From Bacteroidales bacterium (GTDB lineage: Bacteria > Bacteroidota > Bacteroidia > Bacteroidales > UBA12170), in contig JAGGUP010000078.1 of the NCBI GenBank assembly GCA_021158405.1, positions 1-57,769 on the forward strand: DNA of 57,769 nucleotides, written 5' to 3'. The position numbers were made by a program, and so were the translations under genes. Position 1 is the stretch's first letter. Each line of letters starts with the position of its first letter. The notes under the pieces are model-generated. The model worked only from the letters and a program-made list of their open reading frames with translations, made no database searches and was not told where the DNA came from. Shown in pieces: positions 1-57,769 of the stretch.

Positions 1-132
1 ACAGTTTCTTTTCTCCTTTTTTCTCATCAAAAAATATTTCCATAAAAAGGCTATTAAAAGATTTTGTGATTCAAAAAAGAAAAAAACAATTCTATTTATT
101 TATCAGTCATTTGGAATTATAATTGGTATGAT
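1..132 (+). repeat. MITE-like element, copy A (cut by window edge)
   Basis: This AT-rich stretch is nearly identical, in inverted orientation, to 52791-52925. The shared block includes the run around 'ctccataaaaaggctatt', the A-rich centre and the end motif 'tcatttggaattata'. Its right end carries the TATACCAA-type terminal repeat (seen here as ttggtatga), so the copy is truncated on the left by the window start. It contains no credible gene; the open frame that runs through it is AT-rich coincidence. The outer end abuts and slightly overlaps the palindrome at 129-157. Confidence 0.7.
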
Positions 133-157
133 ACGATGACTCGGAGTCATCGTATCA
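129..157. repeat. Perfect palindrome of the TGATACGATGAC family
   Basis: The arms TGATACGATGAC (129-140) and GTCATCGTATCA (146-157) are exact reverse complements, and pairing continues into the centre (TC G GA). It lies just past the 3' end of the hsp20 gene, so it could fold in that transcript, but no U-tract follows on either strand and a normal intrinsic terminator is not supported. The same unit recurs four times at 36537-36608, so it is better read as a dispersed repeat. Confidence 0.75.
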
Positions 158-179
158 TTAACTTTCTTTTAAAAGTTTG

Positions 180-617
180 TTATTTGATTTCAATTTGTTT
201 CATAGGCTTTGGTTTCATTTCTTCTTTTTTAGGGATAGAAACATTCAAAATACCTTTTTCATACTTGGCTGTAATTTTGTCATTTTCTACAGTAAACGGA
301 AGTGAGAAAGAACGGCTAAATGACTGATAGCTAAATTCTTTCTTTGTAAAGTGCTCATCTTCTTTTGTCTCTTTTTCAATCTTTTTTTCAGATGAAATGT
401 TGAGCACATTATTGTTAAGCTCCACTTTAAAATCTTCCTTTTCAAAACCCGGCGCTGCCATTTCAACCTCATAACCTTCTGCATTTTCTTTTACGTTTAC
501 CGAAGGCAATGTGGTATTGGTTACCGAAAAATTCCTGTTTGACCAATCAAACATATCGTTTTCAAAAAACCGATCAAACAAACTTGGAAACTGATTTGTA
601 AATCTAACGAGTGACAT
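180..617 (-). CDS. Small heat-shock protein, Hsp20/alpha-crystallin family
   Basis: A 145-residue ATP-independent holdase chaperone that should bind unfolding proteins in the cytoplasm. The alpha-crystallin domain covers about residues 36-130, ending in the family-typical KGILNVSIPK (121-130). The C-terminal I-x-I anchor used for oligomer assembly is present as IEI (142-144). The N-terminal arm is short and rich in Phe and Asp, as usual. The start is supported by a strong GGAGG ribosome-binding site at 626-630, rare in this window. The gene stands alone between repeats. Family assignment is secure; the client range is not known. Confidence 0.93.
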   Translation of the reverse strand: MSLVRFTNQFPSLFDRFFENDMFDWSNRNFSVTNTTLPSVNVKENAEGYEVEMAAPGFEKEDFKVELNNNVLNISSEKKIEKETKEDEHFTKKEFSYQSFSRSFSLPFTVENDKITAKYEKGILNVSIPKKEEMKPKPMKQIEIK

Positions 618-625
618 AATTTATT

Positions 626-630
626 CCTCC
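626..630 (-). promoter_or_regulatory. Strong Shine-Dalgarno sequence for hsp20
   Basis: Read on the minus strand this is GGAGG, 8 nt before the ATG at 617. Most genes in this window lack such a site, as is usual in Bacteroidota, so hsp20 is probably translated efficiently. Confidence 0.7.
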
Positions 631-833
631 ATTTTTTTGTTAAACAATAAAATTAATTTCAGAAGGAAAAGTTCAAATTTTATACCATTTTAAAAAAGTG
701 AAATTATTTCAGTTATACTGCTAATGGTAATGAAAAAATGACATAAAAAATGAAAAAATGACATAGCTCTTAGAATTAAGTCCGGCGAAATAAGGAATCC
801 TTTGTTGAATTTAAAAGGATAAAAAGAGGGTAG

Positions 834-872
834 CCCTACGAGATTTTGAACCTTCGTAGGGATTGATAATCC
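834..872 (+). repeat. Dispersed hairpin repeat, copy 1
   Basis: CCCTACGA pairs with TCGTAGGG around a short loop and is followed by GATTGATAATCC. A related copy in the same orientation lies at 1471-1509, on the other side of the GIY-YIG gene. Confidence 0.7.
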
Positions 873-1071
873 TAAGGCGGACATTCCGAAAGCCCCACCA
901 TTTCGATCCATCGACTGACGGAGAGAAATCTATAAATGTTTCCCTACTGAATAAACAGATTTCTCACTACGTTCGAAATGACAAGTGTGCTACGCTCCGT
1001 TGAAATGACGGGGGGTTGCTGAAATAATTGACTGCTATTCTGATAGATTTTTTTGCTAATTTTACTTAATC

Positions 1072-1371
1072 ATGAAGGACGATAATTATTATGTATATTT
1101 TGTCACAAATAAAAACAAAACGGTTTTGTATGTTGGTGTTACTAACAATTTGCCAAGACGAGTTTATGAGCGTTCTAAGGGTTTAATTGATGGATTTACT
1201 AAGAAATACAACTGTCATTATTTGATGTATTATGAGCATTTACTAGAATTGATTATGCCATTAACAGAGAAAAACAAATAAAAAAATACAGCAGATCTAA
1301 AAAAAGATGATTTAATAAATGGTTTTATCCCTGAATGGCGGTATATGAATGAGTGTGTTTTGAATAATTGA
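1072..1371 (+). pseudogene. GIY-YIG endonuclease domain protein, frameshifted
   Basis: The first frame encodes the GIY-YIG core of a small UvrC/homing-type nuclease: YYVYFVTNKN and VLYVGVTNNLPRRVYE, then FTKKYNCHYLMYYEH. After about 1247 the family-typical continuation (IDYAINREKQIKKYSRSKK) is in another frame. After the A-run near 1299-1306 the rest (DDLINGFIPEWRYMNE) is back in the first frame and ends at TGA 1369. Two compensating frameshifts therefore split an otherwise complete gene of about 98 codons. It may be a real pseudogene or assembly error at homopolymers. Repeats flank it on both sides. Confidence 0.85.
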
Positions 1372-1390
1372 GTTTGTTATTCCTAGTCCT

Positions 1391-1509
1391 TCTGTCATTT
1401 CGAGCGCTCCCGTCATTTCAAGAATAAGAAAAAATCTTTATCGTGGCTTGAGACAACTGGTTAAAACTATCCTACGAGGGTTTGAAACCCTTGAAGGGAT
1501 TGATAATCC
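1391..1509 (+). repeat. Repeat block right of the GIY-YIG gene
   Basis: CTGTCATTTCGAG (1392-1404) and CCGTCATTTCAAG (1410-1422) are inverted counterparts of motifs at 972-1011, so the GIY-YIG gene sits between inverted repeats. Positions 1471-1509 are a second copy of the hairpin repeat seen at 834-872, sharing CCTACGAG and GGGATTGATAATCC. Confidence 0.65.
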
Positions 1510-1549
1510 AGAATTCCAATTATTTCATTTTACTTTCAGCTATAAATAC

Positions 1550-1557
1550 TATTTTTG
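1550..1557 (+). promoter_or_regulatory. -7 promoter element of dnaG (TATTTTTG)
   Basis: An exact TAnnTTTG match. Transcription would begin near 1563, downstream of the first possible TTG start at 1555, which argues that translation begins at TTG 1576. Confidence 0.6.
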
Positions 1558-1575
1558 TATAAAATCCGTATTCAT

Positions 1576-3531
1576 TTGATACCACAAGAAACCATACAGC
1601 AAATTCTCGAAACAGTCCAGATTGAAGAGGTTATTAGTGAGTTTGTTCCACTGAAAAGGCGTGGTGTAAACCTTCTGGGTAACTGCCCTTTTCATAATGA
1701 GAAAACACCTTCGTTTACAGTTTCTCCAGCAAAAGGAATTTATAAATGTTTCGGTTGTGGCGCTGCTGGTAATGCCACCAAGTTCTTGATGGAGCACGAG
1801 CATTATAGCTATCCTGAAGCGCTAAAATATCTTGCCAAAAAATATCATATCCACATTGAAGAAAAAGAGCAAACTCCTGAGCAAATTCAAGCCACCACCG
1901 AGCGTGATAGTTTGTTGCATGTTTCGGAATTCGCTAAAGATTATTTCGCTAAAATACTTTGGGAAGATCCAAAAGGAAAAGCTATTGGGTTATCTTATTT
2001 ACGTGAGCGTGGATTAAGTGATGCGCTTATTAAAAAGTTTGAACTGGGTTATAGCCCTGATGAATGGACGGCTTTTACTGATTATGCGCAGACGAACTCT
2101 TATCCGCTGCAATCTTTAAAGAAAACAGGCCTGACTATTGTTAAAGAAAATAACAAAGTTTTCGATAGGTTTAAGGCGCGTGTGATGTTCCCTATTCATA
2201 ATATGTCGGGGCGAGTAATTGGCTTTGGTGGACGAATTTTAAAAATAGAAAAGAGTGCTGCAAAATATCTGAATTCGCCAGAATCTGATATCTATAATAA
2301 GAGTAAAGTTCTGTATGGAATTTATTTTGCCAAGCAATCCATTTTAAAATTGGACAATTGCTTTTTGGTTGAAGGCTATACCGATGTTATTTCCCTGCAT
2401 CAAAGTGGAATTGAGAATGTTGTTGCTAGTTCTGGAACTTCCTTAACTACAGATCAAATCAAGCTAATTAAACGCTTTACGCCAAATATTACCATTTTAT
2501 ACGATGGCGATACAGCAGGAATAAAAGCATCGTTTCGTGGGATTGATATGATTCTGGAGCAGGGGATGAATGTGAAAGTTGTTCTCTTCCCTGAAGGTGA
2601 AGATCCCGACAGTTATGCACGTTCTCATGCGGCTCATGAAGTTGAGGAGTTTCTCGATGTTCAGGCTGATGATTTCATCAAATTTAAAACAAAACTGCTT
2701 AGCGATGAAGCAGCGAATGATCCTATAAAGCGAGGTGGTTTAATTAAGGAAATTGTACAATCTATTGCCATTATTCCTGATGAAATTATGCGTTCGGTTT
2801 ATGTAAAAGAATGTTCTTTATTATTGGATATTCCCGAACAAACCCTTATCAACGATCTAAATAAACGCTTACGGAAAGGGCGTCAAAGTCAAGCGCGTTC
2901 TATTCCAGAGTCTGACCAACAAAAGCTTTCCTCGTCTCCTTCGCAAGTGCAAGTCAGGCCAGAGACCAAATCGCCTTTGGCTTATCAGGAAGAAAACTTG
3001 ATACGTTTACTTTTACAATATGGAAATCAATCCTTCGATTATCGCTTTAAAGAAAATGAAAAGGCAGAAGAGACTGTTATTGAGGTCAATGTGGCAGGCT
3101 TTATTATTGAACAATTGGATGATGACGGATTACGTTTTTTAAATCCTGTTTATCAGCAGATTTATGAAGTCTATAAAACAGGTTTAGATGAAGGAAAATT
3201 ACCGACTCATCATGTGTTTATCAATCATGCGAATGAAGAGATTGTGAAAATTGCGGCTGATGTGTTGAGTACGCCTTATAGCCTTTCGGAAAATTGGTTG
3301 AAAAAGGAAAGAATTCATGTAATGAGCGAGGAAGAAATGCTTTTAAAAACGGTAAATAATTCTGTTTTATCTTTTAAGCAAAGGAAGCTCGAGCAGGAAA
3401 TTCATCTCCTTCAAAACGAACTTAAAGAGTCTGCGGAAAGCGAGAAGGAAAAAGTGATTATGCTTATTCTAAAAAAACAAAATATTCAAAAACTTATTTC
3501 TGAACGTCTGGGCAGAATAGTCTTAAAATAA
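1576..3531 (+). CDS. dnaG: DNA primase DnaG
   Basis: Synthesises RNA primers at the replication fork with the replicative helicase. From the start chosen here, the N-terminal CHC2 zinc finger has C37, H40, C58 and C61 (CPFH ... CFGC). A Toprim catalytic core follows with LVEGYTDVISL (acidic Glu) and LYDGDTAGIKA (DxD), then a C-terminal helicase-binding region to residue 651. The open frame reaches back to TTG 1555, but that codon overlaps the -7 element, and the family normally begins with IPQETIQQIL, so TTG 1576 is preferred. The cyclase-like gene follows after 18 bp, probably in the same transcript. Confidence 0.95.
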   Translation: MIPQETIQQILETVQIEEVISEFVPLKRRGVNLLGNCPFHNEKTPSFTVSPAKGIYKCFGCGAAGNATKFLMEHEHYSYPEALKYLAKKYHIHIEEKEQTPEQIQATTERDSLLHVSEFAKDYFAKILWEDPKGKAIGLSYLRERGLSDALIKKFELGYSPDEWTAFTDYAQTNSYPLQSLKKTGLTIVKENNKVFDRFKARVMFPIHNMSGRVIGFGGRILKIEKSAAKYLNSPESDIYNKSKVLYGIYFAKQSILKLDNCFLVEGYTDVISLHQSGIENVVASSGTSLTTDQIKLIKRFTPNITILYDGDTAGIKASFRGIDMILEQGMNVKVVLFPEGEDPDSYARSHAAHEVEEFLDVQADDFIKFKTKLLSDEAANDPIKRGGLIKEIVQSIAIIPDEIMRSVYVKECSLLLDIPEQTLINDLNKRLRKGRQSQARSIPESDQQKLSSSPSQVQVRPETKSPLAYQEENLIRLLLQYGNQSFDYRFKENEKAEETVIEVNVAGFIIEQLDDDGLRFLNPVYQQIYEVYKTGLDEGKLPTHHVFINHANEEIVKIAADVLSTPYSLSENWLKKERIHVMSEEEMLLKTVNNSVLSFKQRKLEQEIHLLQNELKESAESEKEKVIMLILKKQNIQKLISERLGRIVLK

Positions 3532-3549
3532 CACTAAAGCTTAGCTTAA

Positions 3550-4482
3550 ATGAAAAAGAATCTAAAAAAAATTGACTTTGATAAAATTCTCGAAATTCTT
3601 CACAAAGAGGACGATGAATCGGTTTATCAGAAAACGAATTTTGTGCCCGATAGCACACAATTATATAAGAAATTAGAAACTTATATTGACCCAAAAAATT
3701 TAACTCGTCAATCGGTTTTGGGTATTGATATTTATCGTTATGGAATGTTTCAACATCTTGAACAAACGCTAATCCCCAGTTTATTTAAATTGTTTTTTGA
3801 TAAAACCATTAAGTTGTGTTTGAGATCCAATCAGTTTATATTTCAAAAATACACGGCTCAGAAAATAGAAAACTCCTTTATTAGTACTGGAGATGGAGGC
3901 TTTTTAATTATGGATTCGCCTATGCATTCCATTGTGTTCGCTATTAATTTTGAGATTGTTGTACGGGCGTATAATTCTTATCATCTATTCCCAAAACTTC
4001 GTAATATTATTGGGGGCATCAGTTTGCGATATGCGATAACCTACGATACGCTTTTCACTTTTGATAACAATTTCTATGGAAGTGGTATTATCAATAATTC
4101 GCGCATTTTGGAAAAAGATAATTTAAATCGTTGCTTGCTCGATGAAAACAGTCACAATTGGTTTTTAACCAATATTGATGGCCTCGAAAATTTACAAGTC
4201 TATACCATTGAAGATGTGGCCAATATCTATCATTTTCAGGATTACGACAGAAAATACATCACAAATGGGGAAAATGAAATTTTTAGTAATGAATATTCGC
4301 GTTATAAAGGAATTATCAATGCGGATATTTTAAAAATCGGACAAATTCGAGCGAAAGAAATGAATCTGAATATTTTCAATTTACATCTTCAGGTGAGTTT
4401 GGATATTTCTTCGGATACTGCTAAAAGTCAGAAAAGAATTATTACGATAAGTTTGGGTAATTTAAATACAACCGGAATATAA
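3550..4482 (+). CDS. Hypothetical protein resembling a class III nucleotidyl cyclase
   Basis: A 310-residue soluble protein with no family I can name with certainty. Its layout resembles the class III nucleotidyl cyclase fold. SVLGIDIYRYG (55-65) is like the strand carrying the first metal Asp (D60). FISTGDGGFLIM (110-121) is like the GDG hairpin with the second Asp (D115). HSIVFAINFEIVVRAYN (126-142) is like the following helix, and LRYAITYDTLFTFDNNFYGSGIINNSR in pieces (159-185) is like the segment ending in the transition-state Asn/Arg. R185 is present, but the Asn is displaced, so activity is uncertain. The last 100 residues are unassigned. It is probably cotranscribed with dnaG, and no effector gene is adjacent. 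Confidence 0.6.
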   Translation: MKKNLKKIDFDKILEILHKEDDESVYQKTNFVPDSTQLYKKLETYIDPKNLTRQSVLGIDIYRYGMFQHLEQTLIPSLFKLFFDKTIKLCLRSNQFIFQKYTAQKIENSFISTGDGGFLIMDSPMHSIVFAINFEIVVRAYNSYHLFPKLRNIIGGISLRYAITYDTLFTFDNNFYGSGIINNSRILEKDNLNRCLLDENSHNWFLTNIDGLENLQVYTIEDVANIYHFQDYDRKYITNGENEIFSNEYSRYKGIINADILKIGQIRAKEMNLNIFNLHLQVSLDISSDTAKSQKRIITISLGNLNTTGI

Positions 4483-4569
4483 AAATTAGTCTTTTAGATT
4501 TCCAGAAAAGAGTTTCGTTCTTACTATTAAATCATTTTGAGCTTGTTTTTTTCGAGCGATTAAAATAAT

Positions 4570-4577
4570 TACTTTTG
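4570..4577 (+). promoter_or_regulatory. -7 promoter element of kbl (TACTTTTG)
   Basis: An exact TAnnTTTG match 26 nt before the ATG at 4604, in the gap after the cyclase-like gene; it marks a new transcription unit. Confidence 0.6.
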
Positions 4578-4603
4578 CATAAAAATATATAAAATAAACA
4601 CCT

Positions 4604-5791
4604 ATGTATACTAAATTTCAATCCTTTCTAAAAGAGGAACTGAGCCAGATAAAAGAAGCCGGACTTTTTAAAAACGAACGTATTATTACGAGCCCACAGG
4701 GAGCGGAAATAAGTGTATCTACCGGACAAGAAGTGCTAAACTTTTGTGCTAATAATTACCTTGGTCTTTCTAACAATCCTATATTAGTTCAAGCGGCTAA
4801 AGATGCTTTAGACGAGCGTGGATATGGAATGTCTTCTGTGCGTTTTATCTGTGGAACACAGGATATTCATAAAGAACTTGAACAAAAAATTGCTGAGTTT
4901 TTCGGAACCGAAGATACCATTCTTTATGCTGCTGCTTTTGATGCAAATGGTGGTGTTTTTGAACCTTTGTTAACGGATGAAGATGCTATAATCTCTGATT
5001 CTTTAAATCATGCGTCTATTATTGATGGCGTGCGTTTATGTAAAGCTGCGCGTTATCGTTTTGAAAATGCGAATATGGAAGATTTGGAAGCGCAATTGAA
5101 AGTAGCTCAAAAACATCGCTTCCGTTTGGTAGTTACAGATGGCGTTTTCTCTATGGATGGTAATGTTGCTCCAATGGATAAAATAGTTGAGCTTGCTAAT
5201 AAATATGATGCTATGGTAATGATTGATGAATGTCATTCTGCTGGTGTTGTTGGAGAAACTGGTCGTGGAGTGACTGAGTTGTTTGATATTCGTGGCCAAG
5301 TTGAAATTATTACAGGAACACTTGGCAAAGCATTTGGTGGTGCTGTTGGTGGTTTTACAACGGGTAAAAAAGAAATTATCGATATGCTCCGTCAGCGTTC
5401 TCGTCCGTATTTATTCTCAAACTCACTTCCTCCAATGGTGGTTAGTACGGGCATCAAAATGTTTGATATGATGAACGAAACCAACGAATTACAAGACAAA
5501 CTACATTCCAATACAGACTATTTCTTAGGGAAAATGTTAGCCGCAGGATTTGATATCAAACCCACCAAATCCGCCATCGTTGCAGTAATGTTATATGATG
5601 CAAAATTATCACAAGACTTTGCTGCAAAATTATTGGAAGAAGGCGTTTATGTAATTGGTTTTTATTTCCCTGTAGTGGCAAAAGGACAAGCGCGTATTCG
5701 TGTTCAGCTTTCTGCAGCTCACGAAGTTGAGCATCTTGATAAAGCCGTTGAAGCCTTTGTTAAAGTTGGAAAGGAACTTAAAGTTATATAA
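4604..5791 (+). CDS. kbl: Glycine C-acetyltransferase (2-amino-3-ketobutyrate CoA ligase)
   Basis: A 395-residue pyridoxal-phosphate enzyme that cleaves 2-amino-3-oxobutyrate with CoA to glycine and acetyl-CoA in threonine catabolism. It matches the alpha-oxoamine synthase family end to end. NFCANNYLGLS (47-57) is the substrate-binding start, DECHSAG (208-214) holds the cofactor-binding Asp and His, and TGTLGKAFGG (237-246) carries the PLP lysine K242. The usual partner, threonine 3-dehydrogenase, is not adjacent. KAS-like relatives (BioF, HemA) share the fold, but the length and N-terminal sequence favour Kbl. It has its own promoter. Confidence 0.93.
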   Translation: MYTKFQSFLKEELSQIKEAGLFKNERIITSPQGAEISVSTGQEVLNFCANNYLGLSNNPILVQAAKDALDERGYGMSSVRFICGTQDIHKELEQKIAEFFGTEDTILYAAAFDANGGVFEPLLTDEDAIISDSLNHASIIDGVRLCKAARYRFENANMEDLEAQLKVAQKHRFRLVVTDGVFSMDGNVAPMDKIVELANKYDAMVMIDECHSAGVVGETGRGVTELFDIRGQVEIITGTLGKAFGGAVGGFTTGKKEIIDMLRQRSRPYLFSNSLPPMVVSTGIKMFDMMNETNELQDKLHSNTDYFLGKMLAAGFDIKPTKSAIVAVMLYDAKLSQDFAAKLLEEGVYVIGFYFPVVAKGQARIRVQLSAAHEVEHLDKAVEAFVKVGKELKVI

Positions 5792-5862
5792 AGTGTTTGT
5801 TGTAAAATTGTACATTTTCACATCAGCACATTATTAAATTAACACATCAAAGATTAAAAATT

Positions 5863-6540
5863 ATGAGTAATTCATTAATGGATCCTATAGGCAAATTGAT
5901 GGGATTGCGCTATAAATCGCATCCTTGGCATGGTGTTAATATCGGTGATGATGCCCCGAATTTGATTACTTGTTATATTGAAATGGTTCCTACTGACACT
6001 GTAAAGTACGAAGTTGATAAGGAATCCGGCTATTTACGTTTGGATAGACCTCAAAAATATAGCAATACGGTACCCGCTCTTTACGGATTTATTCCACAAT
6101 CTTATTCCGAAGAAAGAGTGGCTGAATATTGCCGAGAGAAAACAGGTAGAGATGAAATAAAAGGCGATAAAGACCCTATTGATATTTGTGTGCTTACGGA
6201 AAAGGAAATTACTCATGGCGATATTTTAGTAAGAGCTATTCCGATTGGTGGTTTCAGAATGCTGGACGGCGATGAAGCTGATGATAAGATTATTGCTGTT
6301 TTAGCCGGTGATGTTGTCTATGGTGGTTATAAGGATATTGGTGATGCTCCCGATTTGATTATAGAACGTTTGAAGCATTATTTTCTTACTTATAAAGATT
6401 TACCGGGAGCAGCCGGAAAAGCGCAAGTAGAAATTACACATACTTATGGTTTTGAAGAAGCCAGAGAAATTATTCGACGATCTATGGAAGATTATCAAAA
6501 TCGATATAAGAATCTTCAGAATTTAATTTCTGATTATTAA
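5863..6540 (+). CDS. ppa: Inorganic pyrophosphatase, family I
   Basis: Hydrolyses pyrophosphate to phosphate in the cytoplasm, pulling biosynthetic reactions forward. The 225-residue protein carries the family I signature DKDPID (102-107), whose Asp residues bind catalytic Mg2+, plus LYGFIPQ (73-79) and DGDEADDKI further on. The extended form, with an insert between the Tyr-Gly-Phe segment and the Asp cluster, is common in Bacteroidota. Its stop overlaps tail to tail by 4 nt with the aconitase-superfamily gene on the other strand, so the two transcripts converge. Confidence 0.93.
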   Translation: MSNSLMDPIGKLMGLRYKSHPWHGVNIGDDAPNLITCYIEMVPTDTVKYEVDKESGYLRLDRPQKYSNTVPALYGFIPQSYSEERVAEYCREKTGRDEIKGDKDPIDICVLTEKEITHGDILVRAIPIGGFRMLDGDEADDKIIAVLAGDVVYGGYKDIGDAPDLIIERLKHYFLTYKDLPGAAGKAQVEITHTYGFEEAREIIRRSMEDYQNRYKNLQNLISDY

Positions 6541-8384
6541 TCTAAATCACGGATAAAATTTACAAGACCTTTAGCCGAGAATATTTTCATTAGTTTATCA
6601 GGCAAAGGTTCGAATTGAAATGTTTTATCGTTTATCTTAAGCTCACCTTTGGCCATATCTATGCTTAATGCGTCTCCTGCTTTGTATTCTTCAACGGCTT
6701 CTGGCAATATTATAATGGGCAAGCCTTGATTTACAGAGGAGCGATAAAAAATTCGATTTACAGATTTTACGATTATGGCTTTAATTCCGGCATGACTTAA
6801 TCCAACTGCAGGATGTTCACGAGAACTTCCACAACCAAAATTTTCTCCGGCCACTATAATGTCTCCTTTTTGAACCCGTTTCGTAAAACTTGGATCGAAA
6901 CCTTCAAACAAATAAGGCATAATCGCTTCGGCATCAGAGCTGTTGATATTATAGGTTAAATTTCCGGCAAACATTTGATCTGTATTCAAATTATGAGCAT
7001 CGGAATAATTCCAAATACCAGCTAAATAGCGATCTTCTCCGGCTGGAATCTCTACTTTACTTCCTTTTTTAAGCTTAAATGGAAATACTTCTTGCCTTAC
7101 TTTAACTCCTCGTGGATCAACAATTTTTCCTGCCAGAGCAGAATGCGCAACAACCGAAGGAGAAGCCAAGAAAATATTTGCTGTTTTATTTCCCATTCTT
7201 CCTTTAAAATTCCTGTTGGCCGTACTAATTACATTGTAATTATCTGCAGGTATTCCTTGTCCGGTTCCTAAACACGGACCGCAAGAAGAAGCTAAAACAT
7301 GAGCTCCGGCTTTCATAAAAATTTCGATGAATCCACTTTTTAAGGCTTCCAAGTATATTTTTTGTGATGCCGGTACAATGAGCATTTGAAAACCCGTGGG
7401 CAGTTTTTTTCCTTTTAAAACCTTGGCGGCTTCCTCTAAATCTTCATATCGACCGTTGGTGCATGTGCCAACTAGTGCTTGATGAATTTTAGTTCCAAGC
7501 ACTTCGCTCAACGCTTTTACATTATCCACATGATGCGGGATTGCCACAACAGGGAAAAGCGTACTTAAATCAATTTCTATTTCTCTCGCATAAATTGCAT
7601 TTTCATCTGCCCAAACAGAATCCATTGACTCACCTAAATGAGCCTCTAAAATTTCATCGTAAGGAAAAACGGCGTTCTTCGCTCCCATTTCTGAGGCTAG
7701 ATTTGTAATCGTCATTCTTTGAGAAATACTCAAGGTTTTTACACCTTCGCCATGGTATTCTATCGACATATAATCAGCTCCGCTACTTCCAATCATACCA
7801 ATTATCCATAAAGACAAATCTTTGGCATAAACGCCTTCCCGAAGTTTTCCCTTGAGTGTTATTTTAATCGTTTCAGGAACTCTAAACCAGGTTTCGCCTA
7901 ACTTCCATAGTCCGGCAGCTTCTGTGCGGTCAATGCCGGCGGCAAAGGCGTTAAATGCTCCAGCCGTGCAGGTGTGGCTGTCGCTTCCAACGATAATCAT
8001 TCCGGGTTTAGCGTATTCTGCCATTATTTGATGACAGATTCCTTTGCCAGCATCGTGGAATTTAGAAATGCCTTGCTCCTTTACGATATCTCTTATTTTT
8101 TGATAATCGTTGGCAAGTTTTGCATTAGTAGGTGGCGCATTATGATCAAGAACTATGAGTTGCTGATTGGAATCAGCTACTTTCTCACCATTCATTTTCT
8201 TGAAAGTATTATAGATACTCGAGGTGTTGTCGTGTGTAAGGACAATTGTTGGTTTTTTAAACACGATACTACCGCGTGAAGCACCAAAGATCTTTTCTAC
8301 AAAGGTTTTTCCACTCATCTTTTTTTGTCGTTTATCATATTGATACTCTGCATATTTTAAAGAGCAATAAATGTTCTGAGGCAT
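6537..8384 (-). CDS. Aconitase-superfamily hydro-lyase, LeuC-LeuD single chain
   Basis: A 615-residue [4Fe-4S] hydro-lyase with the large and small LeuC/LeuD parts fused. Three cluster cysteines are visible: GTCTNGR (C308) and SSCGPCLG (C368, C371). SDSHTCTAGA (134-143) and TANRNFKGRMG (388-398) are family signatures. The C-terminal swivel domain has GENFGCGSSREHP (513-525). The isopropylmalate substrate-loop motif YLRT is absent from the swivel domain, so a compact aconitase or homoaconitase-like enzyme is more likely than IPM dehydratase; this is inference. A second possible start is the Met at residue 23 (8318). No leucine-pathway genes are adjacent. Confidence 0.82.
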   Translation of the reverse strand: MPQNIYCSLKYAEYQYDKRQKKMSGKTFVEKIFGASRGSIVFKKPTIVLTHDNTSSIYNTFKKMNGEKVADSNQQLIVLDHNAPPTNAKLANDYQKIRDIVKEQGISKFHDAGKGICHQIMAEYAKPGMIIVGSDSHTCTAGAFNAFAAGIDRTEAAGLWKLGETWFRVPETIKITLKGKLREGVYAKDLSLWIIGMIGSSGADYMSIEYHGEGVKTLSISQRMTITNLASEMGAKNAVFPYDEILEAHLGESMDSVWADENAIYAREIEIDLSTLFPVVAIPHHVDNVKALSEVLGTKIHQALVGTCTNGRYEDLEEAAKVLKGKKLPTGFQMLIVPASQKIYLEALKSGFIEIFMKAGAHVLASSCGPCLGTGQGIPADNYNVISTANRNFKGRMGNKTANIFLASPSVVAHSALAGKIVDPRGVKVRQEVFPFKLKKGSKVEIPAGEDRYLAGIWNYSDAHNLNTDQMFAGNLTYNINSSDAEAIMPYLFEGFDPSFTKRVQKGDIIVAGENFGCGSSREHPAVGLSHAGIKAIIVKSVNRIFYRSSVNQGLPIIILPEAVEEYKAGDALSIDMAKGELKINDKTFQFEPLPDKLMKIFSAKGLVNFIRDLD

Positions 8385-8401
8385 TGCTATTATCTTTAAA
8401 G

Positions 8402-8409
8402 CAAATATA
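8402..8409 (-). promoter_or_regulatory. -7 promoter element of the aconitase-superfamily gene (TATATTTG)
   Basis: An exact TAnnTTTG match on the minus strand, 17 nt before the ATG at 8384; the leader would be only about 10 nt if translation starts there, longer if the Met at 8318 is used. Confidence 0.55.
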
Positions 8410-8555
8410 GGATTAATGTGCAGATTACCAGATTTGGGATTGTGATATTTTATTGAATATAAAAGCCAATGGAACTTTCAGAATTACTCATCTAGTCAGA
8501 CTTATTAATATTTCCCATCAGTATGAAATAAGAAACAGCTAAGACTTTTTACTTT

Positions 8556-9197
8556 TTAAAAATAAACTTCCGAATGTATCTGATCGACGGGAATGCCTTT
8601 TCCTTGTAAAATATCATAGGCATCGTGAATCATATCTACATTGCCACACAGATAGCAGAGTGTGTTTGGTACTATGTTGAATGTTTTTAAATAACTTGTG
8701 AGTCTCCCATGGAAATTTCCGTTTGAGTCCTGACTAATCGCAGAAAAATAATTCTGTTTTGAATAAATTTCTTTTTCATAGGTTTCAGATTTTAAACGTA
8801 TGCCATGTATAAGCATATACTTTAAATTTGGATTTGATTTTACAAAACTATGAAAAGGAGAAATACCTGTTCCCGTCGCTAAAAATAGAAACTGTTTGTT
8901 TTCAATATCCTCCTCCCTTAATGTAAAAAATCCATAGGGCCCTTCTATGTTTAATGCCTGACCCATTTTAGTTTTTTTAAGAAGAATTGAAACATCGCCT
9001 TCCTTAACTTCCTTAATTAAAACTTCCAAATATGGATCATTGGAACCACTGTAAATAGAATATTCTCTCATATTCGAATCATCGGGTAAACCTAAACTCA
9101 AATATTGGCCTGAACGGAAATCAAAATTATTTTTATCCAGACGAATTATATAAGTCGAATCGGTCAGATTTCTTAGGCTTTGAATTTTATGTAACAT
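8556..9197 (-). CDS. Ferredoxin/flavodoxin-NADP reductase-like flavoprotein
   Basis: A 213-residue single-electron-transfer flavoprotein of the ferredoxin-NADP+ reductase family. Visible are the FAD-binding RxYS motif (MREYSIYSGS), the NAD(P)-binding FLATGTGISPFHS and the C-terminal LCGNVDMIHDAY. There is no fused iron-sulfur domain, so it probably reduces a separate ferredoxin or flavodoxin, or serves as an oxygenase reductase. The open frame extends 15 codons upstream, but homology begins at MLHKIQ, so ATG 9197 is chosen. It is the same strand as the aconitase-like gene, 171 bp away, and probably a separate unit. Confidence 0.85.
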   Translation of the reverse strand: MLHKIQSLRNLTDSTYIIRLDKNNFDFRSGQYLSLGLPDDSNMREYSIYSGSNDPYLEVLIKEVKEGDVSILLKKTKMGQALNIEGPYGFFTLREEDIENKQFLFLATGTGISPFHSFVKSNPNLKYMLIHGIRLKSETYEKEIYSKQNYFSAISQDSNGNFHGRLTSYLKTFNIVPNTLCYLCGNVDMIHDAYDILQGKGIPVDQIHSEVYF

Positions 9198-9426
9198 TTG
9201 GTTATTTGTATTGTTTCTAAATAGAAGGCAAAGGAAATACAAATTCTTGAGTTGACAAAATGAAGGGTAATTTCCTTTCCTCCGAATTTTGAGCTGTAAG
9301 TCTTAAAAATTTACAAATAATTTATTGATATCTAAATATATAGAAGTACGTTTAGAAATAAGCGTGTTTTAGAAAAAATTGAACTAGCTATACTATAGAA
9401 AGGAATTAATGAATTATATCGAAAAT

Positions 9427-10344
9427 TCAGGCCTTGTTAGGGCATAAAATATAGATCAAGCTGGAAGTTGTGGGGTTTTGAGCAGAACTTTTAATATTTG
9501 ACCGCAAAGCGATATAAATTGCCCTAAAAAATCCCCATTTTTTTCCAATGAATTTTTCTGACAGTAATGAAACATAAAAAGCATCCAGTTTCATTGGATA
9601 GATTTTTTCGATAACAAAACCATGCTTAGTAGCCAGGTTTTCGATGTCTTTTTTAGTAAAATGATAAAGATGACGAGGAACATCGTAAGCTGCCCAGTAT
9701 TTATCATAATAATTAGCATCAAAGGAATCAAGATTAGGTAAAGCCAATATTAGTGTTCCTTTTGGTTTAATAAGCCTGAGTAATTCGCTCATTCTTTCAT
9801 TTAAATCATGAACATGTTCTAGCACATGCCACATGGTGATTAAGTCGAATGAATTGTATTCTAATTTTTTTAATTCACTTTCAGAATTAATTTTTAATTC
9901 GAAATTATTTCGAGAAAATTCGGCAGCTTCATTATCCGGTTCTATTCCCTGAACCAACCAGTTCTTATTTTGGAGATAATTTAAAAAATGACCCGTTCCA
10001 CTTCCAATATCCAGAGCTTTTCCAACTGTAGTGTGTTTTTTAATAATCGCATATTTAAAAGCAAGATTAAGATATCTGGCTAGCTGATATAAAACAGCAA
10101 ATAAACCCGTGCTTTTGTTGGAATGTGATATATAATCTTCGGATTTATAATAGAGACTGATTTGACTTTTTAAAGGTCTCGGATTGGTAAATTGAAATCC
10201 GCAAACACTACATTTACTTATCGTAAATACTTCCTGACTCAGAAAATAGTCTTTGAGTTGAAATTGTTCCTTTATGTTATTGCTTTCGCAAATAGGACAG
10301 ATTTGTATAGATTCTTGTTTATGTTCCACGTGAAACGAGATCAA
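9427..10344 (-). CDS. Class I SAM-dependent methyltransferase with N-terminal zinc-ribbon
   Basis: The N-terminus has two CxxC knuckles (C16, C19 and C45, C48), typical of a small zinc ribbon. The methyltransferase domain follows with motif I ALDIGSGTGHFL (110-121), an acidic SAM residue (GIEPD) and MWHVLEHV (171-178). This layout is common in methyltransferases of cell-surface polysaccharide or lipid loci; the substrate is unknown. The start is TTG 10344, directly after the mnmG stop codon (10345), or GTG 10329. Both lie on the parS-like site at 10322-10337. It is probably translated from the mnmG transcript. Confidence 0.85.
   Translation of the reverse strand: MISFHVEHKQESIQICPICESNNIKEQFQLKDYFLSQEVFTISKCSVCGFQFTNPRPLKSQISLYYKSEDYISHSNKSTGLFAVLYQLARYLNLAFKYAIIKKHTTVGKALDIGSGTGHFLNYLQNKNWLVQGIEPDNEAAEFSRNNFELKINSESELKKLEYNSFDLITMWHVLEHVHDLNERMSELLRLIKPKGTLILALPNLDSFDANYYDKYWAAYDVPRHLYHFTKKDIENLATKHGFVIEKIYPMKLDAFYVSLLSEKFIGKKWGFFRAIYIALRSNIKSSAQNPTTSSLIYILCPNKA
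10322..10337. promoter_or_regulatory. parS-like ParB-binding site (15 of 16)
   Basis: The sequence TGTTCCACGTGAAACG matches the known parS consensus TGTTnCACGTGAAACA at all but the last base. It sits inside the first codons of the methyltransferase gene, right after mnmG. Confidence 0.75.
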
Positions 10345-12216
10345 TTAACGGCCTAAAAATACGAGTAAAACAGAAATGTCTGAAGGAGAAACTCCACTTA
10401 TTCTAGAAGCTTGTCCAATTGTTCTGGGTTTAATTGAAGTCAATTTTTCCCGTGCTTCAAAAGAAATGGATTGCAAATTCTGATAGTCAAAATCCAAGTG
10501 AAGCTCGATATCTTCAAACTTTTGAAGTTTAGAAGCAATTTCTTTCTCCTTTTTTATATATCCTTCGTATTTGATTTGAATTTCTGCTTCTTCCAAAATT
10601 TCCTGATCAATATCCGGATGTTCTTCAATGAATATTTTCAATAATTCTATTGCATCTGTTAAACCATCCAAATGCAGTTGAGGTCTCAAGAGCAATTGAG
10701 ATATTCTAGTTTTTTGTACTATTGGTTGTGTTCCTGATTGAATACAATAGTCGTTTACCTCACTTGGTAATGCCGAAGTGTTTTTACAATATTTTATAAA
10801 CGCATCTAGTTCCCTTTCTTTGATAAGAACTCTACTTAATCGTTCTTGTGAAGCAAGCCCAATAGCATGGCTTTTTTTTGTAAGACGTAAATCTGCATTA
10901 TCTTGACGAAGTAAAATTCTATACTCAGCTCTTGATGTAAACATACGGTAAGGTTCGTCCACGCCTTTTGTGATCAAATCATCGATTAAAACTCCAATAT
11001 ACGCTTCGGCACGACCAAGCATAAATGGCTTTTTATTTGCAATCTTTAAGTGCGCATTGATGCCTGCCATTAATCCTTGAGCTGCTGCTTCTTCGTATCC
11101 TGTTGTTCCATTTATTTGACCAGCAAAATAAAGACCGGAAATTAATTTAGTTTCTAATGTATAATTTAATTGCTCCGGTGGAAAATAATCATATTCGATA
11201 GCGTAACCAGGTCGGAAAATTTTAGCATTTTTAAAACCCGGAATTAGTCTCAAAGCTTTTAGTTGAATATAATCAGGCAAGCTGGATGAAAATCCATTTA
11301 CATAATATTCTATTGTTGTCAAACCTTCAGGTTCGATAAACAATTGATGACTATCCTTATCGGAAAAACGCTCAATTTTATCTTCAATGGAAGGACAATA
11401 ACGAGGTCCAACTCCACCAATCCTACCTGTGAACATCGGCGATAAATCAAATCCTAATTTCAAAGTATTATGTACTGTTTTACTGGTATAAGCCAAATAA
11501 CAGCTTCGTTGCTTTTCAAGTTTTACTGTATTTAAATAACTGAATTTTCCAACTAAATCATCTCCTTTTTGTTCAGTCAAAAGTGAAAAATCAATAGTCC
11601 TTCCATCAACTCTTACAGGTGTTCCGGTTTTCATCCGACTGGCTCTAAAACCCAATTTCACTAAATCTTCAGTAATTCCCGTTGAAGCAGCATCACCCAT
11701 ACGTCCGCCATAAAGTGTTTTTTCCCCAATAAACATTTTACCATTTAGAAATGTTCCAGCAGTTATAATAACCGCTTTGGCATAAATTTTCTGCCCCATT
11801 TTTGTACGAACACCTACTATACAATTATCTTTAACCAAAATACCAATAACGCTGTCCTGCCAAAAATCTAAATTGTCTGTTTGCTCCAACATTTCACGCC
11901 AAGTTTGAGAAAATAACATTCGGTCGCTTTGGGCTCTCGGACTCCACATTGCAGGTCCTTTTGAACGATTTAACATTCGGAATTGAATCATACTACTATC
12001 CGTAACAATACCTGAATATCCGCCTAAGGCATCAATTTCACGTACAATTTGACCTTTAGCAATTCCTCCCATAGCCGGATTACAAGACATTTGAGCAATT
12101 TTATCCATGTCCATGGTTATCAGTAGTGTCTTGGAACCTAGATTTGCAGAAGCAGCGGCGGCTTCAGAACCAGCATGACCAGCTCCAACAACTATTACAT
12201 CATATTTTTCAAACAT
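10345..12216 (-). CDS. mnmG: tRNA uridine-5-carboxymethylaminomethyl modification enzyme MnmG
   Basis: FAD-dependent partner of MnmE; together they install the cmnm5/nm5 group on U34 of certain tRNAs. The 623-residue protein has the N-terminal FAD-binding [10 protein letters not shown] (11-20), then [13 protein letters not shown], the family signature [15 protein letters not shown] and the second signature [14 protein letters not shown], with a helical C-terminal domain for MnmE and tRNA. Length is normal. It is often near the replication origin, and here it is bracketed by two parS-like sites. It heads a unit with the methyltransferase; ybeY lies 81 bp upstream on the same strand. Confidence 0.97.
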
Positions 12217-12224
12217 TTTATGCT

Positions 12225-12240
12225 TGTTTCACGTGAAACA
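12225..12240. promoter_or_regulatory. parS centromere site (perfect 16-bp palindrome)
   Basis: TGTTTCACGTGAAACA is an exact match to the chromosomal parS consensus bound by ParB. It lies 9 bp upstream of the mnmG start, between mnmG and ybeY. Confidence 0.88.
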
Positions 12241-12297
12241 TATATACTATATACTTGTGTATCAGTATAATATGAAATAATTAAAAGAAATTCTCTA

Positions 12298-12726
12298 TTA
12301 TAAATCAGGCTGCAAAGATAAATAATAATCTTCTTTCAAAGTCATTTCAGCTTTATCTTCCTGACTTTTGTCTTTATAACCCAGCAGATGCAAGACTCCA
12401 TGAATAATAATTCTTCGAATTTCCTGATTTATCTTTTGTTTAAATAGACTCGCATTCTCATAAACACGATCTAAACTAATATAGATTTCCCCCGCTAAAT
12501 ATTTATCAGAGCTATAGTCGAATGTAATAATATCAGTATAAGTATCATGATCTAAAAATTCTACATTTATAGCGTGTAAATAATCATCATCACAAAAAGT
12601 AAAACTTAATTCTCCTACTGTATATCCTTCATCTATGGCTGTAGAAACAATCCATGATCGAAGAATTGAAAGATCATTAGAATAAATCTTTTTGGTAGTA
12701 TCTATAAAAACAATATTGGAATCCAC
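12298..12726 (-). CDS. ybeY: Endoribonuclease YbeY (16S rRNA maturation)
   Basis: A 142-residue metal-dependent RNase involved in 16S rRNA 3'-end processing and ribosome quality control. The catalytic motif is IIHGVLHLLGYKDK (107-120). H109 and H113 match the first two ligands of H-x3-H-x5-H, while position 119, the third ligand, is Asp rather than His. I believe this is a lineage feature of Bacteroidota YbeY rather than loss of function, but that is from memory. It follows the RsbW-like gene by 3 nt, which indicates one operon. Confidence 0.9.
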   Translation of the reverse strand: MDSNIVFIDTTKKIYSNDLSILRSWIVSTAIDEGYTVGELSFTFCDDDYLHAINVEFLDHDTYTDIITFDYSSDKYLAGEIYISLDRVYENASLFKQKINQEIRRIIIHGVLHLLGYKDKSQEDKAEMTLKEDYYLSLQPDL

Positions 12727-12729
12727 CGT

Positions 12730-13218
12730 TTAAACGTTAACTGTTTGTTTATTTTCCTGGAAAAAAGTTTTCAAAGCCAAATTACGCTGGACAGCTAACT
12801 CTTTATTTATGCTTGACACTTTAAAGTGCATAGAAATTTCATTCCCTTTAATATTACTACTAATACTATCGCTCAATTGCTTCATTAAAAACAAGCCTTT
12901 TCCTGTTTCTTGATTAATATCATAATCAGGACTTGTAGGATCCGGGATATCATTTAAAATAAATCCATCGCCATCATCATTAACCGAAAAAATAAGCTCC
13001 CCATTTTTAGCTGCAAAAGAAATAGTAACCTTCTTATCAGCACTAAATTCATTACCATGTTCAATCGCATTCCGAACGGCTTCATCCAAACTAATCAGAA
13101 TTGTTGAATAATAATTATTGTTAATATTATAAACATCCGAAATGGCTTCAACGAATTCCTCTATTTTATAAAGTTCTGTTAAGCTTGAATTAATTGTAAT
13201 TTCTTTGCTTTTCAACAT
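12730..13218 (-). CDS. RsbW-like ATP-binding protein (GHKL fold)
   Basis: A 162-residue single-domain GHKL ATPase resembling the anti-sigma factor/serine kinases SpoIIAB and RsbW. The N box is LDEAVRNAIEHGN (44-56), the G1 box DDGDGF (81-86) and the G2 box TGKGLFLM (105-112). It has no kinase dimerisation domain, sensor or membrane segment. No anti-anti-sigma gene or sigma factor gene lies beside it; ybeY begins 3 nt after its stop. This pairing with ybeY suggests a housekeeping role, but the target is unknown. Confidence 0.82.
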   Translation of the reverse strand: MLKSKEITINSSLTELYKIEEFVEAISDVYNINNNYYSTILISLDEAVRNAIEHGNEFSADKKVTISFAAKNGELIFSVNDDGDGFILNDIPDPTSPDYDINQETGKGLFLMKQLSDSISSNIKGNEISMHFKVSSINKELAVQRNLALKTFFQENKQTVNV

Positions 13219-13340
13219 AATAAAATTAAATTACCACATAGTATTTTAAACTCCGTTTATCTAGAGTTATAATTTACTCCTTATACCTAATCAAAAGAAT
13301 TAAGTTACTTTTTTAGAAAAAAGAAATGTGATTTATTGAC

Positions 13341-13790
13341 TTAATCTTCGTCACTACCTTCTTCAGTAAATAATGGAAATACATCAAGAATAGAACTAAT
13401 GGAAACTGAACTAATTTCAATAGGAACTAACATTGTCTCAAGATTCTCTGAGATTCTATCATAAGCCTCTTTCACAGAATTAGCAGCCACAAGCATTTGA
13501 TTACTCACTTTCGTTTCCTTGCTACTATTTTCATCAAAAATACTCCAACCCACTTTTGATTTATACCAATATTGACCGTCATCATAATTAAATATTTCAG
13601 TAAAATTAGTTCTCGAAATGCCAACAACTTCAATATCACCACTTACATATTTTTCCAATATTTCAAATATACGTCTTTCAGCTTCTGTGAAATTGATTGC
13701 ATCAACTAAGTACGTTTCAGATGCACGGCTCATTTTACCGTGATCATCAATTTTTTGATATTTTACTTTACAAGTAAACCAGGTTTGCAT
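13341..13790 (-). CDS. DUF4494 domain protein
   Basis: A 149-residue protein of a family largely restricted to Bacteroidota, with no known function. It begins MQTWFTCKVKYQK and contains the conserved ISRTNFTEIF and YWYKSKVGWSIFDE. It is predicted soluble, without a signal peptide. The open frame continues to 13904, but a -7 element (13809-13816) lies in that extension and family homology begins at the Met at 13790. It is divergent from the CTP protease gene, with both promoters in a short shared region. Confidence 0.82.
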   Translation of the reverse strand: MQTWFTCKVKYQKIDDHGKMSRASETYLVDAINFTEAERRIFEILEKYVSGDIEVVGISRTNFTEIFNYDDGQYWYKSKVGWSIFDENSSKETKVSNQMLVAANSVKEAYDRISENLETMLVPIEISSVSISSILDVFPLFTEEGSDED

Positions 13791-13808
13791 AAGATAAATT
13801 TTTAAGGG

Positions 13809-13816
13809 CAAAAATA
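13809..13816 (-). promoter_or_regulatory. -7 promoter element of the DUF4494 gene (TATTTTTG)
   Basis: An exact TAnnTTTG match on the minus strand, 18 nt before ATG 13790; it decides the start of that gene. Confidence 0.6.
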
Positions 13817-13879
13817 CGTAAGACAAATGGGCAAAAAAAGGGATTTCAGTAATAAAAGAAATCTTATCGAAAAAGCTTG

Positions 13880-13887
13880 TATTTTTG
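13880..13887 (+). promoter_or_regulatory. -7 promoter element of the S41 protease gene (TATTTTTG)
   Basis: An exact TAnnTTTG match 19 nt before ATG 13907, divergent from the element at 13809-13816. Confidence 0.6.
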
Positions 13888-13906
13888 ACGCCTAAATAAG
13901 GCAAAA

Positions 13907-15481
13907 ATGTTAAAAAATAAAGCTTATTATCCTTACTATTTCATACTTATTTTCTTGTTAGGTATTCTTTTGGGGCAAAGTTTAATGAAAAAGAAAACTG
14001 CATCCAATAAGAATAAAATAAATCGTGTTCTTGATTATATAAAAACAGATTATGTAGATAGCATAAACATACAGGAAAAGGAAGAAGCTGTACTGGAAAA
14101 TCTGCTTACAAAACTAGATCCTCATTCAGTTTATATAAATGCAGAGCAGTTTCACGCAGCCAATGACCCTTTATTAGGGAAATTTGATGGAATTGGAATA
14201 CAGTTTAGAATGGTAAATGACAGTGTGGTAGTCATATTACCTCTCAATAATGGACCTTCTCAAAAGGCAGGAATTCGAGCAGGCGATCGTATAATTTGTG
14301 CTGATACAGACACCTTAGTGAACCATAATTATAACAGTCTCGACATTCAAAAACATTTAAAAGGCGAACGGGGTTCTTTGGTAAATTTATTGATAAAACG
14401 CAAAGACGAAAAAGAACTACTTAATTTTTCAATAAAAAGAGCGGCAATTCCAACCTATAGTATCGATGCAAAATATATGCTTAACGACAGTGTGGGTTAT
14501 ATAAAATTGAGTCGGTTTTCTGCTACTACAATCGAAGAGTTTTCATCATCAATGAAAGAGCTTAAACACTTGGGAATGCAAAAATTAATCCTCGACTTAA
14601 GAGGAAATTCCGGAGGATATCTTGGAGCAGCTATTTATATTTCAGATCAATTTTTAGAAAAAGGCAAGTTAATCGTGTATACAGAAGGTCGAAATCGACC
14701 CAAAGAAAGTTTTTATTCCTCAGGTGGATCTTCATTTGAAAAAGGCGATTTAATTCTTCTGATAGATCAGAATTCCGCTTCAGCTTCAGAGATAGTTGCA
14801 GGAGCAATTCAAGACAATGATCGTGGATTAATTATTGGAAAACGTTCCTTTGGTAAAGGTCTTGTTCAGGAACAAATGAATTTTAAAGATGGATCAGCAG
14901 TACGCTTAACGGTGGCACGTTATTATACACCAAGTGGAAGAAGTATTCAACGCCCCTATAAAAACGGCACAGAAGATTACTATAACGATTATTATAAGCG
15001 TCTACATACCGAATTTCTGCTTGCTCCAGACAGCTCTTCTATATCCGATTCTTTAAAATACAAAACTCATAATGGAAGAACAGTTTATGGTGGTGGTGGA
15101 ATTTGGCCGGATCATTACATAGTTTCAGATACAAGTATCAACTTTTCCTTTTACAATCGACTGTTAAATAAATCAATTATTTACCAATTTGCCTTTGATT
15201 ATGTAGATAAAAATCGAATAGATTTAGAACATTTTAAATCAGTTGAAGATTTTATATCCAACTATAAAGAAGATGATAATATATACAAACAATTGAGTCG
15301 TTTACCTGAAGTAAAGAAAATGAATCCAAGTACAAAAGAGCTATTAGAATCAAAAAAATATATTTTAACCCTGCTAAAAGCTGAAATTGCACGAAATTTA
15401 TTTGAAGATGGTTTTTATCAAGTTTTTCTCCAAAACGATAATTTTATTGAAGAGGCTTTGATTTTGATAAACAAGAAATAA
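13907..15481 (+). CDS. S41 family C-terminal processing peptidase
   Basis: A membrane-anchored periplasmic serine protease of the CtpA/Prc family, 524 residues. A single hydrophobic segment at about 9-24 anchors it. A PDZ domain covers about 85-175, with DGIGIQF at its start. The catalytic core has LDLRGNSGG (229-237) and the Ser/Lys dyad S292 in NSASASE and K317 in SFGKG, 25 residues apart as in Prc. It probably removes C-terminal tails from envelope proteins. A C-terminal extension of about 130 residues follows the core. It is transcribed alone. Confidence 0.93.
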   Translation: MLKNKAYYPYYFILIFLLGILLGQSLMKKKTASNKNKINRVLDYIKTDYVDSINIQEKEEAVLENLLTKLDPHSVYINAEQFHAANDPLLGKFDGIGIQFRMVNDSVVVILPLNNGPSQKAGIRAGDRIICADTDTLVNHNYNSLDIQKHLKGERGSLVNLLIKRKDEKELLNFSIKRAAIPTYSIDAKYMLNDSVGYIKLSRFSATTIEEFSSSMKELKHLGMQKLILDLRGNSGGYLGAAIYISDQFLEKGKLIVYTEGRNRPKESFYSSGGSSFEKGDLILLIDQNSASASEIVAGAIQDNDRGLIIGKRSFGKGLVQEQMNFKDGSAVRLTVARYYTPSGRSIQRPYKNGTEDYYNDYYKRLHTEFLLAPDSSSISDSLKYKTHNGRTVYGGGGIWPDHYIVSDTSINFSFYNRLLNKSIIYQFAFDYVDKNRIDLEHFKSVEDFISNYKEDDNIYKQLSRLPEVKKMNPSTKELLESKKYILTLLKAEIARNLFEDGFYQVFLQNDNFIEEALILINKK

Positions 15482-15639
15482 AAAGCATTATCTATTGTTT
15501 TATTATATCAATATACATAGCATAAATTCAAAATTGAATAATCAGAAACAATAATTCAAGAAGTCAACAAATTTGTAAGCGGATATTCTAATAGTTTGTA
15601 AATTTACCGTCAAATCAGAGTACTTTAATTATCAATAAT

Positions 15640-16569
15640 TTGGAAGGAATCGTAATTAAATCGACAGGAAGTTGGTATCTTGTGCAAACACAAGAAGGAG
15701 AAACTATTAAATGCAAACTAAAAGGCCGATTTAAAACGCAGGGGATTAAAAGCACAAATCCAATTGCCGTTGGTGACGTAGTTTCCTTTGTACTGCAAAA
15801 AGAAGAAGGAATTGGTTTAATCAAAACCATTCATCAGCGCAGAAATTATCTAATTAGAAAAGCCACCAAACTAAGCAGTCGTTCTCACATAATTGCCGCC
15901 AATATCGACTATGCAATTTTGGTTATTTCATTAGCTTTTCCACGTACTTCTAGTGGTTTTATCGATCGATTTTTACTATCCGCCGAAGCGTATCATATTC
16001 CATCAATCTTAGTATTTAATAAAATTGATCTAAACGATGCTGAATTGCAAGCACATTTGGATGAATGGAGTCGTATTTACACAAAAATAGGATATCCTTG
16101 CTTTCCATTATCTGCCAAAACAGGTGAAGGAATTGAGTCTTTAAAAAAGAAAATTCAAAACAAAACAAATTTGTTTAGCGGACATAGTGGTGTTGGGAAA
16201 TCAGCCTTGATAAATGCAATACAACCCGGTTTGCAATTAATTACTTCAGATGTCTCTGACTCAACAGAAAAAGGAACTCACACGACCACTTTCGCTGAAA
16301 TGCATCCGCTTGATATTGGAGGATATATTATTGATACGCCCGGTATTAAAGGTTTTGGTTTGATTGATTTTATTCCCAAAGAAGTCCCTTCTTATTTTTT
16401 AGAATTTACTGAATATGCTGCAAACTGCAAGTTTCATAATTGCACGCATACCCATGAACCTAATTGTGCAGTAATAAAAGCAGTAAAATCGGGTGCGATT
16501 ACCCAATCAAGATATAATAACTATCTTGCAATCATAAAGGACGATTATTTTTCAGAAAAGCCCTATTAA
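15640..16569 (+). CDS. rsgA: Ribosome small-subunit GTPase RsgA
   Basis: A circularly permuted GTPase that checks late 30S maturation. The 309-residue protein begins with an OB domain (about 1-68), followed by the permuted G motifs in the order NKID (127-130), SAKTG (158-162), GHSGVGKS (181-188) and DTPG (232-235). The C-terminal zinc knuckle has C263, C268, H270 and C276. The start is TTG (EGIVIKSTG), which fits family alignment; imperfect -7-like sequences lie at 15590-15605. The CBS gene starts 1 nt after its stop, so rsgA leads a three-gene operon. Confidence 0.95.
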   Translation: MEGIVIKSTGSWYLVQTQEGETIKCKLKGRFKTQGIKSTNPIAVGDVVSFVLQKEEGIGLIKTIHQRRNYLIRKATKLSSRSHIIAANIDYAILVISLAFPRTSSGFIDRFLLSAEAYHIPSILVFNKIDLNDAELQAHLDEWSRIYTKIGYPCFPLSAKTGEGIESLKKKIQNKTNLFSGHSGVGKSALINAIQPGLQLITSDVSDSTEKGTHTTTFAEMHPLDIGGYIIDTPGIKGFGLIDFIPKEVPSYFLEFTEYAANCKFHNCTHTHEPNCAVIKAVKSGAITQSRYNNYLAIIKDDYFSEKPY

Positions 16570-16570
16570 T

Positions 16571-17233
16571 ATGCTCGCAATAGAATTGATAAGTGAATAT
16601 ATAGTACCGTTGAAAACCTCCGACACTGCCCTTACTGCATTAAGTTTGATGGAAGAATTTAAGGTAAAACATTTGCCCATTGTGAATGAGAACCTCTTTT
16701 TAGGACTAATTTCAGAAGACGATATTTATGCATATAATCAATTTGATGAAGCTGTTGGCGCTCATCCTCTAGCAAAACCGCAAATATCAATTTTAGAACA
16801 TCAACATATTTACGATGTACTAAGTGCTTTTCAGCTAGACAATTTAAGCTTATTACCAGTTATAGATGCTAAAAATAAGTATCTCGGCTCTATACATACC
16901 TGGGTTTTAATCAGTCATTTAGCTGAAATTACCGGCGTTATAAACCCTGGTGGAATAATTGTTTTAGAAATGAATGTTCTTGATTATTCTCTATCGCAAA
17001 TTGCACAAATTATTGAATCTAATAATTCCAAACTGATTAATTTATATGTACGTACGCATTCAGATTCAACTCGATTGGAAGTGACTATGAAATTAAACAC
17101 AATGGATATTGAAGCTGTATTGCAAACTTTTTATAGATATAATTACCTGGTTAGAGCCTATTATACAGAGGAAAAGCTCAATTCTAAGATTCACGATAAT
17201 TACGATTCATTGATGAACTATTTAAACTTGTAA
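16571..17233 (+). CDS. CBS-pair domain protein with ACT-like C-terminus
   Basis: A 220-residue cytoplasmic protein with two CBS motifs (about 10-60 and 72-130), which normally bind adenosine nucleotides, followed by an ACT-like region (VLEMNVLDYSLSQIAQII and on, about 135-205). The layout resembles AcuB-type regulators. No enzyme domain is fused. It lies 1 nt after rsgA and 1 nt before the outer-membrane protein gene, so all three should be cotranscribed, although no shared role is obvious. Confidence 0.82.
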   Translation: MLAIELISEYIVPLKTSDTALTALSLMEEFKVKHLPIVNENLFLGLISEDDIYAYNQFDEAVGAHPLAKPQISILEHQHIYDVLSAFQLDNLSLLPVIDAKNKYLGSIHTWVLISHLAEITGVINPGGIIVLEMNVLDYSLSQIAQIIESNNSKLINLYVRTHSDSTRLEVTMKLNTMDIEAVLQTFYRYNYLVRAYYTEEKLNSKIHDNYDSLMNYLNL

Positions 17234-17234
17234 A

Positions 17235-18653
17235 ATGAAGCGGTTTTTCATCCTCCTTATTTTTACTTTCTCGACCACCTTTGTATTTGGACAAAAAGAA
17301 AAAACTCCTTGTCCTGATTCATTAAAAATAGTGTATTTAAACCAAATTTACCTGAACGGAAACAAGATTACCCAAAACAAAATTATTTATAGAGAATTAG
17401 CCTTTAAAGTGGGAGATACTTTATGCTTGAAAGAATTTATTAGCAACTTAAAAAAAAGCAAAGAAAACTTGCAAAACACGTCCTTATTCAATTATGTTGA
17501 AGTACGAGATGTGCAAGTTGCTTCAGAAGGAAAAATATATGCCAATGTGCACATCGATTTAGACGAACGCTGGTATATTTGGCCAATGCCAATCTTTGAA
17601 CTCGCCGAAAGAAATCCAAATGCATGGTGGGAATCTAACGACTTATCTAAAATTAATTACGGACTGTTTTTTACCTGGGAAAATTTTCGAGGGAGAAGAG
17701 AGGCTTTAAAAATAATAGCACAAGGTGGATACGATGAAAAATTAGGGTTTTATTACGATATTCCTTTCATAAATATAAGTCAGACACTCGGTTTAATTTT
17801 AAACGCCGGATTAACCAGAAACCACGAAGTAACTTATCAAACAATTAACAATAAACCGGTTCGCTACCGCACTGAAAAATATGCTCGATATCAATATTAT
17901 GCATCAATTACTTTAAATATTCGCAAGAATATATATACATCGCATTCTTTTCGATTGGGATATTACGATCATAAGTATAACGATACTATCTTTCAAAAAA
18001 ATCCGAATTTTGACCCAAACCAAGCCAATAAGTTTAACTATTTTTCATTGAGTTATACATTTAGAAACGATCATCGCGATAATAAAAATTACGCTTTAAA
18101 TGGATACTTTTTACAGGCTGTTTTGGAGAAACAAGGTTTAGGAATTTCTTCCAATTCTAATGTCGATGTACTATCATTAACCAGTAGTGTGCGCAAATTT
18201 TGGAATTTAGGAAATCAGTGGTATTTAGCTGGTGGTTTTACCGGACGTATTGCAAGCACCGGTCGTAACCCCTATTTTTTAAATACAGGACTTGGATATC
18301 ATCAGGAATTTGTAAGAGGATATGAACATTATGTTATTGATGGGGAAAATTTCGCGCTCTTTAAAACAGATCTGAAATATGCTTTATTTCAAGATCAAAT
18401 ATCAAATTTTCTTTTACTTCCCAACAAGTTTTCTAAGGTTCATTGGTCAGTTTATTTAAGCTTTTTCATAGACGCTGCCTATTCCACAACAGAGCTTCCC
18501 CAATTAACCAATACCTTGCAAAATACAACTTTATTTGGATATGGCGCAGGTATAAACATTGTAACTTATTACGATATGAATTTCCGTTTTGAATATTCTT
18601 TTAATAAAATGGGCGAACGAGGTTTGTTTGTCAGCTTTATATCAGCGCTATAA
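17235..18653 (+). CDS. Outer-membrane protein with POTRA domain and beta-barrel (BamA-like)
   Basis: A 472-residue protein with a signal peptide (about 1-20, ending VFG-Q). One POTRA-like module follows (about 30-115, YLNQIYLNGNKITQNKII), then a 16-strand-type Omp85 barrel rich in aromatic beta strands (YYASITLNIRKN, FSLSYTFRND, FRFEYSFNK). It resembles patatin/TamA or BamA relatives but has only one POTRA domain, so it is not the main BamA. The final strand ends in an aromatic-poor ISAL. It is cotranscribed with rsgA and the CBS gene. The substrate is unknown. Confidence 0.82.
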   Translation: MKRFFILLIFTFSTTFVFGQKEKTPCPDSLKIVYLNQIYLNGNKITQNKIIYRELAFKVGDTLCLKEFISNLKKSKENLQNTSLFNYVEVRDVQVASEGKIYANVHIDLDERWYIWPMPIFELAERNPNAWWESNDLSKINYGLFFTWENFRGRREALKIIAQGGYDEKLGFYYDIPFINISQTLGLILNAGLTRNHEVTYQTINNKPVRYRTEKYARYQYYASITLNIRKNIYTSHSFRLGYYDHKYNDTIFQKNPNFDPNQANKFNYFSLSYTFRNDHRDNKNYALNGYFLQAVLEKQGLGISSNSNVDVLSLTSSVRKFWNLGNQWYLAGGFTGRIASTGRNPYFLNTGLGYHQEFVRGYEHYVIDGENFALFKTDLKYALFQDQISNFLLLPNKFSKVHWSVYLSFFIDAAYSTTELPQLTNTLQNTTLFGYGAGINIVTYYDMNFRFEYSFNKMGERGLFVSFISAL

Positions 18654-18716
18654 TTATATTTTCTTAGTCTCCATTATCAACTCTTTGTTCCAATTGTTTA
18701 ATCCTACACAACAAAT

Positions 18717-20573
18717 TTATATCAACACTATTTTATCCGTCACAACCAGTCCTTCTTTCTTTGTTTCTTTATTAAACAAATAAATTGCTAAATGATATTT
18801 TCCCGGTATTAGGTTTAAAATAGAAGAGGCAACCACAAAACCTGAATTACTTAAATCAAAATCACTTTTAAAATAGCTTGTCACATCCGTTCGAATGACT
18901 TTTTGAGTTTGAAGCCTTTCAGCAATCTTTTCTCCTTCTTTTAGGAGAACAATATCTATTACCGAATTCGTTGCAGCTTGCTGATCAAAATAAGCCCATC
19001 CACTTATTTTGACCATATTATTTGGCATTTCGAACATTTCAATATTATAAAGAAAACTATCACCATTGTATTGATGTAATGCACCAAATTTTGATAAATC
19101 AAGCGTTTGAGGGACATCTTTTAGTAAGATAAAATGCTTCGTCCACGCTTGAAAACCATCATAATTATTCTCAATATAAAAATGAGTATTCATAAAATTT
19201 TGACTGCTTTCTGTTAACTTATAGTCTCTACCAAAACCATCTATATACCAAAAAGGCTTAATCCTGATAGAATCCTTTTGCATTTCTTGGATGTAATCTT
19301 CCAATGAACTATCTATAATAGTATAATGAACATCTTCATTTTGAAGAAAAAACGGCATATACCAACCTAAACTACTCACCACAGGTGTATTATTTAAATT
19401 ATTTTGGCTAATAAAATGTGTTGATTCTCTAAATTGTGCTTTTATAATTGTATGATAATAATTCTTTATAACGAGAATATCGGTCATTGAAAAAACAAAA
19501 AACAAGGATAGAATAAGCGTTCTGAACACTTTATTTTGAAACTGACTTATCCCAATCGCCAGTATTAAAATAAGAGCAGGTAAAATAACTATAAAATATC
19601 TGCTGATAAGCATAGGCACAGATAGATAGCTTCGAATCAGCGGTATAAGCAATACAATAATAATCCATGTTATCAAGACAATAAAATTAAAAATAGTCTT
19701 GTTTTCGATGATCGATCGATAACTAATTGAAAAGTCCTTTTCTTTTCCCAATTTTATAAAATAACTAAGAAAAACCAATCCTACGATAGGGAAAAGCAGC
19801 TCTGAATTTCCAAAAAATTCTTTAATAATAAGTGTGTAAACATCCAGAGTAGGAGCGGGAATCCAGAATTCTGTGATATTCATAGATTTTATGAATAATC
19901 CCAGCGATGGAAGATAAAGAACCAAAGTCACAACACCCGACAGCAAAAGGGAAATAAAGAATTTTAATCTGTCTTGTTTTTCAACTAAAAGCAGGAAAAA
20001 CAACATTAGCAAATAGTGAGTAAACAAAACAAACAAGCCGAAAAAATGACCATAAATCATTAAAGCAGCAAACACACCATGCCAAATTGCATTTTTCCTA
20101 TTTGGCGTTTTAAGAAAGATAATGAGGCGATAAAAGGCCAGGATAGTAAAGAAAACGAGAAAAATATAAGGCCGCCCTTCCTGTGAATAATACAGATGAA
20201 AATAATTTATACTTAAAAGAAAAGCCGCAATTAAACCCACTTTTTTGTTGAACATTTCCTTCCCTAAAATAGCGATCGCATAGACTCCAAGAACACCTAA
20301 AATAGCAGAAAACAATCTTAAAACAATTGTTTTATATCCAAATACGGCAAACAAAATACGAACAAAAGCAAAGTATAAAGGTGGGTGAGGATCTGAAGCC
20401 AGTAGTGAATTGTAAAATGCTATCCAACTTAAATTTGGATTCGACTCGTTTAAAGTATGGATTTCGTCTAACCATACACTTTGAAAATCAATATGATAAA
20501 ACCGTAAGAGTACTCCAAAAAGGAGTATTGAAAGTAAAATAGAATTTTGTTTAATGAACTGTAAAAGTTTCAT
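18717..20573 (-). CDS. Glycosyltransferase family 39/ArnT-like membrane protein
   Basis: A 618-residue polytopic inner-membrane glycosyltransferase that uses polyprenyl-phosphate sugar donors. The N-terminal half has about 11 membrane segments, with VWLDEIHTLNES (34-45, acidic DE) and SDPHPPLYF (60-68) as expected catalytic and donor motifs. The C-terminal 140 residues are periplasmic and beta-rich (VKISGWAYFDQQ), a likely carbohydrate-binding or assembly domain. The upstream GtrB-like gene may supply the donor; their spacing of 12 nt suggests an operon. The acceptor is unknown. Confidence 0.87.
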   Translation of the reverse strand: MKLLQFIKQNSILLSILLFGVLLRFYHIDFQSVWLDEIHTLNESNPNLSWIAFYNSLLASDPHPPLYFAFVRILFAVFGYKTIVLRLFSAILGVLGVYAIAILGKEMFNKKVGLIAAFLLSINYFHLYYSQEGRPYIFLVFFTILAFYRLIIFLKTPNRKNAIWHGVFAALMIYGHFFGLFVLFTHYLLMLFFLLLVEKQDRLKFFISLLLSGVVTLVLYLPSLGLFIKSMNITEFWIPAPTLDVYTLIIKEFFGNSELLFPIVGLVFLSYFIKLGKEKDFSISYRSIIENKTIFNFIVLITWIIIVLLIPLIRSYLSVPMLISRYFIVILPALILILAIGISQFQNKVFRTLILSLFFVFSMTDILVIKNYYHTIIKAQFRESTHFISQNNLNNTPVVSSLGWYMPFFLQNEDVHYTIIDSSLEDYIQEMQKDSIRIKPFWYIDGFGRDYKLTESSQNFMNTHFYIENNYDGFQAWTKHFILLKDVPQTLDLSKFGALHQYNGDSFLYNIEMFEMPNNMVKISGWAYFDQQAATNSVIDIVLLKEGEKIAERLQTQKVIRTDVTSYFKSDFDLSNSGFVVASSILNLIPGKYHLAIYLFNKETKKEGLVVTDKIVLI

Positions 20574-20585
20574 GCGGATTAGTCT

Positions 20586-21548
20586 CTATTTTCTATTAAA
20601 AGATTCGATAGATTCGATAAATTCTTTGTAAAGATACTTGTCGGGAGGAGAAAGCGTTTTACGTTTACTCAATTGCAATAAAAGAACAATCAGCGTAACC
20701 GAAAACAGTTGGAGTATTATGCCCGAAATGATTAATATCAAACTAGAAGCCCATCCGGGAATGGCAGTTCCGGCAATTAATTTTTGATAGAAAACACTCA
20801 GTATAAAGATAAGCCCTATTACAATTCCTAAAAAAGAGCCTTTTAATATTCGTATAGTAAAGGCATCAAAATAAATGGATATTGCACTTAAACCATGGAG
20901 TATTAATCCATTCAAATTCATTTTTGACACACCATGGTAACGTTTTCCTCGATCCAATAAAATGCTTTGATAGGGAATTTTAGACTGAAATATACTAGCC
21001 GCAAAATGATTCCAGATATTCTCCTGAAAAATTAAGTTTTTCAACCGTTTTTGAGGAATGCAACTAAAGTTGCCGTAGTTTATTGAAAATCCGGTAAGGA
21101 CTCTAAAAATTAACTTGTAAATAAAATAAGAGAACCTAAACAAGGAGCCTTCATTTCGTTTATCTCTTTTAGCAAAAATAATTTCCGAATCTTTCGTAGC
21201 AACACAAGCGTTTATTAATTCTGGAATATCTTCAGGTTTATCCTCCCCATCACTATCCAAAACAATAATTTTTCCTATCTTATTTTGTGTGTCAGCAATA
21301 TATTGCAAGCCGATGGCTATGCTACGTTGATGACCTACATTGGTTTTAAGATGAAGTATTTCAATTAATATTTTATTGCTTTTAGGATAGGTTTCCATCT
21401 CTGCAATTGAACCATCATCAACAATTGTCATTTTAATGGAAAACGAATTCAAATAGTCAATCTGTTCAATTTTATAAATTAATATTTGAAGGCTTTCCCA
21501 ATCATTAAAAACAGGTGTAAGTAAGTGAAGATTATAATCAGAAGCCAT
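20586..21548 (-). CDS. Family 2 glycosyltransferase with C-terminal membrane helices (GtrB/DPM1-like)
   Basis: A 320-residue inverting glycosyltransferase with the GT-A motifs TIVDDGS (41-47) and VLDSDGED (97-104). Two hydrophobic helices near the C-terminus (about 232-255 and 264-290) resemble GtrB-type polyprenyl-phosphate hexose synthases. It should load a sugar onto undecaprenyl phosphate at the cytoplasmic face, providing the donor for the downstream GT39-like enzyme (12 nt away). Start at ATG 21548 fits the -7 element at 21576-21583. Confidence 0.9.
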   Translation of the reverse strand: MASDYNLHLLTPVFNDWESLQILIYKIEQIDYLNSFSIKMTIVDDGSIAEMETYPKSNKILIEILHLKTNVGHQRSIAIGLQYIADTQNKIGKIIVLDSDGEDKPEDIPELINACVATKDSEIIFAKRDKRNEGSLFRFSYFIYKLIFRVLTGFSINYGNFSCIPQKRLKNLIFQENIWNHFAASIFQSKIPYQSILLDRGKRYHGVSKMNLNGLILHGLSAISIYFDAFTIRILKGSFLGIVIGLIFILSVFYQKLIAGTAIPGWASSLILIISGIILQLFSVTLIVLLLQLSKRKTLSPPDKYLYKEFIESIESFNRK

Positions 21549-21575
21549 TTTATATACAAATTAATGTGTTTAAGC

Positions 21576-21583
21576 AAATGTAA
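21576..21583 (-). promoter_or_regulatory. -7 promoter element of the glycosyltransferase operon (TACATTTG)
   Basis: An exact TAnnTTTG match on the minus strand, 27 nt before ATG 21548. Confidence 0.55.
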
Positions 21584-21642
21584 GGATTAAACAACAGTCT
21601 TCAAAAAAAGGATTGCTTACTTTTAGAACTTAGATTAAAAAC

Positions 21643-22230
21643 TCAAACTTCGTTTAAATCGCTTTGTTTAACGAAATGCATAATTTCCGGCATAAAAGCA
21701 TAAAAATCATGCTTTATTTCAGGATAATATTTTTGCAAAGTGTCAACGCCCGTTTTCATCCCGGAACGGTAATCAGTTCTCCTATCCATTCGATCCAAAA
21801 TCAAGGATAATGACACGAACTGCGCATAATTAACCAACCAATTTTGTCTAACCATATAAGGCAGAATAGTACGTGCGCGATCTGGTAATACACGGAAATT
21901 CTTAATGAGTAAGCGATAATTACGACAGACAAAATCCTCTAGTTTTTCCTCTGAAAATTGTGTCCATTCAGTGGCTAAAAAATGATCGTAAAACATATCC
22001 ACTAATACGCTGGAATAAGGTCCTTGCTCTTTTTGAATTCGATACTTTGTTTGACGAAAAACAGGATGTTTATCAGTAAAAGAATCGATCTGACGATGCA
22101 ATAAAATTCCCTTTTGTATAGATTCCGAATAGTTTTTATAGGCTTTTCCCTTGACCATATCGGCAATAAAATTACCAATGATTAAACCCTCGTTATCGCC
22201 GGCTAAATACAAATGAGCTAGAAAATTCAA
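21643..22230 (-). CDS. acpH: Acyl-carrier-protein phosphodiesterase
   Basis: A 195-residue HD-fold-like phosphodiesterase that removes the 4'-phosphopantetheine arm from ACP. It begins with the family-typical MNFLAHLYLAG, and IIGNFIADMVKG, LLHRQIDSFTDKHP and MFYDHFLATEW carry the conserved His and Asp residues. Length is normal. It sits alone on the minus strand between the glycosyltransferase operon and a long AT-rich spacer. The family name is secure; in vivo relevance of AcpH is debated, and the family is widespread. Confidence 0.9.
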   Translation of the reverse strand: MNFLAHLYLAGDNEGLIIGNFIADMVKGKAYKNYSESIQKGILLHRQIDSFTDKHPVFRQTKYRIQKEQGPYSSVLVDMFYDHFLATEWTQFSEEKLEDFVCRNYRLLIKNFRVLPDRARTILPYMVRQNWLVNYAQFVSLSLILDRMDRRTDYRSGMKTGVDTLQKYYPEIKHDFYAFMPEIMHFVKQSDLNEV

Positions 22231-22593
22231 AATTTAATTTTTTACAAAGATGTACATTTTGAATCATTTTTACTTTACTTGCTATAAAAATCCTGCTAAG
22301 AAGACGATGCTTTGTGACTTTGAGAAAAGACTTAAGACAAATACCTAAGCGGATTAGTGAGAAAATATACCACGCAAAGACGAAGAGACGCAAAGAAAAG
22401 GAAGAAATTGCTTCACTGTTTTTTTAATTAAATGCCTACGGCATATTTATACATGGCAAATACAAATAAAATGACACAAAACACTTTTGCGAATTGGCGA
22501 GAAACAATAACATACAGAAAAAGAAATAAAATGACATTAAGACTTCTGACTTTTTGACTTTCAGACCTTGACCCTTTCATCCAAAATTAAATG
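22231..22593. other. Intergenic spacer without a gene
   Basis: About 360 bp, AT-rich. It contains a fragment of a common Bacteroidota intergenic repeat (cgcaaagacgaagagacgc, near 22375) and short AT runs. No open frame here looks coding, and I see no RNA gene. Confidence 0.5.
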
Positions 22594-22601
22594 TATTTTT
22601 G
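22594..22601 (+). promoter_or_regulatory. -7 promoter element of the U32 gene (TATTTTTG)
   Basis: An exact TAnnTTTG match. It lies inside the longest open frame (which begins at 22591), so the real start must be downstream, at ATG 22618. Confidence 0.6.
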
Positions 22602-22617
22602 CCGAAAATTTGAAACT

Positions 22618-23877
22618 ATGCAACTTAAAATGGCGCAAGATGTTGAAATAATGGCTCCTGTAGGTTCTTACGAATCCTTAATGGCAGCTATTCAGGGAGG
22701 AGCTAATTCCGTTTACTTTGGAATAGGAAAGCTAAATATGCGTTCCAAATCATCGAAAAATTTTAGCATTGATGATTTAAAAGAAATAGCTAACATCTGC
22801 AAAGAGAACAATATCCGCACCTATATCACACTGAATACCGTCATTTACGATCAAGAATTGGAAGACATGAAAGCCATTATTGATGCCGCAAAAGACAATG
22901 ATATAACTGCTATTATCGCTGCGGATCAATCGGTTATCCATTATGCTTTTTCCAAAAAAATGGAAATCCATATGTCCACTCAAGCCAATATCACCAATAT
23001 AGAAGCGGTTAAATTCTATTCCATGTTTGCCGATGTGATGGTGACTGCGCGCGAACTGAATCTTCATCAGGTAAAAGCCATTACTGATACTATTGAGAAA
23101 GAGCAGATAAAAGGACCTTCAGGCAATTTGATTCAAATCGAAATTTTTGCCCACGGGGCATTGTGTATGGCGGTTTCGGGCAAATGTTATCTTAGTTTGG
23201 ATTTGATGAATTCTTCCGCCAATCGGGGAGCTTGCTTACAGCCTTGTCGACGAGGTTACGATGTAAAAGATCGCGATAGCGGATTAGAATTGCATGTGGA
23301 TAACGAATACATTATGTCGCCCAAAGATTTAAAGACGGTCGACTTTCTTGATAAGATCCTCTACGCGGGTGTTCGTGTTTTAAAAATTGAAGGTCGTGGT
23401 CGTTCTCCGGAATATGTGAAAAAAGTTACGCGAGTATACCGCGAAGCTGCTAATGCCTTTTTTAATGGTGATTTTACAAAAGAAAATATTACAAACTGGA
23501 ATACTCAATTAGATTCGGTCTATAATCGTGGCTTTTGGGATGGCTATTATTTGGGGCGCAAAACAGGAGAGTGGTCGGAACGCTATGGTTCTCAAGCAAC
23601 TAGGAAAAAGATATTTCTTGGAAAAATAACCAACTATTTTACCAATCTCAACGTAGCTGAACTTCAAATAGACACCAATGAATTAACTGTTGGTGATGAA
23701 ATAAATATTGTAGGCCCAACAACCGGCGTTTATGAAGATATAATTAAAGAAATCCGTTTAGAATTTAAGGCGGTTGAAAAAGCCAAAAAAGGACAGGCGG
23801 TTTCCTTTAAAACAAAAGAATTGGTGCGTCGCGGCGATTTGGTGTATAAACTTATTGATGTAATTGATCCTTTTTAA
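22618..23877 (+). CDS. U32 family protein (TrhP/YegQ-like, tRNA hydroxylation)
   Basis: A U32 'peptidase' family protein of 419 residues; characterised relatives TrhP and RlhA act in prephenate-dependent RNA hydroxylation rather than proteolysis. The N-terminal TIM-barrel part starts EIMAPVGSYESLMAAIQGGA; IFAHGALCMAVSGKCYLS and SANRGACLQPCRRGY hold the conserved Cys residues for an iron-sulfur cluster. LKIEGRGRSPEYV and the C-terminal barrel-like domain are also typical. The start at ATG 22618 is chosen because of the -7 element at 22594-22601. A later ATG at 22630 is possible. Confidence 0.9.
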   Translation: MQLKMAQDVEIMAPVGSYESLMAAIQGGANSVYFGIGKLNMRSKSSKNFSIDDLKEIANICKENNIRTYITLNTVIYDQELEDMKAIIDAAKDNDITAIIAADQSVIHYAFSKKMEIHMSTQANITNIEAVKFYSMFADVMVTARELNLHQVKAITDTIEKEQIKGPSGNLIQIEIFAHGALCMAVSGKCYLSLDLMNSSANRGACLQPCRRGYDVKDRDSGLELHVDNEYIMSPKDLKTVDFLDKILYAGVRVLKIEGRGRSPEYVKKVTRVYREAANAFFNGDFTKENITNWNTQLDSVYNRGFWDGYYLGRKTGEWSERYGSQATRKKIFLGKITNYFTNLNVAELQIDTNELTVGDEINIVGPTTGVYEDIIKEIRLEFKAVEKAKKGQAVSFKTKELVRRGDLVYKLIDVIDPF

Positions 23878-23910
23878 ATCTGAGAACCCGTGATTTTATT
23901 TTTCAAAATC

Positions 23911-23979
23911 ATTTAGCCGAACTGATCCTGAGCGTTTACATTGAGCGTAGCCGAAATATAGTTGAGGGACCTCATGGGT
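23911..23979 (+). repeat. Dispersed intergenic repeat, copy 1
   Basis: About 69 bp containing TTTAGCCGAACTGAT and GAGCGTTTACATTGAGCG. An inverted copy with about nine differences is at 45195-45262. The 279-bp gap in which this lies also has an imperfect GC-rich hairpin near 24070-24092. Confidence 0.75.
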
Positions 23980-24156
23980 ATTATTAAATCGTCGAGATCT
24001 TCTTGCCATGCCAGAATCGGTTTCCCGCATCTTGATGCGTATAAAAAATCAAGATTCTTTACTGATACCCCGCCTGCTTATGGCGAGGCAGTTCATTTTA
24101 ATTTTTTGTGAAAAATGATTTAACATTCCGTTGTTGCTCGCTTTTCTAAGAGAAAT

Positions 24157-25389
24157 TTATTTTTTCAACCAATAAAAAGGAAAAAGCAAAAGGAGAAGCA
24201 AAGAAGTTAAAATAAGTGCTATACTTACAGAAAAAGTTTCTGCAAAATACCCCATACAAAGAGCAAGCAGAGCGGCCATAAGAGCTTTAATTTGCGAAGC
24301 AACAGATAAAACAGTTGCATTGATTTTTTCATTTGAATAGTCAATCACACGACCGATTCCAATCGGTTTCCTAAGGTTTTCGAGTATGTAAATTCCAAAA
24401 AACAAAAGCACAGCAGCTAGTTTTAAATCTAAAAGCATTCCCACTCCGGCAATGGCTCCAATTAAAACACCAAAGAGCAAACTGAAGTTTAAGGCTTTCT
24501 TATCTGTTGTAAAAAAGGATTGAAATCGGAATGAATTTCGAGAAGCAATAGAAGAAAATAAAAACAAAATCGTATAGGCGATTCCTATAAAAAAAGCATT
24601 TTGCTGATCCATATTGTAATTGGGAAATAAAACCAAGCCCGCACTAAAGCTCAAGATAAGCACTTGAAAATAATCTTTCACTGCTTTATAATATGCCGAA
24701 TAAAAAGAGAGATTGAAAACCGCTAATACCATTTGTTTTTGTTTAAATACTCTCCAACTTTGTTTTGCTAATCGAATAGCGTTTATGCTTAATTGTCGAA
24801 AAGAACCTTTTTGAACTCCTTTATCCAAATATTTGGGGTAAAGAGCCAGATTAATCAAACCGGCAAGATACGGAATGATTGAAAAAAGAAAAATAATTTC
24901 AATGTTCGAATTTAAAATAACAATGACAGCCGCTAAGGATGCCGAAACAGCCGAGCCAAATTGAGAACATGCACGCGTATTTCCGTAATAATCCGTCTTA
25001 TATTTAATCCAATTCTTATGCTCCAAATAAGAAAATATCAAGGCTTTGTGTGTGCCCGAACGAAAGCTTTCACCAAAGGAAAAAATCAACATAGCTGCCG
25101 CAACCAAAATAAAAGAGGAAGCAAAATAGAACGTTAAAAAAGAGAGCAAATAAGCTATGTAAGAGATAATTAAACTTTTCTTTCTGCCAAAAGCATCCGC
25201 AAAGATACCGCTTGGGATTTCGATCAGCACAAAACCAATTTCACGAATAGCATACAAGATTCCGATATCCAAATAATTAAATCCTTTCGATAAAAAGAAC
25301 AAAAGTAAAAAGGGATCGAAAAAACGTAAGTTCTTCAAGAAACCATAAGCGCAAAACTGATAAAATTGTTTGTTTTTTCTTGGTATCAC
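24157..25389 (-). CDS. Major facilitator superfamily transporter
   Basis: A 410-residue polytopic membrane protein with about 12 helices. The loop after the second helix carries the MFS motif A variant GIFADAFGRKKSLI (61-74), and the two halves are related in pattern. It has no fused domains. Substrate cannot be predicted; the family includes drug and metabolite exporters. It is divergent from the cobalamin adenosyltransferase gene. The ATG at 25389 is supported by the typical short positively charged N-terminus (MIPRKNK). Confidence 0.85.
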   Translation of the reverse strand: MIPRKNKQFYQFCAYGFLKNLRFFDPFLLLFFLSKGFNYLDIGILYAIREIGFVLIEIPSGIFADAFGRKKSLIISYIAYLLSFLTFYFASSFILVAAAMLIFSFGESFRSGTHKALIFSYLEHKNWIKYKTDYYGNTRACSQFGSAVSASLAAVIVILNSNIEIIFLFSIIPYLAGLINLALYPKYLDKGVQKGSFRQLSINAIRLAKQSWRVFKQKQMVLAVFNLSFYSAYYKAVKDYFQVLILSFSAGLVLFPNYNMDQQNAFFIGIAYTILFLFSSIASRNSFRFQSFFTTDKKALNFSLLFGVLIGAIAGVGMLLDLKLAAVLLFFGIYILENLRKPIGIGRVIDYSNEKINATVLSVASQIKALMAALLALCMGYFAETFSVSIALILTSLLLLLLFPFYWLKK

Positions 25390-25517
25390 AATTTGATTCT
25401 TGTTTTACAATTTAAAAAAAGAATATTCATATCAACTTATTTTAAGTTGATTACAATCAAAATTAAGAATTCAAAAGCTCCTTCAACAAAATTACATTAA
25501 TTTAGCCAAAAGAAACA

Positions 25518-26072
25518 ATGGACTGGAAAATATATACCAAAGGAGGCGATAAAGGGGAAACTGCTTTAATTGGTGGTTCACGCGTACCCAAATATCATCA
25601 ACGGATTGAAGCTTATGGAACCATTGATGAATTAAAATCTTATCTCGGATTGATTCGCGATTTATCTGAAGATAAAGAAGTTAAATCACTCTTATTCGAA
25701 ATACAGGATCGTTTGTTTACCACAGAAAGTTTGATTGCCGCTGATTCTAAAGAAGCTGCCGAAAAACTTCCCAAATTGTTCGAAGCAGATGTTGAATTTT
25801 TAGAAAAAAGTATCGATCAGATGAACGAAAAGCTTCCCGAACTCACCAGTTTTATAATGCCGGGCGGACATCCGCTTGCTTCGCACACACATATTGCACG
25901 TACCATTTGCCGTCGTGCTGAACGTATTACCATAAAAGCGGCAGAGAAATTTACTATTGATCCGTTGTGTATAAAATACCTCAACCGACTTTCAGATTTT
26001 TTGTTTGTCTTGGCTCGTAAATTTGTACACGAACTTGGAAGAAAAGAAATTATATGGAAACCAAGAGTTTAA
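25518..26072 (+). CDS. Cob(I)alamin adenosyltransferase, PduO type
   Basis: A 184-residue enzyme that transfers adenosyl from ATP to cob(I)alamin to make coenzyme B12. The N-terminal ATP-binding segment is YTKGGDKGETALIGG (6-20), followed by HQRIEAYGTIDELKSYLG. The C-terminal HIARTICRRAERI and CIKYLNRLSDFLFVLAR are PduO/MMAB signatures. Length is normal. The HAD gene follows after 67 bp on the same strand. Confidence 0.94.
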   Translation: MDWKIYTKGGDKGETALIGGSRVPKYHQRIEAYGTIDELKSYLGLIRDLSEDKEVKSLLFEIQDRLFTTESLIAADSKEAAEKLPKLFEADVEFLEKSIDQMNEKLPELTSFIMPGGHPLASHTHIARTICRRAERITIKAAEKFTIDPLCIKYLNRLSDFLFVLARKFVHELGRKEIIWKPRV

Positions 26073-26139
26073 ATTTAATTGCCTTATAAAAGACCCTCCT
26101 AATCGTGTAAAACATGATGTAAATAATTAATCAATTCAA

Positions 26140-26913
26140 ATGGATATTAAATCGAAGATTAAAATTATTGCTTTTGATGCTGACGATACGCTTTGGGTGA
26201 ATGAGCCTTATTATCGCGAAACAGAAAAAGCTTTTGTACTTCTTTTACAAGATTATTTACCTGCTGAAAAGGTGAGCAAATTGTTATTGGAAATTGAAAG
26301 TAAAAATATAAAATTATATGGCTACGGCGTAAAGGGATTTGTGCTTTCTATGATAGAAACAGTCTTAAAAATTAAGGAGGAATCCACTTCAATATATGGA
26401 AATAGCACGACTTCAAAGAAACCGATTTCAAAAATAATTACTCAAATTCTTGATTTAGGCAAAGCGCTTATTAATATGCCCTTGGTTTTATTACCGGACG
26501 TGAGAGAAACCTTAAAAATCATAAAAACCCAAGAGCTAAAATTGGTATTGGCAACCAAAGGAGATTTATTAGATCAGGAGCGAAAACTGAAGAAATCAGG
26601 TTTAGCGCAATGCTTTCACCACATTGAAATTATGAGCAATAAAAATGAATCGGATTATCAGAAATTACTCGATAGACTTGAAATTTTACCCGATGAATTC
26701 TTAATGGTTGGCAACTCTATTAAATCAGATATTTTACCTGTTTTATCTGTTGGATCTTATGCCATTCATATTCCGTATCATACCACTTGGGAACACGAAA
26801 GAGTTGCCAATACAGAACAAGACCACGAACGCTTTTTCAAACTGGAAACTATTCAGGATCTAAGCCCCATTATTAAAGAAAACCAAATCTCATTTCCCAA
26901 AAAGAAACAATAA
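26140..26913 (+). CDS. HAD-family hydrolase
   Basis: A 257-residue phosphatase-like protein. Motif I is AFDADDTLW (11-19), with nucleophile D13 and general acid D15. LVLATKGDL gives motif II, a Lys near LKKSG motif III, and FLMVGNSIKSDILP motif IV. The helical cap inserted after motif I is C1 type. It is likely a small phosphomonoesterase of unknown substrate. It ends at a bidirectional terminator shared with the convergent yebC gene. Confidence 0.85.
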   Translation: MDIKSKIKIIAFDADDTLWVNEPYYRETEKAFVLLLQDYLPAEKVSKLLLEIESKNIKLYGYGVKGFVLSMIETVLKIKEESTSIYGNSTTSKKPISKIITQILDLGKALINMPLVLLPDVRETLKIIKTQELKLVLATKGDLLDQERKLKKSGLAQCFHHIEIMSNKNESDYQKLLDRLEILPDEFLMVGNSIKSDILPVLSVGSYAIHIPYHTTWEHERVANTEQDHERFFKLETIQDLSPIIKENQISFPKKKQ

Positions 26914-26953
26914 TAAAAAAAGCCGAAGAAATTATTTCTTCGGCTTTTTTATT
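26914..26953. terminator. Bidirectional intrinsic terminator
   Basis: An inverted repeat with arms AAAAAAGCCGAAGAAA and TTTCTTCGGCTTTTTT around a 3-nt loop. The flanking A and T runs give a U-tract in both directions, so it serves the HAD gene on the plus strand and yebC on the minus strand. Confidence 0.92.
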
Positions 26954-26970
26954 AAAACGATCTTAATGCT

Positions 26971-27720
26971 CTATTCTTCTTCTAAAGCAGCTTGAAGTTC
27001 GTCGGTCATTTCCAAATTGTGAAAAACATTGACCACATCATCATCGGCTTCAAAAGCATCTATCATTTTCAGTACTTTTTTTGCTGTTTCAACATCCAGT
27101 TTATCTGTTGTATTCGGAACACGTTGTAATTCTGCTGTTTCTGGTTCGATATTCAATTCTTCCAGTTTTTTCACCATACTTCCAAAGTCTTCTAAACTTG
27201 TGGTAATAGTTGCCATATCGTCTTCAATCTCAAAATCTTCAGCACCGGCATCAATTATTTCTAATTCCAAGTCTTCCATATCTAAATCGCCAACGGGAAA
27301 TGAAAAAATCCCTTTTCGGTCGAAAATAAAACTCAAAGAACCGTTTTTCCCAAGGCTACCACTATACTTATTGAAAATGGATCTTACATTGGATACCGTG
27401 CGTTGTGTATTATCTGTGGTGCACTCAACAAAAACAGCAATACCGTGTGCTGCATAACCTTCGTAGTTTAATTCAACATAGTTAGCGCTATCTTTATCGT
27501 CTCCTTTTTTTATGGCTCGAAGAATATTATCTTTAGGCATACTAGCACTTTTGGCTAAAGAAATAGCCAAACGTAAGCGTGGATTGCTATCAACATCATT
27601 TCCGCTTTCTTTGACGGCGATAGTAATATCTTTAACTAATTTACTGAAAAGCTTAGATCGTTTTGAATCTGCAGCTCCTTTTTTTCTTTTTATAGTTGAC
27701 CATTTACTGTGTCCTGACAT
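26971..27720 (-). CDS. YebC/PmpR family protein
   Basis: A 249-residue DUF28 protein; members act as transcriptional regulators or, as more recent work suggests, help ribosomes through proline stretches. The family-defining start is MSGHSKWSTIKRKKGAADSK, so ATG 27720 is preferred over the longer frame reaching 27744. NPRLRLAISLAKSASMP and ALEE at the end fit. The single domain has no helix-turn-helix. It converges on the HAD gene through a shared terminator. Confidence 0.93.
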   Translation of the reverse strand: MSGHSKWSTIKRKKGAADSKRSKLFSKLVKDITIAVKESGNDVDSNPRLRLAISLAKSASMPKDNILRAIKKGDDKDSANYVELNYEGYAAHGIAVFVECTTDNTQRTVSNVRSIFNKYSGSLGKNGSLSFIFDRKGIFSFPVGDLDMEDLELEIIDAGAEDFEIEDDMATITTSLEDFGSMVKKLEELNIEPETAELQRVPNTTDKLDVETAKKVLKMIDAFEADDDVVNVFHNLEMTDELQAALEEE

Positions 27721-27831
27721 ATAACTGAGTTTAAAAGTGTTCAAATTTTAAGACTGTAAAATTACAAAAAAATAATACTTGTAACCTCATTAAAATTTGC
27801 ACGTCATAGAGACGAATAAAAACTCATTATC

Positions 27832-28338
27832 ATGGAACCGAAAAAATTAAGAAGAAGTTATAAAGATAAAATAATTGGTGGTGTAGCAGGAGGATTAGGT
27901 GACTATTTTGCCACAGACCCACTCATTTTTAGAATCCTGTTTATTGTTTTGCTCTTTACGGGTGGTGGAGGTTTTATAATCTATATCTTGATGTGGATAT
28001 TTATCCCCCAAGAGCATCAACAAATTGGAAGCCCTTTTGAAAACCAACAAAAGGAAGATCCTTTAAAAGCAGATCCTTTTTCTCCTTCACAAGAAAATAG
28101 CAAATCAAATAATAGTAGCGTAATTGGCGGTTCCATATTAATTATAATTGGTTTGTTTTTTCTAATGGACAACCTTTTTCCTTGGATAGATTTTGGGACT
28201 TTATGGCCTATTGCCCTTGTAATAGCCGGTTTAGCAATAGTTAAAATGAATTACAAAGGAGATAAAAACAAAGAAAATACAGAAGATAAAGACGATACAG
28301 AGGATAAAGACGATAAAGAGCAATCTGTAGAATCATAA
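27832..28338 (+). CDS. PspC domain membrane protein
   Basis: A 168-residue membrane protein. The N-terminal PspC domain (KKLRRSYKDKIIGGVAGGLGD in pieces, about 3-60) has a hydrophobic helix ending in IFIPQE. After a charged linker, residues about 95-140 form another hydrophobic pair (GGSILIIIGLFFLMDN), similar to the start of the next gene's product. The C-terminal tail is highly charged (Lys/Asp/Glu repeats). It likely senses envelope stress together with the downstream protein; that is inference from the PspC/LiaF families. Confidence 0.82.
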   Translation: MEPKKLRRSYKDKIIGGVAGGLGDYFATDPLIFRILFIVLLFTGGGGFIIYILMWIFIPQEHQQIGSPFENQQKEDPLKADPFSPSQENSKSNNSSVIGGSILIIIGLFFLMDNLFPWIDFGTLWPIALVIAGLAIVKMNYKGDKNKENTEDKDDTEDKDDKEQSVES

Positions 28339-28430
28339 AATTGTTATGAAACGAGCATGTTCGTTAAACATACTATGGATGAAAATCTCACATGCGAGTT
28401 CCATCCGATTTATTAATAAATAATTGACGG

Positions 28431-29369
28431 ATGAAAAATAAAAATGTATTTTGGGGAGTAATCCTCGTAGTAATAGGCGCTCTGTTTATTTTTGATAATC
28501 TGGGCTGGTTCGATTTTAGTTTCAGATCGCTTTTTGACATGTGGCCCGCCCTGCTCATTATTTGGGGAATCTCGATGTTGCCGATAAAGGGCGGACTAAA
28601 AACAACCTTATCAGTAATTACTGTTTTGTTGGCAGTTTTCATTGGTAGTACTCGCGATTATAGCGATCATTGGTCCAACAAATTTAGAGATCACATCAAT
28701 GTTAGAAGTGTTGATTGGGATGATGAAGATGACTCCAGTCAATCAGACGATGTATATACCTATACATTTAACGAAGAGTATGACGCATCCATAAAAACAG
28801 CCATTCTAAATATGGATATTGCTGCCGGAAAATTTCGCATAGAAGATACCACCTCCTATTTAATCGATTTTGAAGCCGAAAACAATATAGGCCAATATAC
28901 AAATGAAGTGATGAAAAACGGATCTACTACCGAAATTTATGTTCGGCTCGAAGACAGTCATTTCAGATCAGGAAGGAATAAAAATAGAGCTTATATTAAA
29001 TTAAGTACAGAACCTGTTTGGGAAATGAAACTTGATGTAGGTGCTGCTGATTTTGTAGGTGATTTGCGCGAATTTAAAGTCAGCATAGTAGAAATTGATG
29101 GAGGCGCTTCGTCCATAAAATTAAAAATTGGCGACAAGCAAGATGAAACAAATATTGACATAGAAACAGGTGCTTCTGCTGTTAAAATTTATATTCCGGA
29201 ACTAGCAGGTTGTGAAGTAATAAGCAATACGGTGCTTTCTGATTTAGATTTGAATGGCTTTATAAAAGAAGGCAAAACTTATCGTACTCAAGATTTTAAG
29301 GATAAGAAACAGAAGATTTATATTACATTGGATGCTGCCGTTTCAGCTCTAAATGTTATTCGCGAATAA
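28431..29369 (+). CDS. LiaF/DUF5668-like membrane protein with toast-rack-like domain
   Basis: A 312-residue protein with three or four N-terminal hydrophobic segments (FWGVILVVIGALFIFDN and LLIIWGISML) and a C-terminal beta-rich domain (about 110-310) with repeated strands such as MDIAAGKFRIEDTT, LDVGAADFVGDL and IDGGASSIKLKIGD. This pattern resembles cell-wall stress proteins of the LiaF and toast-rack type. It follows the PspC gene by 92 bp on the same strand, so a shared envelope-stress role is likely. A terminator follows. Confidence 0.75.
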   Translation: MKNKNVFWGVILVVIGALFIFDNLGWFDFSFRSLFDMWPALLIIWGISMLPIKGGLKTTLSVITVLLAVFIGSTRDYSDHWSNKFRDHINVRSVDWDDEDDSSQSDDVYTYTFNEEYDASIKTAILNMDIAAGKFRIEDTTSYLIDFEAENNIGQYTNEVMKNGSTTEIYVRLEDSHFRSGRNKNRAYIKLSTEPVWEMKLDVGAADFVGDLREFKVSIVEIDGGASSIKLKIGDKQDETNIDIETGASAVKIYIPELAGCEVISNTVLSDLDLNGFIKEGKTYRTQDFKDKKQKIYITLDAAVSALNVIRE

Positions 29370-29410
29370 TACAGATTAGTTATTAAAAGTTCTCATATTT
29401 TCATTTAACT

Positions 29411-29438
29411 AAGCACCTTGAAACGGGTGCTTTTTTTT
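29411..29438 (+). terminator. Intrinsic terminator of the PspC/LiaF-like unit
   Basis: AGCACC (29412-29417) pairs with GGTGCT (29426-29431), followed by a run of T residues. It lies between the convergent LiaF-like and Crp/Fnr genes. Confidence 0.85.
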
Positions 29439-29447
29439 GGCTAAAAA

Positions 29448-30140
29448 TTAACCAAATCGACTGACTTTTTTAAGCATTTCGAGATTGGTTATCTTAATTC
29501 CCTTACCATCAGTTTCGATAATGTTATCATCCTTAAAATCTTTTAAAATACGGATGGCGCTTTCGTTCGACATGGCAGTAAGATCGGCTAAGTCTTTTCG
29601 TGAAAAATCCAGAACAAATTCGTAAGAACCGTAAATACGGTTCGCCAAACAGATCAAAATATCAGCCATTCGGCCATGCAATTGCTTTTGTGTTAAACTA
29701 AAAAAACGATCAAAAGTCAGAATTTGTGATTCATGGCCAATCTTTAATAAAACCCAAGCAAACTTCGCATTTTCCTGAGCCACTTTATTGATTACTTGTA
29801 AATCGAAAAAGCAGACTTCCACATCCTCCAAAGCAGCCACAGTATAATGAAAAACATTATCTACCGACATCGAAGGAACTTCGAGAAAACTTCCCGGAGG
29901 ATTGATACAAAGTATCTGTGTACGATTATCTTCCTCCAAATAGCTTTTGGTTAAGCCTCTTTGCACAAACAAAAGGTGAGTAGCAAATGATCCTTGTTTA
30001 CAAATTACTTCTCCTTTATTAAATTTTAACTCTACACGATGAGCATTTAACAATTCAATTTCTTCAGGACTTAAAGACTGAAAAGCAACTGATTCACAAA
30101 AACAATCAATACATTGTGTCGTTAATTGAGGCTTGGCCAT
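29448..30140 (-). CDS. Crp/Fnr family transcriptional regulator
   Basis: A 230-residue regulator with an N-terminal cyclic-nucleotide-binding-like beta-roll (about 20-140) and a C-terminal winged helix (about 155-225, DFSRKDLADLTAMSNESAIRIL in pieces). The recognition helix lies near MSNESAIRILKDF. The N-terminus has a cysteine cluster, C10, C13 and C15, as in Fnr-type oxygen sensors, with other Cys at about 47, 78 and 110. An iron-sulfur sensor is possible but unproved. A -7 element lies 14 nt before the ATG. Confidence 0.9.
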   Translation of the reverse strand: MAKPQLTTQCIDCFCESVAFQSLSPEEIELLNAHRVELKFNKGEVICKQGSFATHLLFVQRGLTKSYLEEDNRTQILCINPPGSFLEVPSMSVDNVFHYTVAALEDVEVCFFDLQVINKVAQENAKFAWVLLKIGHESQILTFDRFFSLTQKQLHGRMADILICLANRIYGSYEFVLDFSRKDLADLTAMSNESAIRILKDFKDDNIIETDGKGIKITNLEMLKKVSRFG

Positions 30141-30154
30141 AAACGGTTTTTTGG

Positions 30155-30162
30155 CAAATATA
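30155..30162 (-). promoter_or_regulatory. -7 promoter element of the Crp/Fnr gene (TATATTTG)
   Basis: An exact TAnnTTTG match on the minus strand, 14 nt before ATG 30140, giving a very short leader. Confidence 0.5.
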
Positions 30163-30271
30163 TGAAATTCGATTCTTTAAATGAAGCACGTTTAAAATTA
30201 GGAAAAATTTAGATTGCATTTATTTAATTTAAGAAGTCTTTCTAAAAGAACTATCTAAACAATAAATATTG

Positions 30272-30279
30272 TAATTTTG
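30272..30279 (+). promoter_or_regulatory. -7 promoter element of panB (TAATTTTG)
   Basis: An exact TAnnTTTG match 20 nt before ATG 30300. Confidence 0.6.
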
Positions 30280-30299
30280 TCACTATAAATACAACAATT

Positions 30300-31121
30300 A
30301 TGTCTGCATATTTAGAATCAAATTATAAGAAAGTTACAACTCATGTGCTCCAAGAAATGAAATTGCGTGAAGAAAAAATTGCTATGCTAACAGCCTACGA
30401 TTACTCTTCAGCAACTTTACTCGATGCGGCAGGAATAGATGTAATTTTGGTTGGCGACTCAGCATCCAACGTAATGGCCGGTCATAAAACAACATTGCCT
30501 ATCACGCTCGATCAAATGATTTATCACGCATCTTCTGTTATGAGAGGTGTCGATCGTTCTTTGGTTGTTGTTGATTTGCCTTTTGGCACCTATCAGGGAA
30601 ATTCCAAAGCAGCTCTAAATTCTGCCATTCAGATTATGAAAGAATCTGGTGCAAATGCTATTAAAATTGAAGGAGGAAGAGAAATATTAGAATCAGTAGA
30701 TCGTATTCTTTCTGCCGGAATTCCGGTGATGGGACATTTAGGTCTTACGCCTCAGTCTATTCATAAATTTGGAACTTACGTAGTACGTGCCAAGGATGAA
30801 AATGAAGCCAATCAACTTCGTGATGATGCCAAATTGTTAGCAGAAGCCGGTTGTTTTGCTATTGTTTTAGAAAAAATTCCGGCCAAGCTTGCAGGAGAAG
30901 TCACCAAATCAATTAAAATACCTACTATCGGCATTGGCGCTGGCGCCAATGTAGACGGGCAAGTTCTTGTTTTACACGATATGCTAGGAATTACACAAAA
31001 ATTTAGTCCGCGTTTTTTACGTCGCTACCATAACCTGAGTGAAGAAATAAAAGGCTCTGTGAAAGCATATATTCATGATGTAAAAACATTAGATTTCCCA
31101 AACGAAAAAGAACAGTATTAA
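30300..31121 (+). CDS. panB: 3-methyl-2-oxobutanoate hydroxymethyltransferase
   Basis: The first step of pantothenate synthesis: adds a hydroxymethyl group from methylene-tetrahydrofolate to alpha-ketoisovalerate. The 273-residue TIM barrel has [15 protein letters not shown], the metal-binding [10 protein letters not shown] (Asp), [16 protein letters not shown] and [10 protein letters not shown], all PanB signatures, and [14 protein letters not shown] near the end. Length is normal. The other pan genes are not adjacent; a C1 peptidase gene follows 17 nt later. Confidence 0.96.
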
Positions 31122-31138
31122 TAATAAAAACACGCCTT

Positions 31139-32332
31139 ATGAACCGATTACTTGCTCTCGTATTAATTGCAATTTTACCGCTTTCTGTACTCGCTAAGAA
31201 AAAACCAAAAACAAAAGGGTATCAATTTAAAATGCTTTACGAAGTACCCACAACTCCAGTAAAAGATCAATACCGTACCGGAACTTGCTGGAGTTTCTCC
31301 GGAATGGCCTTTTTTGAAACCGAATTGCTCCGAATGGGAAAAGGAGAATATGATCTGGCTGAAATGTATAATGTAAGACAATCGTATGTTGAAAAAGCCG
31401 ATCGATTTGTTCGCTTTCAAGGAAAAACAAATTTTGGTAACGGTGGTATTATTCATGATGTTTTATACAATATTGAGAAGTATGGATTAGTTCCTGAAGC
31501 AGCTTATCCGGGATTAAAGTATGATGAACCCAAGCCCGTACATGCCGAAATGGATGCTCTTTTATCGACTTATGTAAATACCGTAATTCAGAATAAAAAT
31601 AAAAAATTATCACCTGTTTGGTTAAATGGGTTTGAGGGAATTTTGAACGCATATTTGGGCGATGTCCCCGAAGAATTTGAAATAGATGGTCAAACCTATA
31701 CCCCGAAATCTTTTGCTGATCATCTTGGAATAAATCCCGAGGATTATGTCATCATAGGTTCTTATACACATCATCCTTTTTATAAACCTTTTGTTATCGA
31801 AATTCCCGACAATTGGTTACGTGGAAGTATTTATAATCTCCCCTTAAACGAAATGATGGAAGTAGTAAATCAAGCACTCGAAAACGGATATTCCGTGGGT
31901 TGGGGAGCCGATGTAAGCGAAAAAGGTTTTTCTTGGAAAAATGGTGTTGCTATTGTTCCCGACGATGAGGCTCCTGAACTTGATAATCTGGAACAAGCCA
32001 AATGGGACGCTCTGGGAAGTAAAGAAAAACAAAAATTACTCTATACCTTCGAAAAACCAATTAAAGAGAAGGTGATTACGCAGGAATTACGCCAGAAACA
32101 GTTTGATAATTACCTGACTACCGATGATCATGGAATGCTTTTTACAGGCATCGCCGAAGATCAAAATGGAAGTATTTATTATAAAGTAAAAAATTCCTGG
32201 AGCGAATCAGGCAATGATTACAAAGGATTTTTCTTCGCTTCAAAGACTTTTGTTGAACTAAAAACCATTGATGTTTGGGTTCATAAAAATGCCTTGTCGG
32301 AAGAAATAAAAGCAAAACTGGGAATTGAATAA
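31139..32332 (+). CDS. Secreted C1B papain-family cysteine peptidase (aminopeptidase C-like)
   Basis: A 397-residue peptidase of the bleomycin hydrolase/PepC family, here with a signal peptide (about 1-19, ending VLAK), so it acts in the periplasm or outside. The catalytic Gln and Cys are Q44 and C50 in KDQYRTGTCWSFS. The catalytic His is in TTDDHGMLF and the Asn in YKVKNSWSE. NGGIIHDVLYNIEKYG is typical of the C1B branch. It follows panB by 17 nt and precedes an ABC permease gene by 24 nt, which suggests cotranscription without an obvious common role. Confidence 0.92.
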   Translation: MNRLLALVLIAILPLSVLAKKKPKTKGYQFKMLYEVPTTPVKDQYRTGTCWSFSGMAFFETELLRMGKGEYDLAEMYNVRQSYVEKADRFVRFQGKTNFGNGGIIHDVLYNIEKYGLVPEAAYPGLKYDEPKPVHAEMDALLSTYVNTVIQNKNKKLSPVWLNGFEGILNAYLGDVPEEFEIDGQTYTPKSFADHLGINPEDYVIIGSYTHHPFYKPFVIEIPDNWLRGSIYNLPLNEMMEVVNQALENGYSVGWGADVSEKGFSWKNGVAIVPDDEAPELDNLEQAKWDALGSKEKQKLLYTFEKPIKEKVITQELRQKQFDNYLTTDDHGMLFTGIAEDQNGSIYYKVKNSWSESGNDYKGFFFASKTFVELKTIDVWVHKNALSEEIKAKLGIE

Positions 32333-32356
32333 TCTATCCTTTTATTTTTTCTGGAA

Positions 32357-33142
32357 TTGATCTATAAGCCTAAAAATATCAATCTAATTTTCGCTTTCTT
32401 AAGCGGTTTGGTATTGCTATTTATTATGGGGCCTTTGGTGGGGATGCTGTTAGATACTCCCACAAGCGATTTATTTGATGCAGCAAAGGAAAAAGAAGTT
32501 CAAGACAGTATTTGGCTGACATTAAGTGCCTCTTTTTTAGGCACTTTATTTTTTGCGATTGCCGCTATTCCTTTTGCTTATATATTAGCTCGCAAACAAT
32601 TCTTCTTAAAACGGTTTATTTCAGGAATTATTGATATTCCGGTGGTTATTCCTCATTCTGCTGCCGGAATTGCTCTTTTAGGGTTTATTTCTCGCGACAG
32701 TCTGCTGGGAAAAGCAGCAGGAACAATGGGTTTTTCTTTGGTTGGACATCCCGCAGGAATTGCTATGGCAATGGCTTTTGTTAGTCTGCCTTATCTGATA
32801 AATGCAGCTCGAGATGGTTTTGAAGCTGTTCCTGTTCGCTTGGAAAAAGCAGCTTTAAATTTAGGTGCCAGTTCATTTAAAATGTTCTTTAGCATCTCTT
32901 TGCCTTTAGCTTGGCGAAGTATTTTAAGTGGTTTGATTATGATGTTTGCCCGTGGAATGAGTGAGTTTGGAGCGGTTATTATTATTGCTTATCATCCAAT
33001 GACCACTCCGGTAATGATTTTTGAACGCTTTGGTGCTTTTGGATTAAAATACGCTCAACCCGTGGCTTTAATTTTTATTGCAATTAGTCTGTTGATATTT
33101 ATATTTCTTCGTTGGTTATCAGGAAAACACACACATGCTTAA
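32357..33142 (+). CDS. ModB/WtpB-like ABC transporter permease
   Basis: A 261-residue inner-membrane permease with about six helices. The cytoplasmic EAA loop is visible in LEKAALNLGASSFKMFFSISLPLAWRSI in pieces (about 170-200), which contacts the ATPase. It resembles permeases for molybdate, tungstate or sulfate. The start is TTG 32357. The ATPase gene overlaps its end by 8 nt. No solute-binding protein is encoded nearby, so the substrate is not fixed. Confidence 0.85.
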   Translation: MIYKPKNINLIFAFLSGLVLLFIMGPLVGMLLDTPTSDLFDAAKEKEVQDSIWLTLSASFLGTLFFAIAAIPFAYILARKQFFLKRFISGIIDIPVVIPHSAAGIALLGFISRDSLLGKAAGTMGFSLVGHPAGIAMAMAFVSLPYLINAARDGFEAVPVRLEKAALNLGASSFKMFFSISLPLAWRSILSGLIMMFARGMSEFGAVIIIAYHPMTTPVMIFERFGAFGLKYAQPVALIFIAISLLIFIFLRWLSGKHTHA

Positions 33143-34205
33143 TCTAAAAAACATAAATCTTTCTTTTGGCCCCTTTGCCATTTCAAACATCAATTTGAAA
33201 CTATCAAAAGGAGATTATTTTGTCTTGCTTGGTCCTTCTGGCGCTGGAAAATCTGTTATTCTCGAATTAATTGCGGGAATATTAACACCCCAAAGCGGAC
33301 AGGTTTTTTTAAATGAGCAAGACATCACAAAAAACAAAATTCAAGATCGATCCATAGGTTTAGTATTTCAAGATTTCGCCATCTTTCCACATTTAAATGT
33401 AGAACAGAATATTGCTTATCCATTAAAAATTAAACGTTGGCCAAAAGAACGTATTCGCAGTAGAGTAGAAGAACTGGCTAAACAAATGGATATTTTTCAT
33501 CTCTTAAACCGAAGAACACTCCTTTTGTCCGGAGGCGAAAAACAAAGGGTTGCGCTGGCCAGAACTTTAGCTTTATCGCCCGATTTACTTTTGCTCGACG
33601 AACCTCTGGCTTCCCTCGATATTCAGCTAAAAAAAGAGTTGCGAAGTCAACTCCGAAAACTTCATAGGCAAGGACAAACCATAATTCATGTGACCCACGA
33701 TTTTGAAGAGGCTTTATTATTGGCAGATAAAGTAGCCATATTCAATCAAGGAGAAATAATTCAACAAGGATTGAAAGAAGATGTTTTTGCTCAGCCCAGA
33801 TCCGAATTTGTAGCTCATTTTATAGGTGTAAAAAATTATTTTGAGGTAACCAATATGGAGGAGAATAGTGTTGAAGTAGCCGGAAAATTAAATTTGGTTT
33901 GTAAAAATCAGACGCATTCCAGTCAAAAACCTTATGCGCTTATGATTCATAGTGGCGATATACAATTGCGCAAATCCAAGACGATCGCAGCAAATATTGA
34001 GAATACTTTTTTGGGGACTATCATAGAAATTTATCCTGCCTTTCGAGGTTTCGAATTGGTTATTGATATTGGACTATCGCTTGTTGTTAATATTAGTCAA
34101 AAGCAATTTTTTCAACTTGACCTTTGTGAAGGCGACTATATAGAATGTTTTATAGCCCCCGAAAATATTCAAAGGATCAGTCAGCCAATAAAACAGAAAG
34201 ACTAA
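33135..34205 (+). CDS. ModC/WtpC-like ABC transporter ATPase
   Basis: A 356-residue importer ATPase. Walker A is GPSGAGKS (about 33-40), the Q-loop FQDFAIFPHL, the signature LSGGEKQRVALARTLAL, Walker B LLLLDEPLASLD and the H-loop VTHDFEEAL. A C-terminal part of about 120 residues (from ENSVEVAGKLNLVC on) resembles a TOBE/MOP regulatory region that binds oxyanions in ModC. It overlaps the permease gene by 8 nt, so the pair is translationally coupled. The matching binding protein is missing from this window. Confidence 0.9.
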   Translation: MLNLKNINLSFGPFAISNINLKLSKGDYFVLLGPSGAGKSVILELIAGILTPQSGQVFLNEQDITKNKIQDRSIGLVFQDFAIFPHLNVEQNIAYPLKIKRWPKERIRSRVEELAKQMDIFHLLNRRTLLLSGGEKQRVALARTLALSPDLLLLDEPLASLDIQLKKELRSQLRKLHRQGQTIIHVTHDFEEALLLADKVAIFNQGEIIQQGLKEDVFAQPRSEFVAHFIGVKNYFEVTNMEENSVEVAGKLNLVCKNQTHSSQKPYALMIHSGDIQLRKSKTIAANIENTFLGTIIEIYPAFRGFELVIDIGLSLVVNISQKQFFQLDLCEGDYIECFIAPENIQRISQPIKQKD

Positions 34206-34317
34206 AAAAGAACCAAATTCGGTCTCACTTTTACCGGCCTCTGAATGAAACATTTTACGAAAGCCTGCTTCCCAAACAAAACACAAAAAAAACATTTTTA
34301 AATTTCCTAATCTATTG

Positions 34318-34325
34318 TACATTTG
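34318..34325 (+). promoter_or_regulatory. -7 promoter element of the PpiD-like gene (TACATTTG)
   Basis: An exact TAnnTTTG match 28 nt before ATG 34354. Confidence 0.6.
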
Positions 34326-34353
34326 CAGCTTGTTTAAATTTAGATAAAACACC

Positions 34354-36474
34354 ATGGCCGCAATAGGACAAATTAGAAAACATTATGGATTATTAGTTGC
34401 AATTATCGCCATTGCTCTTGGAGCATTTATTTTAGGCGATTTTACAAAAGGACGTTCACACACTCCAAATAATATTGGCGTCGTTGAAGGAAATGAGATT
34501 TCGTATAAGAACTTTAGTATAGAGGTTGAGAAGGCATTGGAAGCTCAAAAACAAAACAGTGGCCAAAAACAAGTAGCAACGCAAGAAGCTTTTAATATTA
34601 AGTTAAATGTTTGGAACCAAATGGTTCGTGAAATTATTATGCAAAAAGAATTTGATGAATTAGGACTTAAAGTATCTGCTCCTGATCTATTTGATCAAGT
34701 ACAGGGACCTAATCCTCATCGTTATATTTTGCAATATTTTTCTGATCCTAATACCGGAAAATACAATTCTCAGATGGTTTTAAATTATTTGCAAAATATC
34801 GACAAGATGCCGCGTGAAAATCAAATACAATGGTTTGATTTTGAAAAAGCTATCAAGGAAGATTATTATATGGCAAAATTCAATAAATTGGTTTCCAAAG
34901 CCTATCATTTACCAACAGCATTTGCAAAAATGCTGGATGAAAAAGCGCTTTCTCAAGCCAATGTTGATTTCATTGCTTATCCTTATACTGCAATTGCCGA
35001 TAAAGACGTTGTTGTTTCAGATGCTGATTTCGAAACCTATTATAACGATAATTTGGAAGACTTCAAACAAGACGAAACACGTAATGTTCAATATGTTGTT
35101 TTTAGCATTAAGCCTTCTGCAGAAGATCGTAAAGAACAAAAAGCACGTTTCGATGAATATTACGAAGAGTTTAAAACCCTTGAAACGAAAGATGTTGCTT
35201 TATTTACAAATTCGGTATCAGATAACAAGTACGAAGACAAATGGTATACTCAAGGCGAGTTACCTGTTCAAATCGATTTGGCTATGTTTGATGGCAAAAT
35301 TGGTGAAACCGTTGAGCCTTATATGTTCAACAACGCATACAATACTGCTCGTTTAATAGATTCGCAAGTGCGTCCTAAAGAAATGAAAGCAAGTCATATC
35401 TTAATTGCTTATGCGGGCGCTTTACGTGCAGCTCCAGATGTTACTCGTTTGAAAGTGGATGCAAAAGCATTGGCTGATAGTTTATTTACTATCGTCCGCA
35501 AAAACAAAAATAAAATCGAAGACTTAGCCGTTAAATTTTCAAACGACGGTGGAGTAGTTGAAAATAAAGGTCATTACGATTGGTTTCCCGATGGTCAAAT
35601 GGTTCCTGAATTTAACGAAGCCATCGTAAACGGCAAAAAAAATGATGTTGTTTTGGTTGAAACTGCTTTTGGATATCATATCATTCGAATAGATGGAAAA
35701 CGTGATTTGGTTAAGAAAGTGAAAGTAGCTATGATTACACGTAGCATTGAACCAAGCAATACAACGTATCAGGAAGTATATGTTAAGGCCAATGAGTTTG
35801 CAAGCAAAGGAACTTCGGTAGACGCTTTTGAAGCTGCCGCTGAAGAAATGGGCTTCTCTGCTCGCATTGGGGATCACCTAGGTGCTATGCAAGCAAGTAT
35901 TCCGGGATTGGACGATAGTCGTCCAATTATTATGTGGGCTTTTAAAGAAAACACCAGTCTTGAAGAAATTCATTTATTTGATAATGGTGATACTTATGTT
36001 GTAGCTGTTTTAAGCCGCATAAACGAAGAAGGATACAAAAGCTTAGACGAAGTAAAAACAACCATTACGTCTGCTGTAACCAATCGTAAAAAGGCGGAGA
36101 CGATGATAGAAAGACTGAATGGATCTGCTAATAAAGGTGATTTAAATAAATTGGCTGCCGACTTTAATTTAAAAGTTGAAAATGTTGCAAATCTCACCTT
36201 CGATAGTCGTGGATTTGGAAGTTATGGTCCTGAGCCGGAAATTTTAGGAACTGTTTTTGCTTTGAATGAAGGCAGTACTTCTGCTCCGGTAATGGGTAAA
36301 AAAGCGGTTTATGTTGTTAATCTGAAAAGCGTAACAAAAGCTGATATCAAAGATGATTATTCTGCTTTGGTAATGCAAATGCAAAATCGTTTTGATGCAC
36401 AGGTAAACTACAGTTTATATCGTATTCTGGAAGAAAATTCAGAGATAGAAGACAACCGTTACAGGTTCTTCTAA
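34354..36474 (+). CDS. SurA/PpiD-like membrane-anchored peptidyl-prolyl isomerase
   Basis: A 706-residue periplasmic folding factor anchored by one N-terminal helix (about 12-29, LLVAIIAIALGAFILG). The SurA-like chaperone part follows (about 40-230), then a parvulin domain from about 345 (MKASHILIAYAG ... NDGGVVENKGHYDW ... FGYHIIRIDG) and a second, more diverged C-terminal region (about 460-690). It probably helps outer-membrane and secreted proteins fold. Length and layout match Bacteroidota PpiD-type proteins. A terminator follows. Confidence 0.9.
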   Translation: MAAIGQIRKHYGLLVAIIAIALGAFILGDFTKGRSHTPNNIGVVEGNEISYKNFSIEVEKALEAQKQNSGQKQVATQEAFNIKLNVWNQMVREIIMQKEFDELGLKVSAPDLFDQVQGPNPHRYILQYFSDPNTGKYNSQMVLNYLQNIDKMPRENQIQWFDFEKAIKEDYYMAKFNKLVSKAYHLPTAFAKMLDEKALSQANVDFIAYPYTAIADKDVVVSDADFETYYNDNLEDFKQDETRNVQYVVFSIKPSAEDRKEQKARFDEYYEEFKTLETKDVALFTNSVSDNKYEDKWYTQGELPVQIDLAMFDGKIGETVEPYMFNNAYNTARLIDSQVRPKEMKASHILIAYAGALRAAPDVTRLKVDAKALADSLFTIVRKNKNKIEDLAVKFSNDGGVVENKGHYDWFPDGQMVPEFNEAIVNGKKNDVVLVETAFGYHIIRIDGKRDLVKKVKVAMITRSIEPSNTTYQEVYVKANEFASKGTSVDAFEAAAEEMGFSARIGDHLGAMQASIPGLDDSRPIIMWAFKENTSLEEIHLFDNGDTYVVAVLSRINEEGYKSLDEVKTTITSAVTNRKKAETMIERLNGSANKGDLNKLAADFNLKVENVANLTFDSRGFGSYGPEPEILGTVFALNEGSTSAPVMGKKAVYVVNLKSVTKADIKDDYSALVMQMQNRFDAQVNYSLYRILEENSEIEDNRYRFF

Positions 36475-36491
36475 CATATAAAAATACGAAA

Positions 36492-36530
36492 TTTAAAAAG
36501 CTTTCATTCTTTGAATGAAGGCTTTTTAAA
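36492..36530 (+). terminator. Intrinsic terminator of the PpiD-like gene
   Basis: TTTAAAAAGC-TTTCATTC pairs with GAATGAA-GGCTTTTTAAA around a 3-nt loop, with T runs in both directions. Confidence 0.85.
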
Positions 36531-36536
36531 TGTCTG

Positions 36537-36608
36537 GTGATACGATGACGCATTATAGTGATACGATGACCCACCTAGTGATATGATGACTTTGGATCAT
36601 CGTATCAC
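36537..36608. repeat. TGATACGATGAC repeat array
   Basis: Three direct copies of GTGATACGATGAC (36537-36549, 36558-36570, 36578-36590, the last with one change) at 20-21 bp spacing, followed by one inverted copy (36596-36608). The third and fourth can fold into the same palindrome as 129-157. It lies between a terminator and the lysS -7 element, which starts at 36624. Confidence 0.8.
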
Positions 36609-36623
36609 TAAACACAAAAAACA

Positions 36624-36631
36624 TATCTTTG
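36624..36631 (+). promoter_or_regulatory. -7 promoter element of lysS (TATCTTTG)
   Basis: An exact TAnnTTTG match 33 nt before ATG 36665. Confidence 0.6.
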
Positions 36632-36664
36632 CAAATATTTTGAAGACTAAAAACACGATATACA

Positions 36665-38374
36665 ATGGCTCTTAGCGAACAAGAATTAGTTAGACGAAAT
36701 TCGCTTAACGAATTAAGAAAATTAGGAATTAATCCTTATCCTGCCGAAGGATATGTGGTAAATGTAACCGCAAGCGAAATCAAAGAAAAATTCCTTGCAG
36801 ATAATACACTTTTTCAAGAAGTAAGTATTGCCGGTAGAATTATGAGTAGACGTATTATGGGCGCCGCTTCATTTGTGGAACTAAAAGATTCTACCTCCAG
36901 AATACAACTGTATTTCAAACGCGATGATGTTTGTCCTAAGGAGGATAAAACCTTGTATAATACCGTATTTAAACGCTTGCTTGATATGGGCGATTTTATT
37001 GGCGTAACAGGCTATGTTTTTACCACTAAAATGGGTGAAATAAGCATTCACGTAACTTCCTTCCGCTTACTTTCAAAGGCCTTACGGCCGCTCCCCGTTG
37101 TAAAAGAAAAAGACGATAAAACTTTTGATGCTTTTACCGATCCGGAAATGCGTTTTCGTCAACGTTATGTCGATTTGATAGTGAACGATCCTGTAAAGGA
37201 AATTTTTATCAAACGAACAAAAATTATCAATTCCATGCGATCATTTTTAAATGATCATGGTTATTTAGAAGTGGAAACGCCTATTTTGCAAGCAATTCCA
37301 GGCGGAGCGTCTGCTCGTCCATTTGTTACTCACCACAATTCTCTCGATATACCCATGTATTTGCGCGTGGCCAACGAGCTCTATTTAAAACGATTAATCG
37401 TTGGAGGATTTGAAGGCGTTTATGAATTTGCAAAGGATTTCCGTAACGAAGGAATGGATCGCACCCACAATCCCGAGTTTACTCAAATGGAAATCTATGT
37501 CGCTTATAAAGATTACAACTGGATGATGAGTTTTACAGAATCTATGTTGGAAAAAATAGCCTTGGATGTTCATGCGAAAACAGATGTCGTTTTTGAAAAG
37601 AATACCATCAGCTTTAAAGCACCCTTTAATCGTGTTCCAATTTTGCAAGCAATTAAAGATCATACCGGAATTGATTTAAACGGAAAAAGCGCTGAAGAGT
37701 GTCTGGAAGCCGCTAAATCTCTTGGTATCGAAGTAGATGAGAGCATGGGAAAAGGCAAGCTGATAGACGAAATATTTGGAGAAAAATGTGAACACCATTA
37801 TATCCAACCAACTTTCATAACCGATTATCCCGTGGAGATGTCACCGCTTTGTAAGCGTCATCGCGAAAACCCGGAACTTACTGAACGTTTTGAATTGATG
37901 GTAAACGGAAAAGAACTTGCCAATGCTTATACGGAGCTGAATGATCCAATTGATCAATTGGAGCGTTTTGAAGAGCAGGTTCGTCTGGCAGAAAAAGGCG
38001 ACGATGAAGCTATGTGGATTGATACAGATTTTATTCGTTCCCTAGAATATGGAATGCCTCCAACATCAGGTATGGGAATTGGAATAGATCGTTTGGTGAT
38101 GTTTATGACGAATAATTCAAGTATTCAGGAAGTTTTATTCTTCCCTCAAATGAAACCTGAACCTAAAAAATTTATACCTAAACCAGAAGATTTTATCACT
38201 ATTGGTGTTCCGCAAGAATGGGCTAATTATGTAATAGCTGCCGGCTTTTCAAGTACGAAAGAGCTCAAAGAGCAAAAAGCCAGTAAAGTACATCAGATAT
38301 TGAATGGCTATCGTAAAAAGAATAAATTAGACATTCCGGCATTGAAAATTGAAGAAGTAGAAGCCTGGTTTTAA
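36665..38374 (+). CDS. lysS: Lysyl-tRNA synthetase, class II
   Basis: Charges tRNA(Lys) with lysine. The 569-residue enzyme has an N-terminal OB anticodon-binding domain (about 55-165), then a class II catalytic core: motif 1 around VETPILQAIPGGASARPF, motif 2 DFRNEGMDRTHNPEFTQ, and motif 3 PTSGMGIGIDRLVMF. A C-terminal extension of about 65 residues beyond the core (PEDFITIGVPQEW on) is a Bacteroidota feature. It is transcribed from its own promoter, and the antiporter gene follows 7 nt after its stop. Confidence 0.97.
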   Translation: MALSEQELVRRNSLNELRKLGINPYPAEGYVVNVTASEIKEKFLADNTLFQEVSIAGRIMSRRIMGAASFVELKDSTSRIQLYFKRDDVCPKEDKTLYNTVFKRLLDMGDFIGVTGYVFTTKMGEISIHVTSFRLLSKALRPLPVVKEKDDKTFDAFTDPEMRFRQRYVDLIVNDPVKEIFIKRTKIINSMRSFLNDHGYLEVETPILQAIPGGASARPFVTHHNSLDIPMYLRVANELYLKRLIVGGFEGVYEFAKDFRNEGMDRTHNPEFTQMEIYVAYKDYNWMMSFTESMLEKIALDVHAKTDVVFEKNTISFKAPFNRVPILQAIKDHTGIDLNGKSAEECLEAAKSLGIEVDESMGKGKLIDEIFGEKCEHHYIQPTFITDYPVEMSPLCKRHRENPELTERFELMVNGKELANAYTELNDPIDQLERFEEQVRLAEKGDDEAMWIDTDFIRSLEYGMPPTSGMGIGIDRLVMFMTNNSSIQEVLFFPQMKPEPKKFIPKPEDFITIGVPQEWANYVIAAGFSSTKELKEQKASKVHQILNGYRKKNKLDIPALKIEEVEAWF

Positions 38375-38381
38375 CTAAAAG

Positions 38382-39329
38382 ATGGCTTACCTTCTCTTAA
38401 TCATCGGTTTGGTTATCCTTATTAGCGGCGCTAATGTGTTGGTTATTGGCGCTTCGTCTTTTGCGAAAAAATTCAATATTCCAAATTTAGTCATTGGATT
38501 AACTATTGTTTCTTTTGGAACCTCATTTCCTGAGTTAATTATCAATATATTGGCTGGGTATAAAGGTCAAAGCGATTTGGCAATAGGAAATATTATTGGA
38601 AGTAATATTGTGAATATTTTATTGGTCGTCGGTGTTTCTGCTTTAGTAAGACCCCTTAGAGTTCAGAGCAATACGGTTAAATTTGAAATTCCTTTTAGCA
38701 TTTTAGCTGTTTTAGTTTTATTTGTATTGGCAAATGATATCCTTTTTGATGGAGCTCAACTCACCATATTGAGTAGATCTGATGGAATCATATTATTAGC
38801 CTTCTTCCTTATTTTTATATATTACACGTTCATCATTGGCAAGCATGGTAATGCAGACGAAGGACATCAGGTAAAAGTTCTGGCCAATTGGAAATCATTC
38901 TTGTATATGTTAACGGGCATTATAGCTTTGTATTTTGGGGGATTGTTAATTGTTGATAACGCAACAATTATCGCCTTAAATCTGGGTTTGAGTGAGGCCG
39001 TAATTGGAATATTAGTTATTGCTTTAGGCACTTCTCTCCCCGAACTAGCTACTTCTGTCGTTGCGGCTTATAAAGGCAATGCCGATATGGCGGTAGGCAA
39101 TGTTGTGGGTTCCAATATTTTTAATGTTTTCTTTGTGCTTGGAATCAGCGTTACACTGAGTCCAATTTCTTTTAATTCGATCTTAAATACAGATATGTTG
39201 GCGGCGTTAATTGCAAGTATACTCTTATTTATATTTGTGTTTACACGAAAAGGAAGACAAATAGATCGTGTAGAAGGAAGTGTTTTTATAGCCTTGTATT
39301 TAGGCTATGTAATTTGGTTGCTTGTATAA
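38382..39329 (+). CDS. Calcium/sodium antiporter, CaCA family (YrbG-like)
   Basis: A 315-residue membrane exchanger with two inverted halves. Each carries an alpha repeat: SFGTSFPELIINILAGYKG with IGNIIGSNIVNILLV in the first, and ALGTSLPELATSVVAAYKGN with VGNVVGSNIFNVFFVLG in the second. These bind the cation. Ten or so helices are visible. It follows lysS by 7 nt, so is probably cotranscribed. Its end overlaps the convergent MBL gene by 25 nt. Confidence 0.93.
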   Translation: MAYLLLIIGLVILISGANVLVIGASSFAKKFNIPNLVIGLTIVSFGTSFPELIINILAGYKGQSDLAIGNIIGSNIVNILLVVGVSALVRPLRVQSNTVKFEIPFSILAVLVLFVLANDILFDGAQLTILSRSDGIILLAFFLIFIYYTFIIGKHGNADEGHQVKVLANWKSFLYMLTGIIALYFGGLLIVDNATIIALNLGLSEAVIGILVIALGTSLPELATSVVAAYKGNADMAVGNVVGSNIFNVFFVLGISVTLSPISFNSILNTDMLAALIASILLFIFVFTRKGRQIDRVEGSVFIALYLGYVIWLLV

Positions 39330-40102
39330 GGCAGTTCTATTTGTAATCCATCATAAGCCAGTTCAACGTTTTTAGGTAAACTCTTATTTACCTCATCGTG
39401 CAAACCAATATAGTGACCTAAATGCGTAAGATAGGCCTTTTCGGGTTTTACTTTTTCGATGATTTCCAACGCTTCTGATAAACAAAAATGAGAAGGATGT
39501 TTTCTTTTACGAAGCGCATTTAACACCAGAATTTTACTGCCCTTAATCTTTTCAAAAGTTTCCTCAGGAATAAAATTAGCATCGGTTATATAACTAAAAT
39601 CGCCTATACGAAACCCGAAAACAGGCATATCTCTGTGCATTACCGGAAGCGGATGAATACACATCCCTGCTACATTAATCTGCTTATCAATCAAATTATG
39701 CAGTTCTAATTTCGGCCCCCCCTGATAATCACCAGGAGTGAAGATATAAGGAAACTCTATTTTGACACTATCAAGAACGCGTTCGCTTAAATAAAGCTGT
39801 ATAGGTTTTCTCAAAATATAGTTAAAAGCTCGCACATCATCCAAACCGGCAATATGATCGCGATGCTCATGGGTGAGTAAAATAGCGTCTAAATCTTTAA
39901 CTTCGGCATTTAACATTTGCATTCTAAAATCGGGGCCACAATCTATATTTACATTTTTCCCCCGATAATTTAATAAAACAGAAGTCCGTAAACGTTTGTC
40001 TTTTGGGTTTTTTGAGGAACAAACTTCACAGTTGCAACCGATAAGAGGAACTCCAATAGAAGTGCCCGTACCTAAAAACGTAATGCGAAGCTGATTATCC
40101 AT
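39305..40102 (-). CDS. Metallo-beta-lactamase fold hydrolase (PhnP-like)
   Basis: A 265-residue metal-dependent hydrolase. The di-metal site motif is THEHRDHIAG (77-86: H78, H80, D82, H83), and MHRDMPVFGF, DANFIPEE and THLGHYIG provide further ligands. It begins LRITFLGTGTSIGVPLIGC, as in PhnP-type phosphodiesterases, and has a small Cys cluster (C23, C25, C28). The substrate is unknown. It is the last gene of the rex-ribF-MBL unit, 5 nt after ribF. Confidence 0.87.
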   Translation of the reverse strand: MDNQLRITFLGTGTSIGVPLIGCNCEVCSSKNPKDKRLRTSVLLNYRGKNVNIDCGPDFRMQMLNAEVKDLDAILLTHEHRDHIAGLDDVRAFNYILRKPIQLYLSERVLDSVKIEFPYIFTPGDYQGGPKLELHNLIDKQINVAGMCIHPLPVMHRDMPVFGFRIGDFSYITDANFIPEETFEKIKGSKILVLNALRKRKHPSHFCLSEALEIIEKVKPEKAYLTHLGHYIGLHDEVNKSLPKNVELAYDGLQIELPYTSNQIT

Positions 40103-40107
40103 ATAAA

Positions 40108-41025
40108 TTAAAATTGGAGTTGACGGAAATAAATCAGATCTTTTATTATAGCTGATTTAAGCAAAGCAGCCTGTTTAATAATTTTACTAGGTTTTATAAA
40201 ATGAACACATACCGATTCTGATTCGCTTTGCTGTTCAGGAAAATCCGGAATATATAAATCAATACCATTATTTTCGGTACAGCTCAAAATTAGACACAAT
40301 CCTTTGTATGTCTTTTGACCGTGATCGACCAAAACGAGATAAGAACCACAAGGGGGAATAAGCTTGTATTTTTCTTCCACAACAAGCCTTTTGGTTTTAT
40401 ATCCCATTTGCAAAAATTGCGCTTGTCCATTTCCTTGAATTAGAGCTTTTATCACAAACGATTCTCCCAAATAGAGTCGAGCTTTTTCCACTTGACCCTG
40501 AAGAATGGCTTCGCGTATAAGTGTTGAGCTAATATCAACATTCTGTATATCTTGCGATGGAATTAATTCAAGATCAAAACCAAGTTTTTTACCTAAAAGC
40601 CTTAATTCTTCAATATCGCCTTCTCTGTTTTTTCCAAAATGATGGTTGGTTCCGGTGATAATCTTCTTTACATTTAGTTTCTTCACCAAATAATCCTCAA
40701 TAAAATCTTTTGCCAAAGTAGACGCAAACTCTTTCGTAAATTTCACGAAAATGATATTATCGAGTCCTGCTTTACGCAGTAAGTCAATTTTTTCCTGCCT
40801 TGAATTAATCATTAACAAATCCTTACCGAAAGTATCAGGATAAAGTACTTGTCGAGGATGGGGATAGAAGGTTATTAGAACAGTTTCCCCATTTATACTC
40901 CTAGCCGCATCGTTCAGGCGTTTTAAAATGAGTTTATGCCCCAAATGAACACCGTCGAATGAACCTGTTGTTACTACTGCATTTTTGATTTTTATTACTT
41001 CATCGAAGCCAAAATAGATATTCAC
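40108..41025 (-). CDS. ribF: RibF: FMN adenylyltransferase with degenerate riboflavin-kinase half
   Basis: A 305-residue homologue of the bifunctional riboflavin kinase/FAD synthetase. The N-terminal nucleotidyltransferase is intact: GSFDGVHLGH (21-30) and ISSTLIR (165-171). The C-terminal half (about 185-305) keeps the outline of the kinase barrel (CGSYLVLVDHGQ), but the ATP/Mg motif GFPTAN is replaced by YKTKRLV, and the catalytic Glu-x-His and LYG motifs are not visible. It may therefore make FAD but not FMN. It lies 15 nt after rex and 5 nt before the MBL gene. Confidence 0.9.
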   Translation of the reverse strand: MNIYFGFDEVIKIKNAVVTTGSFDGVHLGHKLILKRLNDAARSINGETVLITFYPHPRQVLYPDTFGKDLLMINSRQEKIDLLRKAGLDNIIFVKFTKEFASTLAKDFIEDYLVKKLNVKKIITGTNHHFGKNREGDIEELRLLGKKLGFDLELIPSQDIQNVDISSTLIREAILQGQVEKARLYLGESFVIKALIQGNGQAQFLQMGYKTKRLVVEEKYKLIPPCGSYLVLVDHGQKTYKGLCLILSCTENNGIDLYIPDFPEQQSESESVCVHFIKPSKIIKQAALLKSAIIKDLIYFRQLQF

Positions 41026-41040
41026 GAGATAAATAAAGTT

Positions 41041-41664
41041 TTAATTCTTATTTTTTGCAAAATAAGCAACTTTTTCCAAAGAAGTAACCATATCGTTCTC
41101 CTCTAAATAAACATTTTCCGGAACATTCACAGGACGAGGAGTATAATTAAGTATACCTTTTATTTTAGCATCCACGAGTAAAGCAGTCACTGGAACGGCT
41201 TCATTAACAGGAACGCAAATAATTCCAATACATATATTCTTTTCTTTAACAATCTGCTTCAATTGGTCTAAAGGATAAACTTCTACACCCACAAGAGAAG
41301 TTCCTATTTTTTCAGGATGAATATCAAAAGCAGCCACAATTTGAAGATTTTTCCTTCGATTGACGAAATATTTTATCAGTGCGCGACCCAAATTACCCGC
41401 ACCTACAATAGCCACATTTTGTCCTTCCGGTTTATCCAGAATTTGTCCAATTAATTCTACTAATTCTTTAACATTATACCCTTTACGTAAGGTTCCTGTA
41501 TAACCAATAAGCATAATGTCACGCCTGACTTGCACAGGAGTAATATGATGAATATTCGCTATTTCGTGCGAAAAAATATGTTCTTTGCCTTTGGCATCAC
41601 AGATCAGTAGGTTTCTTCTGTACTGACTTAATCGCTCTACGGTTTTATCAGGTAAGGTGCTCAT
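41041..41664 (-). CDS. rex: Redox-sensing transcriptional repressor Rex
   Basis: A 207-residue NADH/NAD+ sensor that represses fermentative or respiratory genes when NAD+ is high. The N-terminal winged helix (about 5-65) has LPDKTVERLSQYRRNL and ITPVQVRRDIMLIG; the Rossmann domain starts at VAIVGAGNLGRAL (85-97), with AAFDIHPEKIG marking the adenine-ribose Asp. It has a Shine-Dalgarno site (AAAGGAG, 41671-41677) and a palindrome over its start of transcription, which suggests autoregulation. ribF and the MBL gene follow. Confidence 0.95.
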   Translation of the reverse strand: MSTLPDKTVERLSQYRRNLLICDAKGKEHIFSHEIANIHHITPVQVRRDIMLIGYTGTLRKGYNVKELVELIGQILDKPEGQNVAIVGAGNLGRALIKYFVNRRKNLQIVAAFDIHPEKIGTSLVGVEVYPLDQLKQIVKEKNICIGIICVPVNEAVPVTALLVDAKIKGILNYTPRPVNVPENVYLEENDMVTSLEKVAYFAKNKN

Positions 41665-41674
41665 TCTATTCTCC

Positions 41675-41690
41675 TTTGTTAATTAACAAA
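41675..41690. promoter_or_regulatory. Palindrome in the rex leader, possible Rex operator
   Basis: TTTGTTAATTAACAAA is a perfect 16-bp palindrome next to the -7 element TAACTTTG (41691-41698, minus strand). Its half-sites resemble Rex boxes (TTGTTAA ... TTAACAA), but the usual central spacer is missing. Confidence 0.45.
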
Positions 41691-41698
41691 CAAAGTTA
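41691..41698 (-). promoter_or_regulatory. -7 promoter element of rex (TAACTTTG)
   Basis: An exact TAnnTTTG match on the minus strand, 26 nt before ATG 41664, directly beside the palindrome at 41675-41690. Confidence 0.55.
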
Positions 41699-41899
41699 AT
41701 TTATTTCACTAATTAATTGCTGCTTTTTATAAAAAATTAAAGTTCACTCGAATCTATTGTTGTTAAACAAGCATTAAACGCTTTATAGATTTAGTTAAAA
41801 AACAATTGTATCCTTAAGCAGACTGGTTTTCAAAAACATCTTTACTCTTGTCCGGTTAAGAATAAATAATGATATGCAAACCCTGAATATAATAAGTTC

Positions 41900-43132
41900 C
41901 TATCCAAAAAATAAGTAAGCAATAAAAATAGCAGCAACTATTCCGGCAAAATCAGCAATTAAGCCTGCTGTAACTGCATAACGTGTATTTTTAATAGAGA
42001 CAGAACCAAAATAAACTGCTAGAATATAAAATGTGGTGTCTGTAGCTCCCTGAAAAGTAGCCGCCAATCGTCCGGCAAAAGAATCTACACCATATGTGGT
42101 CATAGTTTCAATCATTACACCACGAGCTCCGCCGCCGCTCAAAGGTTTCATAATAGCCGTTGGAAGTGCTGCTACAAAATCGGTATTCAAGCCAAGATAG
42201 TTAAAAAATAATCCCAATCCATCAACGAGATAATTCATAGCTCCGGAGGCGCGAAAAACCCCAATAGCAACCAAAATAGCAACTAAAAAAGGAATGATTT
42301 TAACGGCAATCTGAAAACCTTCCTTTGCTCCTTCAATAAAAGTGTCGTACACATTAATTTTTTTCTTCAGCGCCAGCAAAAGAAATAAGGTGATTATACT
42401 AAATAAAATGACGTTGGCAATTACCGTAGAATAAACCGAAACTTCACTTTGCGGTAATCGCACAAATAAATAAATAATTCCGGCAACTAAAGCAGAAAAA
42501 CCTCCCAAATAAATCAGAATGGTTTTATTAAAAAGGTTTATTTTCTGATAAATAGAAACGGCAATAATTCCGACTAAAGTGGAAAAAAAAGTAGAAAGCA
42601 AAATGGGCAAAAAGATATCGCTGGGATTGGCGGCACCTAATTGTGCACGATAAACCATTATGCTGATTGGAATAAGTGTGAGTCCGGAAGTATTTAAAAC
42701 CAAAAACATGATCATGGCATTAGAAGCCGTATCTTTTTTAGGATTGAGCTCCTGAAGTTGCTCCATAGCTTTCAATCCCATAGGCGTAGCGGCGTTATCA
42801 AGCCCTAACATATTAGCAGCCAAATTCATCATAATGCTACCATTTACAGGATGATTTTTGGGTATTTCAGGAAATAGTTTTTCAAAAAATGGACCGACAG
42901 CTCTTGATAAAAGAGAAACAACACCACCTTTTTCTCCCACTTTCATTAGACCCAACCAAAGGGTCATAACCCCTGTTAATCCTAAAGAAAGTTCAAATCC
43001 CATTTTAGCATTATCAAAAGTACTGTTCATAATAGCAGGAAAGATTTCAGTATCCCCAAAAAAGATTAGTCGAATAAACGCGATGATAAATGCGGACAAG
43101 AAAAAGAAAATCCAGATATAGTTTAAGGCCAT
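41900..43132 (-). CDS. Nucleoside-recognition (Gate) domain protein, SpmA-SpmB type fusion
   Basis: A 410-residue polytopic membrane protein with two Gate domains in tandem, like spore maturation proteins SpmA and SpmB joined in one chain. NGSIMMNLAANMLGLDNAATPMG in pieces (about 100-125) is the SpmA hallmark, and ALPTAIMKPLSGGGARG is the SpmB hallmark. Bacteroidota do not sporulate, and the role here is unknown, perhaps transport. The open frame starts at 43192, but a -7 element at 43144-43151 and the start MALNYIW place the start at 43132. Confidence 0.87.
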   Translation of the reverse strand: MALNYIWIFFFLSAFIIAFIRLIFFGDTEIFPAIMNSTFDNAKMGFELSLGLTGVMTLWLGLMKVGEKGGVVSLLSRAVGPFFEKLFPEIPKNHPVNGSIMMNLAANMLGLDNAATPMGLKAMEQLQELNPKKDTASNAMIMFLVLNTSGLTLIPISIMVYRAQLGAANPSDIFLPILLSTFFSTLVGIIAVSIYQKINLFNKTILIYLGGFSALVAGIIYLFVRLPQSEVSVYSTVIANVILFSIITLFLLLALKKKINVYDTFIEGAKEGFQIAVKIIPFLVAILVAIGVFRASGAMNYLVDGLGLFFNYLGLNTDFVAALPTAIMKPLSGGGARGVMIETMTTYGVDSFAGRLAATFQGATDTTFYILAVYFGSVSIKNTRYAVTAGLIADFAGIVAAIFIAYLFFG

Positions 43133-43143
43133 TGCTTTTTTAA

Positions 43144-43151
43144 CAAAGATA
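43144..43151 (-). promoter_or_regulatory. -7 promoter element of the Gate-domain gene (TATCTTTG)
   Basis: An exact TAnnTTTG match on the minus strand, 11 nt before ATG 43132; it excludes the longer open frame from 43192. Confidence 0.55.
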
Positions 43152-43440
43152 AAAATTAATCCTTCGTAAAAAATCAGTGTTCTATAAATCAAAAATGATC
43201 AGGTTTTCCCTATTTCCTGAAAAACCTTTGTGCTCCTTGGTGGTTAATTTTTACCGCTAAGGCACATGAAACATCGCTCCCAAAGAGATGCCTATGGTAA
43301 AAGGCGTTCAAGATTAAATAACTGGAATCAATATCAGCATAATACTTATTTTTTTATTAGAGCGCTTTAACACTGACTAGTAATTCCCTGAAAAGGAGCA
43401 AAATAGATTTTGGGGTTCTGACTCATAAGAATTGAAAATA
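43152..43440. other. Intergenic spacer between glnA-like and Gate-domain genes
   Basis: About 290 bp. It holds a common Bacteroidota intergenic repeat fragment (tttgtgctccttggtgg, near 43228) and a short hairpin-rich stretch near 43250-43300. I see no gene or RNA. Confidence 0.5.
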
Positions 43441-44943
43441 TTATCCACAGTGGAAAAAGCGATCGACCAATTCTAAAATTCGCTCCTCATCATTTCCTAT
43501 TTCCTCTCTTATATTTTTATCCTGATAAGATTTTAGTTTACCAATAATTCCTTCCAAAGTTCGCTCATCAAAAACATTGTATTTTAAATAAATGTCTTTT
43601 TGCAATTCCAAAGCTTTAGCCGAATCCCAACAAGAAACCGGAAGCTGATCTAAACTATTGGCTATTTCTTTGTATTTATCTTCAAAGATATTCACATCCA
43701 CATAGGTTTTATCTGCATAATCCAAGGCGTTTTCCATTTCTAAACCTTGACGAGCCGCCACGGTTAATCCTGCAATAAGCAGATAAATATCCGCAGAACC
43801 ATCTGGACAACGAAACTCAACGGTTTGTTTGCTGCTAAAATCCGTAGTATTTTTCTCTTCCAAAGGATTAGCATGCTGGAGCATGTCTTTTTGTCCCGAC
43901 CAACCCAAAGGAACCCGTACGAGAACAGAACGATTTCGATCGCCCCAACAAATATTTGTAGGAGCCTCTTGGTGAGGTACTAATCTGAAATAAGAAGTAG
44001 GATTTGTATTTCCAAATGCCGTTAAAGATTTAGCTAAATTCAAATAACCTGCAATTGCTTTTTTTGCAGAGTCACTAAGTTTACCGTTTTCTATCATCTG
44101 ATTAACTCCGTTTTTCATCAAACGCGTATGAATATGCAATCCGCTTCCGGCTCGGCCCACCGTAATTTTAGGCGAAAATGTAACTGTTACACCATATCGA
44201 TGAGCCAGCGTGCGCAAGGCCCATTTAGCAATAATCAATTGATCAGCGGCCTCTTCAAGTTTAGAAGGTTTAAACTCTATTTCATTCTGCTCATATTCTA
44301 AATTACCTACGGTAAAATTTCCTACTTCTGAATGCCCATATTTTATGTTTCCACCAATAGAAGCGATGGCTAACATGGCTTCTCTGCGCAACTGTTCCCA
44401 CTTAGTAAAAGGACTACTTTCGTGATATCCTCGTTGATTATCTGTAACAAAATACGGTTCCTTTTCACTAATCACATAGTATTCCAATTCACCCATCACT
44501 TCAAATTCATAGCCTGTATTTTGCTGAAGTGAACGATGTGCTTTTTGTAAGATATATTCTGGCGATCCTTCAAATGGATCTCCGTCTTTATTGTAAAAAG
44601 AACAAAGCAGATCGAGTGTAGGGATATCAGAAAAAGGATTTAAAAATGCCGTTCTAAAGCGTGGAATAACATATAAATCGCTGTTATTGGCTTCGATATA
44701 TGGAAACAGACTACTGCCATCAACACGCTCGCCCGAAGAGAGAACCTCTATCAATTGTTCGTGACTGCTCACAACAAAATTGAGAGTTTTCAATCGACCA
44801 TCACCACCAACATAGCGAAAATTAAGCATCTCTATATGCTGTTCTTCAATATATTGCATGATATCGTCACGTGTAAATTCTTGCTGTGGTTTGTTTAAAA
44901 ACTTAACCAAAGGATTGGGGCTGAGTGAAAAATTTATTGACAT
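43441..44943 (-). CDS. glnA: Glutamine synthetase, type I-like
   Basis: A 500-residue ATP-dependent enzyme that forms glutamine from glutamate and ammonia. The N-terminal beta-grasp domain covers about 20-115 and includes VDGSSLFPYIEANNSDLYVI. The catalytic part has the metal/ATP motif ELEYYVI, SGLHIHTRL, the NPTSYFRLVPHQEAPTNICWG region in pieces, and VEFRCPDGSADIYL. No C-terminal adenylylation Tyr motif is seen, so it may be unmodified. The 438-bp upstream region holds decayed sequence rather than a clear promoter. Confidence 0.92.
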   Translation of the reverse strand: MSINFSLSPNPLVKFLNKPQQEFTRDDIMQYIEEQHIEMLNFRYVGGDGRLKTLNFVVSSHEQLIEVLSSGERVDGSSLFPYIEANNSDLYVIPRFRTAFLNPFSDIPTLDLLCSFYNKDGDPFEGSPEYILQKAHRSLQQNTGYEFEVMGELEYYVISEKEPYFVTDNQRGYHESSPFTKWEQLRREAMLAIASIGGNIKYGHSEVGNFTVGNLEYEQNEIEFKPSKLEEAADQLIIAKWALRTLAHRYGVTVTFSPKITVGRAGSGLHIHTRLMKNGVNQMIENGKLSDSAKKAIAGYLNLAKSLTAFGNTNPTSYFRLVPHQEAPTNICWGDRNRSVLVRVPLGWSGQKDMLQHANPLEEKNTTDFSSKQTVEFRCPDGSADIYLLIAGLTVAARQGLEMENALDYADKTYVDVNIFEDKYKEIANSLDQLPVSCWDSAKALELQKDIYLKYNVFDERTLEGIIGKLKSYQDKNIREEIGNDEERILELVDRFFHCG

Positions 44944-45057
44944 AGATATTTAATTAATCGATTTCGTTATTTCTTTCACAAAAGTCCGAAAATCCACGCA
45001 TTTATAATAGACATCGGGAAAATATTTTTTATCTTCCCATTTCACGTTTAGAAAAAC

Positions 45058-45195
45058 CTATTCCTCTTTACAATCTGGATTATATTCAGCTTGAAAAGTG
45101 ATATGTTGAATTGAAAATTCTTTTTTAAGCTTTTTCTTAACAGACATGCAAATAGAATGCGTTTCGGCCAGCGGTAAATCCACTGAAAATGAAAC
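45058..45195 (-). pseudogene. 3' fragment of a cation diffusion facilitator gene
   Basis: An open stretch read from about 45195 down to the TAG at 45060-45058 encodes VSFSVDLPLAETHSIC, SVKKKLKKEFSIQHITFQAE and YNPDC, the C-terminal cytoplasmic domain of a CDF zinc/cobalt exporter (CzcD-like). No membrane domain precedes it; the sequence upstream is the dispersed repeat at 45195-45262. The gene has thus lost its 5' part. No start codon is available, so it is not functional. Confidence 0.72.
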
Positions 45196-45262
45196 CCATG
45201 AGATCCCTCGACTACATTTCGACTACGCTCAATGTAAACGCTCGGAATCAGTTCGGCTAAAT
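45195..45262 (-). repeat. Dispersed intergenic repeat, copy 2
   Basis: Read on the minus strand, this copy matches 23911-23979 with about nine differences (TTTAGCCGAACTGATTC and GAGCGTTTACATTGAGCG are shared). It abuts the broken end of the CDF fragment. Confidence 0.75.
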
Positions 45263-45381
45263 AATTTTATTTGTGTCCTTCTTATTTTATGTATTCAGCC
45301 ACCTAGAAAATTTATCTGAAGCTCACTCTTCATTTTTTGTTACCTTTACCTGTTTTTAACGTCAACCATAAAAACCATTTT

Positions 45382-46626
45382 ATGATCTATCTGAAACTTT
45401 TAAGAGAGAGTTTGATTTTCGCCTTTAATGAATTGGTGGTGAATAAAGTACGTACATTTCTTTCTCTTCTGGGAATTACAATTGGTATTTTTTCTGTGAT
45501 TTCCGTTTTTACTATTTTCGATTCTATGGAGATTTATCTTCACAACAGCATCAATTCTTTAGGAAGCAATGTGCTATATGTACAAAAATGGCCTTGGATG
45601 GGAGGAGAAGATATGCAATGGTGGAAAATAATGAATCGTGACGAACCCACACTTGCTGATTTAGAAACAATCTATCGTAAAAGTGAATTATTGGAAGCTG
45701 CCACCTATATGGCAGGAACAAATAAAACACTCAAAAATGGCAATAATTCCATGGAAAACATCAGTGTTCAGGGAGTTTCCTACGATTATCCAAAAATTAT
45801 GAGCCTCGATATAGAAAATGGTCGGTTTTTTACTGAGATGGAAGCAAATAATGGAAAAGGTATTGCACTAATTGGATCGGCAGTTGCTGAAAATCTTTTT
45901 CCAGGTGAAAATCCTATCGGGAAAGATATAAAAATTGGAGGTCATAAAACCTATGTTATAGGCGTTATTAAAAAGAAAGGGGATGATGCTTTTGGTAATT
46001 CTCCCGATAAAACACTCATTGTCCCTGTTAATTACTTGCGTAATTTTGTCAACCTGCGTCATTCCGGAGGCACGGCAATTGCCGTTTTGGCCAAAGCAAA
46101 TATAAGCAACGATCAGCTTCGTGATGAATTGACGGGTATCTTACGCTCGGCTCATCGATTAAAACCAGGAAAAGAAGATGATTTTGCCATTAACGAAACC
46201 AGTGTTATTAGCAAAGGTTTTGATTCTTTCTTCGCCATTATAGGCACTATTGGATGGGTGATTGGAGGGTTTTCCTTATTAGTAGGAGGGTTCGGAATTG
46301 CTAATATTATGTTTGTTTCCGTAAAAGAACGAATCAATATCATCGGGATTCAAAAAGCAATGGGGGCCAAAAATTTCTTTATCCTTTTTCAATTCTTATT
46401 TGAAGCTATCGCTCTAGCTTTAATTGGTGGTCTTCTTGGTTTGCTCATTGTATTCCTTTTAGTGGTTATTGTAAATGCTGCCTTTGATTTTGGTATGGTT
46501 CTAACACTTGGAAATATTATGTTAGGAATAACAGTTTCTTCTGCTATTGGTTTAATAAGTGGTTTTATTCCTGCTTATCAAGCCTCTAAACTCGATCCGG
46601 TGGAAGCCATGCGTTCCTTAAGCTAA
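45382..46626 (+). CDS. MacB/FtsX-family ABC transporter permease
   Basis: A 414-residue inner-membrane protein with the MacB layout: one N-terminal helix (LLGITIGIFSVISVFTIF), a periplasmic MacB-PCD domain (about 45-270), and three C-terminal helices (GWVIGGFSLLVGGFGIANIM ... GLLIVFLLVVIV ... AIGLISGFIPAYQASKLDPVEAMR). The ending DPVEAMRSL is typical. The open frame begins at TTG 45337, but ATG 45382 (MIYLKLLRE) fits the family start, and an imperfect -7 box lies at 45341-45348. No ATPase gene is adjacent, so its partner must be encoded elsewhere. Confidence 0.88.
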   Translation: MIYLKLLRESLIFAFNELVVNKVRTFLSLLGITIGIFSVISVFTIFDSMEIYLHNSINSLGSNVLYVQKWPWMGGEDMQWWKIMNRDEPTLADLETIYRKSELLEAATYMAGTNKTLKNGNNSMENISVQGVSYDYPKIMSLDIENGRFFTEMEANNGKGIALIGSAVAENLFPGENPIGKDIKIGGHKTYVIGVIKKKGDDAFGNSPDKTLIVPVNYLRNFVNLRHSGGTAIAVLAKANISNDQLRDELTGILRSAHRLKPGKEDDFAINETSVISKGFDSFFAIIGTIGWVIGGFSLLVGGFGIANIMFVSVKERINIIGIQKAMGAKNFFILFQFLFEAIALALIGGLLGLLIVFLLVVIVNAAFDFGMVLTLGNIMLGITVSSAIGLISGFIPAYQASKLDPVEAMRSLS

Positions 46627-46780
46627 AAGATGGCAAATTCCATTATAGAATATATTGACGAAATTAGGTGACTATTGTATAAAACGAGAACTTTGATATC
46701 GTTAACTTAAATATTTGGCCGAAATAAGGTTAATAGTGTTGTTGTGAACTTTGGCTATGAGGCTAAATTCTTAAAAAAAT
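46627..46780. other. Intergenic spacer before a transposase remnant
   Basis: About 150 bp of AT-rich sequence after the permease stop. Some of it may be further decayed transposase (the reading NFGYEAKFLKK near 46747-46778), but the match is too short to assign. Confidence 0.4.
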
Positions 46781-47071
46781 AAGGATAATATCCCAATAAA
46801 AGATTTATTCCTAAATGCTGATTCAAGTTTCTATACAGCTTCATTTCGTTCTTATTGTTATGCAAATGATAATTGACAAAAGGAATGGAAACTCATTTGA
46901 AGTGTATGCAATTTTTGATGAGTTGCTCTATAAAACTCGCTTTATAATTGAGAGAACCAATGCCTGCTAGATGCTTTCAAAGCCATTTTAGTGCGTTTTG
47001 AAACAAATGATTCACACTTGAAATCTTTGCTGTTATTAGCTTTTCCTGTCATTTTATTACGGAAACATTAA
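46781..47071 (+). pseudogene. Decayed DDE transposase fragment (IS4/IS5-superfamily-like)
   Basis: Three overlapping frames together give the C-terminal third of a transposase: IPIKDLFLNADSSF (46793 on), then, after a frameshift near 46870, IDKRNGNS and FDELLYKTRFIIERTNA, then, after a lost base near 46966, LDAFKAILVRFETND and LLAFPVILLRKH ending at TAA 47069. The phrases LFLNAD, FIIERTNA(W)LDAFKA and VRFET are typical of DDE transposases in Bacteroidota. Stop codons at 46874 and 46968 break the frames. No intact terminal repeats were identified. Confidence 0.75.
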
Positions 47072-47103
47072 ACAAGCTCGTATTTATTAAAATATCAATC
47101 ATT

Positions 47104-47497
47104 TTATTTTCCATTAATAAATTTATAGCCTTCTTCTATCTTGACTGCGATTTTATCTGCAATTTCCTTATCTTTCGGTGATTGTTGAAAATCTGAAACT
47201 ACACATTCTAAACAGTCCAAATCCCAACTATAAAAACCAACTTTTCTTTTTCCCGTCAAATTAGCAATACGCCTATCCAGTCCGAAGGATTCAGCCATTT
47301 GCCAAGTATTTTCTTGCAATAGTTCCAATTCGTCAATGTCAAATTTAATTTCTGCTTTTATATCGGTTATTTGGGATTGTTGTTGGTATAATGCCTATAA
47401 ACAAAAAGATTATTGCTAAAACATTCTTGTTTTTCGGAAAGTTATGTATTCCAAAAACAATGACTGCAATGCCAACAATAACCAAAGTTAGTATCAT
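47104..47497 (-). pseudogene. Small two-helix membrane protein gene, frame broken
   Basis: ATG 47497 overlaps the yaaA stop as ATGA, which suggests translational coupling. The first frame (47497-47345) encodes a 50-residue protein with two hydrophobic helices, MILTLVIVGIAVIVFG and NVLAIIFLFIGIIP, then stops. A second frame (about 47389-47104) continues with KAEIKFDIDELELLQENTWQ, IANLTGKRKVGFYSWDLDC and IEEGYKFINGK. The break coincides with a 36-bp block (47357-47392) almost identical to an end of the MITE at 52791-52957. I infer one original gene split by that insertion; two short genes is the alternative. Confidence 0.55.
47357..47392 (+). repeat. Solo MITE end (terminal-repeat scar)
   Basis: 35 of 36 bases match the right end of the element at 52922-52957 (TTTATATCGGTTATTTGGG then ATTGTTGTTGGTAT). 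No matching left end was found nearby, so it is either a deletion product or an excision footprint. Confidence 0.75.
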
Positions 47498-48261
47498 CCA
47501 CGTAAAAAGACTAATTGGTTTGTACTGCTTTCAATATCACTATAAAAATAGCCATCCATTTCGAAATTCTTTAGCTCGTCGACCCCTGTTAATTCGTTTT
47601 TTAATATAAAGCGACTCATTAATCCTCGTGCTTTTTTTGCATAAAAACTGATTGTTTTATATTCCCCATTCTTAAAATCTTTGAAAACAGGCGTAATAAT
47701 TTCTGCTTTTAATTTTGTCTTATCCAAAGCTTTAAAATATTCGTTGGAAGCCAAATTAACTAATATAGAATCGCTTTGTGCCTTGAGAGCTTCGTTGATT
47801 TTCTTTGTAAGACTGTTGCCCCAAAAACCATAGAGACTTTTCTGATTTTTGGTTATCAATTTTGTTCCCATCTCCAATCGATAGGCTTGTATTAAATCCA
47901 AAGGACGTAGAACGCCATAAAGGCCGCTTAATATTCTCAAGTGATTTTGAGTAAAGAGGATTTCTTTTTCATTAAACAAATCGGCATCCAAACCCGTATA
48001 TACATCTCCTTTAAAAGCGAACAAAGCTTGTTTTGCGTTCGTTGAATCAAAAGGAAGCATCCAGTTTGCAAAGCGTTCCCGGTTTAAATGTGCTAATGAA
48101 TCACTAATATTCATTAGTTTCATCAAATCTTTTGCACTGTATTTCTTTAACTCTTTAATCAGTTTTTCTGATTTGGGTAGAAATTCGTTTTGTGTAAAAT
48201 GATTCGTTACGGCTTGTTGCTCAAAATTGAGCGTTTTTGCCGGTGAAATAACAATTAGCAT
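47494..48261 (-). CDS. yaaA: Peroxide stress protein YaaA (DUF328)
   Basis: A 255-residue protein of the YaaA family, which limits free iron during peroxide stress in E. coli. It begins MLIVISPAKTLNFE and contains ANWMLPFDSTNAKQALFAFKGDVYTGL, HLRILSGLYGVLRPLDLIQAYRLEMGTKL in pieces and FYAKKARGLMSRFI, all family signatures. Length is normal. Its stop overlaps the start of the small membrane gene (ATGA), a coupling not usual for yaaA. Confidence 0.94.
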   Translation of the reverse strand: MLIVISPAKTLNFEQQAVTNHFTQNEFLPKSEKLIKELKKYSAKDLMKLMNISDSLAHLNRERFANWMLPFDSTNAKQALFAFKGDVYTGLDADLFNEKEILFTQNHLRILSGLYGVLRPLDLIQAYRLEMGTKLITKNQKSLYGFWGNSLTKKINEALKAQSDSILVNLASNEYFKALDKTKLKAEIITPVFKDFKNGEYKTISFYAKKARGLMSRFILKNELTGVDELKNFEMDGYFYSDIESSTNQLVFLRG

Positions 48262-48343
48262 TGGTTTTGATTTTTTAAAATTTAACCATTACAAAATAAG
48301 ATATTCCTTTTTAAAAATGGTGTTTTATCTGTAAATCAAATCA

Positions 48344-48625
48344 TTAAATAGCCATTTTAAAACCTGGAATAGTATGTAGTTCGGCGTATAAATTTTTCAT
48401 CACCATTTCATTGATAATACGAATATGAACGGTATAACTGGTGTAATTTCCTTTGGTGCTGTCTTTATGTCGCCAATTTAAAAACGTGATTCCCAATTTA
48501 ACAAATACTTGTTCGATCATCGCTTCATTCTCCTTATGCAAACCATTTGCGATCAATATAATTTTCAAGTCGTAATTGACCGGAAATTTTACTTTTTCGT
48601 TGTTATCAAAAGGGCTTTTATGCAT
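48344..48625 (-). CDS. DUF493 (YbeD-like) protein
   Basis: A 93-residue small protein of the DUF493 family, with ferredoxin-like alpha/beta fold and no known reaction. KFPVNYDLKIILIANG and YTSYTVHIRIINEM fit the family. E. coli YbeD lies in the lipoate pathway region, but lipoate genes are not seen here. It sits between yaaA and the PfkB kinase gene on the same strand. Confidence 0.8.
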   Translation of the reverse strand: MHKSPFDNNEKVKFPVNYDLKIILIANGLHKENEAMIEQVFVKLGITFLNWRHKDSTKGNYTSYTVHIRIINEMVMKNLYAELHTIPGFKMAI

Positions 48626-48670
48626 TTTTATTGAATGTGTTTTTTCAAAAACAAAAGAAAAGAGCTTGAG

Positions 48671-49663
48671 TTAAGCCATTATTTTATTCACTTCAGCATT
48701 AATCTTAGTCCAGTGTTCATTGTCCATTTTAGCGCCAATCACTTCAATAACATTTCCTGAAAGAATTGCCCCGATTTCACCTGCTTTTTCTAGGCTTAAA
48801 TCGTTCATCAAACCAAACAAAAATCCACCGGCATACAGATCGCCGGCTCCTGTTGTATCGCGACTAAGCGCTTGAATTACACCTACTTTATATTTTACCC
48901 CATCTTTTTTTATGAAAGATCCATTTTTACCCACTTTAACAATAGCAATATCTACTACTTGTGCGATGATCTCCAATGCTTTTTCAGGATCACTTTCCCC
49001 GGTAAATGCGCGAGCTTCTTCTTCGTTGGCAAACAAAATATCCACATATTTTTTACTCATATCCTGTAAAAAAGCCAAGTTATCTTCAACCACATTATAG
49101 CTGGCTAAATCGAGAGAAACCAAAAGGCCTTCTGCTTTTGCCAATTGCAATGCTTTTTCGATAAGCGCATGATTTTGTACAAGATAACCTTCTATATGCA
49201 AATAATTATAGCCTGCAAAATGCTCTGGTTTTAAATCAGCATCCGAAAGTTCGACAGATGCGCCCAAAAAAGTTGCGAAAGTACGCTCGGAATCGGGACT
49301 TATTAAAGCAACTGCTCTTCCACTTTCCGTTTCGCTTTGAATCAAAAGAGGTTGTATGCCGCTATTTTTCATGTCGTCGGAAAAGAATTCCCCCATTTCG
49401 TCTTTACCAATTTTACCAATAAATCCACAAGAAGCACCTAATTTTGCTAATCCATTAATAGTGTTGGCAGCAGATCCTCCGGCAGCTAAACTGGTTTTAA
49501 GGTGTTTAGTACCTTCAACTACCTGATTTGATTTGGTTTTATCAACCAATTGCATACTCCCTTTTGGCAAACCGAAATTTTTCAATAAAGATTCGTCTTC
49601 TAACTGTGTCATTATATCGACTAGGGCATTTCCTAAACCTAAAATTTTCTTTGTTGTACTCAT
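48671..49663 (-). CDS. PfkB-family carbohydrate/nucleoside kinase (adenosine kinase-like)
   Basis: A 330-residue ribokinase-fold kinase. The N-terminal substrate region reads LGLGNALVDIMTQLED, with AAGGSAANTINGLAKLGA and FIGKIGKDEMG. The catalytic C-terminus has SRDTTGAGDLYAGGFLFG, with the Asp base and anion hole. The layout resembles adenosine kinases of Bacteroidota, but sugar or nucleoside specificity is not settled by eye. A -7 element (49688-49695) supports the start at 49663. Confidence 0.88.
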   Translation of the reverse strand: MSTTKKILGLGNALVDIMTQLEDESLLKNFGLPKGSMQLVDKTKSNQVVEGTKHLKTSLAAGGSAANTINGLAKLGASCGFIGKIGKDEMGEFFSDDMKNSGIQPLLIQSETESGRAVALISPDSERTFATFLGASVELSDADLKPEHFAGYNYLHIEGYLVQNHALIEKALQLAKAEGLLVSLDLASYNVVEDNLAFLQDMSKKYVDILFANEEEARAFTGESDPEKALEIIAQVVDIAIVKVGKNGSFIKKDGVKYKVGVIQALSRDTTGAGDLYAGGFLFGLMNDLSLEKAGEIGAILSGNVIEVIGAKMDNEHWTKINAEVNKIMA

Positions 49664-49687
49664 TTTCTATTTTATTTTTTTAGTGTT

Positions 49688-49695
49688 CAAAAGTA
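49688..49695 (-). promoter_or_regulatory. -7 promoter element of the PfkB kinase gene (TACTTTTG)
   Basis: An exact TAnnTTTG match on the minus strand, 24 nt before ATG 49663. Confidence 0.55.
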
Positions 49696-49840
49696 GAAAA
49701 AATGCGTGAAAGGGTTTGCATTATCTATTTCATATTTAGCTAAATGTCAGTATTAGGCATTTCCATGGCCAATAATAATCTTTTTTGCATAAAAGCAATA
49801 AGGCTTCATTTAAGCGTTTTCAAGTAATTATGCTTTTTTA

Positions 49841-49986
49841 GCTGTCCTTTCAGGACGAAAAATTATCAAATAGTTTTTCCATCAAGTATTTCCGAAATCA
49901 GGCTGAAAGCCCTATTTAAATTTAGCCCAAGGCAACGCCTTGGGGTATTAATTTCAAACATGTTTTTCGCCCTGAAAGAGCAATTG
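49841..49986. repeat. REP-like inverted-repeat block
   Basis: CTTTCAGGACGAAAAA (49847-49862) and TTTTTCGCCCTGAAAG (49963-49978) are inverted to one another with one difference. Between them is a GC-rich hairpin, GCCCAAGGC ... GCCTTGGGGT (49925-49946). Such blocks are dispersed in many Bacteroidota genomes. The rest of the 431-bp gap 49664-50094 shows nothing gene-like. Confidence 0.6.
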
Positions 49987-50058
49987 AGCAAGTCTATTAA
50001 TATAAACCACTCAAAACTAATAGAGTATCTATAATCATTATCCCTTTTAAAAAATGTT

Positions 50059-50066
50059 TACATTTG
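50059..50066 (+). promoter_or_regulatory. -7 promoter element of the penicillin acylase gene (TACATTTG)
   Basis: An exact TAnnTTTG match 28 nt before ATG 50095. Confidence 0.6.
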
Positions 50067-50094
50067 GTTAATCTAAATCCAAAAAAATCATTTT

Positions 50095-52500
50095 ATGAAA
50101 CTATTGAAGAAAATTCTTTTAAGCGTATTGATATTTCTCGTTGTTATAGCAATAGGCGCATCTATTTTTGTTTATCATCTTTCCACAAAAGCTATTCCCG
50201 ATTACAATCAAACTGTAGAACTCACCGGATTGACTGAGGAGGTTCAAGTATATCGCGATTCGCTGGCTATTCCACATATTTATGCCAAAAACGAAGCTGA
50301 TTTATATCGCACAGTCGGTTTTATTATGGCACAAGACCGGATGTGGCAAATGGATTTGTTGCGACGTGTTACTCAAGGAAGATTGGCGGAAATATTTGGT
50401 GCCGATCTAATCAATACAGACCTTTTTCTTCGTGCTTTGCGCATTCCCGAAAAATCTAAAATGATGTTGGCCGATATCACTCCGGAACAAAGAGTTGCAC
50501 TTGAAGCGTATGCCGATGGCGTGAATCAATACATAGAGCAATACGCAGATAAACTTCCTCCAGAATTTGGTATTTTAGGTTATAAACCTGAGCCTTGGGA
50601 GCCTGGAAACTCACTCAATATTACAGGTTATATGGCTTGGGATTTAGCTGGAAGTGCTTATTCAGCCGAGATAACCTTATACAAAATTATTCAAGCAATT
50701 GGTTTAGAAAAAGCAACTGGTCTTGTTCCCAATGTTGCCGAAAGAAAAGCAGTAGTCTATCCCGGATTTGAAATAGATCCTAAATTACTCGAACTTAAAA
50801 ATAGTCTTATGGCTGAATCTGAAACAGTCGAAAAATTAGGTGTTCAAGTATTTAATGGAAGTAATAATTGGGCGGTTTCCGGAGCAAAATCAACTACCGG
50901 AATGCCAATCATGTCAAACGATATGCATCTCGGTCTTAATGCGCCAGGCATTTGGTATCAGATTCACGAAGTCATTGAAGGAGAGCATAATGCCACTGGA
51001 CTTGCTATTCCCGGTCAACCCTTTGTTATAGCAGGACATAATGAAAATATTGCCTGGGGATTGACAAATCTTTATGTGGACGATATTGATTTGTATTTGG
51101 AAACCATTAACCCCGAGGACAGCAGTCAATACTTTTTTATGGGAGCTTGGAAACCCTTGGAAATTCGGAATGAACTCATTCGCATCAAAGGGGGCGATTC
51201 CGTTTATAGAGAGAATAGATTTACTCATCGCGGCCCCATTGTTTCGGGTTTTAAAAAAATAGATCAGGCCATTTCGATGCGCTGGATAGGAAACGATTAT
51301 AGTAATGAAATGCGTGCCGTTTATATGTTAAACAAAGCCGCTAATTGGGATGAATTCAAAGAAGCGATTCGTACTTTTAATTCTGTTAGTCAGAATTTTG
51401 TTTATGCAGATGCAGCAGGAAATATCGGACTTTATGCAGGTGGTGGAATCCCAATTCGCAAGGGTGCAAAATACATAATCAACCCTGGAGAAACAGATGA
51501 GTTTGATTGGACAGATCGTATTCCTTTTGAAGAACTTCCTCATAGTTTTAATCCTGAAAACGGCATGGTTTCATCGGCTAATAATAAAACGGTTGGTAAT
51601 GATTATCCTTACTATATCGGCACTTATTTCTCTCAAGATTATCGTATTAGTCGCATTCGCGAGATGCTGGAAGAAAAGGAAAAACTTTCTGTCGATGATT
51701 TTAAAAATATGCTAAAAGATCAAAACTCAATGATGGCCAGAAAATTTGTTCCTGATATGCTTGTCGAGCTTGCTTCTGTTGATGGAGATGCGAATTTCAA
51801 AAAAGGCTACAATTATTTACTCCATTGGAATAATAGCATGGATGTTGATGCCGTTGCTCCCTTGCTCTTTGAAAAGACTTATCTCAATATGATTAAAAAT
51901 TTATTATATGATGATTTAGGCGAAGATTTATTCACAGAATATTTCAATAATTCAGCACTTTCTCGCAATTTCATTGATGATTTTTGGATGACCAAAGACC
52001 CTCAATGGTGCGATAATATTTTAACGCCGGATGTTCAAGAAAGTTTTGGCGATCAGGTGAGAAAAAGTTTTGAAGAAACACTCATTCAGCTGAATACGGA
52101 ATTAGGATCTGATATGGATAAATGGACGTGGGGAAGTGTACACAAAGCCTATTTCAAACATCAAATGGGTGGCGTTGCCATTCTTGACAAAGTGTTTGGT
52201 TTAAATCGTGGGCCTTATCCTGTTGGAGGAAGTTTCCATACGGTAAGTCCTTATTCATACAATTTTGCATCGCCATTTGAAGCCAATCACGGCTCTTCAC
52301 ATCGTCATATATTTCTACCAAACAGTTGGGACGAAAGTTTGACAATTATTCCTACAGGTGAATCCGGAATTCCGGCTTCTGATTATTATATGGATCAAAC
52401 AGAAAAGTATTTGAACAATCAATTTCATGTCGATGCTTTTAGTAGAAATGCGGTGGAAAAACAAATCCAATATACCGCTCAATTTGTGCCAAAAAAATAG
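50095..52500 (+). CDS. Penicillin acylase family protein (S45 peptidase)
   Basis: An 801-residue N-terminal-nucleophile amidase, with a membrane-anchor or signal helix at about 6-28. The proenzyme cleavage site is visible in FNGSNNWAVSG: G255 precedes S256, which would become the nucleophile at the start of the beta chain, and the early alpha-chain segment AQDRMWQMDLLRR (79-91) is typical. It hydrolyses an amide substrate such as an N-acyl homoserine lactone or a beta-lactam side chain; which is unknown. It is likely periplasmic. No related genes adjoin. Confidence 0.92.
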   Translation: MKLLKKILLSVLIFLVVIAIGASIFVYHLSTKAIPDYNQTVELTGLTEEVQVYRDSLAIPHIYAKNEADLYRTVGFIMAQDRMWQMDLLRRVTQGRLAEIFGADLINTDLFLRALRIPEKSKMMLADITPEQRVALEAYADGVNQYIEQYADKLPPEFGILGYKPEPWEPGNSLNITGYMAWDLAGSAYSAEITLYKIIQAIGLEKATGLVPNVAERKAVVYPGFEIDPKLLELKNSLMAESETVEKLGVQVFNGSNNWAVSGAKSTTGMPIMSNDMHLGLNAPGIWYQIHEVIEGEHNATGLAIPGQPFVIAGHNENIAWGLTNLYVDDIDLYLETINPEDSSQYFFMGAWKPLEIRNELIRIKGGDSVYRENRFTHRGPIVSGFKKIDQAISMRWIGNDYSNEMRAVYMLNKAANWDEFKEAIRTFNSVSQNFVYADAAGNIGLYAGGGIPIRKGAKYIINPGETDEFDWTDRIPFEELPHSFNPENGMVSSANNKTVGNDYPYYIGTYFSQDYRISRIREMLEEKEKLSVDDFKNMLKDQNSMMARKFVPDMLVELASVDGDANFKKGYNYLLHWNNSMDVDAVAPLLFEKTYLNMIKNLLYDDLGEDLFTEYFNNSALSRNFIDDFWMTKDPQWCDNILTPDVQESFGDQVRKSFEETLIQLNTELGSDMDKWTWGSVHKAYFKHQMGGVAILDKVFGLNRGPYPVGGSFHTVSPYSYNFASPFEANHGSSHRHIFLPNSWDESLTIIPTGESGIPASDYYMDQTEKYLNNQFHVDAFSRNAVEKQIQYTAQFVPKK

Positions 52501-52684
52501 TTGGAAAATCCAATTTTTAGATAAGACTTTTCCTGCTTTCGCGCTTGAAATCAGGTTTATCTACTTGCGTAATAGTGCTAATATGAAATCTGTTCTAACT
52601 ATTGAATTATTCATTTTTTCCCAATACGTTTATGACATTGGACTGATTAGGGTATTTGAAATTTACTGAATGGAAATATTTTTC

Positions 52685-52723
52685 GCCACTCCCAAAGGGA
52701 TGCTTTTGGAAGTGGCATTTTTT
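52685..52723 (+). terminator. Intrinsic terminator downstream of the acylase gene
   Basis: GCCACT-CCCAAA pairs with TTTGGA-AGTGGC, followed by ATTTTTT. It lies about 185 bp past the stop codon. Confidence 0.8.
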
Positions 52724-52790
52724 ACCTTTTTAGATCAAGACACGATTTTTACTAGTCCATTTCTATTGGAGTTTTTTACACAAATAACGA

Positions 52791-52957
52791 ATTATACCAA
52801 CTATAATTCCAAATGACTGATAAATAAATAGAATTGTTTTTTTCTTTTTTGAATCACACTTTTTTTTAATAGCCTTTTTATGGAGATATTTTTTGATGAG
52901 AAAAAAGGAGAAAAGAAACTGTTTATATCGGTTATTTGGGATTGTTGTTGGTATTAT
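52791..52957. repeat. MITE-like element, complete copy B
   Basis: A 167-bp AT-rich element with imperfect terminal inverted repeats of about 31 bp. The left end reads ATTATACCAACTATAATTCC, and the right end, reversed, ATAATACCAACAACAATCCC. Most of it is repeated inverted at 1-132, and its right end recurs alone at 47357-47392. It contains no transposase; the reading frame through it is only the repeat itself. Confidence 0.8.
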
Positions 52958-53027
52958 ATCCCTCAATCCAATAAGAAATTAGTAAAAGACTTTTCATAAT
53001 ATATATTTAATGCTTGCGCGAATTTTG

Positions 53028-53035
53028 TAATTTTG
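53028..53035 (+). promoter_or_regulatory. -7 promoter element of ettA (TAATTTTG)
   Basis: An exact TAnnTTTG match 26 nt before ATG 53062. Confidence 0.6.
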
Positions 53036-53061
53036 TCGCCACAATTTAACTCGATCTATTT

Positions 53062-54741
53062 ATGGCTGACGATAAGAAAATTATATTCTCAATGGTGGGC
53101 GTATCTAAACAATACGGCCCAAGCAAAAAGATTTTAAAAGATATTTATTTATCGTTTTACCATGGCGCAAAGATTGGCATTATCGGTTTAAACGGTTCAG
53201 GGAAATCTTCTCTGCTAAAAATAATTGCAGGAACAGAAAAACCCACACAGGGAGATGTTGTTTTTTCTCCGGGCTATAGAGTAGGAATGCTCGATCAAGA
53301 GCCTTTTCTCGATCCTACAAAAACGGTAATGGAAATAGTTCAAGAGGGTGTTGCCGAAATAGTTTCTTTACTCAAAGAATATGAAGAGGTAAACAATCGT
53401 TTTGCAGAACCTATGAGCGATGATGAGATGACAAAGTTAATCGATCGTCAGGGAGAATTAACGGAACTACTCGACCATCACGATGCTTGGGAACTCGACA
53501 GTAAATTGGAACGCGCTTTGGATGCTTTGCGTTGTCCGCCTTCGGAAGCCAGCGTTAAAAACCTAAGTGGTGGAGAAAAAAGGCGTGTGGCATTGTGCCG
53601 CCTGTTACTTTCAGAGCCTGAAATTCTTTTGCTCGATGAGCCAACAAACCATTTAGATGCTGAATCTATTCAATGGCTTGAAATGCATTTACGACAATAC
53701 AAAGGAACGGTTATCGCTGTAACTCACGATCGCTATTTTCTGGATAATGCCGCAGGTTGGATACTCGAACTGGATCGGGGAGAAGGGATTCCCTGGAAAG
53801 GAAATTATTCTTCCTGGTTAGAACAAAAAACAACGCGTTTGTCGATGGAAGAAAAAACGGCAAGCAAAAGACGTAAAACATTAGAACGAGAACTGGAATG
53901 GGTAAAAATGGCTCCAAAAGCACGGCATGCTAAATCCAAAGCTCGTTTAAACGCCTACGATAGTTTATTGAACCAAGATGAAAAACAACAAGAAGAAAAA
54001 CTCGAAATATACATTCCTAATGGCCCTCGATTGGGTAATCAGGTAATTGAATCCCTTGGTGTATCAAAAGCTTTTGGTGATAAACTACTGTTTGAGAATC
54101 TTGAATTTCATCTTCCTCCCAATGGAATTGTTGGAATTATCGGTCCAAACGGTGCCGGAAAGACAACTTTATTTCGCCTAATTATGGGTATGGAAACACC
54201 CGATAAAGGAGAGTTTAATGTGGGTCCAACAGTAAAAGTAGGATATGTAGATCAGGATCATCAAGATATTGATCCCGAAAAATCGGTTTGGGAAGTGATT
54301 ACCGAAGGCAATGAAAATATTACATTAGGCACTCGGACAATGAATAGTCGAGCTTATGTTTCACGATTTAATTTTAGCGGAACAGATCAAAGTAAGAAAG
54401 CAGGAGTTCTTTCCGGTGGAGAACGAAACAGGATGCATATGGCCTTAACTTTGAAACAAGAAGCCAATGTTTTGCTACTCGATGAGCCCACAAACGATAT
54501 TGATGTTAATACACTTCGCGCACTTGAAGAAGGATTGGAAAATTTTGCCGGTTGTGCCGTTATTATTTCTCACGATCGCTGGTTTTTAGATCGTGTAGCC
54601 ACGCACATTTTAGCTTTTGAAGGCAATTCGCAGGTGTATTGGTTTGAAGGAAGCTATTCGGAATACGAGGAAAATAAGAAAAAACGCCTGGGAGATAAAG
54701 GGCCTGAACGTATTAGATATAAAAAATTAAAGGCCGATTAA
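53062..54741 (+). CDS. ettA: Energy-dependent translational throttle protein EttA (ABC-F)
   Basis: A 559-residue soluble ABC-F ATPase that gates entry of ribosomes into elongation according to energy level. Two nucleotide-binding domains: Walker A GLNGSGKSS and GPNGAGKTT, signatures LSGGEKRRVALCRLLL and LSGGERNRMHMALTL, Walker B LLLDEPTNHLD and LLLDEPTNDID. The linker KRRKTLERELEWVKMAPKAR in pieces is the P-site interaction motif region. The two domains and their spacing match EttA rather than Uup. It has its own promoter and ends 5 nt before the convergent LTA-synthase-like gene. Confidence 0.95.
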   Translation: MADDKKIIFSMVGVSKQYGPSKKILKDIYLSFYHGAKIGIIGLNGSGKSSLLKIIAGTEKPTQGDVVFSPGYRVGMLDQEPFLDPTKTVMEIVQEGVAEIVSLLKEYEEVNNRFAEPMSDDEMTKLIDRQGELTELLDHHDAWELDSKLERALDALRCPPSEASVKNLSGGEKRRVALCRLLLSEPEILLLDEPTNHLDAESIQWLEMHLRQYKGTVIAVTHDRYFLDNAAGWILELDRGEGIPWKGNYSSWLEQKTTRLSMEEKTASKRRKTLERELEWVKMAPKARHAKSKARLNAYDSLLNQDEKQQEEKLEIYIPNGPRLGNQVIESLGVSKAFGDKLLFENLEFHLPPNGIVGIIGPNGAGKTTLFRLIMGMETPDKGEFNVGPTVKVGYVDQDHQDIDPEKSVWEVITEGNENITLGTRTMNSRAYVSRFNFSGTDQSKKAGVLSGGERNRMHMALTLKQEANVLLLDEPTNDIDVNTLRALEEGLENFAGCAVIISHDRWFLDRVATHILAFEGNSQVYWFEGSYSEYEENKKKRLGDKGPERIRYKKLKAD

Positions 54742-54746
54742 GCGTT

Positions 54747-56564
54747 TTATTTATCGTAATAATCCTGATAAGTTGTTTGTAAAATCGCCTTTCCCATTGT
54801 TAAATATTTGTCTGATTGCAAACCATCTTTCTCAATATAACTCGAAGATTGCGCATCATATATAATAGTTGTACTGTCGTTTAGCAGTCCAAAACCATAA
54901 CTAAAAGCATAATATGCAAAGTCATTTGAAGCATTCGTAAACAAATTCCTACTCCAAATAAATTCCTCGCTGTTTATATCCATTTGTGACAATAAAGTAT
55001 TTGTTATATCAGTTTGATTTCCAAACGTTTTAACAATAGTATCATGAATATTTAAAGCTCCACCTAACCACAGCATAGGGATTTGAAATTTTTCAGGACT
55101 ATAATATTTAGAGTTTTTTGGCAAACGCTGACCATGATCTGCAACTATAATAAATAAAGTATTGTCCCATATAGAACTTTCTTTCATGTTTGAAATAAAA
55201 TCGCCCAAAGAATTATCGGCATAATGAATGGAATTTAAAAACATCGTTTCTTCATCTTTTCCTTTTAATAGGGGCTCTACCGGTATATCATAAGGCTCGT
55301 GACTGCTTAAAGTAAAAAAAGTATAAAAGAAAGGCTTATTGGCCTGTGTAATTTTATCTTCTAATTTTTTATATACAATATGATCATGTGCTCCCCATTT
55401 TGAATTCAAATCGCTTTTTGAAAAATCTTTTTCGCTAACTATATATGAGAAATCACCGTAAGATAAGTATGATTTCAATCTGAAAAAATCTATATCTCCA
55501 CCATAAAAAAATGCCGTTTCATAATTTTCAGCAGCAAGAGATTTAGAAATATTGGGCAATTTTGAAGCTTTTGATAATTTATTCATTAGCGATTTCCCCG
55601 GTATAGTTGGATAAGCACTCAAGATAGCAAGCAAACCTTTATCCGACCTATCGCCATTGGCATACATATTTTCAAAGAATATACCCTCTTGCTTTAAGCG
55701 ATTGAATTCAGGAACAATTCCTTTTTCGTTAAGAACTTTGGCAGTAAAACTTTCCCAAATTATAAGAACTATATTCGGTCTATTGTTTTTTAAAACACTG
55801 AGCGAAGAACTTCCATGAGAATACAATTCTTTAGAAATACTTTCGGCTTTATCTTTATCCATAAAAACATACGGGTTTTTATCGTCGCCTTCAAATATGG
55901 TAGTATCAAAAAAGTTCCACGCATAATTTATTGCGGCCTGATTGGCAAAATTATTATTGGAGAAACAAACCGCAGATTGATTCATAGGACTGAGCCCAAA
56001 TCCGCCTCTTATAGGAATTATTAATAGCGCTGTTAACACAATAAAGACAGATGCTTTCCAAAAGGATTCTGTATTAATTCCCACTAATCTTTTATGAATA
56101 AAGTGTTTATATATGAACAGAAAAAGAATAAGCTGAACCAAAAATATAGCAATTAATAAGATTAGAGGTGATGACATTGAAGATGCAATCATTTCAGCAG
56201 GAGAGTTAATATATTTTACTATACTTACATCTAATCTATACCCCCAAACTCTAAACAATTCTATATCCAAAATAAATAAAACGGAAACAATAATTATGCT
56301 TAAATAAGTATAAACCTTAATTAAGATGCTGCTAATATTTTTAATAAATATTGAAAATATTAGCAAAACAAAAGGAATAGCCGACAAATATCCGGCAAAA
56401 GACATATCCATTTTTAATCCAAAAACAAAAATTTTTACAAAGAGAATAATATCTAATTCCTTAAGATTATCAAACTGATAAAAAACGAATAATAGTCTAG
56501 CAACTTGAAAAAACAAAAGCCAAAAAACAAAATAATAAATAGAGAAAATCAATCTCTTTTTCAT
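54747..56564 (-). CDS. LTA-synthase family membrane sulfatase/phosphatase-fold protein
   Basis: A 605-residue protein of the alkaline phosphatase/sulfatase superfamily, with five N-terminal membrane helices (about 8-185) and a large extracytoplasmic domain from about 255. The catalytic segment IVLIIWESFTAKV gives metal ligand E271 and nucleophile T274; NGDRSDKGLLAIL and VADHGQRLP supply the other metal ligands. Relatives add phosphoglycerol or phosphoethanolamine to surface glycans or lipids. A -7 element (56608-56615) precedes the start. Confidence 0.9.
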   Translation of the reverse strand: MKKRLIFSIYYFVFWLLFFQVARLLFVFYQFDNLKELDIILFVKIFVFGLKMDMSFAGYLSAIPFVLLIFSIFIKNISSILIKVYTYLSIIIVSVLFILDIELFRVWGYRLDVSIVKYINSPAEMIASSMSSPLILLIAIFLVQLILFLFIYKHFIHKRLVGINTESFWKASVFIVLTALLIIPIRGGFGLSPMNQSAVCFSNNNFANQAAINYAWNFFDTTIFEGDDKNPYVFMDKDKAESISKELYSHGSSSLSVLKNNRPNIVLIIWESFTAKVLNEKGIVPEFNRLKQEGIFFENMYANGDRSDKGLLAILSAYPTIPGKSLMNKLSKASKLPNISKSLAAENYETAFFYGGDIDFFRLKSYLSYGDFSYIVSEKDFSKSDLNSKWGAHDHIVYKKLEDKITQANKPFFYTFFTLSSHEPYDIPVEPLLKGKDEETMFLNSIHYADNSLGDFISNMKESSIWDNTLFIIVADHGQRLPKNSKYYSPEKFQIPMLWLGGALNIHDTIVKTFGNQTDITNTLLSQMDINSEEFIWSRNLFTNASNDFAYYAFSYGFGLLNDSTTIIYDAQSSSYIEKDGLQSDKYLTMGKAILQTTYQDYYDK

Positions 56565-56607
56565 AAAATAAGAATTTTTAATAGCATGTTTATATCTGCC
56601 TAAATTA

Positions 56608-56615
56608 CAAAAATA
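56608..56615 (-). promoter_or_regulatory. -7 promoter element of the LTA-synthase-like gene (TATTTTTG)
   Basis: An exact TAnnTTTG match on the minus strand, 43 nt before ATG 56564. Confidence 0.5.
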
Positions 56616-56669
56616 TGTATGGCAAAATATTTAACTCTAATCATTGTTGCAAAGTATAGACATTTCTTT

Positions 56670-56677
56670 TAACTTTG
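56670..56677 (+). promoter_or_regulatory. -7 promoter element of ogt (TAACTTTG)
   Basis: An exact TAnnTTTG match 29 nt before ATG 56707; it overlaps the first copy of the tandem duplication. Confidence 0.5.
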
Positions 56678-56697
56678 ACCAAAGACTTTGACCAAAG
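56672..56697 (+). repeat. Tandem 13-bp duplication in the ogt leader
   Basis: ACTTTGACCAAAG occurs twice head to tail (56672-56684, 56685-56697). Each copy is nearly palindromic (CTTTG-A-CCAAAG). The first copy overlaps a TAACTTTG -7 element (56670-56677), so this may be an operator or a slippage duplication. Confidence 0.6.
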
Positions 56698-56706
56698 GCA
56701 AAATCT

Positions 56707-57507
56707 ATGGTAAATTCGATTTCAGCGATTGCTTTATATGGTTTTCAGGATATTCCACCCAATCTTGAAAAAAAGACGATTAAACTGGGTATTAATCTAT
56801 TGCTAATTCCTCGCCTGGATAAGAAAACAGATTTAGGAACTTATGTGCGAGAACTCGTAAATAACTCATCTGCACTCTTTATTTCTAAAATGGACGATGA
56901 GCTTCATACCATCGTTCAGTTTTATTTTGCAGCAAACAAAAAAATATTTCTTATTTCTGAGGAGGAAGACATTCCGTCCTTGCCAAAAGGAGTTATAACC
57001 ATACCGGATGCAGGAACGGCTTTTAAAGAGCTTTTTAACGAGACAGAAAAGTATGTTATTGCAAGCAAAATAGGTAATCTTGAACTTAGATTCAATTCCT
57101 TTGGACTCACTTATTTAAAGGCTCATAAACAAGGATCTGAGACGGAAAATATAAGCAAACAAGCAAGTAAAGTGCAAGGCCAACTGGAAAGCTATTTTGA
57201 TGGAAAACGGAAAATCTTCAATCTAAAAGTGTGCTTAAAAGGAACAGATTTTCAGCGCAAAGTATGGAACGAGCTTATGAAAATTCCTTTTGGACAAACG
57301 ATTAGCTATGGCGATATTGCTCATAAAGTGGGCGATGATAACGCTTCCAGAGCAGTAGGTTTGGCGATAAGCAAAAACCCTATTTGGATTGTAATTCCCT
57401 GTCATCGTGTTCTTAGTAAAGAAGGAGATTTGACTGGTTATGCCGGAGGTTTAGTGCTGAAGCAATCGTTGCTAGATATGGAATCAAATCAAACAAGTCT
57501 TTTTTAA
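56707..57507 (+). CDS. ogt: Methylated-DNA-protein cysteine methyltransferase with extra N-terminal domain
   Basis: A 266-residue suicidal DNA-repair protein that takes alkyl groups from O6-alkylguanine. The C-terminal domain (about 178-262) has GTDFQRKVWNEL, the DNA-binding helix-turn-helix near QTISYGDIAHKVG and the active site IPCHRV with C232, then GYAGGLVLKQSLLDME. Residues 113-175 form the usual Ogt N-terminal domain. Residues 1-112 are an additional alpha/beta region (IALYGFQDIPP, SALFISKMDDE, AANKKIFLIS) that I cannot assign. It may be a fusion; normal Ogt is 160-180 residues. Confidence 0.88.
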   Translation: MVNSISAIALYGFQDIPPNLEKKTIKLGINLLLIPRLDKKTDLGTYVRELVNNSSALFISKMDDELHTIVQFYFAANKKIFLISEEEDIPSLPKGVITIPDAGTAFKELFNETEKYVIASKIGNLELRFNSFGLTYLKAHKQGSETENISKQASKVQGQLESYFDGKRKIFNLKVCLKGTDFQRKVWNELMKIPFGQTISYGDIAHKVGDDNASRAVGLAISKNPIWIVIPCHRVLSKEGDLTGYAGGLVLKQSLLDMESNQTSLF

Positions 57508-57554
57508 ATAATACCATATTATCCTTAGTTTGTATATCCAAGAATTATTTATAG

Positions 57555-57769
57555 ATGATAAAAATTAATGAAGCCTTTATTTCCGTAGTCTCGCAAAAAG
57601 CAAAAGAAAGTCCTCGCAAGCGAATAAATTTTAATTTTCATAAAGAAGATACGGCTACGCTTCAACGTATGTTAAATGCTATGGAACCTGGTACTTATAT
57701 CAGACCTCATAAACATGAAAACCCGGATAAAGTAGAAGCCTTTTTTGCTTTACGAGGCCGGATATTGAT
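57555..57769 (+). CDS. WbuC-family cupin metalloprotein (partial at right edge)
   Basis: The first 71 codons of a cupin protein. AKESPRKRINFNFHKED, QRMLNAMEPGTYIRPHKHEN and FFALRGRI match the WbuC family, which is often found with surface polysaccharide genes. RPHKH holds the metal-binding His pair. It is cut by the window end, so full length and neighbours are not visible. It starts 47 bp after ogt on the same strand. Confidence 0.82.
   Translation, partial: MIKINEAFISVVSQKAKESPRKRINFNFHKEDTATLQRMLNAMEPGTYIRPHKHENPDKVEAFFALRGRIL

Follow-up and report, generated by a model that had tools for sequence, protein, structure and literature searches.

Paired parS-like sites at the two ends of mnmG, a probable chromosomal centromere in a Bacteroidales genome

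Two short palindromes, one at either end of the tRNA-modification gene mnmG (gidA), are very probably the parS centromere sites of a Bacteroidales chromosome, at which the ParB protein of a ParABS system would be loaded in order to segregate the origin region. The sequence of the sites, their uniqueness, conservation and positions and the presence of parA and parB in the genome are direct observations, and from such sequence evidence we infer ParB binding, spreading and segregation, as well as the proximity of this genome's own origin. The sites lie in a stretch of 57,769 nucleotides, which was analysed in its entirety and is termed the window below.

The site pair and the proteins that may serve it

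The region under study comprises the following features:

9427..10329, minus strand: class I SAM methyltransferase of 300 aa with an N-terminal CPIC motif (PF13489), its start assigned by start-codon comparison
10322..10337, no strand: parS site 2, TGTTCCACGTGAAACG, with one mismatch (15/16), overlapping the first methyltransferase codons
10345..12216, minus strand: mnmG (gidA), tRNA uridine-5-carboxymethylaminomethyl(34) synthesis enzyme (TIGR00136, 820.5 bits, E 7.9e-247, over the cut-off; GIDA, PF01134)
12225..12240, no strand: parS site 1, the perfect palindrome TGTTTCACGTGAAACA, between ybeY and mnmG
12298..12726, minus strand: ybeY, rRNA maturation RNase (TIGR00043), upstream of mnmG and in the same direction

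Both palindromes were pointed out in an earlier note on this DNA, which described a perfect and a 15/16 parS match bracketing mnmG, and both are present. Compared with the 16-bp consensus palindrome of parS, TGTTNCACGTGNAACA, site 1 has no mismatch and site 2 has one, while comparison of site 2 with the exact letters of site 1 reveals two differing positions, one of them the degenerate fifth. Site 1 is located upstream of mnmG, its end 8 bp from the start codon of the gene, and site 2 begins 7 bp downstream of the stop codon. The two are the only sites in the window with at most one mismatch to the consensus, and none appeared in 100 dinucleotide shuffles; a first-order Markov model predicts 0.0057 such sites per window and 0.29 per 2.94 Mb. 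Shuffles and expectation together rule out a chance origin of the pair, which the same note had considered very unlikely. Neither are such sites scattered over the genome, since in the whole assembly (genome G000; 2,935,165 bases in 187 contigs, completeness 96.3%) the mnmG-flanking pair represents the sole sites with at most one mismatch. Fourteen additional sites have two mismatches; about seven sites with at most two are expected from the composition of the window, and the reversed pattern of the consensus, which served as the control for parS throughout, gave four.

The genome codes for two proteins of the ParB family. One of them (294 aa) is encoded directly after parA (265 aa) on contig C173, a different contig from that of mnmG and the sites, with domains PF02195, PF17762 and AAA_31 in the pair and with DUF3276 and DUF5683 genes around it, so that the lack of a parB gene, which the note had named as an outcome contrary to its view, does not apply. 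The occurrence of the sites beyond chance, together with a parA-parB operon in the same genome, makes them look like canonical ParB sites. The top NCBIfam match of this ParB is the model of the related protein Noc, at 247.2 bits and thus under its cut-off of 315. In HMMER alignments against Noc, the ParB has R (GKKRST) where Noc has Q (GKGQST), and G (SMGHAR) where Noc has R (TERHAR). In the sections of PMC7383237 drawn upon here, parS is contacted by R173 and G201, for which Noc has the equivalents Q173 and R201; the Caulobacter residue numbering was transferred to the present ParB by motif. The position named S172, a conserved contact according to the same sections, is occupied by K. The parA-linked ParB thus carries predicted recognition residues of the parS type (R173, G201) and not of the Noc type (Q173, R201). 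The second ParB-family protein (L012:1252-2082, on contig C32 of the same genome) is unlikely to be the cognate ParB, because the GK.R and GHAR letters are missing from its helix-turn-helix and because no parA-like ORF of at least 90 aa lies beside its gene on the 3.5-kb stretch.

A homologue of Smc (TIGR02168) was not found in this genome at its 96.3% completeness, the best match being 24.1 bits against a cut-off of 567.35, nor did any protein of four congeners included in the search exceed the cut-off; of the 15 genomes covered, 4 do have one. In G104 (G104:C1:416677-420188) the Smc match is divided between two overlapping reading frames that contain stops, which hints at a frameshift or a sequencing error. 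Presence of Smc was also compared with one-sided or two-sided parS among the Smc-searched genomes with known sites, and by eye the two are not cleanly tied: G104 has both Smc and two-sided sites, and G109 has neither.

Conservation of the sites in the genus and across the phylum

The weaker site, which the earlier note called unusual for its overlap with the methyltransferase, is not an isolated case and is conserved in the genus. All eight genus loci counted have one parS-like site with at most two mismatches 7-10 bp before mnmG and a second one 3-7 bp after it. These loci comprise the window, contig C120 of G001, and G002, G004, G005, G006, G007 and G009, both ends of mnmG being required. 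Left out of the count were G003, in which mnmG was not over the cut-off; G010, whose contig ends inside mnmG, with the upstream site present; and G008, which has the upstream site at two mismatches and lacks the downstream one, its junction between mnmG and the methyltransferase seemingly missing, since the mnmG match breaks off early and that of the methyltransferase sets in late. A second mnmG of G001, on contig C306 (64% identical, both sites present), was also left out; it may derive from another organism, and G001 is given as 7% contaminated. The sites of the genus exhibit many substitutions at their outermost bases, and the intergenic DNA that flanks them is, by eye, not conserved. The core has been kept in 8/8 loci in spite of these diverged flanks, which implies present selection.

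The linkage of such sites to mnmG extends well beyond the genus. Among 80 named mnmG loci, which represent the top 80 among 588 relatives found and therefore lean towards the nearest kin of the window, a site with at most one mismatch is located within 150 bp of the gene upstream in 62/79 and downstream in 48/80, on both sides in 44/79 and on either side in 66/79; the reversed pattern occurs there in none. Elsewhere in the flanks of these loci, 11 such sites were counted in 1.24 Mb. Within the same 150 bp, 13 of the 79 loci with both flanks have no site at one mismatch, and eight have none at two mismatches either (L020, L026, L030, L034, L036, L041, L062 and L071), half of the latter being labelled Saprospiraceae or Lewinellaceae. 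In a set of 37 rows of relatives, which include the window's own locus and the second locus of G001, 36 have both flanks, and in 34 of these a site under the one-mismatch, 150-bp threshold accompanies mnmG on at least one side. Genome-wide, 31 of 32 sites in 12 named Bacteroidota genomes, picked for having mnmG on a long contig, lie no more than 6 kb from mnmG (two sites for the reversed control), the sole exception being a Polaribacter site at a distance of about 0.39 Mb. A wider draw of 118 genomes from the phylum revealed exact parS sites in 87 and none in 31. Among the sites listed, which cover 44 of the 87 genomes, the present one included, 72 of the 75 exact ones lie 1 kb or less from mnmG; the sites are linked to mnmG in 41 of these 44 genomes and stand on both of its sides in 18. 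The exceptions are G124, at 25.5 kb, and G116 and G077, in which the site is on another contig. In several lineages parS is one-sided, multiple, or hundreds of bases away from mnmG. Two exact sites fall within the mnmG coding sequence itself, in L027 (about 1475 bases in) and at G069:C1:1086925. In the literature searched, no statement was found that parS is pinned to mnmG across the phylum; the 2007 survey of parS sites by Livny and others may contain part of it.

The overlap of site 2 with the start of the methyltransferase, recorded in the earlier note, takes a particular form in the genus. On the minus strand the site reads TTTCAC-GTG-GAA-CAT, and the likely GTG start of the methyltransferase (10329-10327) falls in its CACGTG core. 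This GTG is in frame with the methyltransferase in all eight genus loci that have both ends of mnmG. In five of them (G001 C120, G002, G005, G007 and G009) there is no further in-frame ATG, GTG or TTG upstream of the GTG, and no ATG ahead of the conserved CPxC motif; G005 has a TTG ahead of that motif, and an AGGAGG six bases upstream of the GTG. The window offers an alternative start at an upstream TTG (10344), and in G004 and G006 an ATG follows 3-4 codons after the GTG. The GTG of the site 2 core is thus probably the start codon of the methyltransferase in the window's genus, judging from these comparisons of reading frames. As a rule for the phylum the same idea was rejected. Outside the genus the reading frame is variable, the methyltransferase often starting well past the site, and among site-bearing rows, with duplicate loci of the same genomes included, 32 are in frame against 40 that are not, which restricts the tight overlap to the genus and a few other loci. 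An influence of ParB on expression of the methyltransferase, as had been suggested, is possible.

The position of both sites raises the alternative that the palindromes are operators, bound by ParB or by another CACGTG-binding protein, for the control of mnmG and the methyltransferase, with segregation as a secondary role. Site 1 would be well placed for this purpose, 8 bp before the start of mnmG, as would site 2 over the start of the methyltransferase, and within the genus the positions of the sites relative to the genes are very constant. The match, however, covers the full 16-bp parS consensus and the genome encodes a ParB with residues of the parS type, and the one-sided, multiple or distant sites of several lineages are better suited to a centromere; we therefore consider it quite improbable that operators are the primary identity of the sites.

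Position of the replication origin

In most of the relatives tested mnmG lies near the origin indicated by GC skew, while dnaA is often far away; this placement is supported in relatives. The complete Polaribacter chromosome (3.25 Mb) has mnmG at 2.45 Mb, dnaA at 1.28 Mb and parB at 0.18 Mb, i.e. 1.17 Mb and about 0.99 Mb from mnmG, respectively. Its third-position GC skew, sampled in 20 stretches, is negative in 10/10 between 0.96 and 2.40 Mb and positive in 9/10 elsewhere. Finer samples relative to mnmG gave -0.034 at -17 kb, +0.007 at +13 kb and +0.112 at +61 kb, and the 21.9-kb mnmG locus itself gave -0.20 in the orientation of the record; the skew therefore switches sign no more than about 60 kb from mnmG. 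Four flank samples were taken in each of ten further genomes, and in eight of these the mean skew is greater to the right of mnmG than to the left, G049 and G050 being the exceptions; in Chitinophaga (G042, 16 samples) the third-position skew has no clear pattern. In ten genomes of the order, selected by the length of their contigs, total GC skew is greater to the right of mnmG in 10/10 and third-position skew in 8/10 (all except G013 and G037). Among 18 single-contig genomes of the phylum, the distance between dnaA and mnmG is 151 kb to 1.77 Mb in ten and shorter in eight, three of which (G055, G127, G158) have dnaA near only across the start of the record, with circularity and rounded lengths assumed. 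With over 100 kb between the two genes in 10 of the 18, dnaA would be a poor landmark here. In the portions of PMC11278836 and PMC12843772 that bear on this subject, oriC was placed at or beside mnmG in single Flavobacteriaceae genomes, using Ori-Finder 2022 and GC skew; in the former dnaA is out of line with the skew, and one figure legend labels the two ends the opposite way.

In the genus, candidate origins can be proposed near the sites. A first scan for DnaA boxes, using TTATNCACA at one mismatch, revealed clusters, and the consensus TTATNMACA was picked after those boxes had been viewed, so that the counts of boxes are not blind. With this consensus, four congeners contain 4-7 boxes in 400 bp of AT-rich DNA about 5 kb upstream of mnmG:

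G001:C120 (L218-L220): candidate oriC cluster
G009:C28 (L221-L223): candidate oriC cluster
G008:C217 (L227-L229): candidate oriC cluster
G002:C154 (L235): candidate oriC cluster

In all four the cluster adjoins a DUF4494 gene and the next gene is nadA (by family search in G001 only). In G010, four boxes lie about 11.5 kb from the left end of the truncated mnmG, beside a nadA-like gene. The minimum of the cumulative third-position skew is about 3 kb or less from the cluster in G001, G008 and G009, where the contig continues past it for just about 12, 4 and 7 kb, respectively, and the contig of G002 ends too soon for a minimum to be placed. Altogether, such a cluster is present in five of ten congener contigs and absent in five, the reversed control attaining at most two boxes there, and clusters of at least four boxes occur in 9/80 named loci against 0/80 for the control. 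The AT-rich clusters situated about 5 kb from the parS pair are therefore regarded as the putative oriC of the genus.

The window itself departs from this arrangement. No DnaA-box cluster was found in it, with a maximum of one TTATNMACA per 400 bp against two for the reversed control. Its third-position skew is +0.103 to the left of mnmG (8 ORFs) and -0.075 to the right (37 ORFs), such that the cumulative curve climbs as far as mnmG and declines beyond it, opposite to what an origin would show; a skew minimum at mnmG inside the window was hence rejected, its sign being reversed. The dnaA gene of this genome is on a different contig from mnmG. From position 18717 to 57769 the gene order is not common to the congener contigs at the threshold used, and three genes to the right of about 18.7 kb were found in G004 in another place and orientation.

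The view of the earlier note that the window is origin-proximal consequently stands in part: it agrees with the relatives, in which mnmG lies near the skew origin, and disagrees with the reversed skew and lacking box cluster of the window. Given this reversed skew and the lack of a cluster, the origin proximity of the genome is something we infer. Most simply, oriC would have been separated from this parS pair by a rearrangement in the lineage of the window; the fragmented assembly cannot locate oriC. The same reversed skew, and the lack of a cluster that 5/10 congener contigs do have, would also suit idle parS relics of a lineage whose origin has moved, an explanation that is very unlikely indeed, since the core has been kept in 8/8 genus loci though its flanks diverged, as expected under present selection, and since no other site with at most one mismatch is available in the genome to take over.

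Proposed mechanism and comparison with known systems

Taking the palindromes as the parS centromere, ParB from the operon on the other contig would most likely load at both sites as a CTP-dependent clamp and spread over mnmG and its neighbours, and ParA would then move the ParB complex, together with the newly copied origin region, to the halves of the daughter cells. In much of the phylum, parS has probably stayed beside mnmG while dnaA and parAB moved, whereby the centromere would be marked by the ends of mnmG rather than by dnaA, and in the genus site 2 would have become part of the translation start of the methyltransferase. As no Smc homologue was found, segregation would depend on ParA or on a condensin that escaped recognition. 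A more far-reaching version can be formulated, in which the centromere of Bacteroidota and related classes is built onto one or both ends of mnmG though dnaA and parAB are scattered, the parS core of the genus doubles as the start of the next gene, and ParB loading, with no Smc found, directly couples the state of the centromere to expression of mnmG and the methyltransferase; taken as a whole, this version seems doubtful to us.

The association of mnmG and parS provides a simple landmark of the centromere, and in most of the relatives tested of the origin, in a large phylum whose dnaA is an unreliable marker. It may be employed for placing the start of a chromosome, for coverage-based estimates of growth rate and for reading contact maps. 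Beyond this, it draws attention to ParABS systems in which no Smc can be detected, and makes one ask why parS should remain tied to a single gene.

The general features of chromosomal ParABS systems with origin-proximal parS are described in the relevant parts of PMC7333895. The system of the window resembles those of Bacillus (Spo0J), Caulobacter (ParB) and Pseudomonas (ParB) in its 16-bp parS, in the domains of ParA and ParB and in the confinement of the sites to one small region. It differs from them in that parAB is away from the sites (on another contig here, and about 1 Mb away in Polaribacter), in that the sites hug both ends of mnmG, and in that no Smc was found over the family cut-off. 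The mnmG-associated oriC studies (PMC11278836 and PMC12843772), in the parts used here, put the origin at or beside mnmG, near which it also lies by skew in most of the relatives tested; parS as a whole word is absent from their main texts. The Hi-C study PMC10197239, in the parts that concern this subject, covers 12 gut bacteria, including two Bacteroidetes, in which clusters of parS mark the origin; dnaA and the origin are not always found together, and its two Bacteroidetes have no known condensin, as with Smc here, whereas mnmG and gidA are absent from its main text. Compared with Noc and its NBS sites, the protein belongs to a related family and matches the Noc model below its cut-off, but the two specificity residues, named according to the sections of PMC7383237 cited above, and the DNA site are of the parS type. 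By its sequence features, then, the predicted system is a canonical chromosomal ParABS centromere, and it is the pinning of this centromere to mnmG that is the interesting part.
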